DNA of 64,000 nt from Candidatus Gastranaerophilales bacterium (GTDB lineage Bacteria > Cyanobacteriota > Vampirovibrionia > Gastranaerophilales > Gastranaerophilaceae). This document shows, in pieces, positions 1 through 64,000 of the stretch. Made by a program: the position numbers and the translations under genes. Below the pieces are notes generated by a model that worked only from the letters and a program-made list of their open reading frames with translations, ran no database searches and was not told where the DNA came from. The stretch lies in assembly GCA_944324285.1 (NCBI GenBank), contig CALUVR010000001.1:62001-126000 (forward strand). The letters run 5' to 3'. Each line of letters starts with the position of its first letter. Position 1 is the first letter of the stretch.

Positions 1-31
1 GTCCACAAATCCCAATATCTGTATTTTATGA

Positions 32-54
32 TATAATAAATTTTAAAAAAGGGA
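32..54 (+). promoter_or_regulatory. Probable promoter -10 box and RBS for the eda operon
   Basis: A TATAAT box lies at 32-37 and a purine-rich SD (AAAGGGAT) ends 6 nt before the eda ATG at 61. The -35 region would fall at about 9-14, where no good TTGACA match is seen, so the promoter call is tentative. Confidence 0.4.
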
Positions 55-60
55 TAGATT

Positions 61-669
61 ATGACAAAAAATTTAATTAATCTTCTGGCAAAAGAGAAGG
101 TATTTCCTATTATTAGGAAGAAAAATCCGCAGGAAGTATTGGATATTGCGCATGCATTAATAGATGGCGGAATTCAGGTTCTTGAAATAAATGTGGAAAA
201 TCCAAAGATTTATTCAGCAATAGCGGAAATTTCCAAAAATGCTACAGTTTGTGCGGGCGGCATAATAACAACCCTGCAGGCTAATACGGCGCTTCAATCC
301 GGAGCAGCTATTTTATCTTCTCCGATATTTCACATGAATCTTGTTAAATTATCAAAAGATAAACAGGTTCCGTTTATTGCAGGTGCCTCAACCGCTAACG
401 AAGCCTATGACGCCTGGAAAGCAAGGGTTCCTTTGATAAAATTATATCCTATAACAGCACTCGGAGGAGCCTTGTATGTTGAAGATTTGTTAAGACCAAT
501 GCCGTTTTTAAATGTCATGGCTCAGGGAAATGTTAAGTTGTCAGAAGTTCCGGCTTATATCAAAGCCGGTGCGCTTGCTGTCGGCGTCGGACGCAACTTT
601 TATGAAGGATATTCTTTCTCCGAAATTTCAAAACGCGCAGCCAATATTATTAAGGAATTGAAAGGTTAG
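61..669 (+). CDS. eda: KDPG/KHG aldolase (2-dehydro-3-deoxyphosphogluconate aldolase)
   Basis: Class I aldolase of the Entner-Doudoroff/uronate route, cleaving 2-keto-3-deoxy-6-phosphogluconate to pyruvate and glyceraldehyde-3-phosphate in the cytoplasm. At 202 aa it has the usual family length. Visible family features are the GGIxVLEI strand with the acid/base glutamate near residue 42, the CAGGI loop, and LIKLYP with the Schiff-base lysine near residue 127. The next gene starts one base after its stop and is a KDG-type sugar kinase, so substrate and product of the pair match. KHG (4-hydroxy-2-oxoglutarate) cleavage is a possible additional activity; the family assignment itself is firm. Confidence 0.9.
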   Translation: MTKNLINLLAKEKVFPIIRKKNPQEVLDIAHALIDGGIQVLEINVENPKIYSAIAEISKNATVCAGGIITTLQANTALQSGAAILSSPIFHMNLVKLSKDKQVPFIAGASTANEAYDAWKARVPLIKLYPITALGGALYVEDLLRPMPFLNVMAQGNVKLSEVPAYIKAGALAVGVGRNFYEGYSFSEISKRAANIIKELKG

Positions 670-670
670 T

Positions 671-1612
671 ATGGACGAAAAACTTGATATTGTAGCTATA
701 GGCGAAAGTTTAATAGAATTATCAAGCGATACAAGATTATCTTGCGCTGAATGTCTTTATAAATACTATGGCGGAGATGCTCTCGCAACTGCAATTGCCG
801 CACTCAGAGCCGGCTCAAAAGTAGGCTTCATTACAAGAGTGGGTAATGATGTGTTTAAAGATTATCTTATGGATAGCTGGCAGGCTGAAGGACTTGATAT
901 CTCGCAGGTTAAAATTGCAAATGAACAAAACGGTATCTACTTTATTGCACGTCCGCATGACGAAGAAAAAGAACTAGCCTATTATAGACGCAAGACGGCA
1001 CCTTCCAGACTTTCAATAGAAGATATTTCGGAAGATTATATAGAAAATTCCAAAGCTGTCTATTCAACCGGAAATGCTATGGCGCTTTCTTTATCTGCTG
1101 CAGAAGCTGTTTTAAAGGCATTTAAATTTGCAAAAGAAAAAAATATTACAACTGCTTTCGATCCGAATTATTCTTCAAGACTTTCTACCCCTGATGATGC
1201 AAGAGAAAATTTCAATAATATTATACCGTATGTAGATATCTTGTTTATGAACGATAAATACGACACAACTAATATCTTAGAAATTGATTCTGCGGAAAAT
1301 ATTATAAAAAGGCTTTGGGATTTAGGAAGTTCAACAGTAATAATAAAATCCAGCCAGAAGGGCGGCTATTATACCGGCTATAGCGGCAACGTCTACTTCA
1401 CGGAATTTTTTACAAAAGAGATAGTTGATACAACATGCACAGGTGATGCATTTAACGGCGGCTATCTTCATGCAATTACTAGCGGTTATACCCCGATTGA
1501 AGCTACAAAATTTGCCGCCGTAATTGCAGGATTGCAGGCTACAGGTATTGGCGCAATTAAATCTATTCCGTATAAAAATGATATAGAAGAAGCTTTGAAA
1601 GAGGTTATGTAA
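671..1612 (+). CDS. kdgK: PfkB-family sugar kinase, probably 2-keto-3-deoxygluconate kinase
   Basis: Ribokinase/PfkB fold kinase of 313 aa. The N-terminal GESLIEL strand and the glycine-rich stretch near residue 35 (GGDALATA) bind the sugar. The C-terminal DTTCTGDAF signature has the catalytic aspartate at residue 259. It would phosphorylate KDG to KDPG, the substrate of the aldolase one base upstream, so the two genes together form the lower KDG branch that handles sugar acids such as those from pectin or uronates. The stop overlaps the next start (TAATG), which suggests translational coupling with csaB. Specificity for KDG rather than another ketose or nucleoside is inferred from the neighbour, not from residues. 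Confidence 0.8.
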   Translation: MDEKLDIVAIGESLIELSSDTRLSCAECLYKYYGGDALATAIAALRAGSKVGFITRVGNDVFKDYLMDSWQAEGLDISQVKIANEQNGIYFIARPHDEEKELAYYRRKTAPSRLSIEDISEDYIENSKAVYSTGNAMALSLSAAEAVLKAFKFAKEKNITTAFDPNYSSRLSTPDDARENFNNIIPYVDILFMNDKYDTTNILEIDSAENIIKRLWDLGSSTVIIKSSQKGGYYTGYSGNVYFTEFFTKEIVDTTCTGDAFNGGYLHAITSGYTPIEATKFAAVIAGLQATGIGAIKSIPYKNDIEEALKEVM

Positions 1613-2631
1613 TGGGAAAAAACGTTACGGTTTCAGGCTATTACGGTTTTGATAACTTCGGTGATGAAGCAATTTTAGCCTGTATTGTAGATCATCTGCG
1701 CTCAAGAGGTTCAAATGTTGCCGTTATTTCAAATAACCCTAAAAAAACATCAGCTTTATTTCAGGTATTTTCTGTTAAAAATTTTAATTTACTTGCTGTG
1801 TTTGCACTTCTTGCAAATTCAGATGTTTTGATATCCGGAGGAGGTAGTTTGCTGCAGGATACAACAAGCTTTAAAAGTCTTTTGTATTATTCTCTTGTTA
1901 TTAAAATAGCTCAACTTTTAGGAAAACCTGTTATAATTTTTGCACAGGGTATAGGTCCTCTACAGAGAGAACGCTCTGAAAAAATAGTGAAAGGTTTGCT
2001 TGAAAAAGCTGCTCTAATCACAGTAAGGGATGAAAAAAGTCTGGAACGTGTAAAAAATTGGGGCTTAAATGCAAAACTTGTAAATGATCCCGTATTTTCT
2101 CTGGATTTGCCCCGGCATGATAAGGATTCCGGTATTGTCGGCATTCAACTTAGGGACTGCAAGACTATGAACGATGTCCTGCTCAACCGGCTTGCCGATA
2201 AGATTGTAAGTGAATTTCCGGATAAAAAAATTGAACTGTATGCATTCCAAAAATCAATTGATTTGAAAATTTGCAAAACATTTGAAAAAATGCTTAAATT
2301 AAGAGCGCCTGAAATTCAGACGGAAATTCTGCATTCACTCTCGCAGATTGATTTCATAATAAAAATTTCAAAGCTTGATTATATGATAGCAATGAGATTT
2401 CATGCCGTTCTTGTAGCAATAAAAGCTGGTGTTAAGACACTTGCGATAAACTATGACACAAAAGTTATGAAACTTGCATACGAAGCTCTGGTTCCGATAC
2501 TAACAATGAACGGTGATGACGATTATGACGAAGCTTTTGAAAAAATGAAAAAATTAGATAGCAAGAAACTTTTAGCGTTTGCTAATAACAAGCCGTTTGA
2601 ATGGGGCGTATTTGACCCGTTAATTTCTTAA
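1612..2631 (+). CDS. csaB: CsaB-type polysaccharide pyruvyl transferase
   Basis: Polysaccharide pyruvyl-transferase family, 339 aa. The N-terminus GYYGFDNFGDEAIL is the family hallmark. ISGGGSLLQD, the AQGIGPL loop, a RDEKSLE segment and the late AMRFHAV motif follow in the expected order. CsaB enzymes add ketal-linked pyruvate from PEP to cell-wall polymers, which creates the ligand for SLH domains. An SLH protein is encoded at 24.1-25.4 kb of this window, consistent with that role. The start codon overlaps the kdgK stop. It converges with the EF-hand gene only 6 bases away, with no obvious terminator between them. Confidence 0.85.
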   Translation: MGKNVTVSGYYGFDNFGDEAILACIVDHLRSRGSNVAVISNNPKKTSALFQVFSVKNFNLLAVFALLANSDVLISGGGSLLQDTTSFKSLLYYSLVIKIAQLLGKPVIIFAQGIGPLQRERSEKIVKGLLEKAALITVRDEKSLERVKNWGLNAKLVNDPVFSLDLPRHDKDSGIVGIQLRDCKTMNDVLLNRLADKIVSEFPDKKIELYAFQKSIDLKICKTFEKMLKLRAPEIQTEILHSLSQIDFIIKISKLDYMIAMRFHAVLVAIKAGVKTLAINYDTKVMKLAYEALVPILTMNGDDDYDEAFEKMKKLDSKKLLAFANNKPFEWGVFDPLIS

Positions 2632-2637
2632 GGCTTA

Positions 2638-3624
2638 TTATTCTTCTTCCTGTTCTCGTTCAGCGCCATCTGCCCCGTCAGCACTATCTGCGCCATCTGT
2701 AGCAGGAGTGTTGCCAAACAGTCTTGTATATTCAGTTCTGAGTATCATATCCATAGTTGTACTTGTGCCGTCCATAAGGCTGCTTCCGCCTTCTGTTACT
2801 TCTTGGGCTGTAATTTTGCCGTCGCGTGAGCCGCTCATTGCATCATAGGTGCTTAATGTTGCAGCCATTTCTTTCCAGTCGATTTTGCCGTCACCATTCT
2901 GGTCTATTTTACCGAATGCAATTTTCGAAAGTGCTTTATACTCAGTTTTGTCAGCATCAGTTGCGTCTGCACCTAAATCTGATGCTATATTATAATTTGC
3001 AAATTCTTCTTCTGTTATTTCGTTATCTTTATTGCCTGATTTTTCGTCAATGTGCGCGATATAGGATTTTGCGAAATTCGATACATACTGCGTATATTCC
3101 TGTTTTTTCTCATCGCCTTCAGCTTTTCCTTCCCAATCAGACATAACAAACTGGGTAGCTTTGCCTGCTTTTGAATGTTCTTCAAACTGTTCACCAAGCT
3201 CAGTCGGATGTGATGTAAATTTTTCAGCAGCTTCGTTATTAGTCGGGTCTAAACGTTGCGGCTCACCCTGAGTCTGTGTAAGAAGTGGATTTTGATATCC
3301 GGGCATCATAAACAATCCGTTGCCGCCCTGAGCTTTTAACATTTCACCAAGAGCGTAGCCTTGTCCGTAAGCTTGTCCGACAGCCATCTGAGTTGAGTAT
3401 CCTCCCATCATACCCATCATGCCGCCCATTCCGTAACCGTAGCCGCCCATTGCAGGATAACCCATTCCGCAGCCCATGGTTCCGAAACTTCCGCAGCTCC
3501 AGATACTTCCGCCGCTGCAAGGGGAATTTAAGGTTTTGGCTGCCAGATAAAATGTGCCTGTCTGTAAGGTACTTTGTCCTATTTTCATTAACGTGTCGCC
3601 CAAATTGTTCAGACTAAAACCCAT
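2638..3624 (-). CDS. EF-hand protein with Gly/Met-rich N-terminal region
   Basis: 328 aa without a clear signal peptide. Residues about 45-85 are unusually rich in Gly, Met and Tyr with three Cys (for example MGGYGYGMGGMMGMMGG), a low-complexity, possibly self-associating segment. A canonical EF-hand loop, DQNGDGKIDWKE, sits near residue 240, and a second degenerate loop (about 195-206) plus a short DGKITAQE segment follow. The tail is acidic (DGADSADGADGAE). Calcium binding is a fair inference; the biological role is unknown. A strong SD (AAGGAT) and a promoter-like element shared with other lineage-specific genes lie just upstream (3648-3684). Confidence 0.75.
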   Translation of the reverse strand: MGFSLNNLGDTLMKIGQSTLQTGTFYLAAKTLNSPCSGGSIWSCGSFGTMGCGMGYPAMGGYGYGMGGMMGMMGGYSTQMAVGQAYGQGYALGEMLKAQGGNGLFMMPGYQNPLLTQTQGEPQRLDPTNNEAAEKFTSHPTELGEQFEEHSKAGKATQFVMSDWEGKAEGDEKKQEYTQYVSNFAKSYIAHIDEKSGNKDNEITEEEFANYNIASDLGADATDADKTEYKALSKIAFGKIDQNGDGKIDWKEMAATLSTYDAMSGSRDGKITAQEVTEGGSSLMDGTSTTMDMILRTEYTRLFGNTPATDGADSADGADGAEREQEEE

Positions 3625-3647
3625 AATAAATCCTTATACTTTATACT

Positions 3648-3684
3648 CTATATATATAAAGATTATATGCGTAAATAAATTGCC
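3648..3684 (-). promoter_or_regulatory. Shared promoter-like element (GCAATTT-N14-CTTTATATATATAG)
   Basis: Read on the minus strand, GGCAATTTA is followed after exactly 14 bases by CTTTATATATATAG. The arrangement and spacing are the same as in front of 19985, 21012 and 49952. It ends about 23 bases before the EF-hand protein start. It could be the -35/-10 pair of an alternative sigma factor. Confidence 0.5.
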
Positions 3685-3741
3685 AAATTTAGCGGTTCAA
3701 TGTTAATATTTTGTAATATAATAAAAAGCAAAAGAATATTA

Positions 3742-3770
3742 TTGACATTAATCAATCTTTTAGCTATGAT
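3742..3770 (+). promoter_or_regulatory. Sigma70 promoter of the tRNA-Leu leader transcript
   Basis: TTGACA at 3742-3747, a 17-base spacer and TATGAT at 3765-3770: a near-consensus vegetative promoter. Transcription would begin near 3777 and read through three tandem structured repeats into tRNA-Leu, ending at the hairpin at 4201-4229. Confidence 0.85.
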
Positions 3771-3798
3771 AAAATAGCTTGAAAATTTAATAGGTTGT

Positions 3799-3902
3799 CC
3801 TGGTGGCAAGGACTCCGGTTTTGATTAAATATCAAAAATGGAGGGAGGTAGATATCATCTACCAGTTCACTAGGAAAACTTTGGAAATAGAATGTTTCCA
3901 GC
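3799..3902 (+). ncRNA. Tandem structured RNA repeat, copy 1 (tRNA-Leu leader)
   Basis: About 104 nt. The sequence predicts a three-way junction. P1 pairs 3799-3806 with 3867-3874. P2 is CTCC..TTTTGAT/ATCAAAA..GGAG. P3 is GGTAGAT-atc-ATCTACC (3847-3863). A linker hairpin GGAAA-N7-TTTCC follows. P1 keeps pairing despite base changes relative to copy 2. The family is not one I recognise. Confidence 0.7.
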
Positions 3903-4008
3903 CCTGGTGGCAAGGACTCCGGTTTTGATTAAGTAATCAAAAATGGAGGGTAGGTAGATATCATCTACCAGTTCGCCAGGAAAACTTAGGAAATAGAATG
4001 TTTCCAGC
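3903..4008 (+). ncRNA. Tandem structured RNA repeat, copy 2 (tRNA-Leu leader)
   Basis: About 106 nt and nearly identical to copy 1. P1 pairs 3903-3910 with 3973-3980 (8 bp including wobbles). P2 carries a one-base insertion that lengthens the stem to TTTTGATT/AATCAAAA. P3 is unchanged. The copy starts with GCCCTGGTGGC at 3901-3911, the same 11 bases as the 5' end of the tRNA downstream. Confidence 0.7.
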
Positions 4009-4109
4009 CCTGGTGGCAAGGACTCCGGTTTTGATTAAGTATCAAAAATGGAGGGAAGGTAGACGCCGTCTACCGGTCCGCCAGAAAATCGCTGAAAATT
4101 AATATGCCT
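4009..4109 (+). ncRNA. Tandem structured RNA repeat, copy 3 (tRNA-Leu leader)
   Basis: About 101 nt. P3 has become GGTAGAC-gcc-GTCTACC (4058-4074). Its seventh base pair has changed from T-A to C-G on both sides relative to copies 1 and 2, a true compensatory change. P1 pairs 4010-4016 with 4078-4084. The linker hairpin is degraded. The copy abuts the tRNA in register with the 103-106 nt repeat period. Confidence 0.7.
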
Positions 4110-4196
4110 GCCCTGGTGGCGGAATCGGTAGACGCGTTGGACTTAAAATCCAATTGGGTTAATCACTCAGTGCCAGTTCAAGTCTGGCCCAGGGCA
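4110..4196 (+). tRNA. tRNA-Leu (anticodon UAA)
   Basis: 87 nt class II tRNA. The acceptor stem GCCCTGG pairs with CCAGGGC and the discriminator is A. The anticodon stem TTGGA/TCCAA has loop CTTAAAA with anticodon TAA at 4144-4146. A long variable arm follows, and the T arm is GCCAG-TTCAAGT-CTGGC. CCA is not encoded. It is transcribed from the promoter at 3742 behind three structured repeats. Confidence 0.97.
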
Positions 4197-4200
4197 TTTT

Positions 4201-4229
4201 TAAAGGAGGTTTTTGTAACCTCCTTTTTT
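4201..4229 (+). terminator. Intrinsic terminator after tRNA-Leu
   Basis: AAAGGAGGTT, a short loop and AACCTCCTTTTTT form a strong hairpin with a T run directly after the tRNA. It also lies just beyond the stop of the convergent patatin gene. Confidence 0.9.
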
Positions 4230-4233
4230 AGTA

Positions 4234-5430
4234 TTATTCTTGAGCTAAAAATTCTTTATATTCAGCCACCTTATTATAAATTTTTATCAAAAGCTGTTCA
4301 AGTGTGCAAAAAATGAATTTTTCATTTTTTAGTTTTGCTTTACCAAATAAAGGCGGGTAAATAATACTTTCAAATAAAGCGTTTTTGAAGTCCCTGAGCA
4401 TAATGTAGTCATTTTGGTCAATAATTGATACGTAATCGCACAGGTATGTAAATAATTCAGCAAGAATACATTTAGCTTTATTAACATTGTCAGACTTAAG
4501 ATTTTTCTGAACCTTTTTTAGGTCGGTTTCTATCTGCTGATAAATGGAAAGAAATTTTTCTTTCTTTTTTGGTAAAACTTTTTTAAAGTAATCAATAGTC
4601 TGCTGGTAACCGGCTTTCATAAGTTTCTCTCTTTTTTCTGCAGCAAGATTAAAATCAACAATATTGATGTCGCCTGTATTTATAACAATGTAATCATATT
4701 TGTCTTTATCGTTATAAATATCCATTATGAATTCGGTTGCAATAATTGTGGCATAACTATAGAGTGAATTAATATATTCAATAGTATTTTTTTCGTTTCC
4801 TTCAAAGTCGCCTTCAAGTCGGAATTCAAGAATTCTAGAGTTTTGCGGCTGAAGATTTTTGGATAACTTCCACATAGGTGAGCTTTTTTGCAAATCGCCG
4901 TCAACCAGTACTCTATTATTATATTCGTAAGGCTTCATAAGCCCCGGCATGCCGCATGAAATTCTTATAGCGGTAGCAACTTCAAAATCAGGAGTTTCGG
5001 ATTTAGAAAATTCCTTACATTCAAAGCTTGATAAATCTGTTGTAATAATTACGAGGTTTTTGTCTAAATCATTGAAGGTTACAGCTTTATGGGAGCCTTT
5101 TTTATAGCTTTCTCCATAGAATTTTTGCTCAATTAAATCTCTAATCCAGTCGAGAAATACTTCTCCTTTGCTAAGTGCAAACTGTGGACCTATAGCGAAT
5201 TGTAAATCTCTGAATAGTTCAAAATTAACCTGAAGAAATATGTCTTTTAATTCCGCAGCGTCATAACCTACAGCAACTAATCCGGCAAGTACCGAGCCTA
5301 CAGAGGAGCCGGCAACAATATTGGGATTAATTCCGAGTTCTTCCATGGCTTTAACTGTACCACAGTATGCTGCGCCCCTTATTGCGCCGCCGCCGAATAA
5401 ACATGCATAATCAAAAGATTTGTTTTTCAT
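4234..5430 (-). CDS. Patatin-like phospholipase
   Basis: 398 aa. The patatin domain occupies about the first 215 residues. The oxyanion motif GGGAIRG is at 13-19, the nucleophile elbow GSSVG has Ser43, and the catalytic aspartate lies in VLVDGDL near residue 175, so the Ser-Asp dyad is complete. Such enzymes hydrolyse acyl chains from phospholipids or other esters at the membrane. The remaining 180 residues are helical, Lys/Asp-rich and unassigned. It starts 10 bases after the GT-C-like membrane protein stop, so the two are probably cotranscribed. No signal peptide is visible. Confidence 0.85.
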   Translation of the reverse strand: MKNKSFDYACLFGGGAIRGAAYCGTVKAMEELGINPNIVAGSSVGSVLAGLVAVGYDAAELKDIFLQVNFELFRDLQFAIGPQFALSKGEVFLDWIRDLIEQKFYGESYKKGSHKAVTFNDLDKNLVIITTDLSSFECKEFSKSETPDFEVATAIRISCGMPGLMKPYEYNNRVLVDGDLQKSSPMWKLSKNLQPQNSRILEFRLEGDFEGNEKNTIEYINSLYSYATIIATEFIMDIYNDKDKYDYIVINTGDINIVDFNLAAEKREKLMKAGYQQTIDYFKKVLPKKKEKFLSIYQQIETDLKKVQKNLKSDNVNKAKCILAELFTYLCDYVSIIDQNDYIMLRDFKNALFESIIYPPLFGKAKLKNEKFIFCTLEQLLIKIYNKVAEYKEFLAQE

Positions 5431-5440
5431 ATATATATTA

Positions 5441-6961
5441 TTATACTCTTTTTTTGAATTTTATATCTGTATCAAACAATGTATCTTTATAATATTGTAT
5501 ATCATCTGAAGGTTGTTTGTAATTTGTTTTAAGATTTTCTTTTTTTACAAATACGCCGAAATGTTTTCCTTCATAAATATTAGTCCAAATTTCTGATTTT
5601 TTTAATACACTATATACCGGATAATCGTTTTCAATAATCATGACATCCGGCGTGAATTTATCGAGAATTTCCTGCCAGTAAGGGAGTACAAGATAGAATT
5701 TTTTTAAAAGAGGGACCATTCCTTCATAGTAAACTTCTTCGTATCTTCCGTCCATATATATAAGATTATTCGGATAGAGTTTGTAAGCCGCATAGCTTCC
5801 AAGTCCAAAATTCACAAGCATTCTGCCTTTTATATTATTAATTTTGACAAATTCCACTTCTTTAACCGGATATGCGTACATATTTAGCGGAATTGAAATA
5901 TTCTTTATAAGAAGTGAAAATAGTGTCATGAGGATTAAGACGGTATAAAGTGCTTTGTCTTTCCAGTGTGGAAGTTTAATGTTTTTAATAAGATTATAAA
6001 AATCCTCATACCCGAAAATAGTTGCGGTAATTACGAAAAACGGAAGTAATTTAACTTTTGTGACAGCAAGATAAAGCGTTACCGCAAGAACTATAAATTT
6101 AGTTTTGTCAAGCCCGTTGTACCAATTTGAAAAGCTTTTGGCTTTCATTTTTATAATGTGAACCGCCTCAATCGCTATAATGGCAAACATAAAAAGCTTG
6201 AAGGGAATAAGTCTGAACAGGTATATTTTAGAAAATATTCCCCACCATTCGGCAACGTCGGGGCGCGGCATTGTATTTGCCATAAGGAGAAATTTTATAT
6301 AATCGAATCCCCAAGGATTAATCAAGAGTAGCGGCACCGAACAAGTCAGCGTTATAAGATATTTTTTAAAAGGTTTTTTATTTAGAAATTCCCCGAGTGC
6401 GTACATAAAAATCAGCCCGAGTCCTGAAACAACTCCGCCGTGAAGGTTATTCCACAGAATAAGGAGCGGAGGAATTAGATAAAGCGGTTTGTTAATATTT
6501 TTCCTTGCAAGTTCCAGAATATAAATAAACACCGTAAACAAAAGAAACGAAAATAAATGGCATCTTACGGGATTATTAAAATTGGCGGCAACCGCCATTA
6601 CCGGAAATATATAAAAAATAATATTAAAAGCGTTTTCTTCTGTTCTTAGTTTAATAATTTTAGATATTAAAAAGAAAATGCTGCAATATAAAATCCATTC
6701 AAGTATAATAAGACTGTATGGTCCAAAAAATTTAAGGAATACATAAAAGATTACGCCAGAGCCCCATTCGTGGTCATACCAGATGTGAGTAGGTGTATAG
6801 GAAAGGAAGTCTGATTTCAGAACCCCGCCGCCGTCAATTACACCCATGCCGGCTATTAACCTTGCCCACAGGTCAAAGTCAAAGTATTGCGCATTCGTAC
6901 AGATTGCGAATATAAGTAAAAAAAGTGTTCCATAAAATACTATAGTTTTCCACATATCCAT
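5441..6961 (-). CDS. Polytopic membrane protein, probable GT-C-type glycosyltransferase
   Basis: About 506 aa from the chosen start, with roughly ten hydrophobic segments and then a soluble C-terminal domain of about 110 residues. Near the N-terminus, a loop with FDLWARL and WYDHEWGSG has the acidic/aromatic character of the first extracytoplasmic loop of GT-C enzymes. The C-terminal part contains GLGSYAAYKLYP followed by MDGRYE, as in membrane proteins of the PMT/ArnT-like group. A longer reading start at 7030 would run through the terminator of the upstream gene, so MDMW at 6961 is preferred. Donor and acceptor are unknown; lipid-linked sugar transfer is an inference from the fold. Confidence 0.6.
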   Translation of the reverse strand: MDMWKTIVFYGTLFLLIFAICTNAQYFDFDLWARLIAGMGVIDGGGVLKSDFLSYTPTHIWYDHEWGSGVIFYVFLKFFGPYSLIILEWILYCSIFFLISKIIKLRTEENAFNIIFYIFPVMAVAANFNNPVRCHLFSFLLFTVFIYILELARKNINKPLYLIPPLLILWNNLHGGVVSGLGLIFMYALGEFLNKKPFKKYLITLTCSVPLLLINPWGFDYIKFLLMANTMPRPDVAEWWGIFSKIYLFRLIPFKLFMFAIIAIEAVHIIKMKAKSFSNWYNGLDKTKFIVLAVTLYLAVTKVKLLPFFVITATIFGYEDFYNLIKNIKLPHWKDKALYTVLILMTLFSLLIKNISIPLNMYAYPVKEVEFVKINNIKGRMLVNFGLGSYAAYKLYPNNLIYMDGRYEEVYYEGMVPLLKKFYLVLPYWQEILDKFTPDVMIIENDYPVYSVLKKSEIWTNIYEGKHFGVFVKKENLKTNYKQPSDDIQYYKDTLFDTDIKFKKRV

Positions 6962-6987
6962 AAGACAAATTTTACCATAAAAAAGAA

Positions 6988-7018
6988 AAAAGCAGACCGG
7001 TTTGCAGGTCTGCTTTTC
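6988..7018 (-). terminator. Intrinsic terminator of the 66-aa protein gene
   Basis: On the minus strand AAAAGCAGACC, a loop and GGTCTGCTTTTTTC form a hairpin with a T run 20 bases after the stop at 7037. It separates that gene from the membrane protein gene. Confidence 0.8.
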
Positions 7019-7036
7019 GTAAATTTCCAATATAAG

Positions 7037-7237
7037 TTAACTTTCAGCGACAACCGTTGTTATTAAATCCCCGTAATTATTAACGTGTCCGTCAGTTTCA
7101 AGAATAATGTAATTGAGTTCAGGATCTTCTTTTATGGCTTTTTCCGCAACAGCTTTTGCCTCATCAAGGTCGGTATATTCACCGATTAAAGCTCTTGAAA
7201 ATTCTGAATAATCCCTTTCTGTGTAAACGTGATACAT
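7037..7237 (-). CDS. Small conserved hypothetical protein (66 aa)
   Basis: 66 aa, soluble and acidic, beginning MYHVYTERDYSEF and ending TTVVAES. The central segment DLDEAKAVAEKAIKEDP looks like an amphipathic helix followed by a beta strand (NYIILETDG), a compact alpha/beta fold. No catalytic motif is seen. A strong SD (AAGGAG, 9 bases before the ATG) and a dedicated terminator show it is a real, independently transcribed gene. Its function is not recognisable. Confidence 0.75.
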   Translation of the reverse strand: MYHVYTERDYSEFSRALIGEYTDLDEAKAVAEKAIKEDPELNYIILETDGHVNNYGDLITTVVAES

Positions 7238-7315
7238 AATCTTACTCCTTTCTCATTTAACATATATTTTACTACAAAATAATATTCGTGTTACAATCAA
7301 ATTGAGGGATATAAT

Positions 7316-8545
7316 ATGAATAGCAAAGAAATTATAAAACAGGCCGAAAAAGACCTTAGAGAACAATTTGAAATTATTGATAACATAAGAGATTACAATC
7401 AGGAAAAAGTTTTAAATGCGTTTATAGAAAACAAAGTGGCACCTGAACATTTTTATACAGTATCTGGCTACGGACATGACGATATGGGGCGTGAAGTTCT
7501 GGATAGAGTTTTTGCAGATGTTTTCAAAGCAGAAAAGGCTATTGCAAGAATACACTTTGCCTCAGGCACTCACACTCTTGCCTGCGTACTTTTCGGAAAC
7601 CTCAGACCGGGCGATAAACTTGTTTCTGTTGTGGGTGCACCTTACGATACAATGCAGGAAGTCATTGGAACACTCGGGGAAGAAGAAATCCGAGAAGATT
7701 CACTCATTGCGCATGGGATTATATACGATGAAGTGCCTCTAAAAAATGATGACGTTGATTTAGATGCAATAGAAAAAACTATTGATGAAACCGTTAAAAT
7801 GGTTCTAATACAACGTTCGAAAGGCTATTCAACAAGAAAATCTTTAACGGTTGATGAAATCGGTGAAATTTGTAAAATTATAAAAAAGAAAAATCCAGAT
7901 TGCATCTGCTTTGTTGATAATTGCTACGGAGAATTTGTAGAGGATAAAGAACCTTTGGAAGTAGGCGCTGACATAATTGCAGGTTCTCTAATCAAAAATC
8001 CCGGCGGCGGAATTGTCGAAGCAGGAGGCTATATCGCAGGAAAAGCACGACTTGTCGAAAAATCGGCAAACAGGCTTACGGCACCGGGTATAGGTTCAGA
8101 AGGCGGGGCTATGTTTAATCAGCACAGATTAATTTTTCAGGGGCTTTTTATGGCACCGTCGGTTGTATCAGAAGCCGTTAAGGGTGCAGTCCTTGCTGCA
8201 AAAATATTTGATGAAATAGGTTACGATTCTACTCCTAAATTTAACGAAAAGCGCACTGACATAATACAAAACATTACTTTCGGCTCTCCGGAACCGCTTG
8301 AACAATTCTGTAGAACAATACAATCACTTTCGCCTGTTAACGGCTATGTAACACCAATTCCGGAATACATTCCGGGCTATGAGGATAAAGTTATTATGGC
8401 GGGTGGAACATTTATAGAAGGTTCAACCATAGAACTTTCGGCTGACGGTCCAATGAGAGCTCCTTATGTAGCGTATATGCAAGGCGGCTTGAACTATGCG
8501 CACGTAAAAATTGCACTCACAAAAATTCTTGATAAGGTTATGTGA
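7316..8545 (+). CDS. PLP-dependent methionine gamma-lyase family protein ('aluminium resistance' type)
   Basis: 409 aa, full length for the cystathionine/methionine gamma-lyase-like family once named aluminium resistance protein, common in cyanobacteria and Firmicutes. Diagnostic stretches are VSGYGHDDMGR, IHFASGTHTLA, ICFVDNCYGEF (PLP-contacting Asp) and GSLIKNPGGG, whose Lys is the likely Schiff-base residue. The substrate is not proven for most members, and C-S lyase activity on a sulfur amino acid is only the family prediction. It is monocistronic: a repeat-filled gap of about 600 bases follows. Confidence 0.85.
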   Translation: MNSKEIIKQAEKDLREQFEIIDNIRDYNQEKVLNAFIENKVAPEHFYTVSGYGHDDMGREVLDRVFADVFKAEKAIARIHFASGTHTLACVLFGNLRPGDKLVSVVGAPYDTMQEVIGTLGEEEIREDSLIAHGIIYDEVPLKNDDVDLDAIEKTIDETVKMVLIQRSKGYSTRKSLTVDEIGEICKIIKKKNPDCICFVDNCYGEFVEDKEPLEVGADIIAGSLIKNPGGGIVEAGGYIAGKARLVEKSANRLTAPGIGSEGGAMFNQHRLIFQGLFMAPSVVSEAVKGAVLAAKIFDEIGYDSTPKFNEKRTDIIQNITFGSPEPLEQFCRTIQSLSPVNGYVTPIPEYIPGYEDKVIMAGGTFIEGSTIELSADGPMRAPYVAYMQGGLNYAHVKIALTKILDKVM

Positions 8546-9148
8546 CGTTTCGTGAATGACTTTGCTTTCTCCTCAGGAGGATACGTCATTGCGAGCGCTC
8601 GTGAAGCAATCCAGCCTTTGGAAAAGTGAATGGTGAGGAGTGAATAGTGAAGGGTTCAACAATAATTAGTCTCATGTCGCTTCACACATATCTCTTCACA
8701 TTCACAAGCTGGATTCTTTCGGGCTTCGCCCTCAGAATGACGCAAACTTTTAGTATAGCTTCCCAGTAGCCTTAGTGCCTTTTTCTTAACCTCACCCCAT
8801 TCCTACATCTTCCTCTCTTGGGAACTGTCGGTTGGGCATACTTGCCCAACAAAAATTTTGAAATCACATTAGCGTTGAACGCGACGGAATTGCCATTCCG
8901 TACTGACCTCACAAACACCACTCACTTTAGATTACTTTGCAGGGTCATTTATTAACGTTTTATTATCGGCAATACCCCTTATATTAAGTTTTGTTAAACC
9001 CAAATAGCACCATACAACTAATTCTTAAGGATTAGTTAAAAATATTTACATAATTACAATTGACTAGAGATTTTTTGTGGTATGCTGTTAGTTGACCCCT
9101 TTAAGGGTGATGAAAATTCGTATTTAGTATAAGAGGAAAGGGTAAAAT
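8546..9148. repeat. Intergenic region with dispersed inverted repeats
   Basis: No credible gene. Two inverted copies of a 30-35 base element (CGTCATT...GAAG..AATCCAGC) sit at 8584-8614 (+) and 8708-8742 (-). A related copy is at 15311-15341. The last 150 bases are AT-rich leader of the glucan phosphorylase gene; TTGACT at 9060 and TATGCT at 9081 are possible promoter boxes with a short 15-base spacer. Confidence 0.6.
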
Positions 9149-10840
9149 ATGTCATTACCAAATGTAGCTTACTTTTCAATGGAAATTGCACTAGACCAAT
9201 CTTTGAAAACATATTCTGGCGGTTTGGGCTTTTTAGCAGGATCTCACATGTTATCTGCCGGATATCTGCAAATGCCTATGGTTGGTGTAACTATGTTGTG
9301 GTCATACGGCTACTATGACCAGAGAATAGCTCACGACGGTCAGGTTGAAGTAGCATACATCAGAAAATACTATGACTTCTTGAAAGATATTAATGTTCAG
9401 ACTGAAGTGGATATTTTCGGCGAAAAAGTTAAAGTAAAAGCATACCTGGTTGAACCGGAATTATTCGGTGCATGTCCTGTTTATTTGTTAACTACGGATA
9501 TTGAAGGTAACAGTGATTGGGCTAAGAGCATATCACATAAACTTTATGACGGAAATGAAAAAATCAGAATTGCACAGGAAACAGTTTTAGGTATTGCCGG
9601 TGTAAGAATATTACAGGCAGTAGGCTATAAGTTTGATGTAGTTCACATGAATGAAGGACACGCACTTCCTGCTGCATTTGAATTATTAAGACAGCACAAC
9701 GGCAACCTTGAAGAAGTTAAAAAACATACTGTATTCACAACTCACACTCCTGTTGCTGCAGGTAACGAAGTTCACTGGGTAGACACCCTAATGGAAGGCG
9801 GCTTCTTTGCAGGCGCTTCCCGTGAAACTGCAGTTAATTTAGGTGGTGAAAACTTCTCGCTTACCGTTGCGGCATTGAGAATGTCAAGAATTGCTAACGC
9901 TGTATCGCAATTGCACGGTCTTGTTGCAAACAAGATGTGGGAATGGGTTGACGGAAGATGCCCTATTAGAGCTATTACAAATGCCGTAAACCTTCACTAC
10001 TGGCAGGATGAACGTATTAAAAACGCTCATACTCCTGAAGAATTGCTAGCTGTCAAACGTGAAATGAAAGAAGAACTCTTTAAACACGTAGCAAACGTAG
10101 CGGGTAAAAGATTTGACCCTGATGTATTGACAATTACGTGGGCAAGAAGATTTGCAGACTACAAGCGTGCTTGGTTAATCTTGATGGATAAAGACAGAAT
10201 TAATAAACTTCTTGACGAAAATAAAGTACAAATTATTTTCGCAGGTAAATTCCATCCGGATGATGTTATGGGTAAAGAAATGTTCAATAAATTGTTGAAC
10301 CGTTCACACTCATTGAAAAACGTTGTAGTATTGCCTGGTTATGAACTTCAATTATCAGGATTGCTGAAACGTGGTTCAGATATCTGGTTGAATACACCGC
10401 TCAGACCGTTTGAAGCTTCAGGAACTTCAGGAATGTCAGCAAACGCTAACGGAGCATTACACTTATCAATCTATGATGGATGGACTGTAGAAGGTACATT
10501 CGACGGTATTAACGGATACACAGTTGAATATCCTGGACTTGATGATGAAATGCCTTGGGAAGAGCGTCATTGGAAAGACCATGAATGCATCATGAACATC
10601 ATTGAAAACAGAATCATTCCTACATACTATGAAAACAAACAGGAATGGGCAAGACTGATGCGACAGGCTATCAGAACATCAGAAGCTTACTTCAATTCTG
10701 ACAGAATGGTAATTGAATACTACAACAGATTGTATAAACCGATTGCTCACGATGATGCAACATCAGGTACAGACAAAAAAGAAATGAAAATTTCAGAAAC
10801 TCCGACCTTTGATGCTTGGACATTCTCCAACATTAAATAG
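9149..10840 (+). CDS. glgP: Short-form alpha-glucan phosphorylase homologue (GT35) lacking the PLP lysine
   Basis: 563 aa, similar to the short alpha-glucan/maltodextrin phosphorylases that release glucose-1-phosphate from storage glucan. Recognisable family parts are YFSMEIAL at the N-terminus, the glycine-rich TYSGGLGFLAG loop, VHMNEGHA, FTTHTPVAAGNE, AVSQLHG, ITWARRFADYKR and NTPLRPFEASGTSGM. In characterised phosphorylases GTSGM is followed by the lysine that forms the Schiff base with PLP. Here residue 430 is Ser (codon TCA at 10436-10438), followed by Ala-Asn-Ala-Asn-Gly. The rest of the site looks conserved. Either PLP is held differently, another lysine substitutes, or the enzyme does not act by phosphorolysis. 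Codon use and SD suggest high expression. Confidence 0.75.
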   Translation: MSLPNVAYFSMEIALDQSLKTYSGGLGFLAGSHMLSAGYLQMPMVGVTMLWSYGYYDQRIAHDGQVEVAYIRKYYDFLKDINVQTEVDIFGEKVKVKAYLVEPELFGACPVYLLTTDIEGNSDWAKSISHKLYDGNEKIRIAQETVLGIAGVRILQAVGYKFDVVHMNEGHALPAAFELLRQHNGNLEEVKKHTVFTTHTPVAAGNEVHWVDTLMEGGFFAGASRETAVNLGGENFSLTVAALRMSRIANAVSQLHGLVANKMWEWVDGRCPIRAITNAVNLHYWQDERIKNAHTPEELLAVKREMKEELFKHVANVAGKRFDPDVLTITWARRFADYKRAWLILMDKDRINKLLDENKVQIIFAGKFHPDDVMGKEMFNKLLNRSHSLKNVVVLPGYELQLSGLLKRGSDIWLNTPLRPFEASGTSGMSANANGALHLSIYDGWTVEGTFDGINGYTVEYPGLDDEMPWEERHWKDHECIMNIIENRIIPTYYENKQEWARLMRQAIRTSEAYFNSDRMVIEYYNRLYKPIAHDDATSGTDKKEMKISETPTFDAWTFSNIK

Positions 10841-10861
10841 TTGAGGATATGAGTAAATACC

Positions 10862-10893
10862 TAAAAAGACCGGCTTTACGCCGGTCTTTTTAA
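10862..10893 (+). terminator. Intrinsic terminator after glucan phosphorylase
   Basis: AAAAGACCGGC, loop, GCCGGTCTTTTTAA: strong hairpin with a T run about 20 bases after the stop. Confidence 0.9.
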
Positions 10894-11479
10894 TAGCAAC
10901 ATTCACGCCTTGCAAGAGAGAATTTGTAGAGGTTAAAAAGAGCAAGAGGGGGGCACCTCTTGAGAGAACAGAGTTAATTTTAATAGCAGGAAATTAAATG
11001 TAAATGGTCCTCCCCTTGCGACTCTGCCGAACAAAAGGTGACTAAATGTCACGTTTTGTGAGAGGTAACGAAATCTTTGATTTCGAGGAGGGGTCAGTAT
11101 TTTCATTGAAAAGGTAGGGTATAGGTTTTCCCCCCCTTGAAAGGGGGGTAGGGGGGATAAAATCGGGCGAGGGAGCTAAAAAGCCCCCCCTCCTAACGGG
11201 CAAGGGATTAGTTTAACCCCCTTTGTAAAGGGGGATTAAGGGGGATTTTTATTCATTTTTGTATCCTGTCCCTCTCCTTCTTTGGAGAGAGGAACTAGGA
11301 TGAGGTGCTGTACGAAAAGAACTCTTCCTTTACAGGTGGAAAGTTTTAACTCCCTCTCCCCTTGAGGGAGAGGGTAGGGGTGAGGGGTAAAAGAAGAAAA
11401 CCCTCCGGCGCTGACGCACCACCTCCCTTACAAAGGGAGGTAAATGCAGGATTGGCTCTTTACAAATATTCTCTTTCAG
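10894..11479. repeat. Intergenic dispersed-repeat block
   Basis: No gene. Contents are a hairpin element at 11021-11065, whose relative in the opposite orientation is at 50496-50535; G/C-rich tracts related to CCCCCTTTGTAAAGGGGG; and a reverse copy (11350-11440) of the repeat CCTCCCTTTGTAAGGGAGG...GCGCCGGAGG...ACCCCTCACCC found at 50.8-51.2 kb. Apparent reading frames here are repeat sequence. Confidence 0.65.
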
Positions 11480-12203
11480 TTACCACGGATAATCATCTTT
11501 TATCTCCCAGCCGTCCATCTCTATCAATCTTCCGCACAAACCTCCCGCATACTTCTTATGACTCCCTTTTTTGCAAGGATAATTTGAATCGTTTAAAATT
11601 TCATCTCGGTTTCTTAATATATCCCATCCCCACATTCCCAAATGTTTACTTCTGTAAAATTCAGTCATAAATATATCTTTTCCAAGCCTGTTAACACCTT
11701 TGTTTGCATTTATATCAATAAAAATCCAAATATACCCGCCGGCTGTATTATTAAACATACCAATAGCTGTTCCGTCAGGAAGTACGTGCCAGTATAAAAC
11801 CTCAATTGCCTGTTCTCCGTCAATATTATTAATTTTATATTGAACGCGCTCAGCAGCGTAAAAACCAGTTTTGCCTACAACTTTAAAATATGGTTCAAAA
11901 TATTTTTTAAAAAATTCAGATTCATTTGCCGCATAGTTGGTTTCAGTTGGAAAATCCCATTCAACCACTTCTCCGTTATCTTTTTCGGACATCCTGATGA
12001 TCTGTTGCAAGGTAGAATAACTTTTTTTGAGTTTCGTTACTGTAACTTGTTTATCAACTTTTTGAGTTATAGTTGGCAGAGTCATTGCCGCAACAATACC
12101 TATAATCCCAAGTGTTATAAGTGCTTCAGCCAGAGTAAAGCCTTGTTGCTTAGATGCAGCCCCCCCCCCCTCGGTGAAATTCAGTCATATCAGTTGTTTT
12201 CAT
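11480..12203 (-). CDS. Type IV prepilin-like protein, out of frame at an 11-G tract (candidate phase-variable gene)
   Basis: The downstream frame encodes a prepilin-like protein: SKQQ-GFTLAEALITLG followed by a hydrophobic helix, then about 195 residues including DINANKGVN and a Cys pair near the C-terminus. The natural start is ATG at 12203, with SD AAAGGAG 7 bases upstream, giving leader MKTTDMTEFHRGGG. Between leader and pilin helix lies a run of 11 G (12160-12170). With 11 G the leader frame reaches TAA at 12152-12150; with 10 or 13 G it would be open to the stop at 11480. The only intact in-frame ATG in the present sequence is at 12085, inside the signal helix. The gene is therefore either switched off or miscounted in the run. 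Confidence 0.75.
12160..12170 (-). repeat. Homopolymeric G11 tract in a prepilin coding sequence
   Basis: Eleven consecutive C on the plus strand (G on the coding strand), 33 bases inside the coding sequence. In such an AT-rich genome a run like this is conspicuous, and its length decides whether the prepilin is in frame. Confidence 0.9.
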
Positions 12204-12222
12204 ATAATTCTCCTTTTATTCG

Positions 12223-14508
12223 TTAATCAATATCAACAGGTTCGCGCATAATCTTGTCAATTGCTTCACGCGCAGTATAGACTAAAGCTTCCGGAACATT
12301 AGCTATGGTTGTAAATTGTCTTAAGACATCGACTACACGCTTGAAAGAGCGGACAATGTCGCCTTCTCCTATGTCAATCTGCTCAGTAATCGTTTCCCAT
12401 TCGGCGCCTTCAACCCAGAGTTCTATGAGGGAGCTGAAATACGGGTTTATATACAGTGGAGCTTCTACATCATAAGAATTCTGCACCTTTTCAATTTTTC
12501 TTTTAATATTGCGGATTTGGTTAAGAGTTTTTCTTACCGGTTCTGATATCGGAAGATACGGAATATCAATCCTTAATTCTTCTGTTGTAATTGCACAAAT
12601 GACAGCTGCCAACTGGGATGGTGTCAGATTTTCAAGAACGTGTGAGAAAATAATTTCCGCGATAAATAATTCATTTTCCGAACGGATTTGTGATGTTGTA
12701 ATTCCTTTTTCAGTCGGATAATCGTCTTTCAGGTAGCCAAAATCCATCAGTACGCTTCTATGTGCGAGGAATTTATTCCAGAAAATATCACGCTGCCGGT
12801 CTATTTCTTTATCCAGTTTTTTTAGCTTTGAGTCAAATCTATTGATAACCTCAATATTTTTCGTATGTTTTTTATAAAGCTTGCAGGTATCACACTGGAA
12901 ATTATGCATTTTTTCAAGGAGTGCTTTTGTTTCTTTGCCGAATTTTATAACATCATCAGACAACGGACGATTTTTTGAGCGTTCCTGCTTGGTAATTTTT
13001 TTGTAAGTCTGCCGGTTCTGAACATATATATGACGGGTTTTATCGTATTCATGGAGTTGAGCGTCGGTTAATTTATAAGGACAGACAAATTCTCTTGCTT
13101 TAATTTCACCCTCCATTGAAGATTTCAGTTGAAGCAGCGGCTTTAGGCGCGACCCTGATGAAAAATACCCGAAACTTTTCAGGATAAGTTCTTTTGCTTC
13201 ATCAAGACTGAAACGCTGGAGAAGGTTCAAAACCATGGAATAACTCGGTGAAAAGCGGCTTTCGAGAGGGTTTGCATCACTCAGAACGAGTTCTGCAACC
13301 TCTTCCGGTGACTGGAACTGGGTTCCGACAACCGTAACATATCCTATTTCATCCATACCGCGGCGGCCTGCACGACCTGACATCTGCAAAAATTCACTTG
13401 CCGTAAGCATTCTGTGCCCGCTATCCGTTTTTTTGCTGATTGAACTTATGACAGTCGAACGAGCCGGCATGTTAATCCCAGCAGCAAGGGTTTCTGTTGC
13501 AAAGACTACTTTAATCAAACCTTTTTGGAAAAGTTTTTCTACAAGAATTTTCCACGAAGGCAAAAGTCCTGCGTGGTGCGAGGCAACCCCGCAAAGAAGG
13601 TATTCAATATGTTTATTATTATAAAGGTGTGGATTCTCCGCTATGTAATCATCAATAAACTGCCTGATTTGAGCGCGTTCGCCTTTTGTCACAAGTTCAA
13701 GTCCTGCACATTTTTCCATTTGTTCATCACATTTTTTACGCGAAAAAGTAAAATAAATAGCAGGCAGCATATCCTGATTATAGAGGTTTCTCACAATATC
13801 TTTTACATAAGAGCGCTGTTTTTTTCTGTTGTGTCCCCATAATCTTTTTTCAGGCCTAATCTTTTTATTTAATTGTCCTGATGGTGTGAGAAGCGGGAGA
13901 AGCTTATCCGGCTGGGAACTGTCAAAGTAGAAGAACCTTAAAGGCACAGGTCTGAAATCAGTATTCACAAGTTCTGTTCTGCTATGGACTGTATTAATCC
14001 AGTCGGTCAGTTCATCAGCGTTCGCAACAGTTGCAGAAAGCGCTATAATTTGAACATTTGTCGGACAGTAGATAATGCTTTCTTCCCAGACAGTTCCGCG
14101 CTGCTCGTCATTCATATAGTGAACTTCATCCAGCACAACATATTTAACATCTTTTAAATTATCAGCAACAGCCCCGAAATTCGTTCCGTATAGCATGTTT
14201 CTGAAAACTTCCGTTGTCATAACAACGATTTGGGCTGTTCTATTGATTGAAGTATCACCTGTTAAAAGCCCGACCTTATCTGCACCGTATTTTTCGGAAA
14301 AATCATAATATTTCTGGTTAGATAAAGCTTTCAAGGGTGTTGTATAAAAAATCCTTGTACCATCTTCCAGCGCTCTATGGATTGCATGCTGGGCAATAAC
14401 AGTTTTGCCCGCACCTGTCGGCGCGCAGACTACGACGCTTTTCCCGGCATCAATATATTCACAGGCTTCTTTTTGAAAATCATCAAGTTCAAACGGAAAC
14501 TCGTACAT
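12223..14508 (-). CDS. Ski2-like DEVH-box RNA helicase
   Basis: 761 aa superfamily 2 helicase of the Ski2/Mtr4 type. Walker A is APTGAGKT at about 28-35, followed by TTPLKALSNQK (motif Ia), DEVHYMND (motif II), ALSATVAN (motif III), ATETLAAGIN (motif V) and QMSGRAGRRG (motif VI). The C-terminal 250 residues correspond to the DSHCT-like helical region and include four cysteines at CDTCKLY and elsewhere. Cyanobacteria and plastids encode similar enzymes with presumed roles in RNA processing or decay; the substrate here is unknown. The start follows an AAGGAG SD. Single gene. Confidence 0.9.
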   Translation of the reverse strand: MYEFPFELDDFQKEACEYIDAGKSVVVCAPTGAGKTVIAQHAIHRALEDGTRIFYTTPLKALSNQKYYDFSEKYGADKVGLLTGDTSINRTAQIVVMTTEVFRNMLYGTNFGAVADNLKDVKYVVLDEVHYMNDEQRGTVWEESIIYCPTNVQIIALSATVANADELTDWINTVHSRTELVNTDFRPVPLRFFYFDSSQPDKLLPLLTPSGQLNKKIRPEKRLWGHNRKKQRSYVKDIVRNLYNQDMLPAIYFTFSRKKCDEQMEKCAGLELVTKGERAQIRQFIDDYIAENPHLYNNKHIEYLLCGVASHHAGLLPSWKILVEKLFQKGLIKVVFATETLAAGINMPARSTVISSISKKTDSGHRMLTASEFLQMSGRAGRRGMDEIGYVTVVGTQFQSPEEVAELVLSDANPLESRFSPSYSMVLNLLQRFSLDEAKELILKSFGYFSSGSRLKPLLQLKSSMEGEIKAREFVCPYKLTDAQLHEYDKTRHIYVQNRQTYKKITKQERSKNRPLSDDVIKFGKETKALLEKMHNFQCDTCKLYKKHTKNIEVINRFDSKLKKLDKEIDRQRDIFWNKFLAHRSVLMDFGYLKDDYPTEKGITTSQIRSENELFIAEIIFSHVLENLTPSQLAAVICAITTEELRIDIPYLPISEPVRKTLNQIRNIKRKIEKVQNSYDVEAPLYINPYFSSLIELWVEGAEWETITEQIDIGEGDIVRSFKRVVDVLRQFTTIANVPEALVYTAREAIDKIMREPVDID

Positions 14509-14634
14509 TCATACTCCTTGTCTGATATTTTAATTATGCACTAAAAATTAACAAATGTAAAACTCTTATTCTAATAATGGCAAAAAAAATTTTCACAGGT
14601 TATATATACCCAGGTAACAAAAAGGAGAATCAGT

Positions 14635-15006
14635 ATGCAGGTAAATTTAACCCCACAACAAAATCAAAGCTTCGGAATGAGCCTTTCAATCGGAGAAAAG
14701 GCACAAAAATTCTTAAAAAACCAAGGATTAAGCAATAAAGAAATTGATAAACTCGCTGATTTGGCTGATAAGCAGGCAAAGAATTCTTTTAACGTACACA
14801 TAGATTATGATGTTAATTCAAACAAGCTAAAAGCTGATATTTTTGACGGTAAGACCTATTATGAACCTGCACAAGAGGGTTTTTTAGCCCGTTTCTTCTC
14901 AAGTCCTGTAAAATTTATTGAAAAATGCTGCAATAAGGCAGATGCTTTAAACAGAAAATTCAGCGGTAACGATAAACTTGATGATATATTCAGTAAACTC
15001 GACTAA
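14635..15006 (+). CDS. Small lineage-specific protein, 'FGMSL' N-terminus (123 aa)
   Basis: 123 aa and soluble. It begins MQVNLTPQQNQSFGMSLSIG and continues with a helix containing KAQKFLKNQG, a strand-rich middle and a Lys/Asp-rich tail. The N-terminus resembles the 184-aa protein encoded at 27583-28137 (NRFSAPQFGMALKV...AQEYLQKQ), so both belong to one family. Their upstream regions also share GCAAAAAAA..TTTT, CAGG and CAGGTAA blocks. AAGGAG SD lies 8 bases before the ATG, and a terminator follows. No function can be assigned. Confidence 0.7.
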   Translation: MQVNLTPQQNQSFGMSLSIGEKAQKFLKNQGLSNKEIDKLADLADKQAKNSFNVHIDYDVNSNKLKADIFDGKTYYEPAQEGFLARFFSSPVKFIEKCCNKADALNRKFSGNDKLDDIFSKLD

Positions 15007-15021
15007 TATACATTGTGATAA

Positions 15022-15053
15022 ATAAAAAGGCTCCGAAATGGGAGTCTTTTTTA
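15022..15053 (+). terminator. Intrinsic terminator after the 123-aa protein gene
   Basis: AAAAAGGCTCC, GAAAT loop, GGGAGTCTTTTTT hairpin with T run. Confidence 0.85.
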
Positions 15054-15634
15054 TAGATTTAATCCCTCCGGCACTTCGTGCCACTTCCCTTTTCAAGGGC
15101 GGTTTCATTTTCTAAATTGAAGTCATCCCTGGCTACGAGTCGGGATCGCATAATCGTTACTTCAAACTGTAATGCGCTTCCGCAAGCTAGAAAAACATAA
15201 TTTCAGCTGACGCTTCAATCAGTTTTTCTACGCTTTCGGAATGACGTCTATTTCTTTACCCATCCCACGTCCTTCGGACACCCTCACCCGCAAGGGGAGA
15301 GGGGCTGTGACGTCATTGCGAGCGATAGCGAAGCAATCCAGACTTTTGGGAAAAGTGAAGAGTGAGGTGTGAATGTACCAATTATTTTTGTTGAACAACT
15401 CTACATTCGCCATCGTCCGCCACCTCAAGCTGCCCCCTCTCCCGTAGTGAGAAGAAAGAAGTCCCCTAGTAAAGTGGTAAAGTGGTAACGCGATTCCGGA
15501 CCGCACCCGGGATCGCATAAGCATTGCACTCGGCTGGACTGCGATTCCGCATAGCTTGAACTTCCGGAATGAGGTAGTACCCCCTCCGCCGGACTCTGGT
15601 ATTTCAACGTGTACAGCATTTAGCCTTTATGGCT
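15054..15634. repeat. Intergenic dispersed-repeat block
   Basis: No gene. It holds a reverse fragment of the CCTCCCTTTGTAAGGGAGG repeat (15064-15102), pieces of the ACCCTCACCCGCAAGGGGAGAGGGG repeat (about 15275-15305) and a CGTCATTGCGAGCG...GAAGCAATCCAG copy (15311-15341). Open frames on the minus strand have repeat-derived composition and no SD. Confidence 0.65.
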
Positions 15635-16900
15635 CTATATCTTGTCAAAACCAGTGTATTTTCTGAGGACTTCCGGTATGATAATCGTTCCGTCAGCCTG
15701 CTGGTAATTTTCGACAATTGCCGCAAAAGTTCTTCCGACCGCAAGCCCTGAACCGTTAATGGTGTGAACGAATTGAACTTTTCCTGTCTCTTTATCGCGG
15801 TAGCGGATATTTGCGCGTCTTGCCTGATAATCGCCGTAATTTGAACAGCTTGAAATCTCTTTATAAGTACCGTAAGACGGCATCCAGACCTCTAAATCCC
15901 AGCATTTGTTTGCAGAGAAACCTATATCAGCGGTACAAAGCGCTTCACGTCTGTACGGAAGTTCAAGAAGCTGAAGCATTTTTTCAGCATCTTCTGTCAA
16001 TTTTTCGTGTTCATCTTTGCTTGTCTGAGGCGTGCAGAGCTTTACGAGTTCAACCTTATTAAACTGGTGAACGCGGATTAAGCCTCTTGTATCTTTACCG
16101 GCAGAACCGGCTTCGCGACGGAAGCAAGGGGTATAGGCAGTCATATATTTCGGCAAATCATCTTCGGAGAGAATTTCGCCTGCATATATGTTTGTTACAG
16201 GAACTTCTGCCGTCGGGATAAGATATAAATCTTCATCAACGCACTTATACATATCTTCGGCAAATTTTGGAAGCTGACCGGTTCCGGTCATTGTTGCAGC
16301 ATTTGCCATAAATGGCGGTAAAATTTCCTCATATCCCTGCTCGCCGCAATGATAATCAAGGAAGAAATTTATAATAGCGCGCTCTAGTTTGGCACCTTTG
16401 CCGCGATATAATGTAAAACGGCTCTGTGAAAGTTTTACGCCTCGCTCAAAATCGACAAGTCCTTTTTCTTCACATAAATCCCAGTGAGGTTTGAATTCAA
16501 AGTCAAATTTTCTCGGTTCACCCCATTTATAAACTTCCTGATTGTCATCCTCTGAGGCTCCAACAGGAGTTGTTTCATCAGGAATATTAGGGATATGCAA
16601 AAGTAAATCTCTCTGTTTTTCATCCAAAACAGACTGCTTTTCCTCTAATTCTTTTATTTCATCACCGAGTTTTTTTACCTCAGCCTGCACAGCGTCCGTA
16701 TTTTCGCCTTTTTTCTTCAATTCGCCTATCATCTGCGAATCTTTTTTTCTTTTTGCTCTTAATTCATCTGCCGCAGTCTGAATCTTTCTTCTTTCTTCAT
16801 CAATCTTAATAACTTCATCAATTGATAATTCGGGATTTCTTCTTTTTAAAAGTTCGTTAATTTTATCTGGACATTCCCGAATTAGTTTTATATCAAGCAT
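15635..16900 (-). CDS. serS: Seryl-tRNA synthetase
   Basis: 421 aa class II aminoacyl-tRNA synthetase charging tRNA-Ser. The N-terminal 110 residues form the long antiparallel coiled-coil arm ([15 protein letters not shown]...[12 protein letters not shown]). Motif 2 is [14 protein letters not shown] and motif 3 is [21 protein letters not shown] lines the Ser/ATP pocket. The length is typical and AAGAGG SD precedes the ATG. It is monocistronic between a repeat block and a divergent small gene. Confidence 0.97.
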
Positions 16901-17050
16901 TTCAAACCTCTTTCTTATTTAGTATTCAGCACAAATATTATAAATTAAATAGAAACATTAATCAAGATTTAAACACTGCCCTAATCTAAATCCATGGGAT
17001 GATTGCCAAATTAACAAAAAAATAGGATAATATCATTGAGGATATGTGTC

Positions 17051-17386
17051 ATGGAACTTTTTAAAAAACTTTCCGAAAAATTAAGCACAAAAAACAGCAA
17101 AAAGGCTGCAACAAATGGCATGATAAAGCCTATTGATGTAAATTTTGATATGTCAAAAAATGAATTTCTTGACGGATTATCAAAACGTGCGGTTAAACTA
17201 TATGAAAAGCAGCACGATATAAAAAAGTTTTCAAAATTAGTGCTTTCTGACCCTGAAAATACTTCCCATAATGACTTGGTGGATGAGCTTTTTAAAAACG
17301 GTACTGTAGACCCGCTTGAAGATGAAAAACTTGAACGACTTGCCGATAACTCAAGATTTCTCCGCGATTTAGGTCTTTTAGATTAA
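17051..17386 (+). CDS. Hypothetical protein (111 aa)
   Basis: Soluble, charged protein starting MELFKKLSEKLSTK. The ATG at 17051 is chosen because GAGGAT sits 7 bases upstream; a TTG 15 bases earlier has no SD. It is mostly helical with many Lys and Asp/Glu and no recognised domain. The sequence SRFLRDLGLLD ends the protein. The gene lies 72 bases ahead of the TMEM43-like gene in the same direction and may share its transcript. Confidence 0.6.
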   Translation: MELFKKLSEKLSTKNSKKAATNGMIKPIDVNFDMSKNEFLDGLSKRAVKLYEKQHDIKKFSKLVLSDPENTSHNDLVDELFKNGTVDPLEDEKLERLADNSRFLRDLGLLD

Positions 17387-17458
17387 ATAAAGGATGTCAT
17401 CTTAAGTCTACATTGTTATAATTTCTCTGGTAAAATTCAAATAATATCTGGAGGTTAA

Positions 17459-18517
17459 ATGGAGACTCAAGAAAATGTTAGAAATGTCTTTTCAGGCATG
17501 TTGATTGGACTTATTCTTTTTGTAGGTTCTTTCTTTTTGTTGTGGTTTAATGAAGCCGGCTATGTAAAAAGTTTGCAAAAAGCTGATTATATACAGAAAA
17601 ATGTAATCAGCATTTCCAAATATAGCCCTGAGTATAACCGGAAACTTGTCCACTATACAGGTAGAGTGAAAACTAATGATACTGTATCAGATGATTTCGT
17701 CAGTGTAAATACTCCGGCATTGAAAAAAACAGTGGAAATGTATCAATGGGACGAAAGATGCAGAAGCTCCAAAAGCGGGTCGCATAGAACAAAATCATGC
17801 AGCTACACTAAAAAATGGTCTGATAAACAAATTAACTCCACCAGTTTTAAAGAAAGAGGACATGACAATCCTACTATGGCATTTAAATCAGATGAATTTT
17901 TTGCAAATAATGTTTCAGTTGACGATTTTCGACTCGACCCTGAATTAATAAAAAAACTTAATCCGGAAATAGCGCTCACTAACTTACCGTCCAAACAGGG
18001 TTATCAAACTTATTCCGGATACTATTACAGCGGTACAGATTTTTCATCTCCTCAAATCGGTGATTACAGGATTTCTTATCAATATATGCCGATAAATTCG
18101 TCTGTTTCAATTATTGCAGCGCAGTATAATAAAATTTTCTATGAATTTTCAAATAATAAATATGATATAGCTTTATTATATAACGGGATACATTCTGCTG
18201 ATGGGATGGTAAATATATTTAAAGAAAATGCAAAAATGCTTCTTTACATACTGAGAATTCTCGGCTTTATACTAATGGCTGCAGGGCTTAAATTGTTAAT
18301 CTCTCCGTTGTCAATAATATTCTCATTTATACCTGTTATTGGAGACATAGCTGAAAACTTTACCGGATTTATTTGCTTTTTAATTGCACTTGCGCTTTCT
18401 CTAATTACAATTGCGGTCGCATGGATTGCTGTAAGACCTCTTATTTCAATTCCTTTGATAATTATCTCGATTTTCGGAATTGTATTTGTATTTACGAGAA
18501 AGCAAGCCGCAAACTAA
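17459..18517 (+). CDS. TMEM43-family membrane protein
   Basis: 352 aa. One N-terminal membrane segment (about 13-32, ending LLWFNEAG) is followed by a 200-residue extracytoplasmic domain and four C-terminal hydrophobic segments (about 258-345). VHYTGRV near residue 62 and LKKTVEMYQWDE near residue 93 match the conserved core of TMEM43/LUMA proteins, a eukaryotic inner nuclear membrane family with scattered bacterial members. The bacterial function is unknown. GGAGG SD and a terminator frame the gene. The Ser/Lys/Arg-rich stretch RCRSSKSGSHRTKSCS after the core is unusual. Confidence 0.75.
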   Translation: METQENVRNVFSGMLIGLILFVGSFFLLWFNEAGYVKSLQKADYIQKNVISISKYSPEYNRKLVHYTGRVKTNDTVSDDFVSVNTPALKKTVEMYQWDERCRSSKSGSHRTKSCSYTKKWSDKQINSTSFKERGHDNPTMAFKSDEFFANNVSVDDFRLDPELIKKLNPEIALTNLPSKQGYQTYSGYYYSGTDFSSPQIGDYRISYQYMPINSSVSIIAAQYNKIFYEFSNNKYDIALLYNGIHSADGMVNIFKENAKMLLYILRILGFILMAAGLKLLISPLSIIFSFIPVIGDIAENFTGFICFLIALALSLITIAVAWIAVRPLISIPLIIISIFGIVFVFTRKQAAN

Positions 18518-18528
18518 CTTTCCATAAA

Positions 18529-18558
18529 TAAAGACCGCTTATAAAAAGCGGTCTTTTT
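18529..18558 (+). terminator. Intrinsic terminator after the TMEM43-like gene
   Basis: AAAGACCGCTT, short loop, AAGCGGTCTTTTT. It is also positioned between convergent genes. Confidence 0.9.
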
Positions 18559-18611
18559 ATATCTTAAACCAAAGTGTCGATGGAACTCGTCGACACTTTA
18601 TTATATAACGG

Positions 18612-19607
18612 TTATTTTAAATTCATAATGACTGCGTCACGGAATTCAGTTGTTTTCATACTTCCGCCTAAGTCCTCAGTGAAGCAACCTTCTTCAAAGA
18701 CTTTATGTAAAGCTTTTTCAATCTTATCAGCATATTTATCTTCTTCAATATATCTTAGCATATCAATTGCAGAAAGAAGCATAGCCGTCGGATTAGCCTT
18801 ATTTTTACCCTTTAAATCTGGAGCCGAACCGTGAACCGGTTCAAAAACCGCACCGTAATTACCGATATTCGCACCCTGTGCAACGCCTAACCCTCCTATT
18901 AAACCTGCCGTCAGGTCTGAAACAATATCGCCGTAGAGGTTTGGCATAACGAGAACATCAAAAACAGTAGGATCTTGAACTAGCTGTAAGCATAAATTAT
19001 CAACGAGGATTTCTCTTGTCTTAATTTTAGGATACTCTTCTGCAACTGTGCGGAAACATTCAAGAAATAAGCCGTCAGAAAGTTTGCAGATATTGGCTTT
19101 TGTCGCACAGCAAACTTCTTTTCGTTTATGTTTAGCCGCATATTCAAACGCGTATCTGCAAATTCTTTCAGAAGCCTTGCGGGAAATTATTTTTATGCTT
19201 TCAGCAGTATTCTCATCTATTTTATGTTCAATACCTGCATATAAATCTTCAGTATTTTCGCGGATTACAACCAAATCAACATTTTCATAGCGTGTTTTTA
19301 TGTTCGGAAGATTTTTACACGGGCGGACATTGGCGTACAAATCAAGCGCCTGTCTTAGTTGCACATTTACCGAGCGGAACCCAGTTCCGATAGGTGTCGT
19401 AACCGGTGCTTTGAGTGCTACTTTATTAATTTTTATGGATTCTAATACTCTTGCAGGCAGGGGCGTTCCTTCTTCTTCAATAACCTCTTTGCCCGCTGTT
19501 TGAATGTCCCATTTTATCTCTAACCCGCTTGCTTCAATTATTCTTATAACCGCATCAGATATCTCCGGTCCAATGCCGTCACCCTTGATTAATGTTACCG
19601 TTTTCAT
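18612..19607 (-). CDS. icd: NAD-type isocitrate dehydrogenase
   Basis: 331 aa member of the isocitrate/isopropylmalate dehydrogenase superfamily. Start MKTVTLIKGDGIGPE. RSVNVQLRQALDLYANVRPC contains the Ser/Asn pair and arginines that bind isocitrate rather than isopropylmalate. VIRENTEDLYAGIEH, MPNLYGDIVSDL (metal aspartates) and EPVHGSAPDLKGKNKANP follow. Asp after SAP indicates NAD rather than NADP preference, by analogy with mitochondrial-type and short bacterial enzymes. It would make 2-oxoglutarate. The start overlaps the end of the upstream 86-aa gene by 29 bases, so the two are cotranscribed. Confidence 0.85.
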   Translation of the reverse strand: MKTVTLIKGDGIGPEISDAVIRIIEASGLEIKWDIQTAGKEVIEEEGTPLPARVLESIKINKVALKAPVTTPIGTGFRSVNVQLRQALDLYANVRPCKNLPNIKTRYENVDLVVIRENTEDLYAGIEHKIDENTAESIKIISRKASERICRYAFEYAAKHKRKEVCCATKANICKLSDGLFLECFRTVAEEYPKIKTREILVDNLCLQLVQDPTVFDVLVMPNLYGDIVSDLTAGLIGGLGVAQGANIGNYGAVFEPVHGSAPDLKGKNKANPTAMLLSAIDMLRYIEEDKYADKIEKALHKVFEEGCFTEDLGGSMKTTEFRDAVIMNLK

Positions 19608-19839
19608 CTTTCTTCTTACCTTTCACAATATAAAGATTTCTCTTAAATTCCTTATAAAACCCGCAGCGAGTGACAAGCAGATTTTCCTCCAGAAATACGT
19701 CCCCCTGAATTAGTGCCCCCAGAAGTGGACAATCAAGCTCCTTTATATAATTTTCACAGGAATTACATAAATCATCGTTTTCTATAAAAATCCGCGAATC
19801 CTCACAATACATAAAAGAATTATACTCTTTTTCTCGCAT
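19579..19839 (-). CDS. Small Cys-containing protein overlapping the isocitrate dehydrogenase gene
   Basis: Up to 86 aa with five Cys arranged as C, CxxC, C and C (MYCED, DLCNSCENY, ELDCPLL, VTRCGFY), a plausible metal- or cluster-binding set. The C-terminal KGKKKDENGNINQG reads in another frame over the start of the next gene. The start is uncertain: the ATG at 19839 has no SD, and MYCED at 19812 is an alternative. A TATAAT-like sequence between the two starts would favour the shorter form. Function unknown. Confidence 0.5.
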   Translation of the reverse strand: MREKEYNSFMYCEDSRIFIENDDLCNSCENYIKELDCPLLGALIQGDVFLEENLLVTRCGFYKEFKRNLYIVKGKKKDENGNINQG

Positions 19840-19923
19840 TAGCGCAACAGTTTTTGAGAAAGAGGGGTGTCAGTTTGTATTACTGCCCTTTTTTAAAGAT
19901 TTGTAACATAACTTAAAAGATGC

Positions 19924-19956
19924 GCAATTTTGATAAGAAAAATATCTTTATATAAG
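19924..19956 (+). promoter_or_regulatory. Shared promoter-like element (GCAATTTT-N14-CTTTATATAAG)
   Basis: GCAATTTT at 19924-19931, 14 bases, then CTTTATATAAG. Same layout as 3684-3648 (-), 20951-20987 (+) and 50008-49970 (-). It lies about 30 bases ahead of the first glycine-zipper protein. Confidence 0.5.
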
Positions 19957-19984
19957 TAAGGTAGTTAGAAAATATTAGTAGGTA

Positions 19985-20842
19985 ATGGTTATGGGAATTG
20001 GTGCAATAGGTACAAAAGCCTGGAATTATCTTCAACGTGGTGTAAAAGTAGCTCCTGATTTTGTTTTTGGAACCGGAGGCGATATTTTTACAGCAAAATT
20101 AACTAATTCATTTTACGGAACATTAAATGCACAAGGGAAAAGAACAGGCGGACAGCATTTTAAAAATTTCTGGACTCAATTAAAAGATGCAACAAAAGCT
20201 GCTGAAGCGCACAATACAGCTCAAATAAAGGCAAACGGCGGGTTTTTCAAAAATATGTATCAACAGCTTAGAAGTCTGCCAAGCAGTATGTCAACAGGCT
20301 GGCAGCTGGGTGCCGCAAATGCGGCTAAAGCAGGTAAAATAAAATGGTGGGGAGGCTTAAAAGGGTCGCTTGCAGGAATCGGCAAAAGATTACCGCTAAT
20401 CGGCGGATTATTGGCGGTTGCTGTTGAAATTCCAAATATATGGAGTGCAACAAAAGATAAAGGTCTTGTCGGCGGTATTACGGAAACTGCAAAAACAGCA
20501 ACAAGAGTCACTGCAGGTATGGTTGGCGGTTCAATCGGGGCTGCTTTATTATCTCCTATTCCGGTTGTAGGACCAATTGTTGGAGGTCTTGTCGGTTATA
20601 TGGCAGGTGATTGGCTTGCAAGTCTTGTGACCGGAAAGAGCCATACAGAAAAGAAAATGGCAGCACAGTCGCAAACTCAGGCACAAACACAAAGCCAGCG
20701 TAAATTTGATACCGGAACGACAAATCCTTTCGGACAAATGTCAATGACTCCGCAGGAACTTGCGGCACTACAAATGCAATTATATGGCGGCGGCAGATAT
20801 AATGATGACTTTATGGCAAGACAGGCAGGAATTTATTATTAG
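19985..20842 (+). CDS. Glycine-zipper protein A, lineage-specific (285 aa)
   Basis: Ala/Gly-rich protein without signal peptide. The N-terminal 130 residues are basic and helical. Residues about 135-215 carry two hydrophobic hairpins with repeated small residues: PLIGGLLAVAVEIP, then MVGGSIGAALL-SPIPVVGP-IVGGLVGYMAG. This glycine-zipper pattern inserts into or associates with membranes. It then becomes Gln/Thr-rich (QSQTQAQTQSQ) and ends with a Gly/Tyr tail. The next gene product shares the PIPxVGxxVGxxVGxxxGxWLA core. ATG at 19985 or 19991 is possible; TAGG is 8 bases before the latter. Function unknown; effector, toxin-like or envelope roles are all conceivable. Confidence 0.7.
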   Translation: MVMGIGAIGTKAWNYLQRGVKVAPDFVFGTGGDIFTAKLTNSFYGTLNAQGKRTGGQHFKNFWTQLKDATKAAEAHNTAQIKANGGFFKNMYQQLRSLPSSMSTGWQLGAANAAKAGKIKWWGGLKGSLAGIGKRLPLIGGLLAVAVEIPNIWSATKDKGLVGGITETAKTATRVTAGMVGGSIGAALLSPIPVVGPIVGGLVGYMAGDWLASLVTGKSHTEKKMAAQSQTQAQTQSQRKFDTGTTNPFGQMSMTPQELAALQMQLYGGGRYNDDFMARQAGIYY

Positions 20843-20891
20843 GGTTCAGGGTAGCAGGTAGTAAGAAAATTTCCCGACCCGATAACCCGAC

Positions 20892-20925
20892 AGGAAGGGC
20901 GTTAAGAAATTAGCGTCCTTTTTTG
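20892..20925 (+). terminator. Intrinsic terminator between the glycine-zipper genes
   Basis: AGGAAGGGCGTTA, loop, TTAGCGTCCTTTTTT hairpin with T run. Confidence 0.8.
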
Positions 20926-20950
20926 TTGCAAGATTTTTTAGATGTTACGG

Positions 20951-20987
20951 GCAATTTTATTTTGAAAAAATACTTTATATATATAAG
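20951..20987 (+). promoter_or_regulatory. Shared promoter-like element (GCAATTTT-N14-CTTTATATATATAAG)
   Basis: GCAATTTT at 20951-20958, 14 bases, CTTTATATATATAAG at 20973-20987. It follows the terminator of the preceding gene, so the downstream gene is transcribed independently. This is the best copy of the element in the window. Confidence 0.55.
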
Positions 20988-21011
20988 GAGAAAAAGTTTT
21001 CGCGGGGAAAT

Positions 21012-22175
21012 ATGACGAAAATTGGTTATACAAGTAATGATTTGCTTAATCTTGCAAAATATGCAACAGGCGCAGGTGTAAACCATTATGACCTTAATTT
21101 AGGTACAGGGGTTGCAGGATATGTCATATTTGACGGTGCCGTTAAGGGCAGCAAATGGCTTATGGATAACAAAACTAATTTTAAGGAACAAGGTTTTCTT
21201 AAAACTTTAAAAAATTCTGTAAAGGCTGCGGATGACTTGCAACAAAGTTTAAAAGGTGGGAATCTTTTGCAGACAGCTAAGAATTTTTCCAAAAATAATA
21301 CTCTGCGGGAGCTTGCACAAAAATATCAAGCTTTTAAAAAGCTTCCGGCTTCGGAAGCTGCAAAACTTACCGGAACTGCAAGACTAAAATATCTGCAAAA
21401 TATAGCAAAGTCCGATTTTTATAAAGATGTTAGAAAACTAATCAGAGAAGCAGGAAAATTAAGCGGGGATGCTTATAAAGTCAAACTGAAAGAAATTTAT
21501 GAGGCTATTGCAAAAGCTGATTTAAATATACATGCAGCAAAAGTTTCCGGAGAGCTTGCTCCGTTAGGCAAAACAGGTAAGCTTTGGAATTCTGTGAAAA
21601 AAGCTACAGGATTAACAAAACTTTCCAAAGGTGCTAAAGAACTTGCGGTAAAATCAAGTACATTCAGAACTGTTTCAAAGGCAGTTAAAGGAAATGCTCT
21701 TTTTGCAGGAATTTCACTTCTTGCTGAAGCCCCTGAAATATGTACAACTTACAGCCAGTTAGGGTCAAAAGCCGGCACAAAACAGCTTGCCCGCTCGGTT
21801 GTAAATGTAGCGGCAGAAACAGCAGGATTTGCAATAGGTATGAAAGCTGGAGCCGCGGCTGGTGCTGCTATTGGAACATGTATTCCTATACCGGGTGTCG
21901 GAACCGCAGTCGGGGCTGTTGTGGGTGCGGCTGTCGGGCTTCTCGGAAGCTGGCTCGCAGGAAAAGCTTCTCGTGCTGTCGTTGGTGAATCAGAATTGCA
22001 AAATCATAATGATTATAATGCCAAAGTTATAGCTTTAAAAGCTAAATTCGATAAAAATTTCGAAAAAGAATTACTTGCAGCAACTGAACAAAAGCTTTCG
22101 CAAGATAATATGGGACAGCAAAATGCAGAAGTTATATCCTCATACAAAAGAGTTGCCCAGGCTCAAACAGCATAA
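21012..22175 (+). CDS. Glycine-zipper protein B, lineage-specific (387 aa)
   Basis: A larger relative of the upstream protein. A short N-terminal hydrophobic patch (GVAGYVIFDGAV) is followed by about 170 Lys-rich helical residues. Residues about 240-325 contain GTKQLARSVVNVAAETAG and a zipper of small residues (GMKAGAAAGAAIGTCIPIPG-VGTAVGAVVGAAVGLLGSWLAG). The ending AGKASRAVVGES parallels LASLVTGKS in protein A. No signal peptide or enzymatic motif. Strong terminator downstream and own promoter-like element upstream. The two genes look like a tandem duplication that diverged outside the zipper. Confidence 0.7.
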   Translation: MTKIGYTSNDLLNLAKYATGAGVNHYDLNLGTGVAGYVIFDGAVKGSKWLMDNKTNFKEQGFLKTLKNSVKAADDLQQSLKGGNLLQTAKNFSKNNTLRELAQKYQAFKKLPASEAAKLTGTARLKYLQNIAKSDFYKDVRKLIREAGKLSGDAYKVKLKEIYEAIAKADLNIHAAKVSGELAPLGKTGKLWNSVKKATGLTKLSKGAKELAVKSSTFRTVSKAVKGNALFAGISLLAEAPEICTTYSQLGSKAGTKQLARSVVNVAAETAGFAIGMKAGAAAGAAIGTCIPIPGVGTAVGAVVGAAVGLLGSWLAGKASRAVVGESELQNHNDYNAKVIALKAKFDKNFEKELLAATEQKLSQDNMGQQNAEVISSYKRVAQAQTA

Positions 22176-22211
22176 AAAAAAGAACCTTTTTAATAAGGTT
22201 CTTTTTTTTTA
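22173..22211. terminator. Bidirectional terminator between 21012-22175 (+) and 22213-22374 (-)
   Basis: AAAAAAAAGAACCTTTTT-AATA-AGGTTCTTTTTTTTT has A and T runs on both sides, so it can serve both convergent genes. Confidence 0.85.
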
Positions 22212-22212
22212 A

Positions 22213-22374
22213 TTAATGCTTCGTCAATTCTTTGTCATTCAGAGAAATCGTTTCTAATACATTATTAAAGAATTTTTCCAGTGCCATTCCGATTTCTGTG
22301 AATTCTTCGCGGTATTCCTGAGCCGCTTCTGCTCTTGCTTCTAAAAATGCTTCCTTGAACAAATCTTCACTCAT
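22213..22374 (-). CDS. Small acidic helical protein (53 aa)
   Basis: Short open frame reading MSEDLFKEAFLEARAE and ending LNDKELTKH. GGGAG lies 7 bases before the ATG and a shared terminator directly follows the stop. The whole chain looks like one or two amphipathic helices. Codon use matches neighbours. The function is unknown; a small regulator or chaperone-like partner is possible but unsupported. Confidence 0.65.
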   Translation of the reverse strand: MSEDLFKEAFLEARAEAAQEYREEFTEIGMALEKFFNNVLETISLNDKELTKH

Positions 22375-22533
22375 ATATAACTCCCGATTAACTATTACTT
22401 ATTTATTATCGGAATATTTCAGATATTCTTTAGTAAATAAAAATATTTGTTACAAAGATTTATAATTATTAGAAAATAATTTACCTTTAAAGTACAATGT
22501 TAGAATAGTTCATTAGGGGAATAAGAAAAAAGT

Positions 22534-23370
22534 ATGACCACAAGTTTTCATTTGACAAGCTATGATTATTATTCAAGCCGCAGTGATATGGAGATTATTT
22601 CAAATATCGTAGAATCGCTGAAAAGAGTGCTTGAAGAAGATAAAAAGGAAACTCAGCCGCTATTTCTTAAAACGTCTGATAATTTGATTTTAAATATTGC
22701 AAGGAAAGTTGTTCAGGAAAAGAAAAAAACTTTTCTTATAGGGATTACCGGAGAGAGCGCATCTGGCAAAACTGTTTTTGTTGATAATACTATAAAAGCC
22801 TGCGTAAAAGATAAAAAAGAAGGTATTTATACTGTTGTCCGCTGTGATGATTACTATAAAGACACTTCAAAAGAATTGCAGGAAGCTGGAAGCTATGAAG
22901 AACTATTTAAAACCGGATTCAGCTTTGACACTCCAGACGCGATTAACCTTGATTTAATGAAAGAGCATCTTATGGGTTTAAAAAAAGGTGAAACCGTTGT
23001 TTCTCCTAATTATAATTTTGTAACCTGTGTATCAGACCCGAACGGAGAAGTTAAAAAACCTGCAAAGGTTGTTTTGACTGAAGGATTATATGTCTTAAAT
23101 GAAGGCATCAGAGATATCATGGATGTTAAAGTTTATGTCTATACGCCTCTTGAAGTTATCAAAGACCGCTGGTACAGACGTGCGGCATTAAGAGGAAAAA
23201 CCGGGGCTGCTGCTGATTTGCAGTTTAAAGATGTTAATAGAACTGCACAGCAATATATAAGACCTGCCTATCAGATAGCCGATGCTGTTATTAATGGGAT
23301 GGTTTCTCAAGAATATATTCAGTATATTACGGATAGAATTTTTAAGACATTACAGGACATAGAATATTAA
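22534..23370 (+). CDS. udk: Uridine kinase/phosphoribulokinase-family P-loop kinase
   Basis: 278 aa. A 65-residue N-terminal extension precedes the kinase domain, whose P-loop is GESASGKT at 73-80. RCDDYYKD near 110 is the substrate-side Asp motif, SFDTPDAINLD matches the 'FDHP' block of uridine kinases, and RWYRRAALRGKT is the lid arginine segment. The most likely activity is uridine/cytidine phosphorylation in pyrimidine salvage. The N-terminal extension is longer than in the usual 210-aa Udk, so another nucleoside or a regulatory segment is possible. Its stop overlaps the next gene (TAATG). Confidence 0.75.
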   Translation: MTTSFHLTSYDYYSSRSDMEIISNIVESLKRVLEEDKKETQPLFLKTSDNLILNIARKVVQEKKKTFLIGITGESASGKTVFVDNTIKACVKDKKEGIYTVVRCDDYYKDTSKELQEAGSYEELFKTGFSFDTPDAINLDLMKEHLMGLKKGETVVSPNYNFVTCVSDPNGEVKKPAKVVLTEGLYVLNEGIRDIMDVKVYVYTPLEVIKDRWYRRAALRGKTGAAADLQFKDVNRTAQQYIRPAYQIADAVINGMVSQEYIQYITDRIFKTLQDIEY

Positions 23371-23633
23371 TGGATTACAAAAAAGCGGTAAAAGCTAAAA
23401 ACGCATGTATTTCAACTTTTTTAATACTTACACTGTGGGCTATGGGGCATTTAAAAGCTTCAAAAGAGTCTATTGTAAAAAATCCTGAAACTGTAGGGTT
23501 GGCATTTTTGATTGCATACGGGCTTCCGATTTGTATACTGCTGATGTTGTCAATTTTTTATGCAGTTAAGGCTAAACAAAGCGAATATGACGACTTGGAT
23601 GATGACAATCCTGAAAAATCGGACGAAAAATAA
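23370..23633 (+). CDS. Small two-helix membrane protein (87 aa)
   Basis: Two hydrophobic segments (about 14-28 and 44-66) and an acidic tail (YDDLDDDNPEKSDEK), suggesting both termini are cytoplasmic. It is translationally coupled to the uridine kinase by a one-base stop/start overlap. A terminator immediately follows. No family is recognised. Confidence 0.6.
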   Translation: MDYKKAVKAKNACISTFLILTLWAMGHLKASKESIVKNPETVGLAFLIAYGLPICILLMLSIFYAVKAKQSEYDDLDDDNPEKSDEK

Positions 23634-23657
23634 AAGCCGGTTTTTTACCGGCTTTTG
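23632..23657. terminator. Bidirectional terminator
   Basis: AAAAGCCGG, loop, CCGGCTTTT between the convergent 87-aa membrane protein and Cys-rich secreted protein genes. Confidence 0.85.
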
Positions 23658-23661
23658 CAAA

Positions 23662-23949
23662 TTAGTAGTGATTTCTCATGCAAGGGCACTGTTCTTCGAC
23701 AAATGCCTTCCGACAGACAGGGCATGCCGGAACAACTTCCACTTTTGCGCACTTGTTACATTTTTCTATTTTTTTACAAGGGTTGCAGTTTTTAAATCCT
23801 GTAAAAGGATTTAAACTGAATGTCGAATAATTAGGTCCTATGCCGATATATGGCAGCGGGTTAAGACTTTGAATATTCCATGCAAAAGCTCCTTGCGCAG
23901 GAAGCAATAATAGACCGAATACACCAAAATACATTAAAAACTTTTTCAT
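23662..23949 (-). CDS. Small secreted Cys-rich protein (95 aa)
   Basis: A signal peptide is evident: MKKF, a hydrophobic core (LMYFGVFGLLLLP) and a cleavage site after GAFA. The mature part of about 71 residues has nine Cys, mostly as pairs: NCNPC, KCNKC, ACPVC and QCPCM. Such CxxC pairs could bind metal or form disulfides in the periplasm or outside the cell. Single gene with AAGGAG SD. No family is recognised. Confidence 0.7.
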   Translation of the reverse strand: MKKFLMYFGVFGLLLLPAQGAFAWNIQSLNPLPYIGIGPNYSTFSLNPFTGFKNCNPCKKIEKCNKCAKVEVVPACPVCRKAFVEEQCPCMRNHY

Positions 23950-24052
23950 ACATATCTCCTTATTGGTTACATTATCATTCTAACCTTCACCGGACTTATT
24001 ACTATAACCATGAGGGTGATATGGTATATAAATATTTACTAAGCCAAAAGTA

Positions 24053-24086
24053 TAAAAAAGGAGAGGCTGAAATTTTCAACCTCTCA
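24053..24086 (-). terminator. Intrinsic terminator of the SLH protein gene
   Basis: On the minus strand GAGAGGTTGAAAATTTTCAGCC continues as TCTCCTTTTTT: a long hairpin with T run about 25 bases past the stop. Confidence 0.85.
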
Positions 24087-24109
24087 CTTTTCAAGTTTAT
24101 TTAATCCTA

Positions 24110-25378
24110 TTATAAAGAACTTTTAACTTTAGCTACTTCAGCATCTTTAAGTAAGATAACTTTAATAACTTCGCCTTCTTTAGCGTGGTAGTTCAAGCCT
24201 TTTGTGATTAAACCTGTAGCCAAACCTACAGCAGCACCAACAGGAGCACCGATTGCAATACCTGTACCGATTTTAACAGGGTCAGGAATGAATGCAAAGC
24301 CGACACCTGCACCGGTACCAACAGCACCGCCGGCAACAGTACATAATGCTAATTTACCTGCAGTCATCCAAGGACCTTCTTTAAGGTCATATTTCTTAGT
24401 GAACGGTTTAGCATTTAAATCGATTTTTTTACCGCAAGGAAGTTCTGCACTTGTAATTTCTGCGTAAACTCTAGCGTTTTTGTTGAACCATTTCGGGTCT
24501 TGAATTTCATTAACTGTAGCATAGAACTTAGTACCTTCCGGGAAGATAACAGTACCTTCTTTTGTCGAAATATCTTCTTTAGCAACGAAAGTTAAGCTGT
24601 CGCCTGCTGCACTTTTATCGGATTTGTATTTTTCAGTGAATGCAACAGGAATAACGTTACCTTCGTGAACGTAATTTGCGTTATTACCTACTTTAACTTC
24701 ATTGTTAGGAGCTTTTCTTGCATAAGCGAAGTGTTCAACACCATCTTTGTATTCACTTTTTACAAGCCCCAATTTGTCTTTCAGTCTTGCAAGAATAACA
24801 GCAGCTTCTGCTCTTGATAATACGTCGTTAGGACGTAATTCATTTTCGTTCGGATAATTTACGTAAATTCCGTAATTTAAAGTTTTTGCATAAGGTTTTT
24901 GTGCCCATGCCGGAATCTCTTTAGCATCTGTATAGTTGTTTAATACAGCAGTATCAGCATCCATATCTTTAGTTATGTGGCTGATAACAGATTGTGTTTC
25001 AGATCTTGACATAAGTTTTTTAGGCTGGAAAGTTTTGTTAGGATAACCATAAACCAAACCGAGTTGTTGAGAACGTAAAACATCATTGTAGAAGTAATCT
25101 GATGATTTAACATCAGAAAAACTGTTTGAGATGCTTACGTCTAAATTGTCATTTGATAAAACTTTTAACAGAGCTTGAACGAAATCAACTCTTTTTACAC
25201 TACCTTCAGGATTAAAGTTTCCGTCGGTAAGTGTCATGATGTTGTCATCAACGACTTCATTGATTTCTTTTGAAGCCCAATAGTTAGAGCTTACATCGGC
25301 AATATCTGCCGCAAAAGAAGGCATCAGCGTAGTTGCGAATAAACCGCAAGCTAATAACCCGACCATAAATTTGTTCAT
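24110..25378 (-). CDS. S-layer homology (SLH) domain protein with glycine-zipper C-terminus
   Basis: About 422 aa, start taken at MNKFMVGLL because a GAGGAAGTGG SD precedes it; an ATG 15 bases earlier lacks one. The signal peptide ends near PSFA. Three SLH repeats follow: DVSSNYWASKEI...NFNPEGSVKRVDF, FSDVKSSDYFYNDV...TFQPKKLMSRSE and YTDAKEIPAWAQ...ELRPNDVLSRAEA, covering roughly residues 25-200. The C-terminal part has beta-rich segments and then GAVGTGAGVGFAF...GAPVGAAVGLATGL. SLH domains bind pyruvylated cell-wall polymer, and CsaB for that modification is encoded at 1612-2631. In cyanobacterial relatives SLH proteins can also anchor outer-membrane porins; this one lacks an obvious barrel. 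Confidence 0.85.
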   Translation of the reverse strand: MNKFMVGLLACGLFATTLMPSFAADIADVSSNYWASKEINEVVDDNIMTLTDGNFNPEGSVKRVDFVQALLKVLSNDNLDVSISNSFSDVKSSDYFYNDVLRSQQLGLVYGYPNKTFQPKKLMSRSETQSVISHITKDMDADTAVLNNYTDAKEIPAWAQKPYAKTLNYGIYVNYPNENELRPNDVLSRAEAAVILARLKDKLGLVKSEYKDGVEHFAYARKAPNNEVKVGNNANYVHEGNVIPVAFTEKYKSDKSAAGDSLTFVAKEDISTKEGTVIFPEGTKFYATVNEIQDPKWFNKNARVYAEITSAELPCGKKIDLNAKPFTKKYDLKEGPWMTAGKLALCTVAGGAVGTGAGVGFAFIPDPVKIGTGIAIGAPVGAAVGLATGLITKGLNYHAKEGEVIKVILLKDAEVAKVKSSL

Positions 25379-25514
25379 TTTCCACTTCCTCATCTTTTAT
25401 ACTAAACACTAGTAAATGAATTATTTTTATAGTATTAATTATATATCAGAAAGAAACTTTTGTAAAGTTTTTGTAAATATACATTATCACTATTTAAATA
25501 AAGGAGATGATAAA

Positions 25515-26951
25515 ATGGACTATACAATGACTAAAATAGTCGCGACATTAGGTCCTGCAACGAGCAGTAAAGAAATGATTACCAAACTTTTTGATGCAGG
25601 CGTTACAATGTTCAGGTTAAACTCATCGCATGGCGATGTTGAAATGCACAAAAAGAATTTGTCTTACATCAGAGAGCTTGAAGAAGCAAGAAATACTCTT
25701 ATTCCTGTTCTTTTAGACCTTCAAGGTCCTAAAATAAGGATAGGAAACCTTGATAATCCTATTGAACTTAAAAAGGGTGAAGTTTTGAAATTTCGTCACC
25801 AGCCTGAAATGACAGATGATATTATTCCGGTTGATTATAAGGGTATGGCTGACGACGTTACACCGGGCGAAAAAATCATGATTGACGACGGAAAAATTCA
25901 GCTAGAAGTTGTGAAAGTTGAGGATAGAATAATTTTTGCAAAGGCTTTGACTGACGGACTCTTAAAGCAGAGAAAAGGTATCAATATTCCGGGTTCTCAA
26001 GGAAGTCTTGATGTTTTAACTGCAAGAGATTTAAAGTTTGTGGAATTTGCAGCACATAACGATATTGATTATCTTGGGCTTTCATTTGTAAGAGAAGCGT
26101 CAGACGTTGTAAAACTTAGAGAACTTTTGCAGGGACACGGCAATACTACAGCAAAAATCATTTCAAAAATAGAAAAACCGCAAGCGGTTGAAAATATAGA
26201 CAGTATTATTGAAGTTTCCGACGGGCTTATGGTAGCAAGAGGCGATCTTGGTATTGAAATTTCAACGGAAAAGGTTCCTATTGTACAAAAAACTATCATA
26301 AGAAAAGCAAACATCAAGCGTAAAGTAGTAATTGTTGCAACACAGATGCTTGAAAGTATGATTGAAAACCCTATCCCGACCCGTGCGGAAACCTCTGACG
26401 TTGCAAACGCAATTTTAGACGGTACAGATGCAATTATGCTATCAGGCGAAACTGCAGCAGGTGCTTATCCTGTTGAATCAGTTGCAATGATGAAAAAAAT
26501 TGCGGTTGCAGTTGAAGAATCTCCGTTTATGAGAAAAAATAAATTCCCTAGAAAAATGATAGAGGAAGAAAAAGATTCTCAGGCTATGGCAATCGGTATG
26601 TCTATTGCTGACATGTCCAAAAAAATGCCGGTTAAAGCAGTTATTGCATTGACAGGAAGCGGATTTACAGCCTCATTCCTCTCCGAAGGTCGCCTGAGTG
26701 TTCCAATTTTTGCTTGCTGCCCTAAACAGGAAATCTGCAGAGATATTAAGCTTTACAGAGGCGTATTCCCGATTAAACTTGATATCAGCGGCAGAATTGA
26801 CCTTCCATCTTTGAAAAAAATGGATAAATTTCTCACAAAATACCTTGGATATAGTGAAGGCGATACCGTTGTAATCACAGGTTCTGTGCCTGAACTGCTT
26901 ATCGGCGGTACAAACTTTATTAAAATCCATACAATCGGAATTGCAGGCTAA
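25515..26951 (+). CDS. pyk: Pyruvate kinase
   Basis: 478 aa from the ATG at 25515, which has AAGGAG 8 bases upstream. Reading further upstream adds only low-quality sequence. It converts PEP and ADP to pyruvate and ATP. Conserved parts are KIVATLGPATSS, FRLNSSHG, LLDLQGPKIR, ISKIEKPQAVENID (catalytic Lys), DGLMVARGDLGIE (metal-binding) and NPIPTRAETSDVANAILDGTDAIMLSGETA. The C-terminal regulatory domain is present. It is a single gene with a terminator; downstream of the KDG route and glycolysis it supplies ATP. Confidence 0.97.
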   Translation: MDYTMTKIVATLGPATSSKEMITKLFDAGVTMFRLNSSHGDVEMHKKNLSYIRELEEARNTLIPVLLDLQGPKIRIGNLDNPIELKKGEVLKFRHQPEMTDDIIPVDYKGMADDVTPGEKIMIDDGKIQLEVVKVEDRIIFAKALTDGLLKQRKGINIPGSQGSLDVLTARDLKFVEFAAHNDIDYLGLSFVREASDVVKLRELLQGHGNTTAKIISKIEKPQAVENIDSIIEVSDGLMVARGDLGIEISTEKVPIVQKTIIRKANIKRKVVIVATQMLESMIENPIPTRAETSDVANAILDGTDAIMLSGETAAGAYPVESVAMMKKIAVAVEESPFMRKNKFPRKMIEEEKDSQAMAIGMSIADMSKKMPVKAVIALTGSGFTASFLSEGRLSVPIFACCPKQEICRDIKLYRGVFPIKLDISGRIDLPSLKKMDKFLTKYLGYSEGDTVVITGSVPELLIGGTNFIKIHTIGIAG

Positions 26952-26977
26952 ATTATATTGGCAAATGCAGAAGTAAT

Positions 26978-27006
26978 AAAAAGGCCCCTTTTATAAGGGG
27001 CTTTTA
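26978..27006. terminator. Terminator after pyruvate kinase, usable from both strands
   Basis: AAAAGGCCCCTTTTATAAGGGGCTTTT: the T run follows the hairpin in either orientation. Confidence 0.9.
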
Positions 27007-27110
27007 ATTTTGTTCTAGGAAGGTAGGAATAGGAATAATTTTCTCTCTCTTGTTTTAAACGGATTTCTTAATACTCTCTCTCTTTTTTGTGTTTATTTAA
27101 TGTTTTATCT
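26978..27110 (-). ncRNA. Candidate small RNA with GAGAGAG repeats
   Basis: A promoter-like element CTTTATATATATA on the minus strand (27128-27116) is followed by about 130 bases without any ATG on that strand. They carry three GAGAGA(G) tracts and run into a hairpin/T-run terminator at 27006-26978. The layout fits a small RNA; no family is recognised and the strand of transcription is inferred. Confidence 0.35.
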
Positions 27111-27115
27111 CTCTG

Positions 27116-27150
27116 TATATATATAAAGTATATACTCAAAACCCGATTTC
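27116..27150 (-). promoter_or_regulatory. Promoter-like element, CTTTATATATATA class
   Basis: Minus strand GAGTATATACTTTATATATATAC closely matches the element at 50082-50100 (TATATACTTTATATATAC), and TGAAAT lies 16-17 bases ahead of it in both. It belongs to a variant of the element found before several lineage-specific genes. Confidence 0.4.
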
Positions 27151-27266
27151 ATAACTTGCTATTTTCGTTACAAAAGTTTACATGAAAATTAGTATATTTC
27201 ACTATTGCATTTTCAATAAAAATGTTATATTCTAGAATTGTAGTTAACATGTTTTGAGGTTAGTAA

Positions 27267-27533
27267 ATGTTAGTTTCGTCTATTGCACGTTTTAATGCTA
27301 TTAATAACATGAATAATGCTGCTATGAACATGATGAACGCAGCTAGTTCATTTACAAATATGAGTGCATTTGGAGGGGAGCATGATTTAGCGATGCTTCA
27401 TGAACAGGACAAAAGATTAAGTTTAGATTTGGCATCCAATAGTTTATTATATAAGATTTCTTATCTCCAGGAAAAAGCGGCTAAAAAACGACAGGAGCAA
27501 GAAATTAAAAGAAATTTAGATGTTATGGCATAA
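27267..27533 (+). CDS. Small Asn/Met-rich hypothetical protein (88 aa)
   Basis: N-terminal half rich in Asn, Met, Ala and Ser (INNMNNAAMNMMNAASSF), then a charged helix with coiled-coil character ending KRQEQEIKRNLDVMA. No signal peptide. GAGG lies 7 bases before the ATG and a terminator follows closely. The N-terminal composition resembles that of secreted or filament-forming helical proteins, but no family is recognised. Confidence 0.65.
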   Translation: MLVSSIARFNAINNMNNAAMNMMNAASSFTNMSAFGGEHDLAMLHEQDKRLSLDLASNSLLYKISYLQEKAAKKRQEQEIKRNLDVMA

Positions 27534-27564
27534 AAAAGACTCCTCTTGTCAAGGAGTCTTTTTT
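27532..27564. terminator. Bidirectional terminator
   Basis: AAAAAAGACTCC, loop, GGAGTCTTTTTT between the convergent genes at 27267-27533 and 27583-28137. Confidence 0.9.
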
Positions 27565-27582
27565 ATAAATATTGTATGCTGA

Positions 27583-28137
27583 TTATATTTCAATCTGCTT
27601 ATTGCCAAATTTTTCAAAAAGATCAGAGATAAAATTACTTTTAGCTTGTGCTGCATCATTTTTAGCAGCTTCTTCTGCAGCTTTTTGAGCATCCCTTGCT
27701 TCCAGTAGATTTGTTAATGCAATATTTTTGTCAACATAATCAAGATTTTGAAATTCATTATATACCTTTGCAGCTTTTTCATTTGAGCCTAAATCCATGT
27801 ATATTGGATAATTTTGTCCTTTTGGACCGTTAATACCATCGTAAATAGTATTAAAAGTAACATCCGAAAAGGATTTAAAACGATTAGGATCTCTATCTCT
27901 ATTAATTTCCGGATTAATGTAAGCGTTTGCATAACGTTTTGACTTTACCCGCAGCCCTTTTTCATTTACTTCTAAGTCCCAAAACTTGCAATCAGCCATA
28001 TCTTTACCTGCCTGAGCGAGTTTTTCAAGTGTATTCATACTCTGTTTTTGTAAGTATTCCTGAGCACCTTTGTTTACTTTAAGAGCCATACCAAATTGAG
28101 GGGCAGAAAATCTGTTAAAATTGTTGTTAATTTGCAT
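27583..28137 (-). CDS. Lineage-specific protein, 'FGMAL' N-terminus (184 aa)
   Basis: Starts MQINNNFNRFSAPQFGMALK and continues KGAQEYLQKQSMNTLEKLAQAG, clearly akin in layout to the 123-aa protein at 14635-15006 (QNQSFGMSLSIG...AQKFLKNQG). The central region contains KFWDLEVNEKGLRVKSKRY and several aromatic strands. The C-terminal 60 residues are an Ala/Lys/Glu helix. The upstream DNA shares blocks with the 14635 gene. No function known. Confidence 0.65.
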   Translation of the reverse strand: MQINNNFNRFSAPQFGMALKVNKGAQEYLQKQSMNTLEKLAQAGKDMADCKFWDLEVNEKGLRVKSKRYANAYINPEINRDRDPNRFKSFSDVTFNTIYDGINGPKGQNYPIYMDLGSNEKAAKVYNEFQNLDYVDKNIALTNLLEARDAQKAAEEAAKNDAAQAKSNFISDLFEKFGNKQIEI

Positions 28138-28212
28138 ACGAAAACCTTTCTATTTTTACCTGAAGAGATTAAAATCCCTGATAAAATTTTTTTGCGAATT
28201 TATTCTAATTTA

Positions 28213-29388
28213 TTAAGAAAGATTGCTATTTTTCTTAAACAATCTTTCAAGAACAGGGAAGGAAGCAAGTGCCGGAATGAGAGTTATAACGATTAAAACA
28301 GGGACAATACCCTTAGCCTGTGCTACAAAACCGATAATTGAAAGAGCGATTGCAACAATACCCCATGAAAAACCGTTTATAAATCCTCCAATAATACTTT
28401 TATATTGCGGGAGAGTGCTTTGTGCCATAACCATAGTTACAGGCATTGCCATACCTGTGCAGAAACCCATCAGAACAAATACAGCAAATGCGGCAATTGA
28501 AAATCTTTGATACGTCAGCGCAAATAATATCATTAAAGGAAGCGTCGAAATCATAGAAAATGCAAGAACTGCCCTTGCTCCAAACTTTTTCTCGACACTT
28601 CTGCTTACAAATGAGCCTATTCCTGCAAGAAAGCTGAATGCAAACAAAGCAACCCCTATTTTGAAAGGTTTATATCCCATATTCCGCCACAGGAACGGCA
28701 GAAGAATTGAGGTTGATGTTGTCACAAGTGTTTTTAGAATTGCAATTATGTTTAAAAGATTTAATCTGCGATTAGAGAATATTTCTTTAAAGGTATTGAA
28801 AAAATCGTTATGCGTTTTAGCCTCTTTTGAGGAAGAAATTTTCGGGACGAACAGAAACATAAGGCTTGCGACAAAAATCCCCGGGAGCGCAAGGAAAGGC
28901 ATTGAATGAAGTCCGATAAACTGAGCGACAGCCGCTGAAAGAATAGGTCCCGTTGAATAGCCTAAAGTCCCGAGTCCAATAAATATTCCCATACATTTAA
29001 TAACATCTTTTGTGCAAAACCTGACAGTAAATCCGAGCGCCTGCGGATGGAAAAAACTTGACCCAAGACTTCCTGCAATTATAAATATAAGTAATATGAA
29101 AACATTATTAGCGCTTGGCGCGAGCGAAATAAAAGTTGAAGTTGCAAGGAGTCCCCAGAAAATAAAAGCTCTTTTTCTGATATTATCCGCAAAAAACCCG
29201 AATATTGGCTGCAAGAGTGATGCAAAGATGTGCGATAAACTCACAATAATCGTCGCAATCGCCATAGAAATACCGAGTTTCAAAGCGATAAAAGGCATAA
29301 TAGGATTCAGCATGCCTGTATAAATATCATTAATAAAATGGGCACTCGAAAGCCATATAAGGGGTTTCTTTTCCTGTATATTTTGCAT
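28213..29388 (-). CDS. MFS transporter, fosmidomycin-resistance-like
   Basis: 391 aa with about 12 membrane segments. The start AHFINDIYTGMLNPIMPFIALKLGIS and the motif GSLGSSFFHPQALGF correspond to the fosmidomycin-resistance (Fsr) subgroup of the major facilitator superfamily. FGFFADNIRKRAF is the MFS signature loop between segments 2 and 3. It probably exports a small hydrophilic compound by proton antiport; the substrate cannot be told. No partner gene is adjacent. Confidence 0.8.
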   Translation of the reverse strand: MQNIQEKKPLIWLSSAHFINDIYTGMLNPIMPFIALKLGISMAIATIIVSLSHIFASLLQPIFGFFADNIRKRAFIFWGLLATSTFISLAPSANNVFILLIFIIAGSLGSSFFHPQALGFTVRFCTKDVIKCMGIFIGLGTLGYSTGPILSAAVAQFIGLHSMPFLALPGIFVASLMFLFVPKISSSKEAKTHNDFFNTFKEIFSNRRLNLLNIIAILKTLVTTSTSILLPFLWRNMGYKPFKIGVALFAFSFLAGIGSFVSRSVEKKFGARAVLAFSMISTLPLMILFALTYQRFSIAAFAVFVLMGFCTGMAMPVTMVMAQSTLPQYKSIIGGFINGFSWGIVAIALSIIGFVAQAKGIVPVLIVITLIPALASFPVLERLFKKNSNLS

Positions 29389-29491
29389 AATCTGATTATT
29401 GAATAAAGGCGGCTAAAAATCAATTCAATTTCCAGGTAATAAATAACAAATGTTACGCTTCCGCCATGCTGCTATAATAAAAAATCAATGG

Positions 29492-30286
29492 CTAAGAAGC
29501 AGACGAATGCCGCTTATTTAGCCATATAATTCCGACAATTCCCAGAATAATTAACACAAGCGACACAATCTGCGCAATCGGGAAAATCCAGATATCAAAC
29601 GCGCTGTCGACGCGGAAATGCTCAACAAATAACCTCACGCATGAATACAGTATTAGGTAAGAAAATAATGTCACTCCCGGGTGCGAATTTGCGTATTTTT
29701 TGAGGATTAAGCATAAAATTCCGAAAATGCACAGATTTAAAAGGCTTTCATAGAGAAAAGCCGGATGATAATAATCAAAGTTCATAAATTCAGGCAGTCT
29801 GCTTGATGGCGGAATATAAAGTTTCCACGGAAGCTGGGTCGGAAATCCGTACGCTTCTGAATTAAAAAAGTTACCCCAGCGTCCTATTGCCTGCCCGAGA
29901 GCAGCACCGCAGGCAAAGCAGTCAAGGACATTCCAAACCGGCAGCTTGTGTTTTTTAGATAGCAAAATGAGTGTAATAACTCCGGCAATAAGTCCGCCGT
30001 GGATAGATAAACCGCCCTCTCTGAAATTAAGTATTTCTAAAGGATTTTGTGAATAATATACAGGATTTAAAAGGCAGTAATACAATCTTGCACCGAAAAT
30101 TCCTGCAATAACAAGGTAAGCTGAAATATCCCACAATGCAGAGTAGTTTTTATCGGGATTGAACTTTTTAAAAAGTAAATACGCAACAGATACACCTGTT
30201 ATACAGGCGATAGCCATGGTAATACCGTAATTATAAATCGGGAACCCGCATATACTAAATAAAACATCTCCCGGGGATTTAAACAT
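29492..30286 (-). CDS. lgt: Prolipoprotein diacylglyceryl transferase
   Basis: 264 aa with about seven membrane segments. The Lgt signature GRWGNFFNSEAYG and the upstream REGGLSIHGGLIAG, with the His/Arg residues required for catalysis, are both present, as is RLFVEHFRVD near the C-terminus. It transfers diacylglycerol from phosphatidylglycerol to the Cys of lipoproteins at the inner membrane. It begins 3 bases after a gene whose product is itself a lipoprotein. Confidence 0.95.
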   Translation of the reverse strand: MFKSPGDVLFSICGFPIYNYGITMAIACITGVSVAYLLFKKFNPDKNYSALWDISAYLVIAGIFGARLYYCLLNPVYYSQNPLEILNFREGGLSIHGGLIAGVITLILLSKKHKLPVWNVLDCFACGAALGQAIGRWGNFFNSEAYGFPTQLPWKLYIPPSSRLPEFMNFDYYHPAFLYESLLNLCIFGILCLILKKYANSHPGVTLFSYLILYSCVRLFVEHFRVDSAFDIWIFPIAQIVSLVLIILGIVGIIWLNKRHSSAS

Positions 30287-30289
30287 AAT

Positions 30290-30895
30290 TTACTCCTGAG
30301 CTATAGCTGCAGGCTGAGAAGATTGGTTCAGTCTGAGCTGCAAATCTTTTATATGAGTTTTTATATCGTCAGCATCTTCAGCGGAAGGACTCTTTTCCAG
30401 ATAAGTTTCATAATTACTTATTGCGGCATCTGTAAGCTCATTAATATATTTTTTAGTATTGTCAGATATTACAATAGCTTTGTCTAAATCTTCATCCGCC
30501 AACTCTTCTCTGTTAACCTTTTCAATATTCCCTTCATTATTAACTGTCAGCAGACCCGAATTTAAATCCGCAATCAAATCTTCCTGAACAACTGCAACAC
30601 CGTAATATGCATCAGCAAAGGCAGGATTTAATTCAATTGTTTTTTCGTAAGCGGATATAGCATGCGGATAATCTTCAGCCTTCGTATAGGCAATTGCAAG
30701 ATTATAATGAGATTCATACAGAGAAGAATCCAAATCAATACTTGATTTAAGGCGTTCAATAGCTTCAGTGTAATTGCCCTCCTCCATAAATGAAGCGGCT
30801 TTATTATTCAACTCCTGTACTGCAAGGTTATTAATACAAGCGGTCGTTACAACCGAAATAAAAAGAATACTGACTAATAAAAGTGCTTTTTTCAT
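30290..30895 (-). CDS. TPR-repeat lipoprotein
   Basis: 201 aa. The signal peptide ends in a lipobox-like VTTAC with Cys20 as the lipidated residue. Three TPR units follow (about 27-125): AASFMEEGNYTEAIERLKSS, YNLAIAYTKAEDYPHAISAY and YYGVAVVQED. The C-terminal tail is helical. It probably scaffolds other envelope proteins. It is cotranscribed with lgt, 3 bases downstream. Confidence 0.75.
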   Translation of the reverse strand: MKKALLLVSILFISVVTTACINNLAVQELNNKAASFMEEGNYTEAIERLKSSIDLDSSLYESHYNLAIAYTKAEDYPHAISAYEKTIELNPAFADAYYGVAVVQEDLIADLNSGLLTVNNEGNIEKVNREELADEDLDKAIVISDNTKKYINELTDAAISNYETYLEKSPSAEDADDIKTHIKDLQLRLNQSSQPAAIAQE

Positions 30896-30930
30896 TTTTA
30901 ACTCATCCCTCTTCTTTTAATCATATAACA

Positions 30931-30947
30931 AAACCCGCCTCGCGGGG
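30931..30947 (-). promoter_or_regulatory. GC-rich hairpin in the leader of the TPR lipoprotein-lgt operon
   Basis: Minus strand CCCCGC-GAG-GCGGGTTTTG is a short terminator-like stem about 35 bases upstream of the first ATG. It could act as an attenuator or be a leftover terminator; the sequence gives no more. Confidence 0.3.
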
Positions 30948-30994
30948 AACAATAATAATCGTATTTGAAGATATTATAAATTAACCAAAAAAAT

Positions 30995-31023
30995 TTGGCA
31001 AATTTTCAGATTTAAGTTACAAT
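30995..31023 (+). promoter_or_regulatory. Sigma70 promoter of the 31-38.7 kb operon
   Basis: TTGGCA at 30995-31000, 17-base spacer and TACAAT at 31018-31023. AAAGGAG precedes the first ATG at 31075. Confidence 0.6.
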
Positions 31024-31074
31024 AAATGTATGAGATTTTCTATAGTGTAATAGGTCTAATAAAGGAGAATAAAC

Positions 31075-31347
31075 ATGTCTGAAGATAAAGTGGTTAAGTT
31101 AGGCGCAAAACGGGGAGGACATCACAAGGAGGAGCAGCACGACTCAGGTGACGAACAGGAACTCGTATATTGCAGTTTTTGTAAAAGACCTAATACACAA
31201 GTTTTAAAAATGGTTCAGGGACCCGGTGTTAATATTTGTTCCGAATGTGCCATGATTGCAGTACAATATCTTATCTTAAATGACCGTATGCCGTCTGCGG
31301 AAGCACAGCAGATTCTTGACGCATTTTGGGGGAAAGCCAGAAGATAA
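31075..31347 (+). CDS. Stand-alone ClpX-type zinc-binding domain protein
   Basis: 90 aa. After a charged, His-rich N-terminus (RGGHHKEEQHDSGDEQE), residues 33-70 match the N-terminal zinc domain of ClpX: YCSFCKR and NICSECA supply C33, C36, C55 and C58, with VQGPGVNIC between them. In ClpX this domain dimerises and docks adaptors and substrates, but no AAA+ module follows here; the stop is followed by an unrelated gene. It might act as a free adaptor or competitor of the ClpX zinc domain. Its stop overlaps the start of the next gene. Confidence 0.8.
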   Translation: MSEDKVVKLGAKRGGHHKEEQHDSGDEQELVYCSFCKRPNTQVLKMVQGPGVNICSECAMIAVQYLILNDRMPSAEAQQILDAFWGKARR

Positions 31348-32924
31348 TGGGAAAAGAGCTTAATCCTTTTGAAATAAAAGCTGAAATATTAAGAATAATC
31401 TCTAAATATTCAAAATATTACGGGGAATATTCAACTGCGGAATTTGCAGCCCTTGATAACAGCAGCAGGAATATCATTGCCAAAATTCTTTTTAAAGAAT
31501 TGCTGAATATGAAAGCCGGCAGTGAAAATATTGTAAAAATTCTCCTTGAGCGCTACGTTGACAAAGATGAACTAATAAATCAACTATGGGCAATATTAAA
31601 AAACAATTTTGCAACAGTAGAGGCTAAAATTATTGTTCTTAATTTCTTAAGAGATTTAGAAACAGACTGGAAATACGAAGATTATGAAGGATACATTGAC
31701 AACGCCGATGATATTATTGATGCAGATACCAAACAGCTTCTTGATAAAGCAATAGTCAATCCTGAAGTACAGATTGATTTTCTGGATTTTTTGAGCGCGG
31801 TGAACGAAAAAGACAAGATCATCCTGATAAAATCGCTTGCAGAAGATTACGAAAAAGACGCGCTTGCTAATATTCTGATACCGGTATTTCTCTCTAATCC
31901 TTCGTCGGATATCGGGAAAGAGGCGCTCTCTATTCTCGGCAATTCTAAATCGCAGCTTGCCTACCATGCTTTAAATACAGCTTATGACAATGCAGATGAC
32001 AGTCTAAAACCGCTTATTAAAAAAAATATATCAATTCTTAAATTAAGCGGGATAAGAGAGGATAATTCAAAAGAATTCTATAAAAATCTTTTATCAGAGT
32101 CAAAACCTTATCGCTGTTGCGTTACATACCCTGACGGGCATGGAAATCAGGCGCTGATATTTTCAAGAACAAATGAAAATAAAAGAGTGCAGTTTGCGGC
32201 TGTCGTAACTAACGATTACAGCGGAATCCGCGACAGTTTCGGTTTTAACGATATTTCACAATTTGAATGCGACAAGATTATTGAAAGATTTTATAAAGAT
32301 GAAGAATCCCTGAATATTCCGGCTGGTGCAGTAAAAAAACTCCTTCTTGAAGCTGAAAAAATCTCTGCACAAAAATCAAGAGTTATCCCTTATGAATACA
32401 TCTGCTGGAAAAATCTTCTTGCGGATATTGATTGTGAAAAGGATGATTTACTGACAATTCTCACATCAAAATACCCTCCGCAAAAAGCAGTAATTGAGAA
32501 GTTTGACGTTATGAATCATTGGTTTTTGGACGCTCATTATAGCAGTGAATTTGAAGAATTTATTGATAGCATTAATATTGTAATTAAAACTGATTTAAAC
32601 TCCGTTGATTTTGATAAAATGATTGACGAAAATCTTGATAAGATATTTTATAACGAAGAAAAATATATATGGCGCAAAAGACTCCTCACCTGCGCTTACC
32701 TGAAAATGCTTGATAATAAAGATAACCAGGCGTCGAATATTCTTGCAATATATCATGATGACACAGCATTTATCGAAATATTAAGAAACATTTTGAGAAA
32801 AAGTATCTACGAATATTATTTCACGCTAAAATTTAATACCGACGAGAATAATGGCAGGTTTACATTAAAAGAACTTGATGAAATAATAGAAAAAATCGAA
32901 AGCAAGTGGGTGCAAAATGTATAA
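31347..32924 (+). CDS. HEAT-like helical repeat protein (525 aa)
   Basis: Start ATG at 31347 overlaps the previous TAA; a TTG 21 bases earlier is less likely. The first 240 residues are short helical pairs of HEAT/Armadillo type (LFKELLNMKAGSENIVKILL, IPVFLSNPSSDIGKEALSILGN), a common protein-protein interaction scaffold. The rest is mixed, with CVTYPDGHGNQALIFSR and a helical end. No catalytic motif. It overlaps ruvX by 8 bases. Its conserved position between the ClpX-type domain and ruvX suggests co-regulation, not a known function. Confidence 0.6.
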   Translation: MGKELNPFEIKAEILRIISKYSKYYGEYSTAEFAALDNSSRNIIAKILFKELLNMKAGSENIVKILLERYVDKDELINQLWAILKNNFATVEAKIIVLNFLRDLETDWKYEDYEGYIDNADDIIDADTKQLLDKAIVNPEVQIDFLDFLSAVNEKDKIILIKSLAEDYEKDALANILIPVFLSNPSSDIGKEALSILGNSKSQLAYHALNTAYDNADDSLKPLIKKNISILKLSGIREDNSKEFYKNLLSESKPYRCCVTYPDGHGNQALIFSRTNENKRVQFAAVVTNDYSGIRDSFGFNDISQFECDKIIERFYKDEESLNIPAGAVKKLLLEAEKISAQKSRVIPYEYICWKNLLADIDCEKDDLLTILTSKYPPQKAVIEKFDVMNHWFLDAHYSSEFEEFIDSINIVIKTDLNSVDFDKMIDENLDKIFYNEEKYIWRKRLLTCAYLKMLDNKDNQASNILAIYHDDTAFIEILRNILRKSIYEYYFTLKFNTDENNGRFTLKELDEIIEKIESKWVQNV

Positions 32925-33318
32925 AGTAATGGCGCTCGATATAGGAACAAAACGAATAGGAATAGCTCTCAGCGATTATCTTTTAATGCTGGCAAACGGA
33001 CATTCTTGCATCTCAAGAAACCCAGAAAAAGAGGCTGTCGACAAAATTCTAAAAATTGCAAAAGAAAACAATGTAAAAAAAATAGTAGTCGGCGTTCCTT
33101 TGAATATGGACGGAACAAAAGGGTTTCAGGCAGATGATTGTATAAATTTTTCAAAACTTCTGAAAGATTATGAGATAATATACGAAGATGAACGACTCAC
33201 ATCTGATACTGCAGAAGAAAATTTAAGAAATAAAAAAATAGACTTCAAAAAAAACAAAGGACTGGTTGATATTGAAAGTGCTTGTATTATACTGGAACAG
33301 TACCTGTCAAGAAAATAA
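32917..33318 (+). CDS. ruvX: YqgF/RuvX-family putative Holliday junction resolvase
   Basis: 133 aa with an RNase H-like fold. MALDIGTKRIGIALSD carries the first catalytic Asp, VVGVPLNMDGTKG is the second block, YEDERLTS the third, and VDIESACIILEQYL supplies the last Asp. In E. coli YqgF is linked to 16S rRNA 5'-end processing and in other bacteria to junction resolution; the two cannot be told apart by sequence. Full length, 8-base overlap with the upstream gene. Confidence 0.9.
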   Translation: MYKVMALDIGTKRIGIALSDYLLMLANGHSCISRNPEKEAVDKILKIAKENNVKKIVVGVPLNMDGTKGFQADDCINFSKLLKDYEIIYEDERLTSDTAEENLRNKKIDFKKNKGLVDIESACIILEQYLSRK

Positions 33319-33336
33319 AAAAGAAAGAGGACAAAA

Positions 33337-33618
33337 ATGGCAAAAGAAAAAGAAAATGATCAATTAATCGAAACAGTTGATGAAAACGGCAACGTTATCA
33401 CATTTGAACTTTTTGACATTGTAGAAGTAGACGAACAGGAATACGCGCTCCTTCTTCCGACTGATGCGGAAGCCGGCGATGAAGATGAAATTGTTCTGAT
33501 GAGATTAACAAAAGACGGAGAAGATTATATATTTGAGACAATCGACGATGATGCTGAATTTGAAAAAGTAGCGTCTTATGTCGAAAGTCTGGAAGATGAA
33601 GCACAAGACGAGGAATAA
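33337..33618 (+). CDS. DUF1292 acidic protein
   Basis: 93 aa, strongly acidic. Residues 13-70 (VDENGNVITFELFDIVEVDEQEYALLLP...DEIVLMRL) match the DUF1292/YrzB family. In Firmicutes these genes also sit directly beside ruvX (yrrK-yrzB), and the same pairing is seen here. The function is unknown; a small beta-rich fold is expected. AAGAGG SD, and 3 bases before the next start. Confidence 0.85.
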   Translation: MAKEKENDQLIETVDENGNVITFELFDIVEVDEQEYALLLPTDAEAGDEDEIVLMRLTKDGEDYIFETIDDDAEFEKVASYVESLEDEAQDEE

Positions 33619-33621
33619 GAT

Positions 33622-34977
33622 TTGTTTGAAAAGTTTACGGAAAAAGCAATAAATGTAGTGGCAGAAGCCCAAAAAATTGCAGAAGAAATGCAGTCCGAGT
33701 ATATTTTATCGGAACATCTTCTCCTTGCACTTGTAAGGGAAGCTAAAGGCGTTTCTTTGAAGATTTTTAAAATGTACAATATAACTTATGAAAATCTTTA
33801 TGAAGAAATAAGTAAAACAGTAGAAATTACAGAAAAAATCCACAATAATGCCAAAGCTAATTTCAGCCACCACGTAAAAAATATATTGAAACGAACACTT
33901 GATTTAGCTAATAAATCGGGCAATCCGTCAATTTTATACGAACATTTATTCCTTGCCGTAATTACGGATAAGCATTCAAATAATGTTAAAACATTAGAAA
34001 AAATGGGGTTTGATGTCTATACGGCAAAATCACTGCTGGAAAAACTTGTCCAGAAAAAGATAAAGCGGCTTTATCATCCGGAAATTGATGAGAATAAAGA
34101 GAATAAACTACCGGATGAACATACCGGAGATCTCTTTGACAGTGCGGAATCTGCAAAAGTTTTTGAGCGTGCTGTAGCGAAACTTTCAGCTTCAAATTAT
34201 GAAATTCTCGGCACAGAACAGATTATATCGTCCATTCTGGAAGATAAAGACTCAGAACTTTCAAAAATCCTTGCGCAAAACGGGGTAACTGCGGAAGATT
34301 TTGAAGAAAAACTGGAAAATATTCAATCACGTCAGGCTGAATATGAAGGCAAGCAGATAATCTTTACGCCGAACGCCTTCACAACAATGAATATGGCGCT
34401 TCAAACAGCTAAAGAATTAGGTTCCTCAGTTGTTTTACCGGAACACATTGTCCTCGGGGTTCTGAAAACCAAGAAGGGGCTCGCTTATGAGATTTTTAAG
34501 GAATTGAAAATCTCAGATGATGATTTGGCACACAGTATTATAAAACCAATTGAAAAACAAATGCCGGAAACGCTTACAATACTTCGTCTTGCAAAAGAAG
34601 AAGCTCGCAGACTCGGTCGTAATGTCGTCGGGACAGAGATGTTTCTTTTAGGAATCTTAGGTGAAGCAACAGGCGTTGGTGCGCAGGTTCTGGCGGAACT
34701 TGAAATAAATATACGGGACGCAAGAAAAGTTGTGGAATCCTTAATCGGTTTCGGCAACGAATACTATGACAGGGAAATAGTATTTACTCAAAGAGCAAAA
34801 AGGGTACTGGAAGCAGCGTGGGAATTTGCCAAAAAAGAGCACAAATCCAGAATTGAATCATCGCACATGCTCCTTGCGCTCACAACCGAACCGACAAGTG
34901 TTGCAATGAAAGTCCTTGAACAGTTAGGCGTTGATGCCGTTGAAATAAAAGAAGGCATTAAAAAGTTTCAACAATGA
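33622..34977 (+). CDS. Six-repeat Clp N-domain protein without AAA+ modules
   Basis: 451 aa starting with TTG (GAGGA SD). It opens FEKFTEKAINVVAEAQKIA, the classic ClpC/ClpA N-domain start. Six Clp repeats can be marked at about 1-65, 75-140, 170-235, 250-310, 320-380 and 385-450, each with an EHLLLAL/EHIVLGV/TEMFLLG/SHMLLAL-type segment. This amounts to three tandem double N-domains. No Walker A/B or ClpP-binding loop exists, so it cannot unfold proteins by itself. It may bind ClpC substrates or arginine-phosphorylated proteins and present or withhold them. Its stop overlaps tilS by 4 bases. Confidence 0.8.
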   Translation: MFEKFTEKAINVVAEAQKIAEEMQSEYILSEHLLLALVREAKGVSLKIFKMYNITYENLYEEISKTVEITEKIHNNAKANFSHHVKNILKRTLDLANKSGNPSILYEHLFLAVITDKHSNNVKTLEKMGFDVYTAKSLLEKLVQKKIKRLYHPEIDENKENKLPDEHTGDLFDSAESAKVFERAVAKLSASNYEILGTEQIISSILEDKDSELSKILAQNGVTAEDFEEKLENIQSRQAEYEGKQIIFTPNAFTTMNMALQTAKELGSSVVLPEHIVLGVLKTKKGLAYEIFKELKISDDDLAHSIIKPIEKQMPETLTILRLAKEEARRLGRNVVGTEMFLLGILGEATGVGAQVLAELEINIRDARKVVESLIGFGNEYYDREIVFTQRAKRVLEAAWEFAKKEHKSRIESSHMLLALTTEPTSVAMKVLEQLGVDAVEIKEGIKKFQQ

Positions 34978-36281
34978 ACATTACAGAAACCGTAAAAAGT
35001 TTTTTGAAAAAATATGAGCTTGAAAATAAAAAAATATTGATAGGATTTTCGGGCGGATGTGATTCTCTGTGTCTTTTAAATATTCTGTATAAATTTGGTG
35101 CCTCAATTATTGCAATCCACCTGAACCACAACTGGCGCGGGGAGGAAAGCCTTCGTGACGAAAATTTTTGCCGAGATTTTTGTCTTAAAAACGGGATAGC
35201 ATTTTACGCGGAAACTCTTTCTTCTGATATTCCGCATACGGAAGCTGCGGCAAGAGAGGCAAGATACGATTTTTATAAAAGGTGTGCAGAAAAATTTAGT
35301 GCTGCAGCCATATTTACAGCACACAATTTTGATGATTTAGCGGAAACTGTCTTATACAGAATTATAAAAGGAACAGGGGTGACAGGGCTTTCTGCAATTT
35401 CAGAAAAGCGCGGAATGTTTTACCGCCCTTTTTTAGATATTACACGCGCTGAGATTGAAAAATATTGCGCTCAAAATAATCTGAAAGGGATTTTAGATAG
35501 TTCTAACGACAATGTTAAATATAAAAGAAACTTTATTAGGAAAAAATTAATTCCGCTTATTGCAGAGATTAATCCTAATTATCTTCATGCGCTTAACAAT
35601 CTTTCAAAAAATGCAGAAGAAACAAACGAAATTGTTAAAGAATATATGAGCAAAATCAAAGCTGAAACCGGTAATTCAACAGAGGTCTTTCTTCACCTCA
35701 AAACGCCGGCTCAGAACTACTTAATCCATGAATTCTTCATACAAAATAACCTTGAATACGACAGGGAAAAAATTACCTCTATTGTTGATTTTATTAAAGA
35801 AAACGGTTTATCAAAATCAGGTAAAACAAAATCTGTCACAACTGATTTATGGATATTCGTAAACAGCAAAAAATTTGAATTTATAAAAAAGACAAGTCGC
35901 AATAAAATTGAAGTTAAAATTATGACAGAGGGTAGTTACGATTTCGGGGAATATGAATTTATAATTAAGCGTATAAATGAAAATCTCACGGAATTTCCAA
36001 AAGACAGTGAGATGAGAGCGTATGTGGAATTAAGTAATATAAATTTTACCCTGCGTAACAGAAAAGACGGCGATATAATCTATCCTCTCGGGGCGCATGG
36101 TTCACAGAAACTAAAAAAATACCTTAATGAAAAGAAAATCCCGAATCACGAAAAAGATTTAATTCCTTTGCTTTGCTGCGGTAAAGAAATTCTCTGGGCG
36201 GCAGGACTTGGTATAAGCGAAAAGATTAAAGTTGTAAATAAACCTACTCACATGATAAGATTAATAAAAAAGGAAGGTTAG
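34974..36281 (+). CDS. tilS: tRNA(Ile)-lysidine synthetase
   Basis: 435 aa. The N-type ATP PP-loop SGGCDS is at 26-31, followed by HLNHNWRG and AREARYDFYKR, then TAHNFDDLAETVLYRIIKGTG and NRDFIRK-like KRNFIRKKLIP. A C-terminal TilS domain (NRKDGDIIYPLG...LKKYLNEKKIP) is present. It modifies C34 of the tRNA-Ile CAU anticodon so AUA is read correctly, and is essential in most bacteria. It overlaps the Clp-N gene and is 1 base ahead of hpt; the tilS-hpt pairing is common. Confidence 0.95.
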   Translation: MNITETVKSFLKKYELENKKILIGFSGGCDSLCLLNILYKFGASIIAIHLNHNWRGEESLRDENFCRDFCLKNGIAFYAETLSSDIPHTEAAAREARYDFYKRCAEKFSAAAIFTAHNFDDLAETVLYRIIKGTGVTGLSAISEKRGMFYRPFLDITRAEIEKYCAQNNLKGILDSSNDNVKYKRNFIRKKLIPLIAEINPNYLHALNNLSKNAEETNEIVKEYMSKIKAETGNSTEVFLHLKTPAQNYLIHEFFIQNNLEYDREKITSIVDFIKENGLSKSGKTKSVTTDLWIFVNSKKFEFIKKTSRNKIEVKIMTEGSYDFGEYEFIIKRINENLTEFPKDSEMRAYVELSNINFTLRNRKDGDIIYPLGAHGSQKLKKYLNEKKIPNHEKDLIPLLCCGKEILWAAGLGISEKIKVVNKPTHMIRLIKKEG

Positions 36282-36282
36282 A

Positions 36283-36807
36283 ATGAAGGTTGAAGATTTA
36301 AAAATACTTTTTAGCGAAAACGAAATTCAAAACAAAATAAAAGAACTCGCGGATGAAATGAATAAATTTTATAATGGCGAAGAAGTTATTGCAATCTGTG
36401 TATTAAAAGGTGCTGTAATGTTTGCAACAGATCTTGTTAAACATTTGAATATGCCTTTGAAAATGGAATTTATAAGACTTTCCAGCTACGGGACAGGATT
36501 TAATACATCGGGAAAAGTAAATGCAGTTGATATTTCACTTCCTGATTTGAACGGTAAAAATGTTCTTATTATAGAAGATATTGTCGACACTGGCTTAACA
36601 GCAAAATTTTTAATGGATTTTATGAATACAAATTTCCACACAAAATCTACTAAATTCTGCTCGCTTCTTGATAAAAAAATTACGCGTAAAACTGAAATTG
36701 AACCTGATTACTACGGTTTTGAGATTGATGATAAATTTGTTGTCGGCTACGGTCTTGATTACGAAGGCTACATGAGAAATTTAAGATTCATAGGTTATAA
36801 GGAATAA
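36283..36807 (+). CDS. hpt: Hypoxanthine phosphoribosyltransferase
   Basis: 174 aa type I PRTase. The PRPP-binding motif VLIIEDIVDTGLTA is at 94-107, VLKGAVMFATDLVKHL and the flexible loop SSYGTGF precede it, and FVVGYGLDYEGYMRNL forms the base-binding end. It salvages hypoxanthine and guanine to IMP/GMP. SD AAGGA; it follows tilS by one base and precedes the histidine kinase by 2 bases. Confidence 0.95.
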   Translation: MKVEDLKILFSENEIQNKIKELADEMNKFYNGEEVIAICVLKGAVMFATDLVKHLNMPLKMEFIRLSSYGTGFNTSGKVNAVDISLPDLNGKNVLIIEDIVDTGLTAKFLMDFMNTNFHTKSTKFCSLLDKKITRKTEIEPDYYGFEIDDKFVVGYGLDYEGYMRNLRFIGYKE

Positions 36808-36809
36808 TT

Positions 36810-37907
36810 TTGGATAATTTTTACGAAAAATCAATAAAAAAACTAAAAAATTTTTATGATATTAATCCTAAAGATACCGCTTTTTATCTCAAAATCTTCA
36901 GGATTCTTTCTGAGATAATTCCTTTCAAATACGGGAAAATAATTTACCTGAATGGTGATGAAAATTCACCTGTATTTGAATTCGGCAAAATTTACAGTTA
37001 CCGTGAAAAAGCTCGTCAAATGCTAAAGATTAACAATCTGCCTTACGGGTATGTAGAAATTTTCAGAAATGAGAAGTTTACGAAAAGTGAGCTTCTTGTT
37101 TTTGAAACCTGTGCTGCTGCTATTTCAAATATAATAAAGGAGGCAGAGTTAAATTCCATAATAAAAACCCAGCTGTTAACTCTTCAGGAGGGAATTTCAG
37201 CGAAAACAAAGGCATACGAAAAGATTTCAGAAACCGAAAGAATTAAAAATCAATTTATAGCAAATGTGTCCCATGAGTTACGCTCGCCGTTAAATTCTAT
37301 TCTTGGCTTTACTGAACTTTTAAGTTCTCAATTTGTAGGTGTTTTAAATGAAAAACAGCTTGAGTACGTTGAAGATATACGTATTGCAGGGTTGCATCTG
37401 CTGAATATGATTAATGAAATCCTTGACATGTCAAAAATTGAAGCAGGCAGTCTGTCGCTTAATGTTACAAAATTTAATCTAAATGACAACTTGCAAGAGG
37501 TTTTAAATATCCTATCACCTCTTTATATGAAGAAAAGACAACGCGTTTTATTAATTATTGATAAACCTCTTGAGATTGCTGCAGATTACCAAAAAATCCA
37601 GCAAATAATGTTTAATCTATTAAGTAATGCAATAAAATTTACTCCTGACTGCGGTAAAATTGAACTATCAGCAGTCAGAAAGAAAAATTTTATATTTATA
37701 TCTGTGAAAGATTCGGGCTGCGGTATTCCAAAAAAATATCACAAAAAAATATTTAATAAATTCGAACAACTGAATGAAACCCCTAATTCTACAGGATTAG
37801 GGCTTACAATAACTTCTGAACTCGTAAAATTACATGGCGGAAAAATATCTGTTGTCAGTGAGATTGATAAAGGTGCTGAATTCATAATAAAGATACCTGA
37901 AATATAA
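36810..37907 (+). CDS. Sensor histidine kinase, orphan
   Basis: 365 aa starting with TTG (AAGGAAT SD). The first 125 residues form a GAF-like sensory region with no membrane segment. A helical linker leads to the HisKA box NVSHELRSPLNSILGF with His155. The ATPase domain shows NLLSNAIKFTP (N box), DSGCGIPKKY (G1), FEQLNE and STGLGLTI (G2). No response regulator gene is near. A cytoplasmic signal is implied. It is a member of the long operon. Confidence 0.9.
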   Translation: MDNFYEKSIKKLKNFYDINPKDTAFYLKIFRILSEIIPFKYGKIIYLNGDENSPVFEFGKIYSYREKARQMLKINNLPYGYVEIFRNEKFTKSELLVFETCAAAISNIIKEAELNSIIKTQLLTLQEGISAKTKAYEKISETERIKNQFIANVSHELRSPLNSILGFTELLSSQFVGVLNEKQLEYVEDIRIAGLHLLNMINEILDMSKIEAGSLSLNVTKFNLNDNLQEVLNILSPLYMKKRQRVLLIIDKPLEIAADYQKIQQIMFNLLSNAIKFTPDCGKIELSAVRKKNFIFISVKDSGCGIPKKYHKKIFNKFEQLNETPNSTGLGLTITSELVKLHGGKISVVSEIDKGAEFIIKIPEI

Positions 37908-37967
37908 AAGTTGTTTTTTTTAGAAAAAAATGTTAAAATAGAAAATATAGTAAACGGGAGGTATGAC

Positions 37968-38687
37968 GTGGCGTCAATAAAAGAAGCTTATGACAGTACA
38001 ATAGGGGAAAGCTTTACAGGGTTGAAGCTTATATTATGGGCAATTCCATTGTTTATATGCAGGGGACTGTTCCTTGATAATAATTTTGGCTTATTGACTG
38101 TTGTTGGTTCTGTATTTGGGCTTTTGCTTATAGGCTTTTTAACGGAATCCGCACATAATACTATTGCAAAAAAATCTGAATTGATTCCGGGTATAAATTT
38201 GCTATCAATGGCATGGACGGGGATTAAGACTATTCTTGCAATGGCTATGTCTGTCGGTATAGCTTATATCCTTAATCTGATTATTACAGGATTTGTAAAG
38301 ATTGAAGATCCGACATTTCACATGACGATTGATATTTTTGTCTGGTTTTTTGTTGTTGCTTTGCCTGTGTCTACATATCTTATTTACATAAGGCGTTTAA
38401 ATGTTTTTGAGGCGTTTAATCTGAAAAAAATATTCGTAGCTTACGGTGAAGCCTTTTTAGCTTTCGCTTATTTAGTTGTACAGATGTTCATTATAGCTCT
38501 TATTGTTGTCGGATTTATTACATATATGTTCTGGCTGTTCGTAGGGCTTGATAATGCAATTATCAATTTTATATGGTGTATTGCAGTTATGTATAATCTT
38601 ACTGTTATGGCGAATTACCTTGCGCAGTTGAGTGAAGAAATCTTTACTTTCAGAGAAAAAGAAGAAATTAAGAAAACAACATACTAA
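37968..38687 (+). CDS. Polytopic membrane protein, last gene of the operon (239 aa)
   Basis: Start GTG at 37968 chosen because GGGAGG is 8 bases upstream; a TTG at 37911 would have its start abutting the kinase stop and no SD. Six hydrophobic segments are seen (for example LILWAIPLFICRG, LLTVVGSVFGLLLIGFL, VAYGEAFLAFAYLVVQM). No transporter or enzyme motif is visible; the family is not recognised. The C-terminus is charged (FTFREKEEIKKTTY). Confidence 0.65.
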   Translation: MASIKEAYDSTIGESFTGLKLILWAIPLFICRGLFLDNNFGLLTVVGSVFGLLLIGFLTESAHNTIAKKSELIPGINLLSMAWTGIKTILAMAMSVGIAYILNLIITGFVKIEDPTFHMTIDIFVWFFVVALPVSTYLIYIRRLNVFEAFNLKKIFVAYGEAFLAFAYLVVQMFIIALIVVGFITYMFWLFVGLDNAIINFIWCIAVMYNLTVMANYLAQLSEEIFTFREKEEIKKTTY

Positions 38688-38809
38688 ATACTATGTAGGC
38701 TGTTATGATAAAAAGCGGCGAATTTATGCAGGAAAACAGCTTGTGATTGAATATAAATGAAAAAAAACGGTTTTTGAGAGGACGTTCGTAACTTTAATGG
38801 CGTAGTATC

Positions 38810-40801
38810 TTACTTTTTAGTCACCATTTCCCGTAGTTTTTTAAGTTTGTCGCGAATTTCCGCGGCACGTTCAAAATCGAGGATTTTAGCTGCTTTATGC
38901 ATATCTTTTTCAAGTTTGTCTATGAGTTTCGGCAAATCTTTTTGCTCAACCCCTAGGTCAACCATTTCTTCCGCCACAATATCTTCAAGGTCTCTGTAGC
39001 TGGCAACAAGCGAAAGAAGATTATTTTCAATCGGCTTTTTAATAGTTTGAGGAACAATTCCGTATTTTTTATTATATGCAAGCTGTATTTCTCTTCGGCG
39101 TTCGGTTTCATCAATTGCAGCCTGCATAGAATCAGTAATTTTGTCGGCATACATAATAACCTCCCCGCAAGCATTACGTGCAGCACGACCTATTGTCTGG
39201 ATTAAACTTGTTTCTGAGCGCAAAAATCCTTCCTTATCAGCATCCATAATTGCGACAAGCGATACTTCAGGGATATCCAAGCCTTCTCTCAAAAGGTTTA
39301 CACCGATAAGAACATCAAATTCACCAAGTCTTAAATCACGCAAGATTTCAACTCGTTCAAGTGATTGAATTTCGCTGTGCAAATATCTTACTCTGATACC
39401 TTCCTGTATAAAGAAATCCGTCAAATCCTCCGCCATACGCTTTGTAAGCGTTGTAATAAGTACGCGTTCGTTTTTATCCGCACGCTTTTTAATCTCTTCT
39501 TTTAAGTCATTAATCTGAGTATCAATCGGTCTTACATGGATCTTCGGATCAACCAAGCCTGTCGGTCTGATAATCTGTTCAACAAGCTGTTGAGAAGTTT
39601 TTCGCTCAAATTCACCTGGAGTTGCCGAGATATAAATTTTCTGACCTACTTTAGAGAAAAATTCATCACTTGTCAGAGGTCTGTTATCTTTTGCACACGG
39701 AAGTCTAAATCCGTATTTAATAAGAGTATCTTTTCTTGCGGCATCACCGTGGCTCATACCTTTTAATTGCGGAAGCGTGACATGAGATTCATCAATAACA
39801 GTCAAAAAATCACCTTGAAAATAATCAAGAAGAGTTGCGGGATGAGAGCCTGGCGGGCGGCGTTCTATTATTCTGGAATAATTTTCAATTCCGGAGCAAT
39901 ATCCCATTTCCTTAATCATTTCCATATCATATTTTACACGCTGCTCAAGTCTTTGAGCTTCAATAAGTTTATTCTCTGCGTTAAGCTCTGCAAGTCGCTG
40001 CTGCAATTCCTGACGAATTAACCCTAAGGTTTCATCAACATCATCGTCGTATGAAAGATAGTGAACAGCCGGATAAATCACAACTTTTTCCGGCATTTCA
40101 AGAATTTCCCCTGAGACATTATCAATTCTGACTATTTTTTCTATCTCGTCCCCGAAAAAGTAAATTCTAGTCACAATCTTTTCATAAGCCGGCATGATTT
40201 CCACAATATCCCCGCGTACTCTGAATGTTGACCTTTCTAATACCAAATCATTACGCGTATATTGAGTTGTGACAAGATGGTTTAAAAGCGCATCTCTATC
40301 AACTTCATCGCCAACTTTTAATTCTACAGAACCTCTGAAATAATTTTCAGGCAGCCCCAAACCGTATATGCAGCTAACAGAAGCGATAATGATTACGTCG
40401 TTTCTTTCATAGAGGCTTCTTGTGGAATTGTGGCGCAAACGGTCAATCTCATCATTTATTGAAGCTGATTTTTCTATATAGGTATCAGTCCTCGGTATAT
40501 ATGCTTCAGGCTGATAATAGTCATAATAACTTATAAAGTATTCAACTGCATTATCAGGAAAAAGTTCTTTAAACTCGTTATAAAGCTGTGCTGCAAGAGT
40601 TTTGTTGTGAGCAATAATTAATGTAGGCTTCTGTACCTGTTCAATTACGTTTGCAATTGTAAAAGTTTTCCCCGAACCTGTTATCCCAAGGAGCGTCTGG
40701 GCGTCATATCCTGCTAAAAGTCCCTCCGTTAACTGTTTTATGGCTTTTGGCTGATCCCCTGAGGGTAAATATTTTGAATGAATTTTAAATCTTCGTTCCA
40801 T
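38810..40801 (-). CDS. uvrB: Excinuclease ABC subunit B
   Basis: 663 aa DNA repair helicase-like subunit. Walker A is GITGSGKT near residue 40; the beta-hairpin region [23 protein letters not shown] (motif II region), [10 protein letters not shown] and [23 protein letters not shown] (motifs V/VI) are all present. The UVR domain is at the end ([23 protein letters not shown]). It verifies bulky lesions with UvrA and positions UvrC. No SD is obvious before the ATG. Single gene. Confidence 0.97.
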
Positions 40802-40888
40802 AACAAAATTTTATCCCAAAGTATTTTAATAGCAAATTTTTTCTTTCAGAAATTATTATATAATAGATTTAAATAAGGAATATTCCAA

Positions 40889-41884
40889 TTGATTTATCCG
40901 GTAGAATTCGGCTCGCAGAATAAAAAGCCTGAAACCTCACAAAATAAACAGAATAACAAAAAATACCACGATCCTCTAAATCAAAAATGGATGGTGGCGC
41001 TATCGTATTCAAACGAAATAGGTGCTGCCATATATGAAATTGCACCGAAATTAAGCCAAATTTTATGGATTCCGCCAATTATGTATCTTGGTGCGGATAT
41101 CTACGACAAATATAAAAATGACAGAAACCACTATGACCCTAGCCGGACACGAGCAGTAGAGCAGGCAATTTATCAAGGGTTAAGCAGTTTTATTTTTCCT
41201 GCTGTAGCAATTCTTGCAGGGCAAAACCTGACTTCTCCTATCGCAAAGTTATTGAATAAAGGATTAAGTGTCAACGCCAAAAAGGACACCCTGTTGCACA
41301 TGAGTAATGCGGTTGACCAGTGCGTCGGGGATATCTTTGATGATAAAGTAAAATTCAAGAAATTTTTTTCAGAATCTCTTGAAAATAAAATTCGTGCGTG
41401 CAAAAACGAAAAGCAGTCAGACCATTGGATAAAGAAGTTCTTTAAAAATTTAAGCGGCAGATACGCGCTTGCAAACTGTAAAAAGTCTAAAATAATGGAA
41501 TATGCAAATGAAAATATTGATATGCTGGTAAAGATTAAAGAAGATTTACAGGCAAAGAAAAAGCCTCCGGAAATTTCACTTGCAAGTTACAAAAAATACA
41601 TGCGCGAATATCCTGTATTAAAAGAAACTTACGGAGAAATATTTGCAAATAATGCGCTCAGATACTCATTAAAGACATATATTAATAAGCTCCAGTTTGC
41701 AAATAAGCTGCTAAAGACTATAGGCGGGCTTGTCGCTATGATTATCAGTATAAAACCGATTGATGCTTTTGTAAAAAAAGTTGTTATGCCAAACTATATT
41801 GACCCCGGAATAGAGAGATTTAATAAAGCTCTGATTGATTCCAGCAATCTGAAGAAGCATATTAAAAGAGAAAACCAGAAATAA
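40889..41884 (+). CDS. Lineage-specific protein with hydrophobic patches (331 aa)
   Basis: TTG start at 40889 with AAGGAA upstream. After a polar N-terminus (FGSQNKKPETSQNKQNNKK), three hydrophobic stretches occur: ISQILWIPPIMYLGA, FIFPAVAILAGQNL and GGLVAMIISI. Between them lie Lys-rich helices. A similar alternation of patches and basic helices is found in the 682-aa protein at 47904-49952, so they may be related. No family is recognised. Confidence 0.6.
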   Translation: MIYPVEFGSQNKKPETSQNKQNNKKYHDPLNQKWMVALSYSNEIGAAIYEIAPKLSQILWIPPIMYLGADIYDKYKNDRNHYDPSRTRAVEQAIYQGLSSFIFPAVAILAGQNLTSPIAKLLNKGLSVNAKKDTLLHMSNAVDQCVGDIFDDKVKFKKFFSESLENKIRACKNEKQSDHWIKKFFKNLSGRYALANCKKSKIMEYANENIDMLVKIKEDLQAKKKPPEISLASYKKYMREYPVLKETYGEIFANNALRYSLKTYINKLQFANKLLKTIGGLVAMIISIKPIDAFVKKVVMPNYIDPGIERFNKALIDSSNLKKHIKRENQK

Positions 41885-41934
41885 AGTATTATTTTTAATT
41901 TTTTATTATATAATAGTGTTATTGGGTCATAGTT

Positions 41935-43395
41935 ATGTGTAATTTAATATCTATTATTTGTCTATATACTTTGTCTTTGCATGTTCTGTTTAAGAAAAAT
42001 CTTACAGAGATTTCATTGCGAACATACTCCCTAACCCTATTAATTGCAGCATTTTTGATATCCTGTATTTTCATTTTAATAAATTGTTTTGTACATAATA
42101 GTGAATACACATTTAGTATACTATTTTTCGTGTATTTTATACTAAATTTTTCAAGCCATGATTATAATAAAAAATCAAAGAGAACCTGGGCTTGTATTTT
42201 CGCATTATGTTTAGGCATTTTGTTATGTCTGGATATCTTAGTCTTTTCAAAATTCAAAATATTTACTTTGATTAATTCAATCCTTAAATATTCCGTATTT
42301 GCTGTGACGTTTATAGTATTAGCAGACTTAATAAAATCTGTAATCACTTTCAATGTAAATTGCTCAAAGAATGAAGAAAATTTACAAAGGGAATTTTATA
42401 ATCTCCTAGAAGGAAGGAAGGAAGGAAGCGTCCGTCCGGATATATATCATATAATTTTGGACTCTCACTCCGGTTTTGATGATTCAAGATTTGATAATAA
42501 CGAATTTAAAATGGAATTGCTAAAACGAGGTTTTAAAATCATTCTTGGTACAAAAGCCAATTACAATTTTACAAAACATTCTCTCCCATCAATTTTAAAT
42601 TTTGATTATCTTGAAAACTTTATAGAAACTCCATGGCATAATCAATTTAAGTCTTATTCACATTATTTTATAAATAGATTGCATTTTGTTTTGGCATCAC
42701 TGGGTTACGAGTGCAATATTTTATCGCATCACCACTTTAAACCAATACCCAAATTATCAAATACAAGCATTCACTACAGTTATTTATCAAAAAATTCAAT
42801 GTTAGCATTAAAAAACTTGGTGTGTTTTTATTTAAAAAATTTTATTAAATTTTATTATTATGATTATGTAACTGATATTAATGAAATTAATTCTTTATAC
42901 AAATTTACAAAAATTAACATATCTAATAGACCTACGTACAATTTTTTGCACTTTTTAGCACCACATGAACCGTTTTTATTTGATAGTCAGTTTAATTCCG
43001 TAAATAAAAAATATCATAATAATTTATCCTATTTTGAAGAGTACCAAAAGGGGATTAACAAAAAAGTAATTGCATTAATTGACGAAATTCAAGGGAAAAT
43101 GAAAGATAATTCTATAATTATTATTCACAGTGACCACGGCTCACCTTGTTTTGATAAATCCAGATATAAGATTCTTTTAACGGTCTATGATAAATCTGAT
43201 GTTCTAAAGCTGAATGATAATATAACACTTGTAAATTTATTTAGAATTGTTTTGAATAATCTCTTTAATCTGAATTTAAAATATCTGGATGAAAAATTCT
43301 ATCATTATTATTTTAATACAGGTGATATAAGTCCGGTAGATTTTAAATCAGAGGACTTTATCAAGTCTGAAAATAAAGATTGGTTCTTCGTTTAG
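41935..43395 (+). CDS. Membrane-anchored sulfatase/phosphotransferase-like protein with an internal GAAG repeat
   Basis: 486 aa. Four to five N-terminal membrane segments (1-145) are followed by an alkaline-phosphatase-superfamily domain. Its parts are PDIYHIILDSHSGFDD (first metal Asp), TKANYNFTKHSLPSILN (Thr/Ser nucleophile region), FLHFLAPHEPFLFD (metal His) and IIHSDHGSP. This architecture resembles enzymes that add or remove phospho- or sulfo-groups on surface glycans. Residues 159-165 (EGRKEGS) are encoded by five perfect GAAG units between membrane and catalytic parts. The next two genes, a small membrane protein and a methyltransferase, follow closely in the same direction. Confidence 0.7.
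   Translation: MCNLISIICLYTLSLHVLFKKNLTEISLRTYSLTLLIAAFLISCIFILINCFVHNSEYTFSILFFVYFILNFSSHDYNKKSKRTWACIFALCLGILLCLDILVFSKFKIFTLINSILKYSVFAVTFIVLADLIKSVITFNVNCSKNEENLQREFYNLLEGRKEGSVRPDIYHIILDSHSGFDDSRFDNNEFKMELLKRGFKIILGTKANYNFTKHSLPSILNFDYLENFIETPWHNQFKSYSHYFINRLHFVLASLGYECNILSHHHFKPIPKLSNTSIHYSYLSKNSMLALKNLVCFYLKNFIKFYYYDYVTDINEINSLYKFTKINISNRPTYNFLHFLAPHEPFLFDSQFNSVNKKYHNNLSYFEEYQKGINKKVIALIDEIQGKMKDNSIIIIHSDHGSPCFDKSRYKILLTVYDKSDVLKLNDNITLVNLFRIVLNNLFNLNLKYLDEKFYHYYFNTGDISPVDFKSEDFIKSENKDWFFV
42409..42428 (+). repeat. (GAAG)5 tetranucleotide repeat inside a coding sequence
   Basis: Five perfect tandem GAAG units in codons 159-165 of the sulfatase-like gene. Gain or loss of one unit shifts the frame ahead of the catalytic domain. 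In the sequence given the frame is open. Confidence 0.9.
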
Positions 43396-43444
43396 TAATT
43401 TGTTATTTTGTGCTATAATAAATTCAAGTAGAGAAAGGTTTTTT

Positions 43445-43678
43445 ATGATTAACAGATATTCAAAGTTTTATTTTTATATTTCATTAATTCCTTTAATTGT
43501 AATGTTAGCTTTACACTCTCAGCCTGCAGATGCTTATATTAATCCGGGATCCGGCAGCGATTTATTCCAGATAATATATAGCGGAATTTTATCTGTTTTG
43601 ATGTTTTTCAAGACTATATTCCTTAAAATAAAAGGTGTATTTATAAAAACTGATAATAAAGAGGATAAGTATGAATAG
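43445..43678 (+). CDS. Small membrane protein with PGSGS motif (77 aa)
   Basis: ATG at 43445 has AGAGAAAGG upstream. Signal-like N-terminal hydrophobic segment ending near PADA, then YINPGSGSDLFQ and a second membrane segment (IIYSGILSVLMFFKTIFL) with a basic tail. Small proteins with an 'AYxxPGxGS' motif and one further helix occur next to sulfatase-like and methyltransferase genes in other polysaccharide loci, as here. The exact role is unknown. It overlaps the next gene by 8 bases. Confidence 0.65.
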   Translation: MINRYSKFYFYISLIPLIVMLALHSQPADAYINPGSGSDLFQIIYSGILSVLMFFKTIFLKIKGVFIKTDNKEDKYE

Positions 43679-45035
43679 TGTAGAATCGTCATTCAGAGAT
43701 CCAAGCGGCTATGTGTTTGAAGAAGATAATGAGATCTATAGAACCGTAAATTATTGCTACAAGGAAAACTATGATTTTCTGTTGAGTTCGGGGTTGTGTG
43801 ATAATTTAGTTAAAAAAGGCTATCTGATTTCTCATGAGGAATTAGAAGAATCAAAATTCAAAGACGTTTATAAAGTCTTAAAACCCGTAAAAATTCCATT
43901 TATATCATATCCTTACGAATGGAGCTTTTCACAATTGAAAGATGCTGCATTATTAACTTTAAAGGTGCAGTACCTTGCTCTGAAATACGGTATGATTTTA
44001 AAGGATGCATCTGCATATAATGTACAATTTTTAGATGGTAAACCGGTTTTTATTGATACATTATCCTTTGAAATATATAAAGAAGGTCAATCATGGAATG
44101 GTTATAAACAATTTTGCCAGCATTTTCTTGCCCCGTTGCTTTTAATGTCATACAAAGATTTAAGATTAAATCAACTTTTAAAAACTAATATTGATGGAAT
44201 TCCGCTCGATTTGTTAAATTCTATATTACCTATTACCGCAAAGTTTGTTCCGAGTATATTTTTCAATGTCTGCGTGCAGGCAAAATTGCAGAAAGACTGC
44301 GAAAAAAGGGATATAGATTATAAGAAGAAATCACATATTACAAAACAACAGTTAGTATTAATAAATACAAAGCTTCAGGATTTGGTTAATTCTCTAAAAT
44401 TTCCGTTAAAGGATTCGGAGTGGGGTGATTATTATACTTTTACTAATTATGACAAAGCTGCCTTTGAATCTAAAAAATCAATCATAAATTCATATATAGA
44501 TAAAGTGCATCCTAAAACATTATGGGATTTTGGTGCAAATAACGGGTTGTTTACAAGATTGGCAAGCTCAATGGGCATAGAATCAGTAGCATTTGATATT
44601 GATCCGATAGCTTGCGAAAAAAATTATAATATGATAAAGAAAAATAATGAAAAATTCTTACTTCCTGTCTTATTTGATTTGACAAATCCGTCACCCAATA
44701 TTGGCTGGGCAAATAAAGAACGTGTAGAAATTTCATTAAGGCAAAAGCCAGATTTAATAATGGGACTTGCATTAATTCATCATATTGCAATTTCAAATAA
44801 TGTTCCTCTGGAAAGTATTGCAAAATATTTCTCGGCATTATCAGAATATATGATCCTTGAATTTGTTCCGAAAGAGGATTCGCAGGTTCAAAAGCTTCTG
44901 GCAACAAGAGAGGATATTTTTCCTGCTTATAATGCAGAAGGGTTTGAACTTGCCTTCTCAAAATATTATAATATTGTAGAGAAGAAGGAAGTGGTTAATT
45001 CAAAACGAATTCTATATTTGTTAAAAGCCATTTAA
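43671..45035 (+). CDS. Class I SAM-dependent methyltransferase
   Basis: 454 aa. Residues 1-230 are a helical domain of the type found in nodulation/surface-polysaccharide methyltransferases. The SAM-binding fold begins with LWDFGANNGLFTRLAS (motif I) followed by VAFDIDPIACEKNY (acidic end of strand 2). LIMGLALIHHIAIS corresponds to the motif IV region. It likely methylates a surface glycan or lipid carrier made by the neighbouring enzymes; the acceptor is unknown. Confidence 0.8.
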   Translation: MNSVESSFRDPSGYVFEEDNEIYRTVNYCYKENYDFLLSSGLCDNLVKKGYLISHEELEESKFKDVYKVLKPVKIPFISYPYEWSFSQLKDAALLTLKVQYLALKYGMILKDASAYNVQFLDGKPVFIDTLSFEIYKEGQSWNGYKQFCQHFLAPLLLMSYKDLRLNQLLKTNIDGIPLDLLNSILPITAKFVPSIFFNVCVQAKLQKDCEKRDIDYKKKSHITKQQLVLINTKLQDLVNSLKFPLKDSEWGDYYTFTNYDKAAFESKKSIINSYIDKVHPKTLWDFGANNGLFTRLASSMGIESVAFDIDPIACEKNYNMIKKNNEKFLLPVLFDLTNPSPNIGWANKERVEISLRQKPDLIMGLALIHHIAISNNVPLESIAKYFSALSEYMILEFVPKEDSQVQKLLATREDIFPAYNAEGFELAFSKYYNIVEKKEVVNSKRILYLLKAI

Positions 45036-45043
45036 AAATAATC

Positions 45044-46294
45044 TTACTTAAATCGGGATTTAAAGCTGTTTGAGGATAGCGGTTCTGATTGCTCAGGCTG
45101 TGATGCCAACACTGGAACTTGCTCTTCCTTATTTGCGGCAGGTTCTGGAAATTCATAAGTATATTCATTCTCAGTCCTTTTCAGTATTTCCGTCATGACA
45201 AGCGAACCTGCCTTATTAAGCGAGAATTCCGAAATGGATGATATAAACAAATTTTCTTCAAGATGAATTATATAGTCAAAATTCTCTCCGATTGCAGCCT
45301 TTGCCTGCTTTTCCGTAATCTTATCGCGTGCTGCCGAATTAGAGGCAATTTTTGTCACCGCAAGCATAGGAGAGTCTGCTCTCACTGTCGATATAATTGC
45401 AGAAACAGAAGATTTATTATAATAGCCATTATTGAAGTCATACACTAAATATTCAGGATTTTCTGCACTTAGGGCAGATATAAGATTTTGTAACTCTTCT
45501 TCCTCCAGTCCGCCGCAGATATAGCTTTTTTCTTCAAGAAATTTTGTGTTTTGCAAAAGTACGCTATTTTTAATGGCAGAATAAAATGACTCCAGATAAG
45601 AAGTTTTACCTGATTCAGAAGGTCCTGAGATTAGGAGGTTTTTCTTTTCGTTGATTAATGAAATAAGAAAATCGTAGATATTCTCATTAATTTTATTATG
45701 CTGGAGTAGAAAACCAAAATCGGTATTTTGTCTTGTCTTTTTATTAATCGCAATGAATGTATCTCCGACAGGTTGCATTACAAGCGTAATTATAAGGTTT
45801 CTATATCCGAATTTTAAAACCGGCTTATCTGAAAATATAGACGCCGCCTTTTTCAACCTTTCTGCAAGTTCGTTGATATCGCCAAGTTCAATATCAGAGG
45901 TCACATTTTCTTCATTTTTTTTTATTTTTAAAGGGTTATTTGCACGGATAAAAACTTGGGTTACAGAAGGCTCTGAAAGAACTGCATCAAGTGCGCCGAA
46001 ACCGTAAATTGAATTATAAAGCTTATCTGTTGCATTTATTTTATCATCGTTTGAAAGGTTAATGCCGGATTCTCTAACCCAATTTTCAAAAAATGATTTT
46101 ATCAGCCCTTTTTTCTCAGCTTCAGAGTATTCAAACCATACGGGGATTGTCGCGATTTTAGAAGAAAGTTTAAGCTTTAGCTCCACTTCAATAGAATTTT
46201 CAGCTGTTTGAGATGGTAGAACCGAATTTTCTGCTTCATATTCTTCAACTATATTCTGTGGTTCCAAACCTCTAAATCTGTCTTTAAATCCCAT
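45044..46294 (-). CDS. TadA/CpaF-like ATPase with degenerate Walker B
   Basis: 416 aa. The N-terminal helical part (WVRESGINLSNDDK...YGFGALDAVLSEPSVTQVFI) is that of CpaF/TadA secretion ATPases. Walker A is intact as GPSESGKTS. The expected Asp/Glu-rich Walker B (RIVxGEVRG type) is replaced by EYLVYDFNNG, and no conserved His box follows. It starts 3 bases after a TadZ/CpaE-like gene, but no TadB/TadC, secretin or Flp pilin is nearby. It may be a regulatory or vestigial member rather than a motor. Confidence 0.7.
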   Translation of the reverse strand: MGFKDRFRGLEPQNIVEEYEAENSVLPSQTAENSIEVELKLKLSSKIATIPVWFEYSEAEKKGLIKSFFENWVRESGINLSNDDKINATDKLYNSIYGFGALDAVLSEPSVTQVFIRANNPLKIKKNEENVTSDIELGDINELAERLKKAASIFSDKPVLKFGYRNLIITLVMQPVGDTFIAINKKTRQNTDFGFLLQHNKINENIYDFLISLINEKKNLLISGPSESGKTSYLESFYSAIKNSVLLQNTKFLEEKSYICGGLEEEELQNLISALSAENPEYLVYDFNNGYYNKSSVSAIISTVRADSPMLAVTKIASNSAARDKITEKQAKAAIGENFDYIIHLEENLFISSISEFSLNKAGSLVMTEILKRTENEYTYEFPEPAANKEEQVPVLASQPEQSEPLSSNSFKSRFK

Positions 46295-46297
46295 ATT

Positions 46298-47494
46298 TTA
46301 ACCTTTCAGAATATTATCTATACTGTTAAATGTGTTATTTGTGTATTTTTTTATAAGTTCATGCCTGTGAATGCTGTCTGACACATAAATTGCGAGTTCT
46401 TTATAACTTTGCGCTACATTTGAGGCAGGATTAATCTCTGATACCGGAACCCCTTTATTAATTGCAGCCATCATCGTAAAGTAGTTATTCGGAATTTTCC
46501 AGTAGATATCTTTATTCAGGACTTTTTCCGCATCTTCTGCTTTTATTTCGTCGTTTTCCATGTACCTATTTACAAGCACCTGAACCTTTTCGCTGCTGTA
46601 GCCGAGTTTTTCAAACAAATCAAGGCATCGCTGGCAGTTTCTAAGTGCCGGAAGGTTTATACAGGTTACAAGGAACAGCAAATCGGCATTATCAAGCGCA
46701 GTAATCGTCTTATCTCCGAAACTTGCGTCCGTATCAACAACTATATAAGAAAAACTGTCTTTTAAAATATCAAATAACTTTGATACCTGTTTTGCCGAAA
46801 TATCGTCCGCCTGCTTAAAATACGGCGGATCTGCAAGCACGTAAAGGCTTGTGTTTTTATATTTTTCAAGTGTGTTCAATAAAAAATCTTTGTTAATTTT
46901 ATCCAGATTTTTCAGCATATAAGATATATTAAAAGAAGGCTTTAAATCTAAAAATGTTGTAATATCGCCTAACTGGAAGTTTAAATCAATCAGAGCAACA
47001 TTTTCTTTAGTAGTTCTGGCAAGTTCGAGCGCTAAATTCGTTGCGACTGAGGTTTTGCCGATTCCGCCCTTGTTAGAGAAAATCGTTATCATTCTGCACT
47101 TATTAACTTTTTGATAATCGCAGTTTAACTGATTTTTTACTTTTTTTAGAATGTCAAAAAATTCAGATTTTATTACAGGTGAAGATATGACATCTTTAGC
47201 ACCCAGCCTCATAACGTTTATTATAAATTCGACAGTAGGGTTCTCAGTTACAGCAAGAATTTTACAATTCGGACAGTCTGAAGAAATCCGTGAAATCAGA
47301 TTGTCAAAGGATTTATCCTGCATATTTGCAATTAAGAAGGATTTTGGAAGAGAGGATAATGTATTATAAAGGTCAGAATCGTCCGCGAAATCTTCTAAAA
47401 CCTCAAATCCGCCGTATTCTTTTAAATACATAGAAAGAAGTTCTTTAAAACGACTCTCTTTAGAGAGGATGACTGTTGAAATATTTTCTGACAT
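46298..47494 (-). CDS. TadZ/CpaE-like protein: pseudo-receiver plus MinD-type ATPase
   Basis: 398 aa; ATG at 47494 chosen for its AGAAAGG SD. Residues 1-120 form a receiver-like domain in which the phosphoacceptor position reads LIANMQD, with Asn instead of Asp, so phosphorylation is unlikely. Residues 130-398 are a MinD/ParA-type ATPase with deviant Walker A SNKGGIGKTS and NVALIDLNFQLGDITTF, then VVDTDASFGD. TadZ/CpaE proteins position pilus assembly machinery at cell poles. Cotranscribed with the TadA-like gene 3 bases on. Confidence 0.8.
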   Translation of the reverse strand: MSENISTVILSKESRFKELLSMYLKEYGGFEVLEDFADDSDLYNTLSSLPKSFLIANMQDKSFDNLISRISSDCPNCKILAVTENPTVEFIINVMRLGAKDVISSPVIKSEFFDILKKVKNQLNCDYQKVNKCRMITIFSNKGGIGKTSVATNLALELARTTKENVALIDLNFQLGDITTFLDLKPSFNISYMLKNLDKINKDFLLNTLEKYKNTSLYVLADPPYFKQADDISAKQVSKLFDILKDSFSYIVVDTDASFGDKTITALDNADLLFLVTCINLPALRNCQRCLDLFEKLGYSSEKVQVLVNRYMENDEIKAEDAEKVLNKDIYWKIPNNYFTMMAAINKGVPVSEINPASNVAQSYKELAIYVSDSIHRHELIKKYTNNTFNSIDNILKG

Positions 47495-47547
47495 ACAAAA
47501 CCTTTCTATAAGAGAGTTTATCATATTTTGCGCAAATGAGCAAGGTA

Positions 47548-47727
47548 TAAAAAAGCCCTGTGCGAATGTGATTTTGTTACCTGCTAGGCTCGCAGGTGGG
47601 TGAGCGCCTCGATAAATCCGTTTCCTGCTGGCGAAGATAACTTCGGCGGGTATACTTCAATATCTGACAGAGTCAACTCTCCCTTTTATAATAAATGTAG
47701 GAACAAAATTGAACACCCGTACAGAGC
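47548..47727 (-). ncRNA. ssrS: 6S RNA-like structured transcript (about 180 nt)
   Basis: On the minus strand the predicted first base (47727) begins GCTCTGT, and the 3' end reads ACAGGGC followed by T6. The ends pair through GCTCTGT/ACAGGGC, CGGGTGT/ACATTCG and TTTTGTTCC/GGTAACAAAA, interrupted by small internal loops. Inside are CGAAG/CTTCG and ACCTGC/GCAGGT hairpins. A long rod closed end-to-end with a central open region, about 180 nt, is the architecture of 6S RNA, which binds RNA polymerase holoenzyme. Primary-sequence match to known 6S is not assured. Confidence 0.5.
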
Positions 47728-47733
47728 ATTAAT

Positions 47734-47762
47734 ATTATAACAGTTTTTATGAGAAATTACAA
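47734..47762 (-). promoter_or_regulatory. Promoter of the 6S-like RNA
   Basis: Minus strand TTGTAA (47762-47757), 17-base spacer, TATAAT (47739-47734). The expected start at about 47727 coincides with the first base of the closing stem. Confidence 0.7.
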
Positions 47763-47797
47763 CAATAAAACAATCAAAAACTACCTGATTGTGCTGC

Positions 47798-47877
47798 AAA
47801 AACAGGTGTATTTATTTTCTCAACACGCTCTCGCACATGCTCCCGCTATCGTTTCGAAAACAAATACACTTGTTTTT
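47798..47877. repeat. Long palindromic element, copy 1
   Basis: AAAAACAGGTGTATTTATTTTC and its near-complement GAAAACAAATACACTTG flank a core CTCAACACGCTC...CCCGCTATCG. A second copy with compensated arm changes is at 59835-59911. Confidence 0.75.
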
Positions 47878-47903
47878 GCTATATAAATTATAATATTCTA
47901 ACC

Positions 47904-49952
47904 TTACAATCTCATTGATAATGTTTCGGCAACCTTCTGTTCCATAGCGTCAGCCTTTTGAAGCGCTGCATTTGCAGGGGTCAAATCTTCGCCCGCATTT
48001 GGAACAATTGTACTTTCCGGGGACGGTATGTATGTATATGTCGGTTTTGATAATTTTTCAGGCTCCGTTACTTTCGGAATTGTTTCTTTATAAGGATTTC
48101 CGTTCTTTGCCATATTTAAAAGATTTGTAGGGCTGTTATTGCTTACGAATGGTTCATTCTTTTTCGGTGCAGCGGCTTGCGCCTGGGTCTGCATTTGCTT
48201 CTGGTATTCTTCTGCGAGTTTCTGCATTTGCGCCTGCTGTTCAGGAGTTAATTTATCCTGTGAACCTTCACTATCTTCATCAAGAACTGATTTTGTAGGT
48301 TTTCCAAAGAGGAAGTGAGAGATTTTTGTAGCGTTCTTTGCAACAAACGGGACTATAATCATCATAGGGATTGCAATTCTCATCGGAACACCGAGAAGGT
48401 TCTTAAAGAAGTTTCCGGATTTTCTAAAGAAGTTCATATTCCATTTTGCTTTTGATACGCGACCGAGAATTTTTTCGTTGCCGATGTTTATAAATCCGCC
48501 GATTTTCTTTAACAGACGGGTAATTGGATTTTTAACATTAGCTTTCAGAATATTTTTAAGTTCTTTTCTTCTGGCTTTATAGAGTGCTTTATCTGCGAGT
48601 TTTCCGGCTCTTACGTCTGCATTGAATGCTTCACGTGCTTTGTTGTAGGCTTCCACACCTTTTTTATCAAGCCCTGCGTATTTCATACCGCCGACTTTGT
48701 GCATTGCCCAGATACCAAACGGCATAGCCATAAAGTATGTGAAGTCATTGACAAATCTTTCCGACAAAGTTTTCCATTTTTCACCGCTTGGCGCTTTAAA
48801 CGCGTGGATTAACATATCGGCAAAGATACCTGCCTGCATTGCAACTGCCAGTTTACCGCCGGCAAACCTGTTTGTCGTACCTTCAAGGAACCAGCTGAAT
48901 GCCTTTGGTAAAAATCTTCCAAGCGCAGTTTTATTACCCTTGCCCATTGTTGCAATATATTTGTTATGATATTCACTCAAAGAAACACGTCTGCCGAATA
49001 GGTGAGATTTAATCTTACCCCAGGTTCCGTTTTTGCGCCAGATTGAAATTTTAAGATTTTTATCTGCTTTAGAAAGCGCGTCCATTACAGTTTTAGTATT
49101 GTCAATAAATTTACCTTTTATCGCTTCATAGGCTGCTTTGGATTTAAAGCCGAGTTTCTTAACCTTTAAATCATACGCAGCCTCACGTAAGCCTTCCATG
49201 CCTCTTGCGGAAGCAGTTCTAATAACATCATCCGTTGCTCCTAGAAGTTTAAGTTCTTCTTTTTGAAGTGCAAGCGCTTTTTCATCAAAAGATAAATTCT
49301 TGATTTTATTTACAAAGTCATCAATATATTTCTGGTCAACGCCGTATTGTTCAAGTTTCTGGTAAGAATTATACTTTCCGAGCGGAACATCAAAGAACAG
49401 AAGGTTAAGTTTACGTTCACGTCCGGATATCGGCTTTAAAAATTCTTCAAACACCTGTTCTGTATCAGAAGCGAGGAAACCTTCAACACCTTTTCCCGGA
49501 ACTTTAGCAAAGCTCCACTCAGGGCTTGTCTTATGGTTCTGGATAGCATAAGCTATATCGCTTTTCTTAGTAAGTTTCCACCAGCCGATTTTCATTTTTC
49601 TAAGGAAAGTATCAATTTTCTTTCCTAAACCTGATTTAGTTGAATTTGTCGCAACCTTATCGCCCCAGGCACCCATTTTGCCGAGAATAGTATCTTCATA
49701 CTTTCCTTCCATCATAGGGTTAAGCTTATCCATCCCCTGAGATATTCCGTACCATAAAGCTGTACCTACCCCGAGTGTTGCAAAAGGATTGGATTCATCA
49801 TCAGTTGATGCCTTTACACGGTTTGCAAGATATGAATTGTCAACAGACTGTTTAATCTTCTCTCCGTCAACATTCTGCATTCCTTGAAGCGGCTGTATCC
49901 CTGCCTGCATCGGTATATTCTGTCTTAAATTAATATTATTGTTACTAACCAT
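47904..49952 (-). CDS. Large lineage-specific protein (682 aa)
   Basis: It begins with a polar Asn/Gln segment (MVSNNNINLRQN). Long basic helical regions alternate with a few hydrophobic patches: FATLGVGTALWYGIS, FAGGKLAVAMQAGIFADMLIHAF, FTYFMAMPFGIWAMH and MRIAIPMMIIVPFVA. After residue 560 it is Gln/Pro-rich and disordered (QQAQMQKLAEEYQKQ, KPTYTYIPSP). No signal peptide, enzymatic motif or known domain is seen. It is divergent from the 56-aa gene at 50134, and both are preceded by the CTTTATATATA-type element. Function unknown. Confidence 0.65.
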   Translation of the reverse strand: MVSNNNINLRQNIPMQAGIQPLQGMQNVDGEKIKQSVDNSYLANRVKASTDDESNPFATLGVGTALWYGISQGMDKLNPMMEGKYEDTILGKMGAWGDKVATNSTKSGLGKKIDTFLRKMKIGWWKLTKKSDIAYAIQNHKTSPEWSFAKVPGKGVEGFLASDTEQVFEEFLKPISGRERKLNLLFFDVPLGKYNSYQKLEQYGVDQKYIDDFVNKIKNLSFDEKALALQKEELKLLGATDDVIRTASARGMEGLREAAYDLKVKKLGFKSKAAYEAIKGKFIDNTKTVMDALSKADKNLKISIWRKNGTWGKIKSHLFGRRVSLSEYHNKYIATMGKGNKTALGRFLPKAFSWFLEGTTNRFAGGKLAVAMQAGIFADMLIHAFKAPSGEKWKTLSERFVNDFTYFMAMPFGIWAMHKVGGMKYAGLDKKGVEAYNKAREAFNADVRAGKLADKALYKARRKELKNILKANVKNPITRLLKKIGGFINIGNEKILGRVSKAKWNMNFFRKSGNFFKNLLGVPMRIAIPMMIIVPFVAKNATKISHFLFGKPTKSVLDEDSEGSQDKLTPEQQAQMQKLAEEYQKQMQTQAQAAAPKKNEPFVSNNSPTNLLNMAKNGNPYKETIPKVTEPEKLSKPTYTYIPSPESTIVPNAGEDLTPANAALQKADAMEQKVAETLSMRL

Positions 49953-49969
49953 AGTCCTACCATTAACCT

Positions 49970-50008
49970 CTAATTATATATATAAAAACACCTGATTTTC
50001 AAAAATTG
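49970..50008 (-). promoter_or_regulatory. Shared promoter-like element (CAATTTT-N14-TTTTATATATATAA)
   Basis: Minus strand CAATTTT (50008-50002), 14 bases, TTTTATATATATAATTAG. Same spacing as the elements before 19985, 21012 and 3624, with T replacing C at the start of the second block. Confidence 0.45.
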
Positions 50009-50063
50009 ATTAAATTTTAGATATTTTGCCATTTTGTAAAGAAATGTAACGAGTTAAACAAAA

Positions 50064-50105
50064 ACTGAAATTCAGAAATTTGTATATACTTTATATATAC
50101 ATAAG
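50064..50105 (+). promoter_or_regulatory. Promoter-like element, TATATACTTTATATATAC variant
   Basis: TGAAAT followed by TATATACTTTATATATAC and a GAGAGAGA leader. Nearly the same arrangement occurs on the minus strand at 27150-27116. It drives the 56-aa gene. Confidence 0.4.
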
Positions 50106-50133
50106 AGAGAGATAAATAAGAGAGGCGATAAAG

Positions 50134-50304
50134 ATGGCAGTTAAGAATTTGAAAAAGATTGATAACCAGTTGAAAGATATGTATAAAGATCAAGTAACAA
50201 CTAACGTATCAAACAACGAGCCATTCAAAGACAGATCAGAAGTTTTGTTTGCACAGATGAACTTTATCGCAATGGCAAACAGACAGGCACTTCACCTTAT
50301 TTAA
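50134..50304 (+). CDS. Small protein (56 aa)
   Basis: Open frame starting MAVKNLKKIDNQLKDM and ending NRQALHLI, with AGAGAGG 7 bases before the ATG and a terminator about 95 bases downstream. Basic N-terminal half and a hydrophobic/Met-containing C-terminal helix (LFAQMNFIAMAN). Its codon use is clean. Function unknown; its divergent pairing with the 682-aa gene suggests a possible link. Confidence 0.6.
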   Translation: MAVKNLKKIDNQLKDMYKDQVTTNVSNNEPFKDRSEVLFAQMNFIAMANRQALHLI

Positions 50305-50399
50305 GATATCGGCGGGCTGAATTAAAGCCAATACCGATAGAAAAAGATTTTTCATTAAATAATATAACTCCAATTAATTTTTCCCCTACAAATTTTGCA

Positions 50400-50430
50400 C
50401 CTGATTTTTCCCCAAAAATCAGGTTTTTTT
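50400..50430 (+). terminator. Intrinsic terminator after the 56-aa gene
   Basis: CCTGATTTTT-CCCC-AAAAATCAGG followed by eight T. Confidence 0.85.
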
Positions 50431-51294
50431 TGCGGATTTTCGGTAGGGCGCCGTGGCACGAAGTGCCCCAGCCCGTAAGGTGGCGGTCGCTATGCCTCTC
50501 ACAAAACGATACTCAATCGTTTTGTTCGGCAGAGTGCCGCCGCCCCGAATAATCCGCAGCGTAAGCAGAGCCGCGAGCGATAGCGGGCGACCAGTCGCCT
50601 TTTATACACTGGAACAACGTTTGTATAAGCACTTAATACGAAAAATTAAAAAGTCACTACTATTTTAAGGGCGTTTTTGAGGAAACAGTACGTTAGCCTT
50701 TTGCGAAAGGTTACGAGGGAAAAGCTAAATGTTGAGTTTTCGTTGATGCTGGGTGTGGTGGCTTTTATGTGATTGAGTTATAAATCGTGAGGGCAGAGTG
50801 AAATGTCAAAACCTCCCTTTGTAAGGGAGGTGGCACAAAGCGCCGGAGGTATTTCTCTTTAACCCCTCACCCGCCCTTCGGGCACCCTCTCCCTCAAGGG
50901 GAGAGGGGCTACGATTTGCCTCCCTTTGTAAGGGAGATGGCATGAAAGCGCCGGAGGTATTTCTCTTTAACCCCTCACCCGCCCTTCGGGCACCCTCTCC
51001 CTCAAGGGGGAGTCTGTTAACTTTTCATTGCTACCCCTCCTCGAAATCAAAGATTTCGGTCCTCCCTCAAGGGGAGGACAAAAATCTTAAAATTCATTGC
51101 AATAGTATAGTAACAATGCCCTCAAGGGGAGAGGGGCTACGATTTGCCTCCCTTTGTAAGGGAGGTGGCGCGTAAGCGTCGGAGGGTTTTCTCTTTTTAA
51201 CTCCTCACCCGCCCGCCAGTCCCACGCCATTAGCGGGGCTGTTAAAATTCACAGATACCCCCAACAACCTTAGTGACGAAATATTATTTACAAT
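50431..51294. repeat. Large intergenic dispersed-repeat block
   Basis: No gene. A hairpin element at 50496-50535 (CTCTCACAAAACG...CGTTTTGTTCGGCAGAG) matches 11021-11065 in reverse. Then come three head-to-tail copies of a repeat of about 107 bases at 50812-50918, 50919-51009 (truncated) and 51148-51215. Each begins CCTCCCTTTGTAAGGGAG, continues with GCGCCGGAGG (or GCGTCGGAGG) and ACCCCTCACCCGCCC, and the first two end in GGGCACCCTCTCCCTCAAGGGG. Confidence 0.7.
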
Positions 51295-51921
51295 TTATCT
51301 TATAAAATTAGTTATTATTTTATCTTCTTTTTCAGGGGTAATACCATTCTGTTTACCCTTATCTATACATTTTAAAAGCCATGCCATATTGTGCCCTAAA
51401 ATTCTCATTATCTGCAAACCTTCTTTATCCTGCAGAACCTGTTCAGGCGTATTTCCGTGTACCATGTTCCAGTAGTTTGAAGAGACAACAGGCATATTGT
51501 TTATTGTAAAATGTTTTGTTATTGCATCAATTGATGCCGTTGTTCCTGCACGTCTAGCAGATACAATTGCAGCTGCAGGCTTATAAGCAAACGCAGCCCC
51601 GCCGGCGTAGAAAAGTCTGTCCATTACCGATAAAAGTCTGCCGCTCGGATGCGCATAATATACAGGCGAACCAAATATAAATCCGTCGGCATTTTTTGCT
51701 TTTTCAATAATTTCGTTTACAATATCATCATTGAAAACACACTTTCCAACTCCGTTTTTGCGGCATCCGCCACAGCCTGTACAATCTCTGTAAGAATTAT
51801 TACCAAGCTGTATAATTTCTGTTTCTATACCTTCCCTTTTAAGGATATTTTGAATTTCGCACAGTGCTGTAAAAGTACAACCTTCTGCATTACAGCTTCC
51901 GTTTATCAGTAATACTTTCAT
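51295..51921 (-). CDS. Flavodoxin-like NAD(P)H-dependent oxidoreductase
   Basis: 208 aa from ATG 51921 (AGAGAGG SD). MKVLLINGSCNAEGCTF is the FMN phosphate loop, FGSPVYYAHPSGRLLSVMDRLFY the second flavin loop. DCTGCGGCRKNGVGKCVFNDD carries Cys typical of the iron-sulfur-flavoprotein/ArsH-like branch, though too few and too close for a certain Fe-S cluster. It probably reduces quinones or other small molecules using FMN. No operon partner. Confidence 0.8.
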   Translation of the reverse strand: MKVLLINGSCNAEGCTFTALCEIQNILKREGIETEIIQLGNNSYRDCTGCGGCRKNGVGKCVFNDDIVNEIIEKAKNADGFIFGSPVYYAHPSGRLLSVMDRLFYAGGAAFAYKPAAAIVSARRAGTTASIDAITKHFTINNMPVVSSNYWNMVHGNTPEQVLQDKEGLQIMRILGHNMAWLLKCIDKGKQNGITPEKEDKIITNFIR

Positions 51922-51971
51922 ATTAAAAACCTCTCTTCTTACATAATTATACAATAAGGCTCGTATAATTA

Positions 51972-52877
51972 TTAGTGGTATTCGTATACATCAACGAAGC
52001 AATTCAATTCTTCAGAGCATCCTTCATCTTCGTCCATTTCAATAGTTTCGGTCACAAAATCGGAATAAGAATCCGCATCAGGATAATAAGGACTAAGTGC
52101 ACTGCCTGTTGGAGTCAGTTTAAAATAGCTGTCATTAGGCAGGTCGTTTTGAATGTTCAAGGTCATATTGTCTGCACTGTCGACTGTATTTCCCCAGGCG
52201 TGTTTTCTTGCTTCGTAATATGTCATATCATCAGAAATTCTGCCGTCAACATCATCTTCGCCAATCTGCGGATAAACGACGTGCGCATTAAGGTATCTGT
52301 TATCGACTTCAGGATGCCCGAGAGGAATTACCGAAAGCCCGTCAGTGACAGCAAATGCAACAATATCAGAAAGCCTTTTTTCACTCCATAATGCAGTATT
52401 CGGACCTTTATCTCCGTTTATATCAACATAGACAATGTAGTATTTTGTTTTGCTGACATTTCCGCTGGTTTCGGTTTCTGTGTGTTCAAAAGGTCTACCG
52501 TTATTTGCACCAATCCACATTTTAGCCCCGTTTGAGAGAATGATTTGAACTTTTTCCTTAGGAAATTGTCTTGGATTATTTGTCAAATCTCTTGATGCTA
52601 AGCACTGCTCTCCGTCAGCAGTGGTGTTCATATAGCCGATATCTTTATCCGCAAGAATTTCGCAAAACTTGGTGGAAGTAGTTGGAAACTCCGGCTGCAT
52701 AAGCATTCCATTATAAAAAGCAAGTCTTAATGAATGATAAATTCTTGAATATGCATATTTACAAGCTTTATCCCAAGGTTTAACTGTTGTTATGGCAATT
52801 GTTGCGATAATACCTATAATGATGAACACAAATAACAGTTCCGCTAAAGTCATTGCATATTTTTTATCAAATCTCAT
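51972..52877 (-). CDS. Type IV prepilin-like protein (301 aa)
   Basis: Leader MRFDKKYA, then MTLAELLFVFIIIGIIATIAI, the prepilin cleavage/hydrophobic helix. The residue before the cleavage point is Ala rather than the usual Gly. A large C-terminal head contains ADKDIGYMN, a Cys pair candidate, YVDINGDKGPN (a DxNxDK calcium-like loop also found in the other prepilins here) and an acidic end with two Cys (CSEELNCF). It is probably a pseudopilin or minor pilin assembled by a type II/IV system encoded elsewhere. Confidence 0.75.
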   Translation of the reverse strand: MRFDKKYAMTLAELLFVFIIIGIIATIAITTVKPWDKACKYAYSRIYHSLRLAFYNGMLMQPEFPTTSTKFCEILADKDIGYMNTTADGEQCLASRDLTNNPRQFPKEKVQIILSNGAKMWIGANNGRPFEHTETETSGNVSKTKYYIVYVDINGDKGPNTALWSEKRLSDIVAFAVTDGLSVIPLGHPEVDNRYLNAHVVYPQIGEDDVDGRISDDMTYYEARKHAWGNTVDSADNMTLNIQNDLPNDSYFKLTPTGSALSPYYPDADSYSDFVTETIEMDEDEGCSEELNCFVDVYEYH

Positions 52878-53031
52878 AACAAAAATCCCAACTCCTTATT
52901 AATATTATAAGCTATAATGCGCATCATGTCAAGAGAGAGGGTGAGTGTTGCATTATAGAATATATTGCAAATTTGTGTCAAATATGTTATTGTAAAGGAG
53001 GGTAGTGAGAAATAAATTAAGAGGAATTGTT

Positions 53032-53679
53032 ATGAATATAAAACGAGCTTTTACGTTGGCTGAGGTTATGATAACAATGGCAGTGTTAGGTGTTTTGGCG
53101 TCAATATTGCTGCCTGCAGTATCAAGCTTGCGCCCTAACGAAAACAAGGCATTATTCAAAAAAGCATACTATGTTGCAGAACGTATGGTAGGGGAACTTG
53201 TAAACGATGAAAGTTTGTACCCACTAGGAAACGGTGATAGTGAGGGTCTGGATAACGTTGCAGAGGCTTGGTATGACGGAGAATGCTACGGGCTGCCTGA
53301 CAGTAATAATCCTCCATGCTCTAACGGAAGTAACGGCAGTGATAAATTCTGCAAGCTGTTTGCCGCAAAGGTTAATACCATTAACGATACTGTAAGTTGT
53401 GTTACAGGTTCTCAAATTCCGACCGGCACAAACCAGCCTTCATTTATAACGACAGACGGGATTTACTGGTATATGCCATACACGGATTTCGATCAGGAAA
53501 AATCTATATATGTAGACGTGAACGGAGATAAAGAACCTAACTGCAGATGTACAACAACAAATTGTAACGGCTGTCTTAACCCTGACCAATTCCAAATCTG
53601 GGTTCAACCAAGCGGAAGAATGTATGTGGACGGTATTAAAGAGAAAGAATATTTGAGTTCTAATAAATCAATGCAGTAG
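53032..53679 (+). CDS. Type IV prepilin-like protein (215 aa)
   Basis: ATG at 53032 with AGAGGAA upstream; the 27 bases before it are not needed. Leader MNIKRA, then FTLAEVMITMAVLGVLASILLPAV. The head has many Cys (DGECYG, NPPCSNG, CKLF, CVTG, CRCTTTNCNGC), suggesting several disulfides, and YVDVNGDKEPN, the same DxNxDK loop as its divergent neighbour. The two prepilin genes are divergent with about 150 bases between starts. A terminator follows. Confidence 0.8.
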   Translation: MNIKRAFTLAEVMITMAVLGVLASILLPAVSSLRPNENKALFKKAYYVAERMVGELVNDESLYPLGNGDSEGLDNVAEAWYDGECYGLPDSNNPPCSNGSNGSDKFCKLFAAKVNTINDTVSCVTGSQIPTGTNQPSFITTDGIYWYMPYTDFDQEKSIYVDVNGDKEPNCRCTTTNCNGCLNPDQFQIWVQPSGRMYVDGIKEKEYLSSNKSMQ

Positions 53680-53705
53680 ATTTTAAAGAAGTTAGTAATA
53701 TAACT

Positions 53706-53738
53706 TAAAAACCTCGCCGATGTCAGGTGAGGTTTTTA
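53706..53738 (+). terminator. Intrinsic terminator after the 215-aa prepilin gene
   Basis: AAAAACCTCGCC, loop, GGTGAGGTTTTTAT. The following tRNA-Ser therefore has its own promoter or relies on readthrough. Confidence 0.8.
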
Positions 53739-53764
53739 TTGTTTGTGGTAATATAAAAACAGAT

Positions 53765-53851
53765 GGAGAGGTGTCCGAGTGGTTTAAGGTGCGGATCTCG
53801 AAAGTCTGTGAGGGGTAATACCCTCCGTGGGTTCGAATCCCACCCTCTCCG
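53765..53851 (+). tRNA. tRNA-Ser (anticodon CGA)
   Basis: 87 nt class II tRNA. Acceptor GGAGAGG/CCTCTCC with discriminator G; D arm TCCGAGTGGTTTAAGG; anticodon loop CTCGAAA with CGA at 53799-53801; long variable arm; T arm GTGGG-TTCGAAT-CCCAC. CCA is not encoded. Confidence 0.97.
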
Positions 53852-53894
53852 TTTTTTAACAGTTATCTATGCAAAGAAAGGTTTTATATTTACA

Positions 53895-54956
53895 ATGGTT
53901 TTAACTCCTTTGTTTTCTATAATTATTCCTGTTTATAATGTTGAACCTTATTTGAGCGAATGTCTTGACAGTATCGCAAGTCAGACACTTACAAACTTTG
54001 AAGTAATTTGTGTTAATGACGGCTCTACCGACAATTCTTTATCTATCTTAGAAGAATATGCTAAAAGGGATAACCGTTTTAAAGTTTTTACTCAGGAAAA
54101 TCAGGGAGTGGGCGTTGCAAGAAACTTTGCCCTTGAAGCTGCGCAGGGCAAATACATTATGTTTGTAGACCCTGATGATTGGATTGAAGAAAACGCATTA
54201 GAAGAAATATATAATTATTTTATTAAGACGGATGCCGAGGTTATTGAATTTGATTACAAGAAATATTTTGAATATTCAGGAAACTGGCATTATCTTAATC
54301 ATGCAAAATCTCTGAAAAAAGATTACGGCGTTGATTTATATAAAAAAGCGTATTATAACTGGCGGGATTTAAAAAGAGGGGCATTACTTAGAGAAGAATT
54401 ACATGCTTGGACAAGAGCTTATACGAAAGAGTTTTTAGATAGAGTCGAGGCAAAATTCGCGCCAGTAAGATTAGGTGAGGATCATCTGTTTTGTATTATC
54501 GTATTATTAAATGCAGGTAAAATATTTTATTTAGATAAATATTTATATAATTACAGATGTCGTGAAGGCTCTATTGTGAATAGTAATTCATGTAAACTTA
54601 ATGATTATTTCGAATACTTTGAATTTGTAAAAGAGTATTTAATTAAAATTGATTTATATGAACAATTAAAAGATGAATTTAAAAATCATTTGAATGTGTG
54701 CTTAGCATGGCATTATAAAATTATTTCTTCTGATATGAAAAAAGCATATCTTTTAAAATGCCAGGAGTATTTAACTCGGGATGAGTACAAAAAGATGTTA
54801 TCAGAGATTAAGCGCTGTAACAGATCATTGTTTGAACATCTTTTCTCTGTTAAAAATGATTACTCTTTTGCTATAAAACGTAAAATCATAACTATATTAG
54901 GATTTAAAATTAAAATTAAGATGAAGCCAAAGTCAAAAACTGCTGAGGGAAATTAA
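53895..54956 (+). CDS. Family 2 glycosyltransferase
   Basis: 353 aa from ATG 53895; earlier codons belong to the tRNA. The GT-A fold shows FSIIIPVYNVEPYLSECLDSI, VICVNDGSTDNSL (nucleotide-binding Asp), NQGVGVARNFAL and FVDPDDWI (DxD-like metal site). Residues 220-350 are a helical extension ending in a basic tail (KIKIKMKPKSK) that may touch the membrane. It probably transfers a sugar in surface-glycan synthesis; the next gene, a Glf-like flavoprotein, could supply UDP-galactofuranose. Confidence 0.85.
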   Translation: MVLTPLFSIIIPVYNVEPYLSECLDSIASQTLTNFEVICVNDGSTDNSLSILEEYAKRDNRFKVFTQENQGVGVARNFALEAAQGKYIMFVDPDDWIEENALEEIYNYFIKTDAEVIEFDYKKYFEYSGNWHYLNHAKSLKKDYGVDLYKKAYYNWRDLKRGALLREELHAWTRAYTKEFLDRVEAKFAPVRLGEDHLFCIIVLLNAGKIFYLDKYLYNYRCREGSIVNSNSCKLNDYFEYFEFVKEYLIKIDLYEQLKDEFKNHLNVCLAWHYKIISSDMKKAYLLKCQEYLTRDEYKKMLSEIKRCNRSLFEHLFSVKNDYSFAIKRKIITILGFKIKIKMKPKSKTAEGN

Positions 54957-55024
54957 AAATTTCATTTTATATATTATCCGACAGACTTATTTTATTATTC
55001 TTTTAAAAATATATAATTCAGGTT

Positions 55025-56176
55025 ATGAAAAATATATTTTTAAACAGCAGGGAAAAACCTAATCTTGTTGTAGGTGCAGGGCTTTGCGGTGCAGTTATTG
55101 CAGAAAGAATTGCAAATGTTTTAAATGAAAAAGTTTTGATAATAGATAAAAATTCTTATGTCGGCGGACTGTGCTGCGATTACAAAAATCGTAGCGGCGT
55201 ACTTGTAAATAAATTCGGCATTCACGTGTTTCATACATCTAATAAACCAGTTTGGAATTATATTAATTCCTTTGGTGAATTTAATACTTTTTTTCATAAA
55301 GTTTTTGCGTACATTGACGGAGAATTAGTTAATCTGCCGTTGAATATTTCATCACTCCGTGTGATTTTTCCTGAAAGTTTAGCAAAAAGGCTTGAATATA
55401 AATTATTAAATCTTTTTTCATATAATTCTGATGTCAGTGTGAATTTCCTGAGGACAGCTGGCGACAGTGATTTGGATTTTCTTGCGGATTTTATCCTCGA
55501 TAAACTTTCAAAACCTTATGCGGAAAAATTATTTCCAAACGCTTTACAAAAAGATTTTCCCTATGATTTTATAAGAATAAGCATGGATTGCAGATATTAT
55601 AGCGAGAAATTTCAAGGGGTTCCAAAACTTGGCTATACTTCACTGATTGAAAATATGCTGCGCAGTCCGAATATTGAGCTTTCTTTAAACACCGATTACA
55701 ATTATATGATTTCCAAAAATTTTAAGCGAATATTTTTTACAGGTTCAATTGATGACTGCTTTAACTATAAATACGGAATGCTAAAGTACAAAAGTGTAGA
55801 GATGAAAATCATCGGGAATGCGGAGTTTTTTGCGCAGGATTGCTCTGTTGTAAAATATCCTGAGGATTTCGATTTTTCGGCGATACATAAATTTAAGGGA
55901 AATGCCGGGTCAATTTTTGCAAAAGAATACTGGTCAGACTATGTTTACGGCGGTAATGCGAGGGCATATCCGTTGTGTGATGGTGAAAATTTCAAGTTAT
56001 ATAAGCAGTACAAAAAATATTCCAAAATTTTCCCAGACCTCTATTTTCTCGGACGTCAGGGAAGCTTTAAACCTTATTCAATGTCGGAAGTTATAGAAGA
56101 AGCACTTAGGCTTTTTGATAATTTAGCCTTTTCAGCCGATAAATCTATAGATGGTGTAGTAGATAATTGCAGATAA
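55025..56176 (+). CDS. glf: UDP-galactopyranose mutase-like flavoprotein
   Basis: 383 aa. The FAD-binding N-terminus LVVGAGLCGAVIAERIA is followed by a dinucleotide-fold Asp/Lys and YVGGLCCDY, then FGIHVFHTSNKPVWNYI and LSKPYAEKLFP, all Glf landmarks. TGSIDDCFNYKYGMLKYKSV and the late GRQGSFKPYSMSEVI, with a conserved Arg, also match. Identity to classical Glf looks moderate: the usual GRLGTYKYYDM is changed, so a related pyranose/furanose substrate cannot be excluded. Its last 45 bases overlap the end of the convergent PiT gene. Confidence 0.75.
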   Translation: MKNIFLNSREKPNLVVGAGLCGAVIAERIANVLNEKVLIIDKNSYVGGLCCDYKNRSGVLVNKFGIHVFHTSNKPVWNYINSFGEFNTFFHKVFAYIDGELVNLPLNISSLRVIFPESLAKRLEYKLLNLFSYNSDVSVNFLRTAGDSDLDFLADFILDKLSKPYAEKLFPNALQKDFPYDFIRISMDCRYYSEKFQGVPKLGYTSLIENMLRSPNIELSLNTDYNYMISKNFKRIFFTGSIDDCFNYKYGMLKYKSVEMKIIGNAEFFAQDCSVVKYPEDFDFSAIHKFKGNAGSIFAKEYWSDYVYGGNARAYPLCDGENFKLYKQYKKYSKIFPDLYFLGRQGSFKPYSMSEVIEEALRLFDNLAFSADKSIDGVVDNCR

Positions 56177-57145
56177 TATCATACAGGCAGGAATTGTGAG
56201 AACCCAGGCAATTACGATATTTCCGACTACTCTCCATTTGACAGCGTGCGCATGTAGGGTCGAACCGACTCCCATAATTGCAGTTGAAATTACATGAGTT
56301 GTGCTCAAAGGTATTCCGAAATGCGATGCCGTGAGGATTAAGCCTGCGGCAGAAGTTTCAGCTGCAAACCCGTGGATTGGTTTAAGTTTAATAATCTTAT
56401 GCCCCATCGTTTTAATAATTTTCCAGCCGCCGTTCATAGTGCCCGCAGCCATTGTCAGTGCGCAAACAAGAATTACATAAACAGGTATTTCAAATTCCCC
56501 CTGCGGTCCTTTATGGAGAACCCCTCCGGCTAAAAGGGCAAGCGTTATTATCCCCATAGTTTTTTGCGCGTCGTTTGAACCGTGGCTCAGTGCCATAAGT
56601 CCTGAGGACACAAGCTGAAGTTTACGAAATTTTTTATTCACAACCTGAGGATTTGCTCTATATAAAATTCTAATTAAAAAGAGCATCAGCAAAAATCCTG
56701 CACAAAATCCTAAAACAGGTGATGTAAACATCGGAATAATAACTTTATCTACAAGAGTTGTAACATGAACCGCGTCACATCCGGCTTTAACAATGGTTGC
56801 TCCGAGAAGTCCTCCGATAAGAGCGTGCGAAGAACTTGAAGGAAGTCCGAGCCACCAGGTGAAGAGGTTCCACAAAACAGCGCCAAGCAGTGCGCAGAAA
56901 ATAACTGTCAATGTAATCATTTCAGCGTTAACAATACCGGCTCCGATTGTTTTTGCAACATGCGTTCCTGTAAGTGCACCAACAAATTCAAGGCTAGCAC
57001 CAAAGAGAACTGCCTGCTTAGGCGAAAGAACTTTTGTTGAAACAACTGTTGCTATAGCGTTTGCACAGTCATGAAATCCGTTGATAAATTCAAACGCAAG
57101 TGCAACGGCAACGACTGCAATTAACAGTAATATGGTTATTGTCAT
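56132..57145 (-). CDS. pit: PiT-family inorganic phosphate transporter
   Basis: 337 aa with about ten membrane segments. The PiT signature FEFINGFHDCANAIATVVSTKV is at the N-terminus and the internal-repeat counterpart SSGLMALSHGSNDAQKTMG is near residue 190. LGLPSSSSHALIGGL and FGIPLSTTHVIST are the two STTH-type motifs. It imports phosphate with H+ or Na+, or metal-phosphate. It starts 10 bases after its PhoU-like partner gene. Confidence 0.95.
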   Translation of the reverse strand: MTITILLLIAVVAVALAFEFINGFHDCANAIATVVSTKVLSPKQAVLFGASLEFVGALTGTHVAKTIGAGIVNAEMITLTVIFCALLGAVLWNLFTWWLGLPSSSSHALIGGLLGATIVKAGCDAVHVTTLVDKVIIPMFTSPVLGFCAGFLLMLFLIRILYRANPQVVNKKFRKLQLVSSGLMALSHGSNDAQKTMGIITLALLAGGVLHKGPQGEFEIPVYVILVCALTMAAGTMNGGWKIIKTMGHKIIKLKPIHGFAAETSAAGLILTASHFGIPLSTTHVISTAIMGVGSTLHAHAVKWRVVGNIVIAWVLTIPACMILSAIIYYTIYRFIG

Positions 57146-57155
57146 TTTTCTATTC

Positions 57156-57797
57156 CTAATTCTGTTTTAAAACAACGTTCAAAATTGTATCCGATACATA
57201 AAAACATGCATCAAGAGCGTTTTCAATTTCTTTATAAATATCGCGGAGTTTTATTACCTCTAAAGCATCGTATTTCCCGGAGAAAAGTTCATACATGGCT
57301 TTTCTGTGGATTTCGTCCCCGTGAGATTCAATTTCTTTCATCGCAATATTTTCTTTTGTAATCTCTTCAACATCACTTACTTTTTTGAATTTTTTAATAA
57401 TTCTGTTTAACTGTTCGGTTGCTTGTACCAAAGTTAAAGCCTGTTCTTTCATTTCTTCCGTGTACTCTGTTAATCTGTACACCTCTAAATTCAAACAGGC
57501 TTTAATAATTTTTTTATTGATTTTATGTAACTGGAGCGCTATATATTGAATATCTTCGCGTTCAATCGGTGTTATAAAACTTTTATTTAACTGTTTAAGT
57601 GTAAGTTTAAAAGAAATCGACCCTTTTTTCTTATATTTTCTTGCAATTTCTTTTTGCTCATCTGTCAGATGGTTTTTCATAATTTCGTCATAAAGTTTAG
57701 CGGTTTCAAGACAAATATCTGCACTGTCCTGAAACAGTGTGAAAAACATTTTATCCTCCGGAGGCATTATGTAGGACATCAGATTAAATTTTGGCAT
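57156..57797 (-). CDS. DUF47 (PhoU-like) phosphate transport accessory protein
   Basis: 213 aa from ATG 57797 (AAGGAG SD). All-helical, with the DUF47 start MPPEDKMFFTLFQDSADI and KGSISFKL, and helices containing EIESHGDEIHRKAM and LRDIYKEIENALDACFYVSD, acidic and metal-binding as in PhoU. DUF47 genes adjoin pit genes in many bacteria and are thought to regulate uptake. The pair is an operon of two genes. Confidence 0.9.
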   Translation of the reverse strand: MPKFNLMSYIMPPEDKMFFTLFQDSADICLETAKLYDEIMKNHLTDEQKEIARKYKKKGSISFKLTLKQLNKSFITPIEREDIQYIALQLHKINKKIIKACLNLEVYRLTEYTEEMKEQALTLVQATEQLNRIIKKFKKVSDVEEITKENIAMKEIESHGDEIHRKAMYELFSGKYDALEVIKLRDIYKEIENALDACFYVSDTILNVVLKQN

Positions 57798-57842
57798 GTT
57801 TTTTCTCCTTATACTCACACACGCCAAGCATATAGGAAACAA

Positions 57843-58337
57843 ATATTTTAATAAAGTATATTGTTACAAATCTTCACCGGATTGGCGGATGAAATATGTC
57901 TGCAGAAATTTTATAAAGATGAACAAAAAGTTAGAATAACGGCATCATTCCGGAAGCGTGGACAAACAGATTGAGCAGTTAGCGCAGATTGACGGAAAAA
58001 TTTTACCCTCGCCCCTTGAGGCGGATTTACGGACGGACGCTAGTCCGGATCGCGAACGGATGGAGCCGGCAGAGCGTAAGCTCGTAGGGGACACTCCGTG
58101 AGCGTGGAGTAAATCCAAGACAGGAGAGGGTGCCCTAGGGGCGGGTGAGGGGTAAAAGAAAATCTTCAGTCATTCCGGAAGCATAGAAAAACTGATTGAG
58201 ACGGATGGCGAAATTCTGTTTTTCAAGCTATGCGGAATCACAGCCATGTGTGATGCAGCGACTGTGCGATTGCGGGTCGCAGCCCGCAATGACGTGAGTA
58301 ATTAAATAATCAGAACACTAATTATATAGGAGGTAAT
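57843..58337. repeat. Intergenic dispersed-repeat block
   Basis: No gene. A reverse copy of the CTCTCC..CTTGAGG/ACCCCTCACCC repeat family spans about 58008-58165 and is split by a 94-base insert (58023-58116). Further on are a palindromic element around 58200-58295 (GATTGCGGGTCGCAGCCCGCAAT). Confidence 0.65.
58023..58116. mobile_element. Candidate 94-base MITE-like insert with 8-base terminal inverted repeats
   Basis: GGATTTAC at 58023-58030 and GTAAATCC at 58109-58116 are perfect inverted repeats. The insert interrupts the CTTGAGG/GGAGAGGG junction of the dispersed repeat seen uninterrupted at 11350-11440. No target duplication is clear. Confidence 0.4.
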
Positions 58338-59309
58338 ATGAGTGAAGCATCTTCGAAATCACCGAATTTAGACAGAGTGTCAAAAGAGTTTATAAATAAT
58401 TTAGAAGCCTCAGGCGGCAAACCTTTGTACGAAATGACCGTGGATGACGCAAGGCAATTTCTTGTTGATTTGCAGAGGAAAACCTATAAAGAAATTCCTG
58501 CGGAAATCGCGGATATTGATATTTTTACTGAAGCTGCTGGAACTGTCAGCGTAAGGTTAGTCCGTCCGCATGATTCAAACGAAACTTTGCCCGTAATTCT
58601 CTATCTTCATGGCGGCGGATGGATTTTGGGTGATAAAGAAACTCATGATATGCTTATAAGAAAGCTTGCCAATTGTACAAATTCGGTCGTTGTGTTTGTG
58701 AATTATTCTCGTTCCCCTGAGGCTGTATACCCTATGGCATTAAATCAGGCTTACGGGGTTCTGGAATACTTATATAATAATCCTGAAGAATTTAACATTG
58801 ACCCTGACAGAATCGTCATAGCAGGTGACAGCGCCGGCGGGAATCTTGCAACCTCTGTTGCGTTGAAGTCTTTACGTTCGGGCGGTCCCCGAATTCTTTT
58901 TCAGGCACTTTTGTATCCAGTAACAGATGCGAATATGGATAGTGATTCATATAAATTATTTAAAGATGGACCTTGGCTTACAAAAAAATCCATGGAATGG
59001 TTCTGGAATGCCTATTTGCCTGATAAAAGACTTAAAAATGACATATATGTATCACCGCTTCGAGCATGTATAGATGATCTTGCGGGAATGCCGTCAGCTT
59101 TAATCATTACTGCGGAAAATGATGTTTTACGTGATGAGGGCGAAGCTTATGCTTCAAAGCTTGATGAGGCAGGGGTAAAAACTTCCTGTATAAGAATAAA
59201 TATGGCGCATCACGATTTTATGATGCTTAATGCGCTTCAATACAATTCCTCCGTAAAAACAGCGTTTTCAATATTGTGTTCGGTTTTGTCAAATAACTTA
59301 CACGGGTAA
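58338..59309 (+). CDS. Alpha/beta hydrolase, HSL-type esterase
   Basis: 323 aa. HGGGW at 91-95 is the hormone-sensitive-lipase oxyanion motif, GDSAGG has the nucleophile Ser165, ENDVLRDEGE gives the Asp and AHHDFMM the His. Such enzymes hydrolyse short-chain esters, for example acetylated sugars or plant-derived esters, in the cytoplasm; no signal peptide is seen. GGAGG SD. Its stop overlaps the end of the convergent C_GCAxxG_C_C gene by 12 bases. Confidence 0.9.
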   Translation: MSEASSKSPNLDRVSKEFINNLEASGGKPLYEMTVDDARQFLVDLQRKTYKEIPAEIADIDIFTEAAGTVSVRLVRPHDSNETLPVILYLHGGGWILGDKETHDMLIRKLANCTNSVVVFVNYSRSPEAVYPMALNQAYGVLEYLYNNPEEFNIDPDRIVIAGDSAGGNLATSVALKSLRSGGPRILFQALLYPVTDANMDSDSYKLFKDGPWLTKKSMEWFWNAYLPDKRLKNDIYVSPLRACIDDLAGMPSALIITAENDVLRDEGEAYASKLDEAGVKTSCIRINMAHHDFMMLNALQYNSSVKTAFSILCSVLSNNLHG

Positions 59310-59759
59310 ATTATTTTCTGCAGGAACATATTTTGAAATAATTTCAGCGGCATCTGCGATAATTTGTTCGCAAGGACGAGAGGCGTAATATTCTTCTGTT
59401 CTGTCAGAAGGAACATAATTGTCGTCTGCCAGAGGTCCGAGAAGCTCACGGCAGATTATCGTGCCGTGTTTTTCTTTGAATAAGTTTGCAAGTTCCTGAA
59501 TTCTTTTATAGTGCTCTGTTTTAATTTCTTTATTGTTCGGTTCTGTATAACCGTATTTCAATCCAGCTATCATAAACATAGCACTTACGGCTCCGCAGAC
59601 TTCTCTCATTCTGCCCATTCCGCCTCCGAAGGAGGATGAAAGTTTCAGCGCAGTATCAAAATCAATTCCGAGTTCTTCTGCAAATGTACAAAAAACGGAT
59701 TGCGCGCAGTTGTAGCCTTCTTTAAAATATTTTCTTGCTTTTTCAGAATATTCGTTCAT
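59298..59759 (-). CDS. C_GCAxxG_C_C family redox-type protein
   Basis: 153 aa. YFKEGYNCAQSVFCTF, SSSFGGGMGRMREVCGAVSAMFM, TIICRELLG and SRPCEQIIADA place the Cys residues in the order of the C_GCAxxG_C_C family. Members are suspected redox or metal-handling proteins of anaerobes, often near membrane transporters or oxidoreductases. Full length. No start ambiguity; a weak SD. Confidence 0.9.
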   Translation of the reverse strand: MNEYSEKARKYFKEGYNCAQSVFCTFAEELGIDFDTALKLSSSFGGGMGRMREVCGAVSAMFMIAGLKYGYTEPNNKEIKTEHYKRIQELANLFKEKHGTIICRELLGPLADDNYVPSDRTEEYYASRPCEQIIADAAEIISKYVPAENNLPV

Positions 59760-60276
59760 AAATTCATAATACTTTAGATAGGGTGCAATTTCAATAAGGG
59801 GAAAGGACGGGGAGAGGTGGCTGTTAAATCATAAGGAACAGTTGTATTTATTTTCTCAACACGCTCCCGCCCTGCTCCCGCTATCGTTTCGAAAACAAAC
59901 ACAACTGTTCCAAAAGTTAATACCTCCCTTGTAAGGGAGGTGGCGCGTAAGCGCCGGAGGGTTTTCATGCGAGCGTGCGGCGTAGCTGCGATAGCGAGCA
60001 CTAGAGGTTGAAGGCATTGCCTTCAACTATTTCCGTTTGATTTAGCGGCGCGCAGCGACGCTGTAATTTTTACGTGTTTTTCTTTTTCGGTTCACTTTTT
60101 CTTTTTTCCTCGTAATAAAAAAGAAAAAGTGAACGTATCAGGATATTAAAACTAAAAAAATGTCGGTGCAGGGTTTGGGGCTGCACAAGCCCCATATATA
60201 TAAGGACTAGTGCCTTTTACGCACTAGCCTATTTCCTTTAAGGAAATTTTATTTTTGTTCATGATACTATTTTTAT
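59760..60276. repeat. Intergenic region with palindromes
   Basis: No gene. Contains the second copy of the long palindrome (59835-59911), a CCTCCCTTGTAAGGGAGG...GCGCCGGAGG fragment (59923-59963) and a perfect 17-18 bp inverted repeat GTTCACTTTTTCTTTTTT/AAAAAAGAAAAAGTGAAC (60090-60134). The last 50 bases lead into the antiporter gene. Confidence 0.65.
59835..59911. repeat. Long palindromic element, copy 2
   Basis: Arms GGAACAGTTGT and ACAACTGTTCC are perfectly complementary, with the inner sequence TTTATTTTCTCAACACGCTC and CGTTTCGAAAACAAA the same as in copy 1 (47798-47877). Arm differences between copies mostly preserve pairing. Confidence 0.75.
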
Positions 60277-61593
60277 ATGGATATTATATTTAACCCTGTA
60301 GTTGTATCGGTAATTTTGTTATGCGTGCTTTGTGTATGCAGGATTAATGTACTTCTCGCAATAATTATTTCAGCGATTGCGGCAGGTCTTATCGGCGGAT
60401 TGCCTGTCGAAAAAGTTATGCAAACATTTATCTCAGGCATGGGGGATAATTCGGAAACAGCATTAAGCTACATACTTCTCGGAACATTTGCCGCGGCGAT
60501 GACGCATACCGGATTGGCGACAATTCTCGCAAAAAAGATTTCAACAGTTATTAAGGACAAAAAGTTTTTACTTCTTGCAATTCTGACAGGAATTGCAATT
60601 CTTTCACAGAACCTTATACCTGTTCATATTGCATTTATTCCGATACTTATTCCGCCGTTATTGCATGTAATGAACAAGCTTAAACTTGATAGACGCGCGG
60701 TTGCGTGTTCACTTGCTTTCGGGTTAAAAGCTCCTTATATTGCAATACCTGCCGGCTTCGGTTTGATTTTTCAGGGTTTAATTGCGGAAAATATGACAGT
60801 CAACGGAATGACTGTTTTAAAAAATGATGTATGGAAAGCAAACTGGATTTTAGGACTTGGCATGATTGTCGGACTTCTTGTTGCGATTTTGATTTCGTAT
60901 CGTAAGCCGCGAGAATATAACGACATTCAGCCTGTTGAAAATGAACTTGAAAAAGAGGATGCGGAGGCTTTAAAATTAAATAAAAACCACTATATTACGC
61001 TTATTGGAGCATTCGCAACATTAATCGTCCAGCTTTTGACAAAATCGCTGCCGCTTGGAGCACTTGTAGGGCTTGGAATTGTATTTGGCGGCGGAGCTGT
61101 AAGCCATAGGAAGATGGATAACCTTATAAATGAGGGTATAGGATTAATGGGGTATGTTGCTTTTGTAATGCTTGTTGCGGCAGGTTTTGCAATGGTTTTG
61201 AAGTCAACCGGCGGAATTGATACCCTTGTTCATGCAATTCTTCCTTTTATGCAAAACAGCAGACTGCTTGCAGTAAGCTTAATGCTTTTTATAGGATTAT
61301 TTATCACGATGGGAATAGGAACCTCTTTCGGAACAATTCCTATACTTGCGGTTTTGTTTATCCCTGTATGTGCACATTTAGGGCTTTCTGTACCTGCGAG
61401 CGTTGTAATATTATCTTCTGCAGCAGCATTAGGAGATGCGGGTTCTCCTGCATCTGATACAACCCTTGGCCCTACCGCAGGCTTAAACGCTGATGGTCAG
61501 CATAACCATATTAAAGATACCTGTATTCCGACCTTTTTACATTTTAATATTCCGCTCATAATTTTTGCGATACTTGCCGCATATTTGTTCTAA
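60277..61593 (+). CDS. Na+/H+ antiporter family membrane protein
   Basis: 438 aa with about 11 membrane segments. SQNLIPVHIAFIPILIPPLL, LAFGLKAPYIAIPAGFGLIFQ, VMLVAAGFAMVLKSTGG and AALGDAGSPASDTTLGPTAGLNADGQHNHI are typical of the Na+/H+ antiporter (YuiF/NhaC-related) family. It probably exchanges cations for protons, though some relatives carry amino acids. Single gene; no good SD is visible before the ATG, and TTG starts are not favoured. Confidence 0.85.
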   Translation: MDIIFNPVVVSVILLCVLCVCRINVLLAIIISAIAAGLIGGLPVEKVMQTFISGMGDNSETALSYILLGTFAAAMTHTGLATILAKKISTVIKDKKFLLLAILTGIAILSQNLIPVHIAFIPILIPPLLHVMNKLKLDRRAVACSLAFGLKAPYIAIPAGFGLIFQGLIAENMTVNGMTVLKNDVWKANWILGLGMIVGLLVAILISYRKPREYNDIQPVENELEKEDAEALKLNKNHYITLIGAFATLIVQLLTKSLPLGALVGLGIVFGGGAVSHRKMDNLINEGIGLMGYVAFVMLVAAGFAMVLKSTGGIDTLVHAILPFMQNSRLLAVSLMLFIGLFITMGIGTSFGTIPILAVLFIPVCAHLGLSVPASVVILSSAAALGDAGSPASDTTLGPTAGLNADGQHNHIKDTCIPTFLHFNIPLIIFAILAAYLF

Positions 61594-61654
61594 GGTACAA
61601 AGAAATACTTGTGCCTTTTGTGCGCGAATCTATTACATTAATTTCATGTAACTT

Positions 61655-61915
61655 TTATATAATTTCCAGATTGGCTGTTGTATATCCCGAGATTAAATTT
61701 TTTATCCCTTCTGTATGAACTTTACATTTTAGTTTTCCGTCGGGGTATTTGCTATAGTGCATAGCAGACGATACAAGGATTACTCTTGAGGCGTCGAAAA
61801 TATTCAAAGATGAAATATCCAGTCCCATTTCTTTACAGTCGGATTCTTCTATATATTTTTCAACACGTTGTAAAATTTCTGCTGAATTATTCTTGTCAAA
61901 ACTTATGAATTTCAT
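61655..61915 (-). CDS. Small STAS-like protein (86 aa)
   Basis: 86 aa from ATG 61915. A longer frame reaches 62005 but passes through the promoter of the divergent kdsD gene. EMGLDISSLNIFDASRVILVSSAMHYSKYP has the strand-loop-helix look of STAS/anti-sigma-antagonist folds, without a conserved Ser switch. Function unknown. Divergent from kdsD. Confidence 0.5.
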   Translation of the reverse strand: MKFISFDKNNSAEILQRVEKYIEESDCKEMGLDISSLNIFDASRVILVSSAMHYSKYPDGKLKCKVHTEGIKNLISGYTTANLEII

Positions 61916-61954
61916 AACTTTTCCGTCGGCGTAATGATAAGAAAATTTAACGTT

Positions 61955-61985
61955 TTGACTGTAATTCCTACTTTTGGTGTATAAT
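61955..61985 (+). promoter_or_regulatory. Promoter of the kdsD-kdsC-queD operon
   Basis: TTGACT (61955-61960), 19-base spacer and TATAAT (61980-61985) preceded by TG, an extended -10. SD GAGGTGG precedes the ATG at 62036. Confidence 0.5.
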
Positions 61986-62035
61986 AATTTTGTGTGTCGC
62001 GTCAAATCGACAAAATAAGAATATGAGGTGGAAAT

Positions 62036-63007
62036 ATGATGACTGCAACTAGTATTAATGAGCTGGCAAAAGAAGTTTTTGATATTGAGGCAAAGTCAAT
62101 TCTCCGATTGAAAGATAACATCGGTGAAAATTTCGATAAAGCTGTTGAAATTTTATATAATTGTAAAGGTCGCGTAATTGTAACAGGCATGGGGAAATCA
62201 GGGCTTATCGGTAAAAAAATTGCAGCAACTTTATCATCAACAGGTACTCCTTCATATTTTCTCCATCCGGCTGAAAGCACCCACGGGGACAGCGGTATTA
62301 TTACAAAACAGGATGTGGTTATCGCAATTTCCAATAGCGGCGAAACTCAGGAGCTGTTAAATCTTTTACCTATTATAAAGAGGTTTGGAGTCTTGATGAT
62401 AGGTATGACAGGTAAAATGGGCTCAACCCTTGCGCAGGCTTCTGATGTTGTTCTGGATATTTCAGTTGAAAGAGAAGCATGTCCTTTGAATAAAGCGCCG
62501 ACAGCTTCCACTACCGCTACTCTTGCTATGGGCGATGCGTTGGCGGTTTGTCTGCTCGAAAAACGCGGATTTACGGAAGAAGATTTTCTTATTTTCCACC
62601 CGTCAGGCGCTCTCGGAAAAGGCTTCTTATATAAAGTTTCTGATTTGATGAAAACAGAAGATTTACCGGTTGCAGCAGAAAACGACAGCTTTAATAAAGT
62701 TGTTGAAATTATTACAGCCCACAAACTCGGTATGGCAATGATTTTGAATTCAAAAGGAGAACTCTCAGGCGTCCTCACAGATGGCGATATCAGAAGAACT
62801 CTTATGAAATACGGCAATACTTCAAACCTTATTATAAAAGATGTTATGACAGTGGAACCTAAACGGATTAACCCTGCAGCATACGGCGCCAGCGCTCTTC
62901 ATCTGATGGAAAAATATTCCATCACGGCTCTTGCGGTAGTTGATGAAAACAACAAACCAGTCGGCGTAATCCATATCCATGATTTACTGAAGGCAGGTGT
63001 TGCATAA
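62036..63007 (+). CDS. kdsD: Arabinose-5-phosphate isomerase (Kdo pathway)
   Basis: 323 aa. An N-terminal SIS sugar-isomerase domain (VTGMGKSGLIGKKIAATLSSTG, HPAESTHGDSGII, ISNSGETQELL) is followed by two CBS domains from about residue 205. It converts ribulose-5-P to arabinose-5-P, the first committed precursor of Kdo. The stop overlaps the start of kdsC (ATAATG). Its presence signals lipopolysaccharide or another Kdo polymer, i.e. an outer membrane. Confidence 0.93.
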   Translation: MMTATSINELAKEVFDIEAKSILRLKDNIGENFDKAVEILYNCKGRVIVTGMGKSGLIGKKIAATLSSTGTPSYFLHPAESTHGDSGIITKQDVVIAISNSGETQELLNLLPIIKRFGVLMIGMTGKMGSTLAQASDVVLDISVEREACPLNKAPTASTTATLAMGDALAVCLLEKRGFTEEDFLIFHPSGALGKGFLYKVSDLMKTEDLPVAAENDSFNKVVEIITAHKLGMAMILNSKGELSGVLTDGDIRRTLMKYGNTSNLIIKDVMTVEPKRINPAAYGASALHLMEKYSITALAVVDENNKPVGVIHIHDLLKAGVA

Positions 63008-63477
63008 TGAGTATAAAATTAGCAGCTTTTGATGTGGACGGAGTTATGACTGACGGAAGTATTACCTATGACAGCAACGGTAATGAATTAAAAACTTTTA
63101 ATTCAAAAGACGGGCACGGGCTTGCCGCTCTTCATAAAGAAGGAATAATAACTGCAATTATAACAGGCAGAACAAGCGAAGCTGTCACACGCCGCGCTAA
63201 AGATGTTCATATAACGGAAGTTTATCAGGGCGTGAAAGACAAAGCCGCAGTTCTTGATGAACTTTTACAAAAATATGAACTTACTCCCGCAGAAGCCGCC
63301 TATATGGGAGATGATATTCCTGATATCTGCGTATTAGAAAAAGTAGAACTTGCGGGCTGCCCGAAAGACGCTGTTCAGGAAGTTAAAGATGTTGCAAATT
63401 TTGAATCAGAAAAAAACGGCGGCTGTGGCGCTGTCCGTGAATTCTGCGATTGTATTTTGAATTTAAACCGTAATTAA
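63007..63477 (+). CDS. kdsC: Kdo-8-phosphate phosphatase (HAD, C0 type)
   Basis: 156 aa minimal HAD phosphatase. DVDGVMTDG has nucleophile Asp9 and acid Asp11, IITGRTSEAV is motif II, VKDKAAVLDELL holds the Lys and YMGDDIPDICVLEKV is the motif III/IV aspartate pair. It releases phosphate from Kdo-8-P after KdsA. It forms a translational pair with kdsD; queD follows 15 bases on. Confidence 0.93.
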   Translation: MSIKLAAFDVDGVMTDGSITYDSNGNELKTFNSKDGHGLAALHKEGIITAIITGRTSEAVTRRAKDVHITEVYQGVKDKAAVLDELLQKYELTPAEAAYMGDDIPDICVLEKVELAGCPKDAVQEVKDVANFESEKNGGCGAVREFCDCILNLNRN

Positions 63478-63492
63478 GGAGAGATTTTAACT

Positions 63493-63855
63493 ATGTACGA
63501 AATAAAAACACAGGCATTTTTTTCCGCTGCCCACCACCTGTTAAACTACGAGGGCGAATGCGAAAACCAGCACGGTCATAACTGGATGGTAGAAGCTTTT
63601 GTTAAAGGCGAAACCCTTGATAAAAGCAATATTTTAATTGATTATAAAATGCTTAAGCGTGAATTGAATGCAGTTCTGGATTTGCTTGATCATAAAGATA
63701 TAAACGAACTTCCGGAATTCAAAGGCGAAAGCCCTTCAAGCGAAATGATTGCCGCATTTATTTATAACAAATTAAAAGAAAAAATTGTATTGCTCAGCAA
63801 GATTACTGTATGGGAAACCCAGACATCATGCTGCAGTTATTTTGAAGAGGACTAG
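63493..63855 (+). CDS. queD: 6-carboxytetrahydropterin synthase (queuosine pathway)
   Basis: 120 aa. Zinc ligands H14 in SAAHHL, H27 and H29 in ENQHGHNW, and catalytic Cys23 are in the 6-pyruvoyl-tetrahydropterin synthase/QueD order. ILIDYKMLKRELNAVLDLLDHKDIN and the final VWETQTSCCSYF complete the T-fold. It makes the 7-deazaguanine precursor for queuosine from dihydroneopterin triphosphate. AAGGAGAG SD. The full pathway is not in this window. Confidence 0.92.
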   Translation: MYEIKTQAFFSAAHHLLNYEGECENQHGHNWMVEAFVKGETLDKSNILIDYKMLKRELNAVLDLLDHKDINELPEFKGESPSSEMIAAFIYNKLKEKIVLLSKITVWETQTSCCSYFEED

Positions 63856-63879
63856 TAGATATAAAAGCGAGAAAATAAA

Positions 63880-64000
63880 ATGAATCTTATTCAAGCAATA
63901 TTAATGGGAATAGTGCAGGGACTCAGTGAATTTCTACCGATATCAAGTTCCGCGCATCTGGTATTTACCTCAAATTTTTATAAAGTATTTTCAGGAATTC
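63880..64000 (+). CDS. uppP: Undecaprenyl-diphosphate phosphatase, 5' part only
   Basis: The window ends after 40 codons. [20 protein letters not shown] and ISSSAHLVF are the hallmark first helix and the E-rich/SSSAH motif of UppP (BacA), which recycles the lipid carrier used for cell-wall and O-antigen synthesis. The ATG lies 24 bases past the queD stop and no strong SD is seen. Confidence 0.9.

Follow-up and report, generated by a model that had tools for sequence, protein, structure and literature searches.

Three structured units of about 100 nt stand in tandem between a promoter and the gene for tRNA-Leu(UAA) in a 64,000-nt stretch of a Candidatus Gastranaerophilales genome (the stretch is referred to as the window, the genome as G000), and it may be asked whether they are domains of an RNA, products of local duplication or inserted elements. 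The locus runs from the promoter through a leader, the three units and a second copy of the leader to the tRNA and its terminator (Table 1). The CCTGGTGGC anchors of the units lie at 3799, 3903 and 4009 and that of the tRNA itself at 4112, giving spacings of 104, 106 and 103 nt, the last of which reaches the tRNA anchor; the order proposed in a previous, sequence-only reading (a TTGACA-N17-TATGAT promoter, three units, the tRNA and a terminator) was thus recovered in full. Positions 3780-3807, spanning leader and tRNA start, are duplicated at 4093-4120 (repeat D5), and the same kind of leader is found at the empty sites of congeners. The small hairpin that links the units takes the place of the leader copy that precedes the tRNA, so the array has probably grown from one variant unit.

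Table 1. Features of the tRNA-Leu(UAA) locus, in window coordinates.
Feature	Position	Strand	Remark
Sigma-70-type promoter of the tRNA transcript, TTGACA-N17-TATGAT	3742..3770	+	11/12 matches; also at orthologues with and without units
Native leader, from about the transcription start onward, TGAAAATTTAATA motif	3777..3796	+	left-hand portion of the duplication
Unit 1, copy of tRNA nt 1-11, GTCCTGGTGGC	3797..3807	+	one change
Unit 1, core, P2 hairpin AAGGACTCC...GGAGGG	3808..3845	+	
Unit 1, P3 hairpin (folded-back D-loop copy) and 3′ strand of P1 (inverted D arm, diverged)	3847..3874	+	
Small hairpin GGAAATAGAATGTTTCC, linker of units 1 and 2	3883..3899	+	fold
Unit 2, copy of tRNA nt 1-11, GCCCTGGTGGC	3901..3911	+	
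Unit 2, core P2	3912..3950	+	fold
Unit 2, P3 and P1 3′ strand	3953..3980	+	fold
Small hairpin GGAAATAGAATGTTTCC, linker of units 2 and 3	3989..4005	+	fold
Unit 3, copy of tRNA nt 1-11, GCCCTGGTGGC	4007..4017	+	
Unit 3, core P2	4018..4055	+	fold
Unit 3, P3 GGTAGACGCCGTCTACC (direct D-loop copy GGTAGACGC and inverse) and P1 3′ strand GGTCCGCCAG	4058..4084	+	
Leader, second copy, abutting the tRNA	4093..4108	+	repeat D5
tRNA-Leu(UAA), intact	about 4109..4197	+	
Intrinsic terminator	4202..4226	+	

From 5′ to 3′, a unit consists of a copy of tRNA nt 1-11, a core, and a direct copy of the D loop that runs on into the D arm in inverted form. The nt 1-11 copy breaks off exactly within the D stem, and it is at this point that the conserved hairpin core, AAGGACTCC-stem-TRAGT-stem-GGAGGG (class A), follows. 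In unit 3 the D-loop copy GGTAGACGC continues into the inverted D arm as GTCTACCGGTCCGCC, the exact inverse of the D arm being GTCTACCGATTCCGCC. The suggestion that the units derive from the tRNA was borne out; that the 5′ match ends inside the D stem, and that the core recurs at three further tRNAs of the genome, had been overlooked. The CCAGTTC motif that had been likened to the T arm is present in copies 1 and 2 only; an inverted D arm that has diverged is the better reading of it.

Each window unit folds as a three-way junction in which P1 closes the hairpins P2 and P3, with z-scores of -4.9, -4.1 and -2.2 for units 1, 2 and 3 relative to dinucleotide shuffles, as had been proposed. The compensatory change noted in P3 is also real: its seventh pair is changed from T-A to C-G in copy 3 (GGTAGAT/ATCTACC to GGTAGAC/GTCTACC). 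In an alignment of 36 cores, each from a different site, changes on both sides affect six of the eight pairs in the upper P2 stem, and one-sided changes affect none. The core search pattern fixes GGACTCC and ATTRAGTAT and leaves the stem between them free, and this covariation is therefore not circular. Conserved structure is thus present at homologous loci, with P2 covarying strongly, and the pattern of substitutions indicates that the structure of the unit is under selection.

The core also stands before tRNA-Leu(UAG), tRNA-Val(GAC) and tRNA-Pro(CGG) of G000, each time with the 5′ end of that tRNA. Its pattern was found in 21 of 146 genomes of relatives, with none in the other families of that sample, and within the family itself 104 of 383 genomes (25 of 41 genera) have it; the reversed-pattern control gave few matches, about zero. 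Hosts within the family carry the core upstream of tRNAs for Leu, Val, Pro, Thr, Lys and Met, nearly always with the tRNA's own 5′ end. Over 105 units, the 12-nt arm shares on average 11.1 of 12 positions with its own tRNA and 6.7 with other tRNAs in the same orientation, and the inverted D/T-arm copy scores 9.4 and 6.5, respectively. The true matches in named collections are Gastranaerophilales or gut and rumen assemblies; matches there in other taxa lack the full hairpin beside a tRNA. A pattern scan of viral contigs yielded only chance matches with short stems, and a viral origin was set aside. The units apparently form a large family, hitherto undescribed, of small structured DNA elements adjoining many tRNA genes of these gut bacteria; no description of such elements was found in literature searches that covered few subscription papers.

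Other cores occupy the same layout. At a threshold of at least 11 of 12 matches, 9 of 39 tRNAs of G000 have a copy of their 5′ end and 6 of 36 a copy of their 3′ end, with no copy on the wrong side; the 5′ copies lie about 90-110 nt from the tRNA and the 3′ copies about 175-200 nt. Class A is the core of the window units, class B reads ACTCTGCC...GAGAGG and class C CAGTGGAGC..GCGAAACG.AGTT.ATAAT, and classes D and E are found on the 3′ side of tRNAs. At tRNA-Asp, three different cores occupy the identical split point in three genomes. Units of this kind are also carried by a genome from another family of the order (G093), and G140, a genome outside the order, has none at thirty tRNA loci. The class D core (GCGGATTTGC...GCAAATCCAAGACAA, about 110-130 nt) is larger and structured, without an Rfam match, and belongs to the 3′ units of four tRNAs in G000: tRNA-Asp (L249), Arg-TCT (L245), Glu-CTC (L261) and Gly-CCC (L252). 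A further core, F (CCTGACTC.T.AGGCTC...TCGCCTA.GATTCAGG), is common to two bacterial families of the order, at tRNA-Lys-CTT in G010 (L421) and in a 129-nt array at tRNA-Pro in G093 (L455).

Of the units near a tRNA, 83 lie in the sense orientation, upstream of the tRNA, and 23 (about one-fifth) lie antisense behind the tRNA 3′ end, beyond the terminator. The arm of the antisense units copies the antisense of the tRNA 3′ end and is mostly split within the T stem. Upstream of these units, on their strand, there is no excess of promoters (best score 7.7, compared with 8.2 for shuffled sequence); antisense RNA from the 3′ units is accordingly unlikely, and a general role as leader RNA is disfavoured. 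Class A copies are also located in palindromes without a tRNA (L117, L054 and L129), nested in another unit type (L096 and L177) and in a short tandem (L071). In three class A cases at tRNA-Lys-TTT (L068, L074 and L108), the antisense tRNA copy passes the T arm, and its split is found at the anticodon arm instead. Younger copies often have about 25-65 nt duplicated; where this is clearest, the duplication starts near the 5′ end of the transcript (the TTGAAAATTTAATA leader) or just outside the terminator.

The orthologous tRNA-Leu(UAA) locus, next to a patatin-like gene, holds no unit in G003, G012, G006, G004 and G008, one in G011 and G009, and three in the window. As G003 and G012 have kept the promoter and leader directly upstream of the tRNA, units are gained or lost downstream of the promoter and ahead of the tRNA. 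Congeners have kept the promoter whether or not they carry units, and the window units should therefore be co-transcribed with the tRNA. The description of the units as the leader of a transcript agrees with this conserved promoter; the antisense copies without promoter excess and the copies in non-tRNA palindromes count against it as a general explanation. Within a genus, unit stems are more similar at the same tRNA (0.76) than at different tRNAs (0.63), although this similarity, being mostly composition after control, was rejected as a clean way to separate vertical inheritance from mobility. Stems at one tRNA are inherited within the genus, so movement is not frequent, and in some cases stems are common to different tRNAs of one genome.

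The two duplicated parts have diverged unequally: in an ungapped comparison of units that had been chosen by arm match, the nt 1-11 copy mismatches its tRNA at 1-6% over most of nt 2-11, compared with 30-40% for the leader copy. This suggests selection on the tRNA-like arm beyond passive duplication of a target, and can reflect a need to sequester the inverted D arm for tRNA folding, or a recombination site that matches the tRNA.

The explanation that best accommodates these observations, and is probably correct, is that the window holds, in three tandem copies, a non-autonomous insertion element that is based on a hairpin and directed to tRNA ends. It is favoured by the recurrence at four tRNAs of G000, with arms drawn from each tRNA, by the empty sites, by the antisense, non-tRNA and nested sites, by the P2 covariation and by the interchangeable cores at tRNA-Asp. 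Insertion would occur at the DNA level, in a single strand, at a hairpin-forming arm of the tRNA, and the flank would be duplicated as far as an AT-rich stretch close to the end of the transcript; a single-strand transposase or hairpin-primed template switching are possible routes, and recombination would then expand the tandem arrays. In the window, the units would precede the tRNA in the transcript and fold independently, and the retained nt 1-11 copy could pair with the inverted D arm, such that the tRNA would still fold and might be cut out by RNase P. The insertion of such an element is made less certain by the failure of the enzyme candidates, by the inheritance of stems within a genus and by the retention of the nt 1-11 copy while the leader copy decays, and a simple transposition model does not account for the inverted arm.

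Two enzymes were considered as the engine. Reverse transcriptase (PF00078) was absent from all six unit-rich genomes tested and was ruled out on that ground. A Y1 transposase gene was present in 6/6 genomes with units and 1/6 without in the first 12 genomes; this perfect-looking link was lost when 80 more genomes were added (23/42 with units and 17/50 without), and the Y1 transposase, weakly associated as it is, was not retained. A Y1 (RAYT-type) gene with ordinary REPs (GTAGGTTGGGC..., GTAGGTTGGGCATACCTGCCCAAC) adjoins a class B unit on the 3′ side of tRNA-Leu(CAA) in G000 (L300, G000:C39:4103-6281), and another lies with ordinary REPs between class B remnants in G011 (L302, contig C8). An autonomous long version was also sought; the exact GCAAGGACTCC matches in G000 that lack the TRAGT hairpin are not at tRNA ends.

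Several of the same observations could be accounted for by the main rival, in which the units would be functional RNA, i.e., co-transcribed leader domains that mimic the 5′ half of the tRNA and control its folding, processing or supply, or small RNAs that are released. The inverted D arm is able to pair with the unit or the tRNA, a promoter lies upstream here and at the orthologues, the folds are strong, the nt 1-11 copy is the conserved one, and comparable repeats in E. coli (rtT) are annotated as RNA. Wobble also favours the top strand, with 29 G.T in the 82-stem set and 3 A.C in a separate, shorter count; however, the covarying P2 pairs of the 36 aligned cores show no one-sided wobble changes. 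A deficit of G-U pairs was considered as proof of action at the DNA level, but the 3.8% found in the 82 stems is near that of terminators (5.6%) and of tRNA acceptor stems (5.0%) and is not decisive. The antisense cores behind terminators, the cores in non-tRNA palindromes and the patchy presence among congeners make an RNA function rather unlikely as the reason for the units.

Duplication driven by the host, without mobility, would require template switching by replication at tRNA hairpins, with gene conversion spreading cores between tRNA loci. A direct and an inverted copy of one arm are the signature of fold-back template switching, the arrays are tandem, the enzyme search came up empty, and units of the same genome are alike (0.66, compared with 0.51 after composition shuffling). 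However, 25 of 41 genera have the core, whose structure is conserved and covaries, and the L117 and L054 sites share no flanking homology, and this origin is considered improbable. Still harder to sustain is the idea that the units are decoy attachment sites, in which copies of tRNA ends draw the integrases of phages or islands away from the tRNA. Such a role would fit with copies of 5′ as well as 3′ ends, with the terminators on the 3′ side and with the strong identity to the tRNA, but integrases seldom use tRNA 5′ ends, the copies are interrupted by the core, and an integrated element was seen at no unit; the likelihood of this role is judged to be very small.

The tandem repeats of E. coli tyrT have long been unexplained and have so far been treated as a one-off. 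Now that their layout has been found beside many tRNAs of a distant lineage, at either end and around unrelated cores, the repeats become part of a class instead of a curiosity, and whether that class originates from a mobile element, template switching or RNA function can be tested by comparative genomics and with simple bench experiments. A wider proposal, offered tentatively, is that single-strand hairpin mobile elements of a new class, with interchangeable cores, might reside preferentially at the tRNA genes of Gastranaerophilales; their putative enzyme would copy both the tRNA end and its inverse whenever an element inserts, and the rtT of E. coli tyrT would be an isolated survivor of this class. 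Contigs of G000 start (C21, C28 and C35) or end (C38, C39 and C41) within tRNA genes; unresolved unit arrays are probably the reason, and unit copy numbers at these contig-end tRNAs may be higher than seen.

Known systems resemble the units in part. REP and BIME sequences are short intergenic hairpins, tandem or paired and non-autonomous, that are thought to move as single-stranded hairpins. Unlike the REPs of REP/RAYT systems, the units contain no GTAG-type REP and have a tRNA-end copy instead: at the foot of the hairpin, before the core, GTAG is replaced by the tRNA copy, which mostly reads GGC or AGC there. Integrative elements and phages at tRNA attB sites likewise leave the tRNA intact and its end duplicated, whereas the units are about 100 nt rather than kilobases long, have no integrase gene, carry an inverted arm copy, and use both tRNA ends, in antisense at the 3′ ends.

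The closest likeness is to the rtT (RttR) repeats of the E. coli tyrT operon (RF00391, RtT), which are also tandem units beside a tRNA with a terminal tRNA copy. The E. coli unit combines 19 nt of the tRNA 3′ end with an inverted T arm (GGGGAAGGATGAGAAG) and a structured core between them, in the order inverted T arm, loop, 5′ half of the T arm, core and 19 nt of the tRNA 3′ end. In both, a piece of the tRNA terminus is present in direct orientation (nt 1-11 in the window; 11.1/12 family-wide), and an inverted tRNA arm closes a three-way junction through P1, as seen in the folds of the window units. The GGATGAGAA junction of rtT is shared with the 3′-type tRNA-Tyr unit of G000 (GGATGAGAACC), which has a tRNA-Tyr 3′ array apart from the window units; other 3′-type units have GATGAGAA or GGTGAGAACC at this position. 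The Rfam RtT model matched all four copies in E. coli tyrT, used as a control, at 133-138 bits, and gave no match in a cmscan of window positions 3700-4240 up to E=5 or at the Gastranaerophilales 3′-type loci tested. The two therefore share an architecture and not membership of RtT. At the gathering score, tRNAs alone were matched in the window, with no group I or II intron or other RNA family. The statement that no RNA family with such a layout is known has to be qualified, as rtT shows the layout in mirror image. Whereas rtT lies 3′ of tRNA-Tyr, the window units lie 5′ of tRNA-Leu(UAA), use the D arm and have an unrelated core; and, unlike the single tRNA locus inspected in E. coli, the units of Gastranaerophilales are family-wide, with several cores and at both ends of tRNAs.
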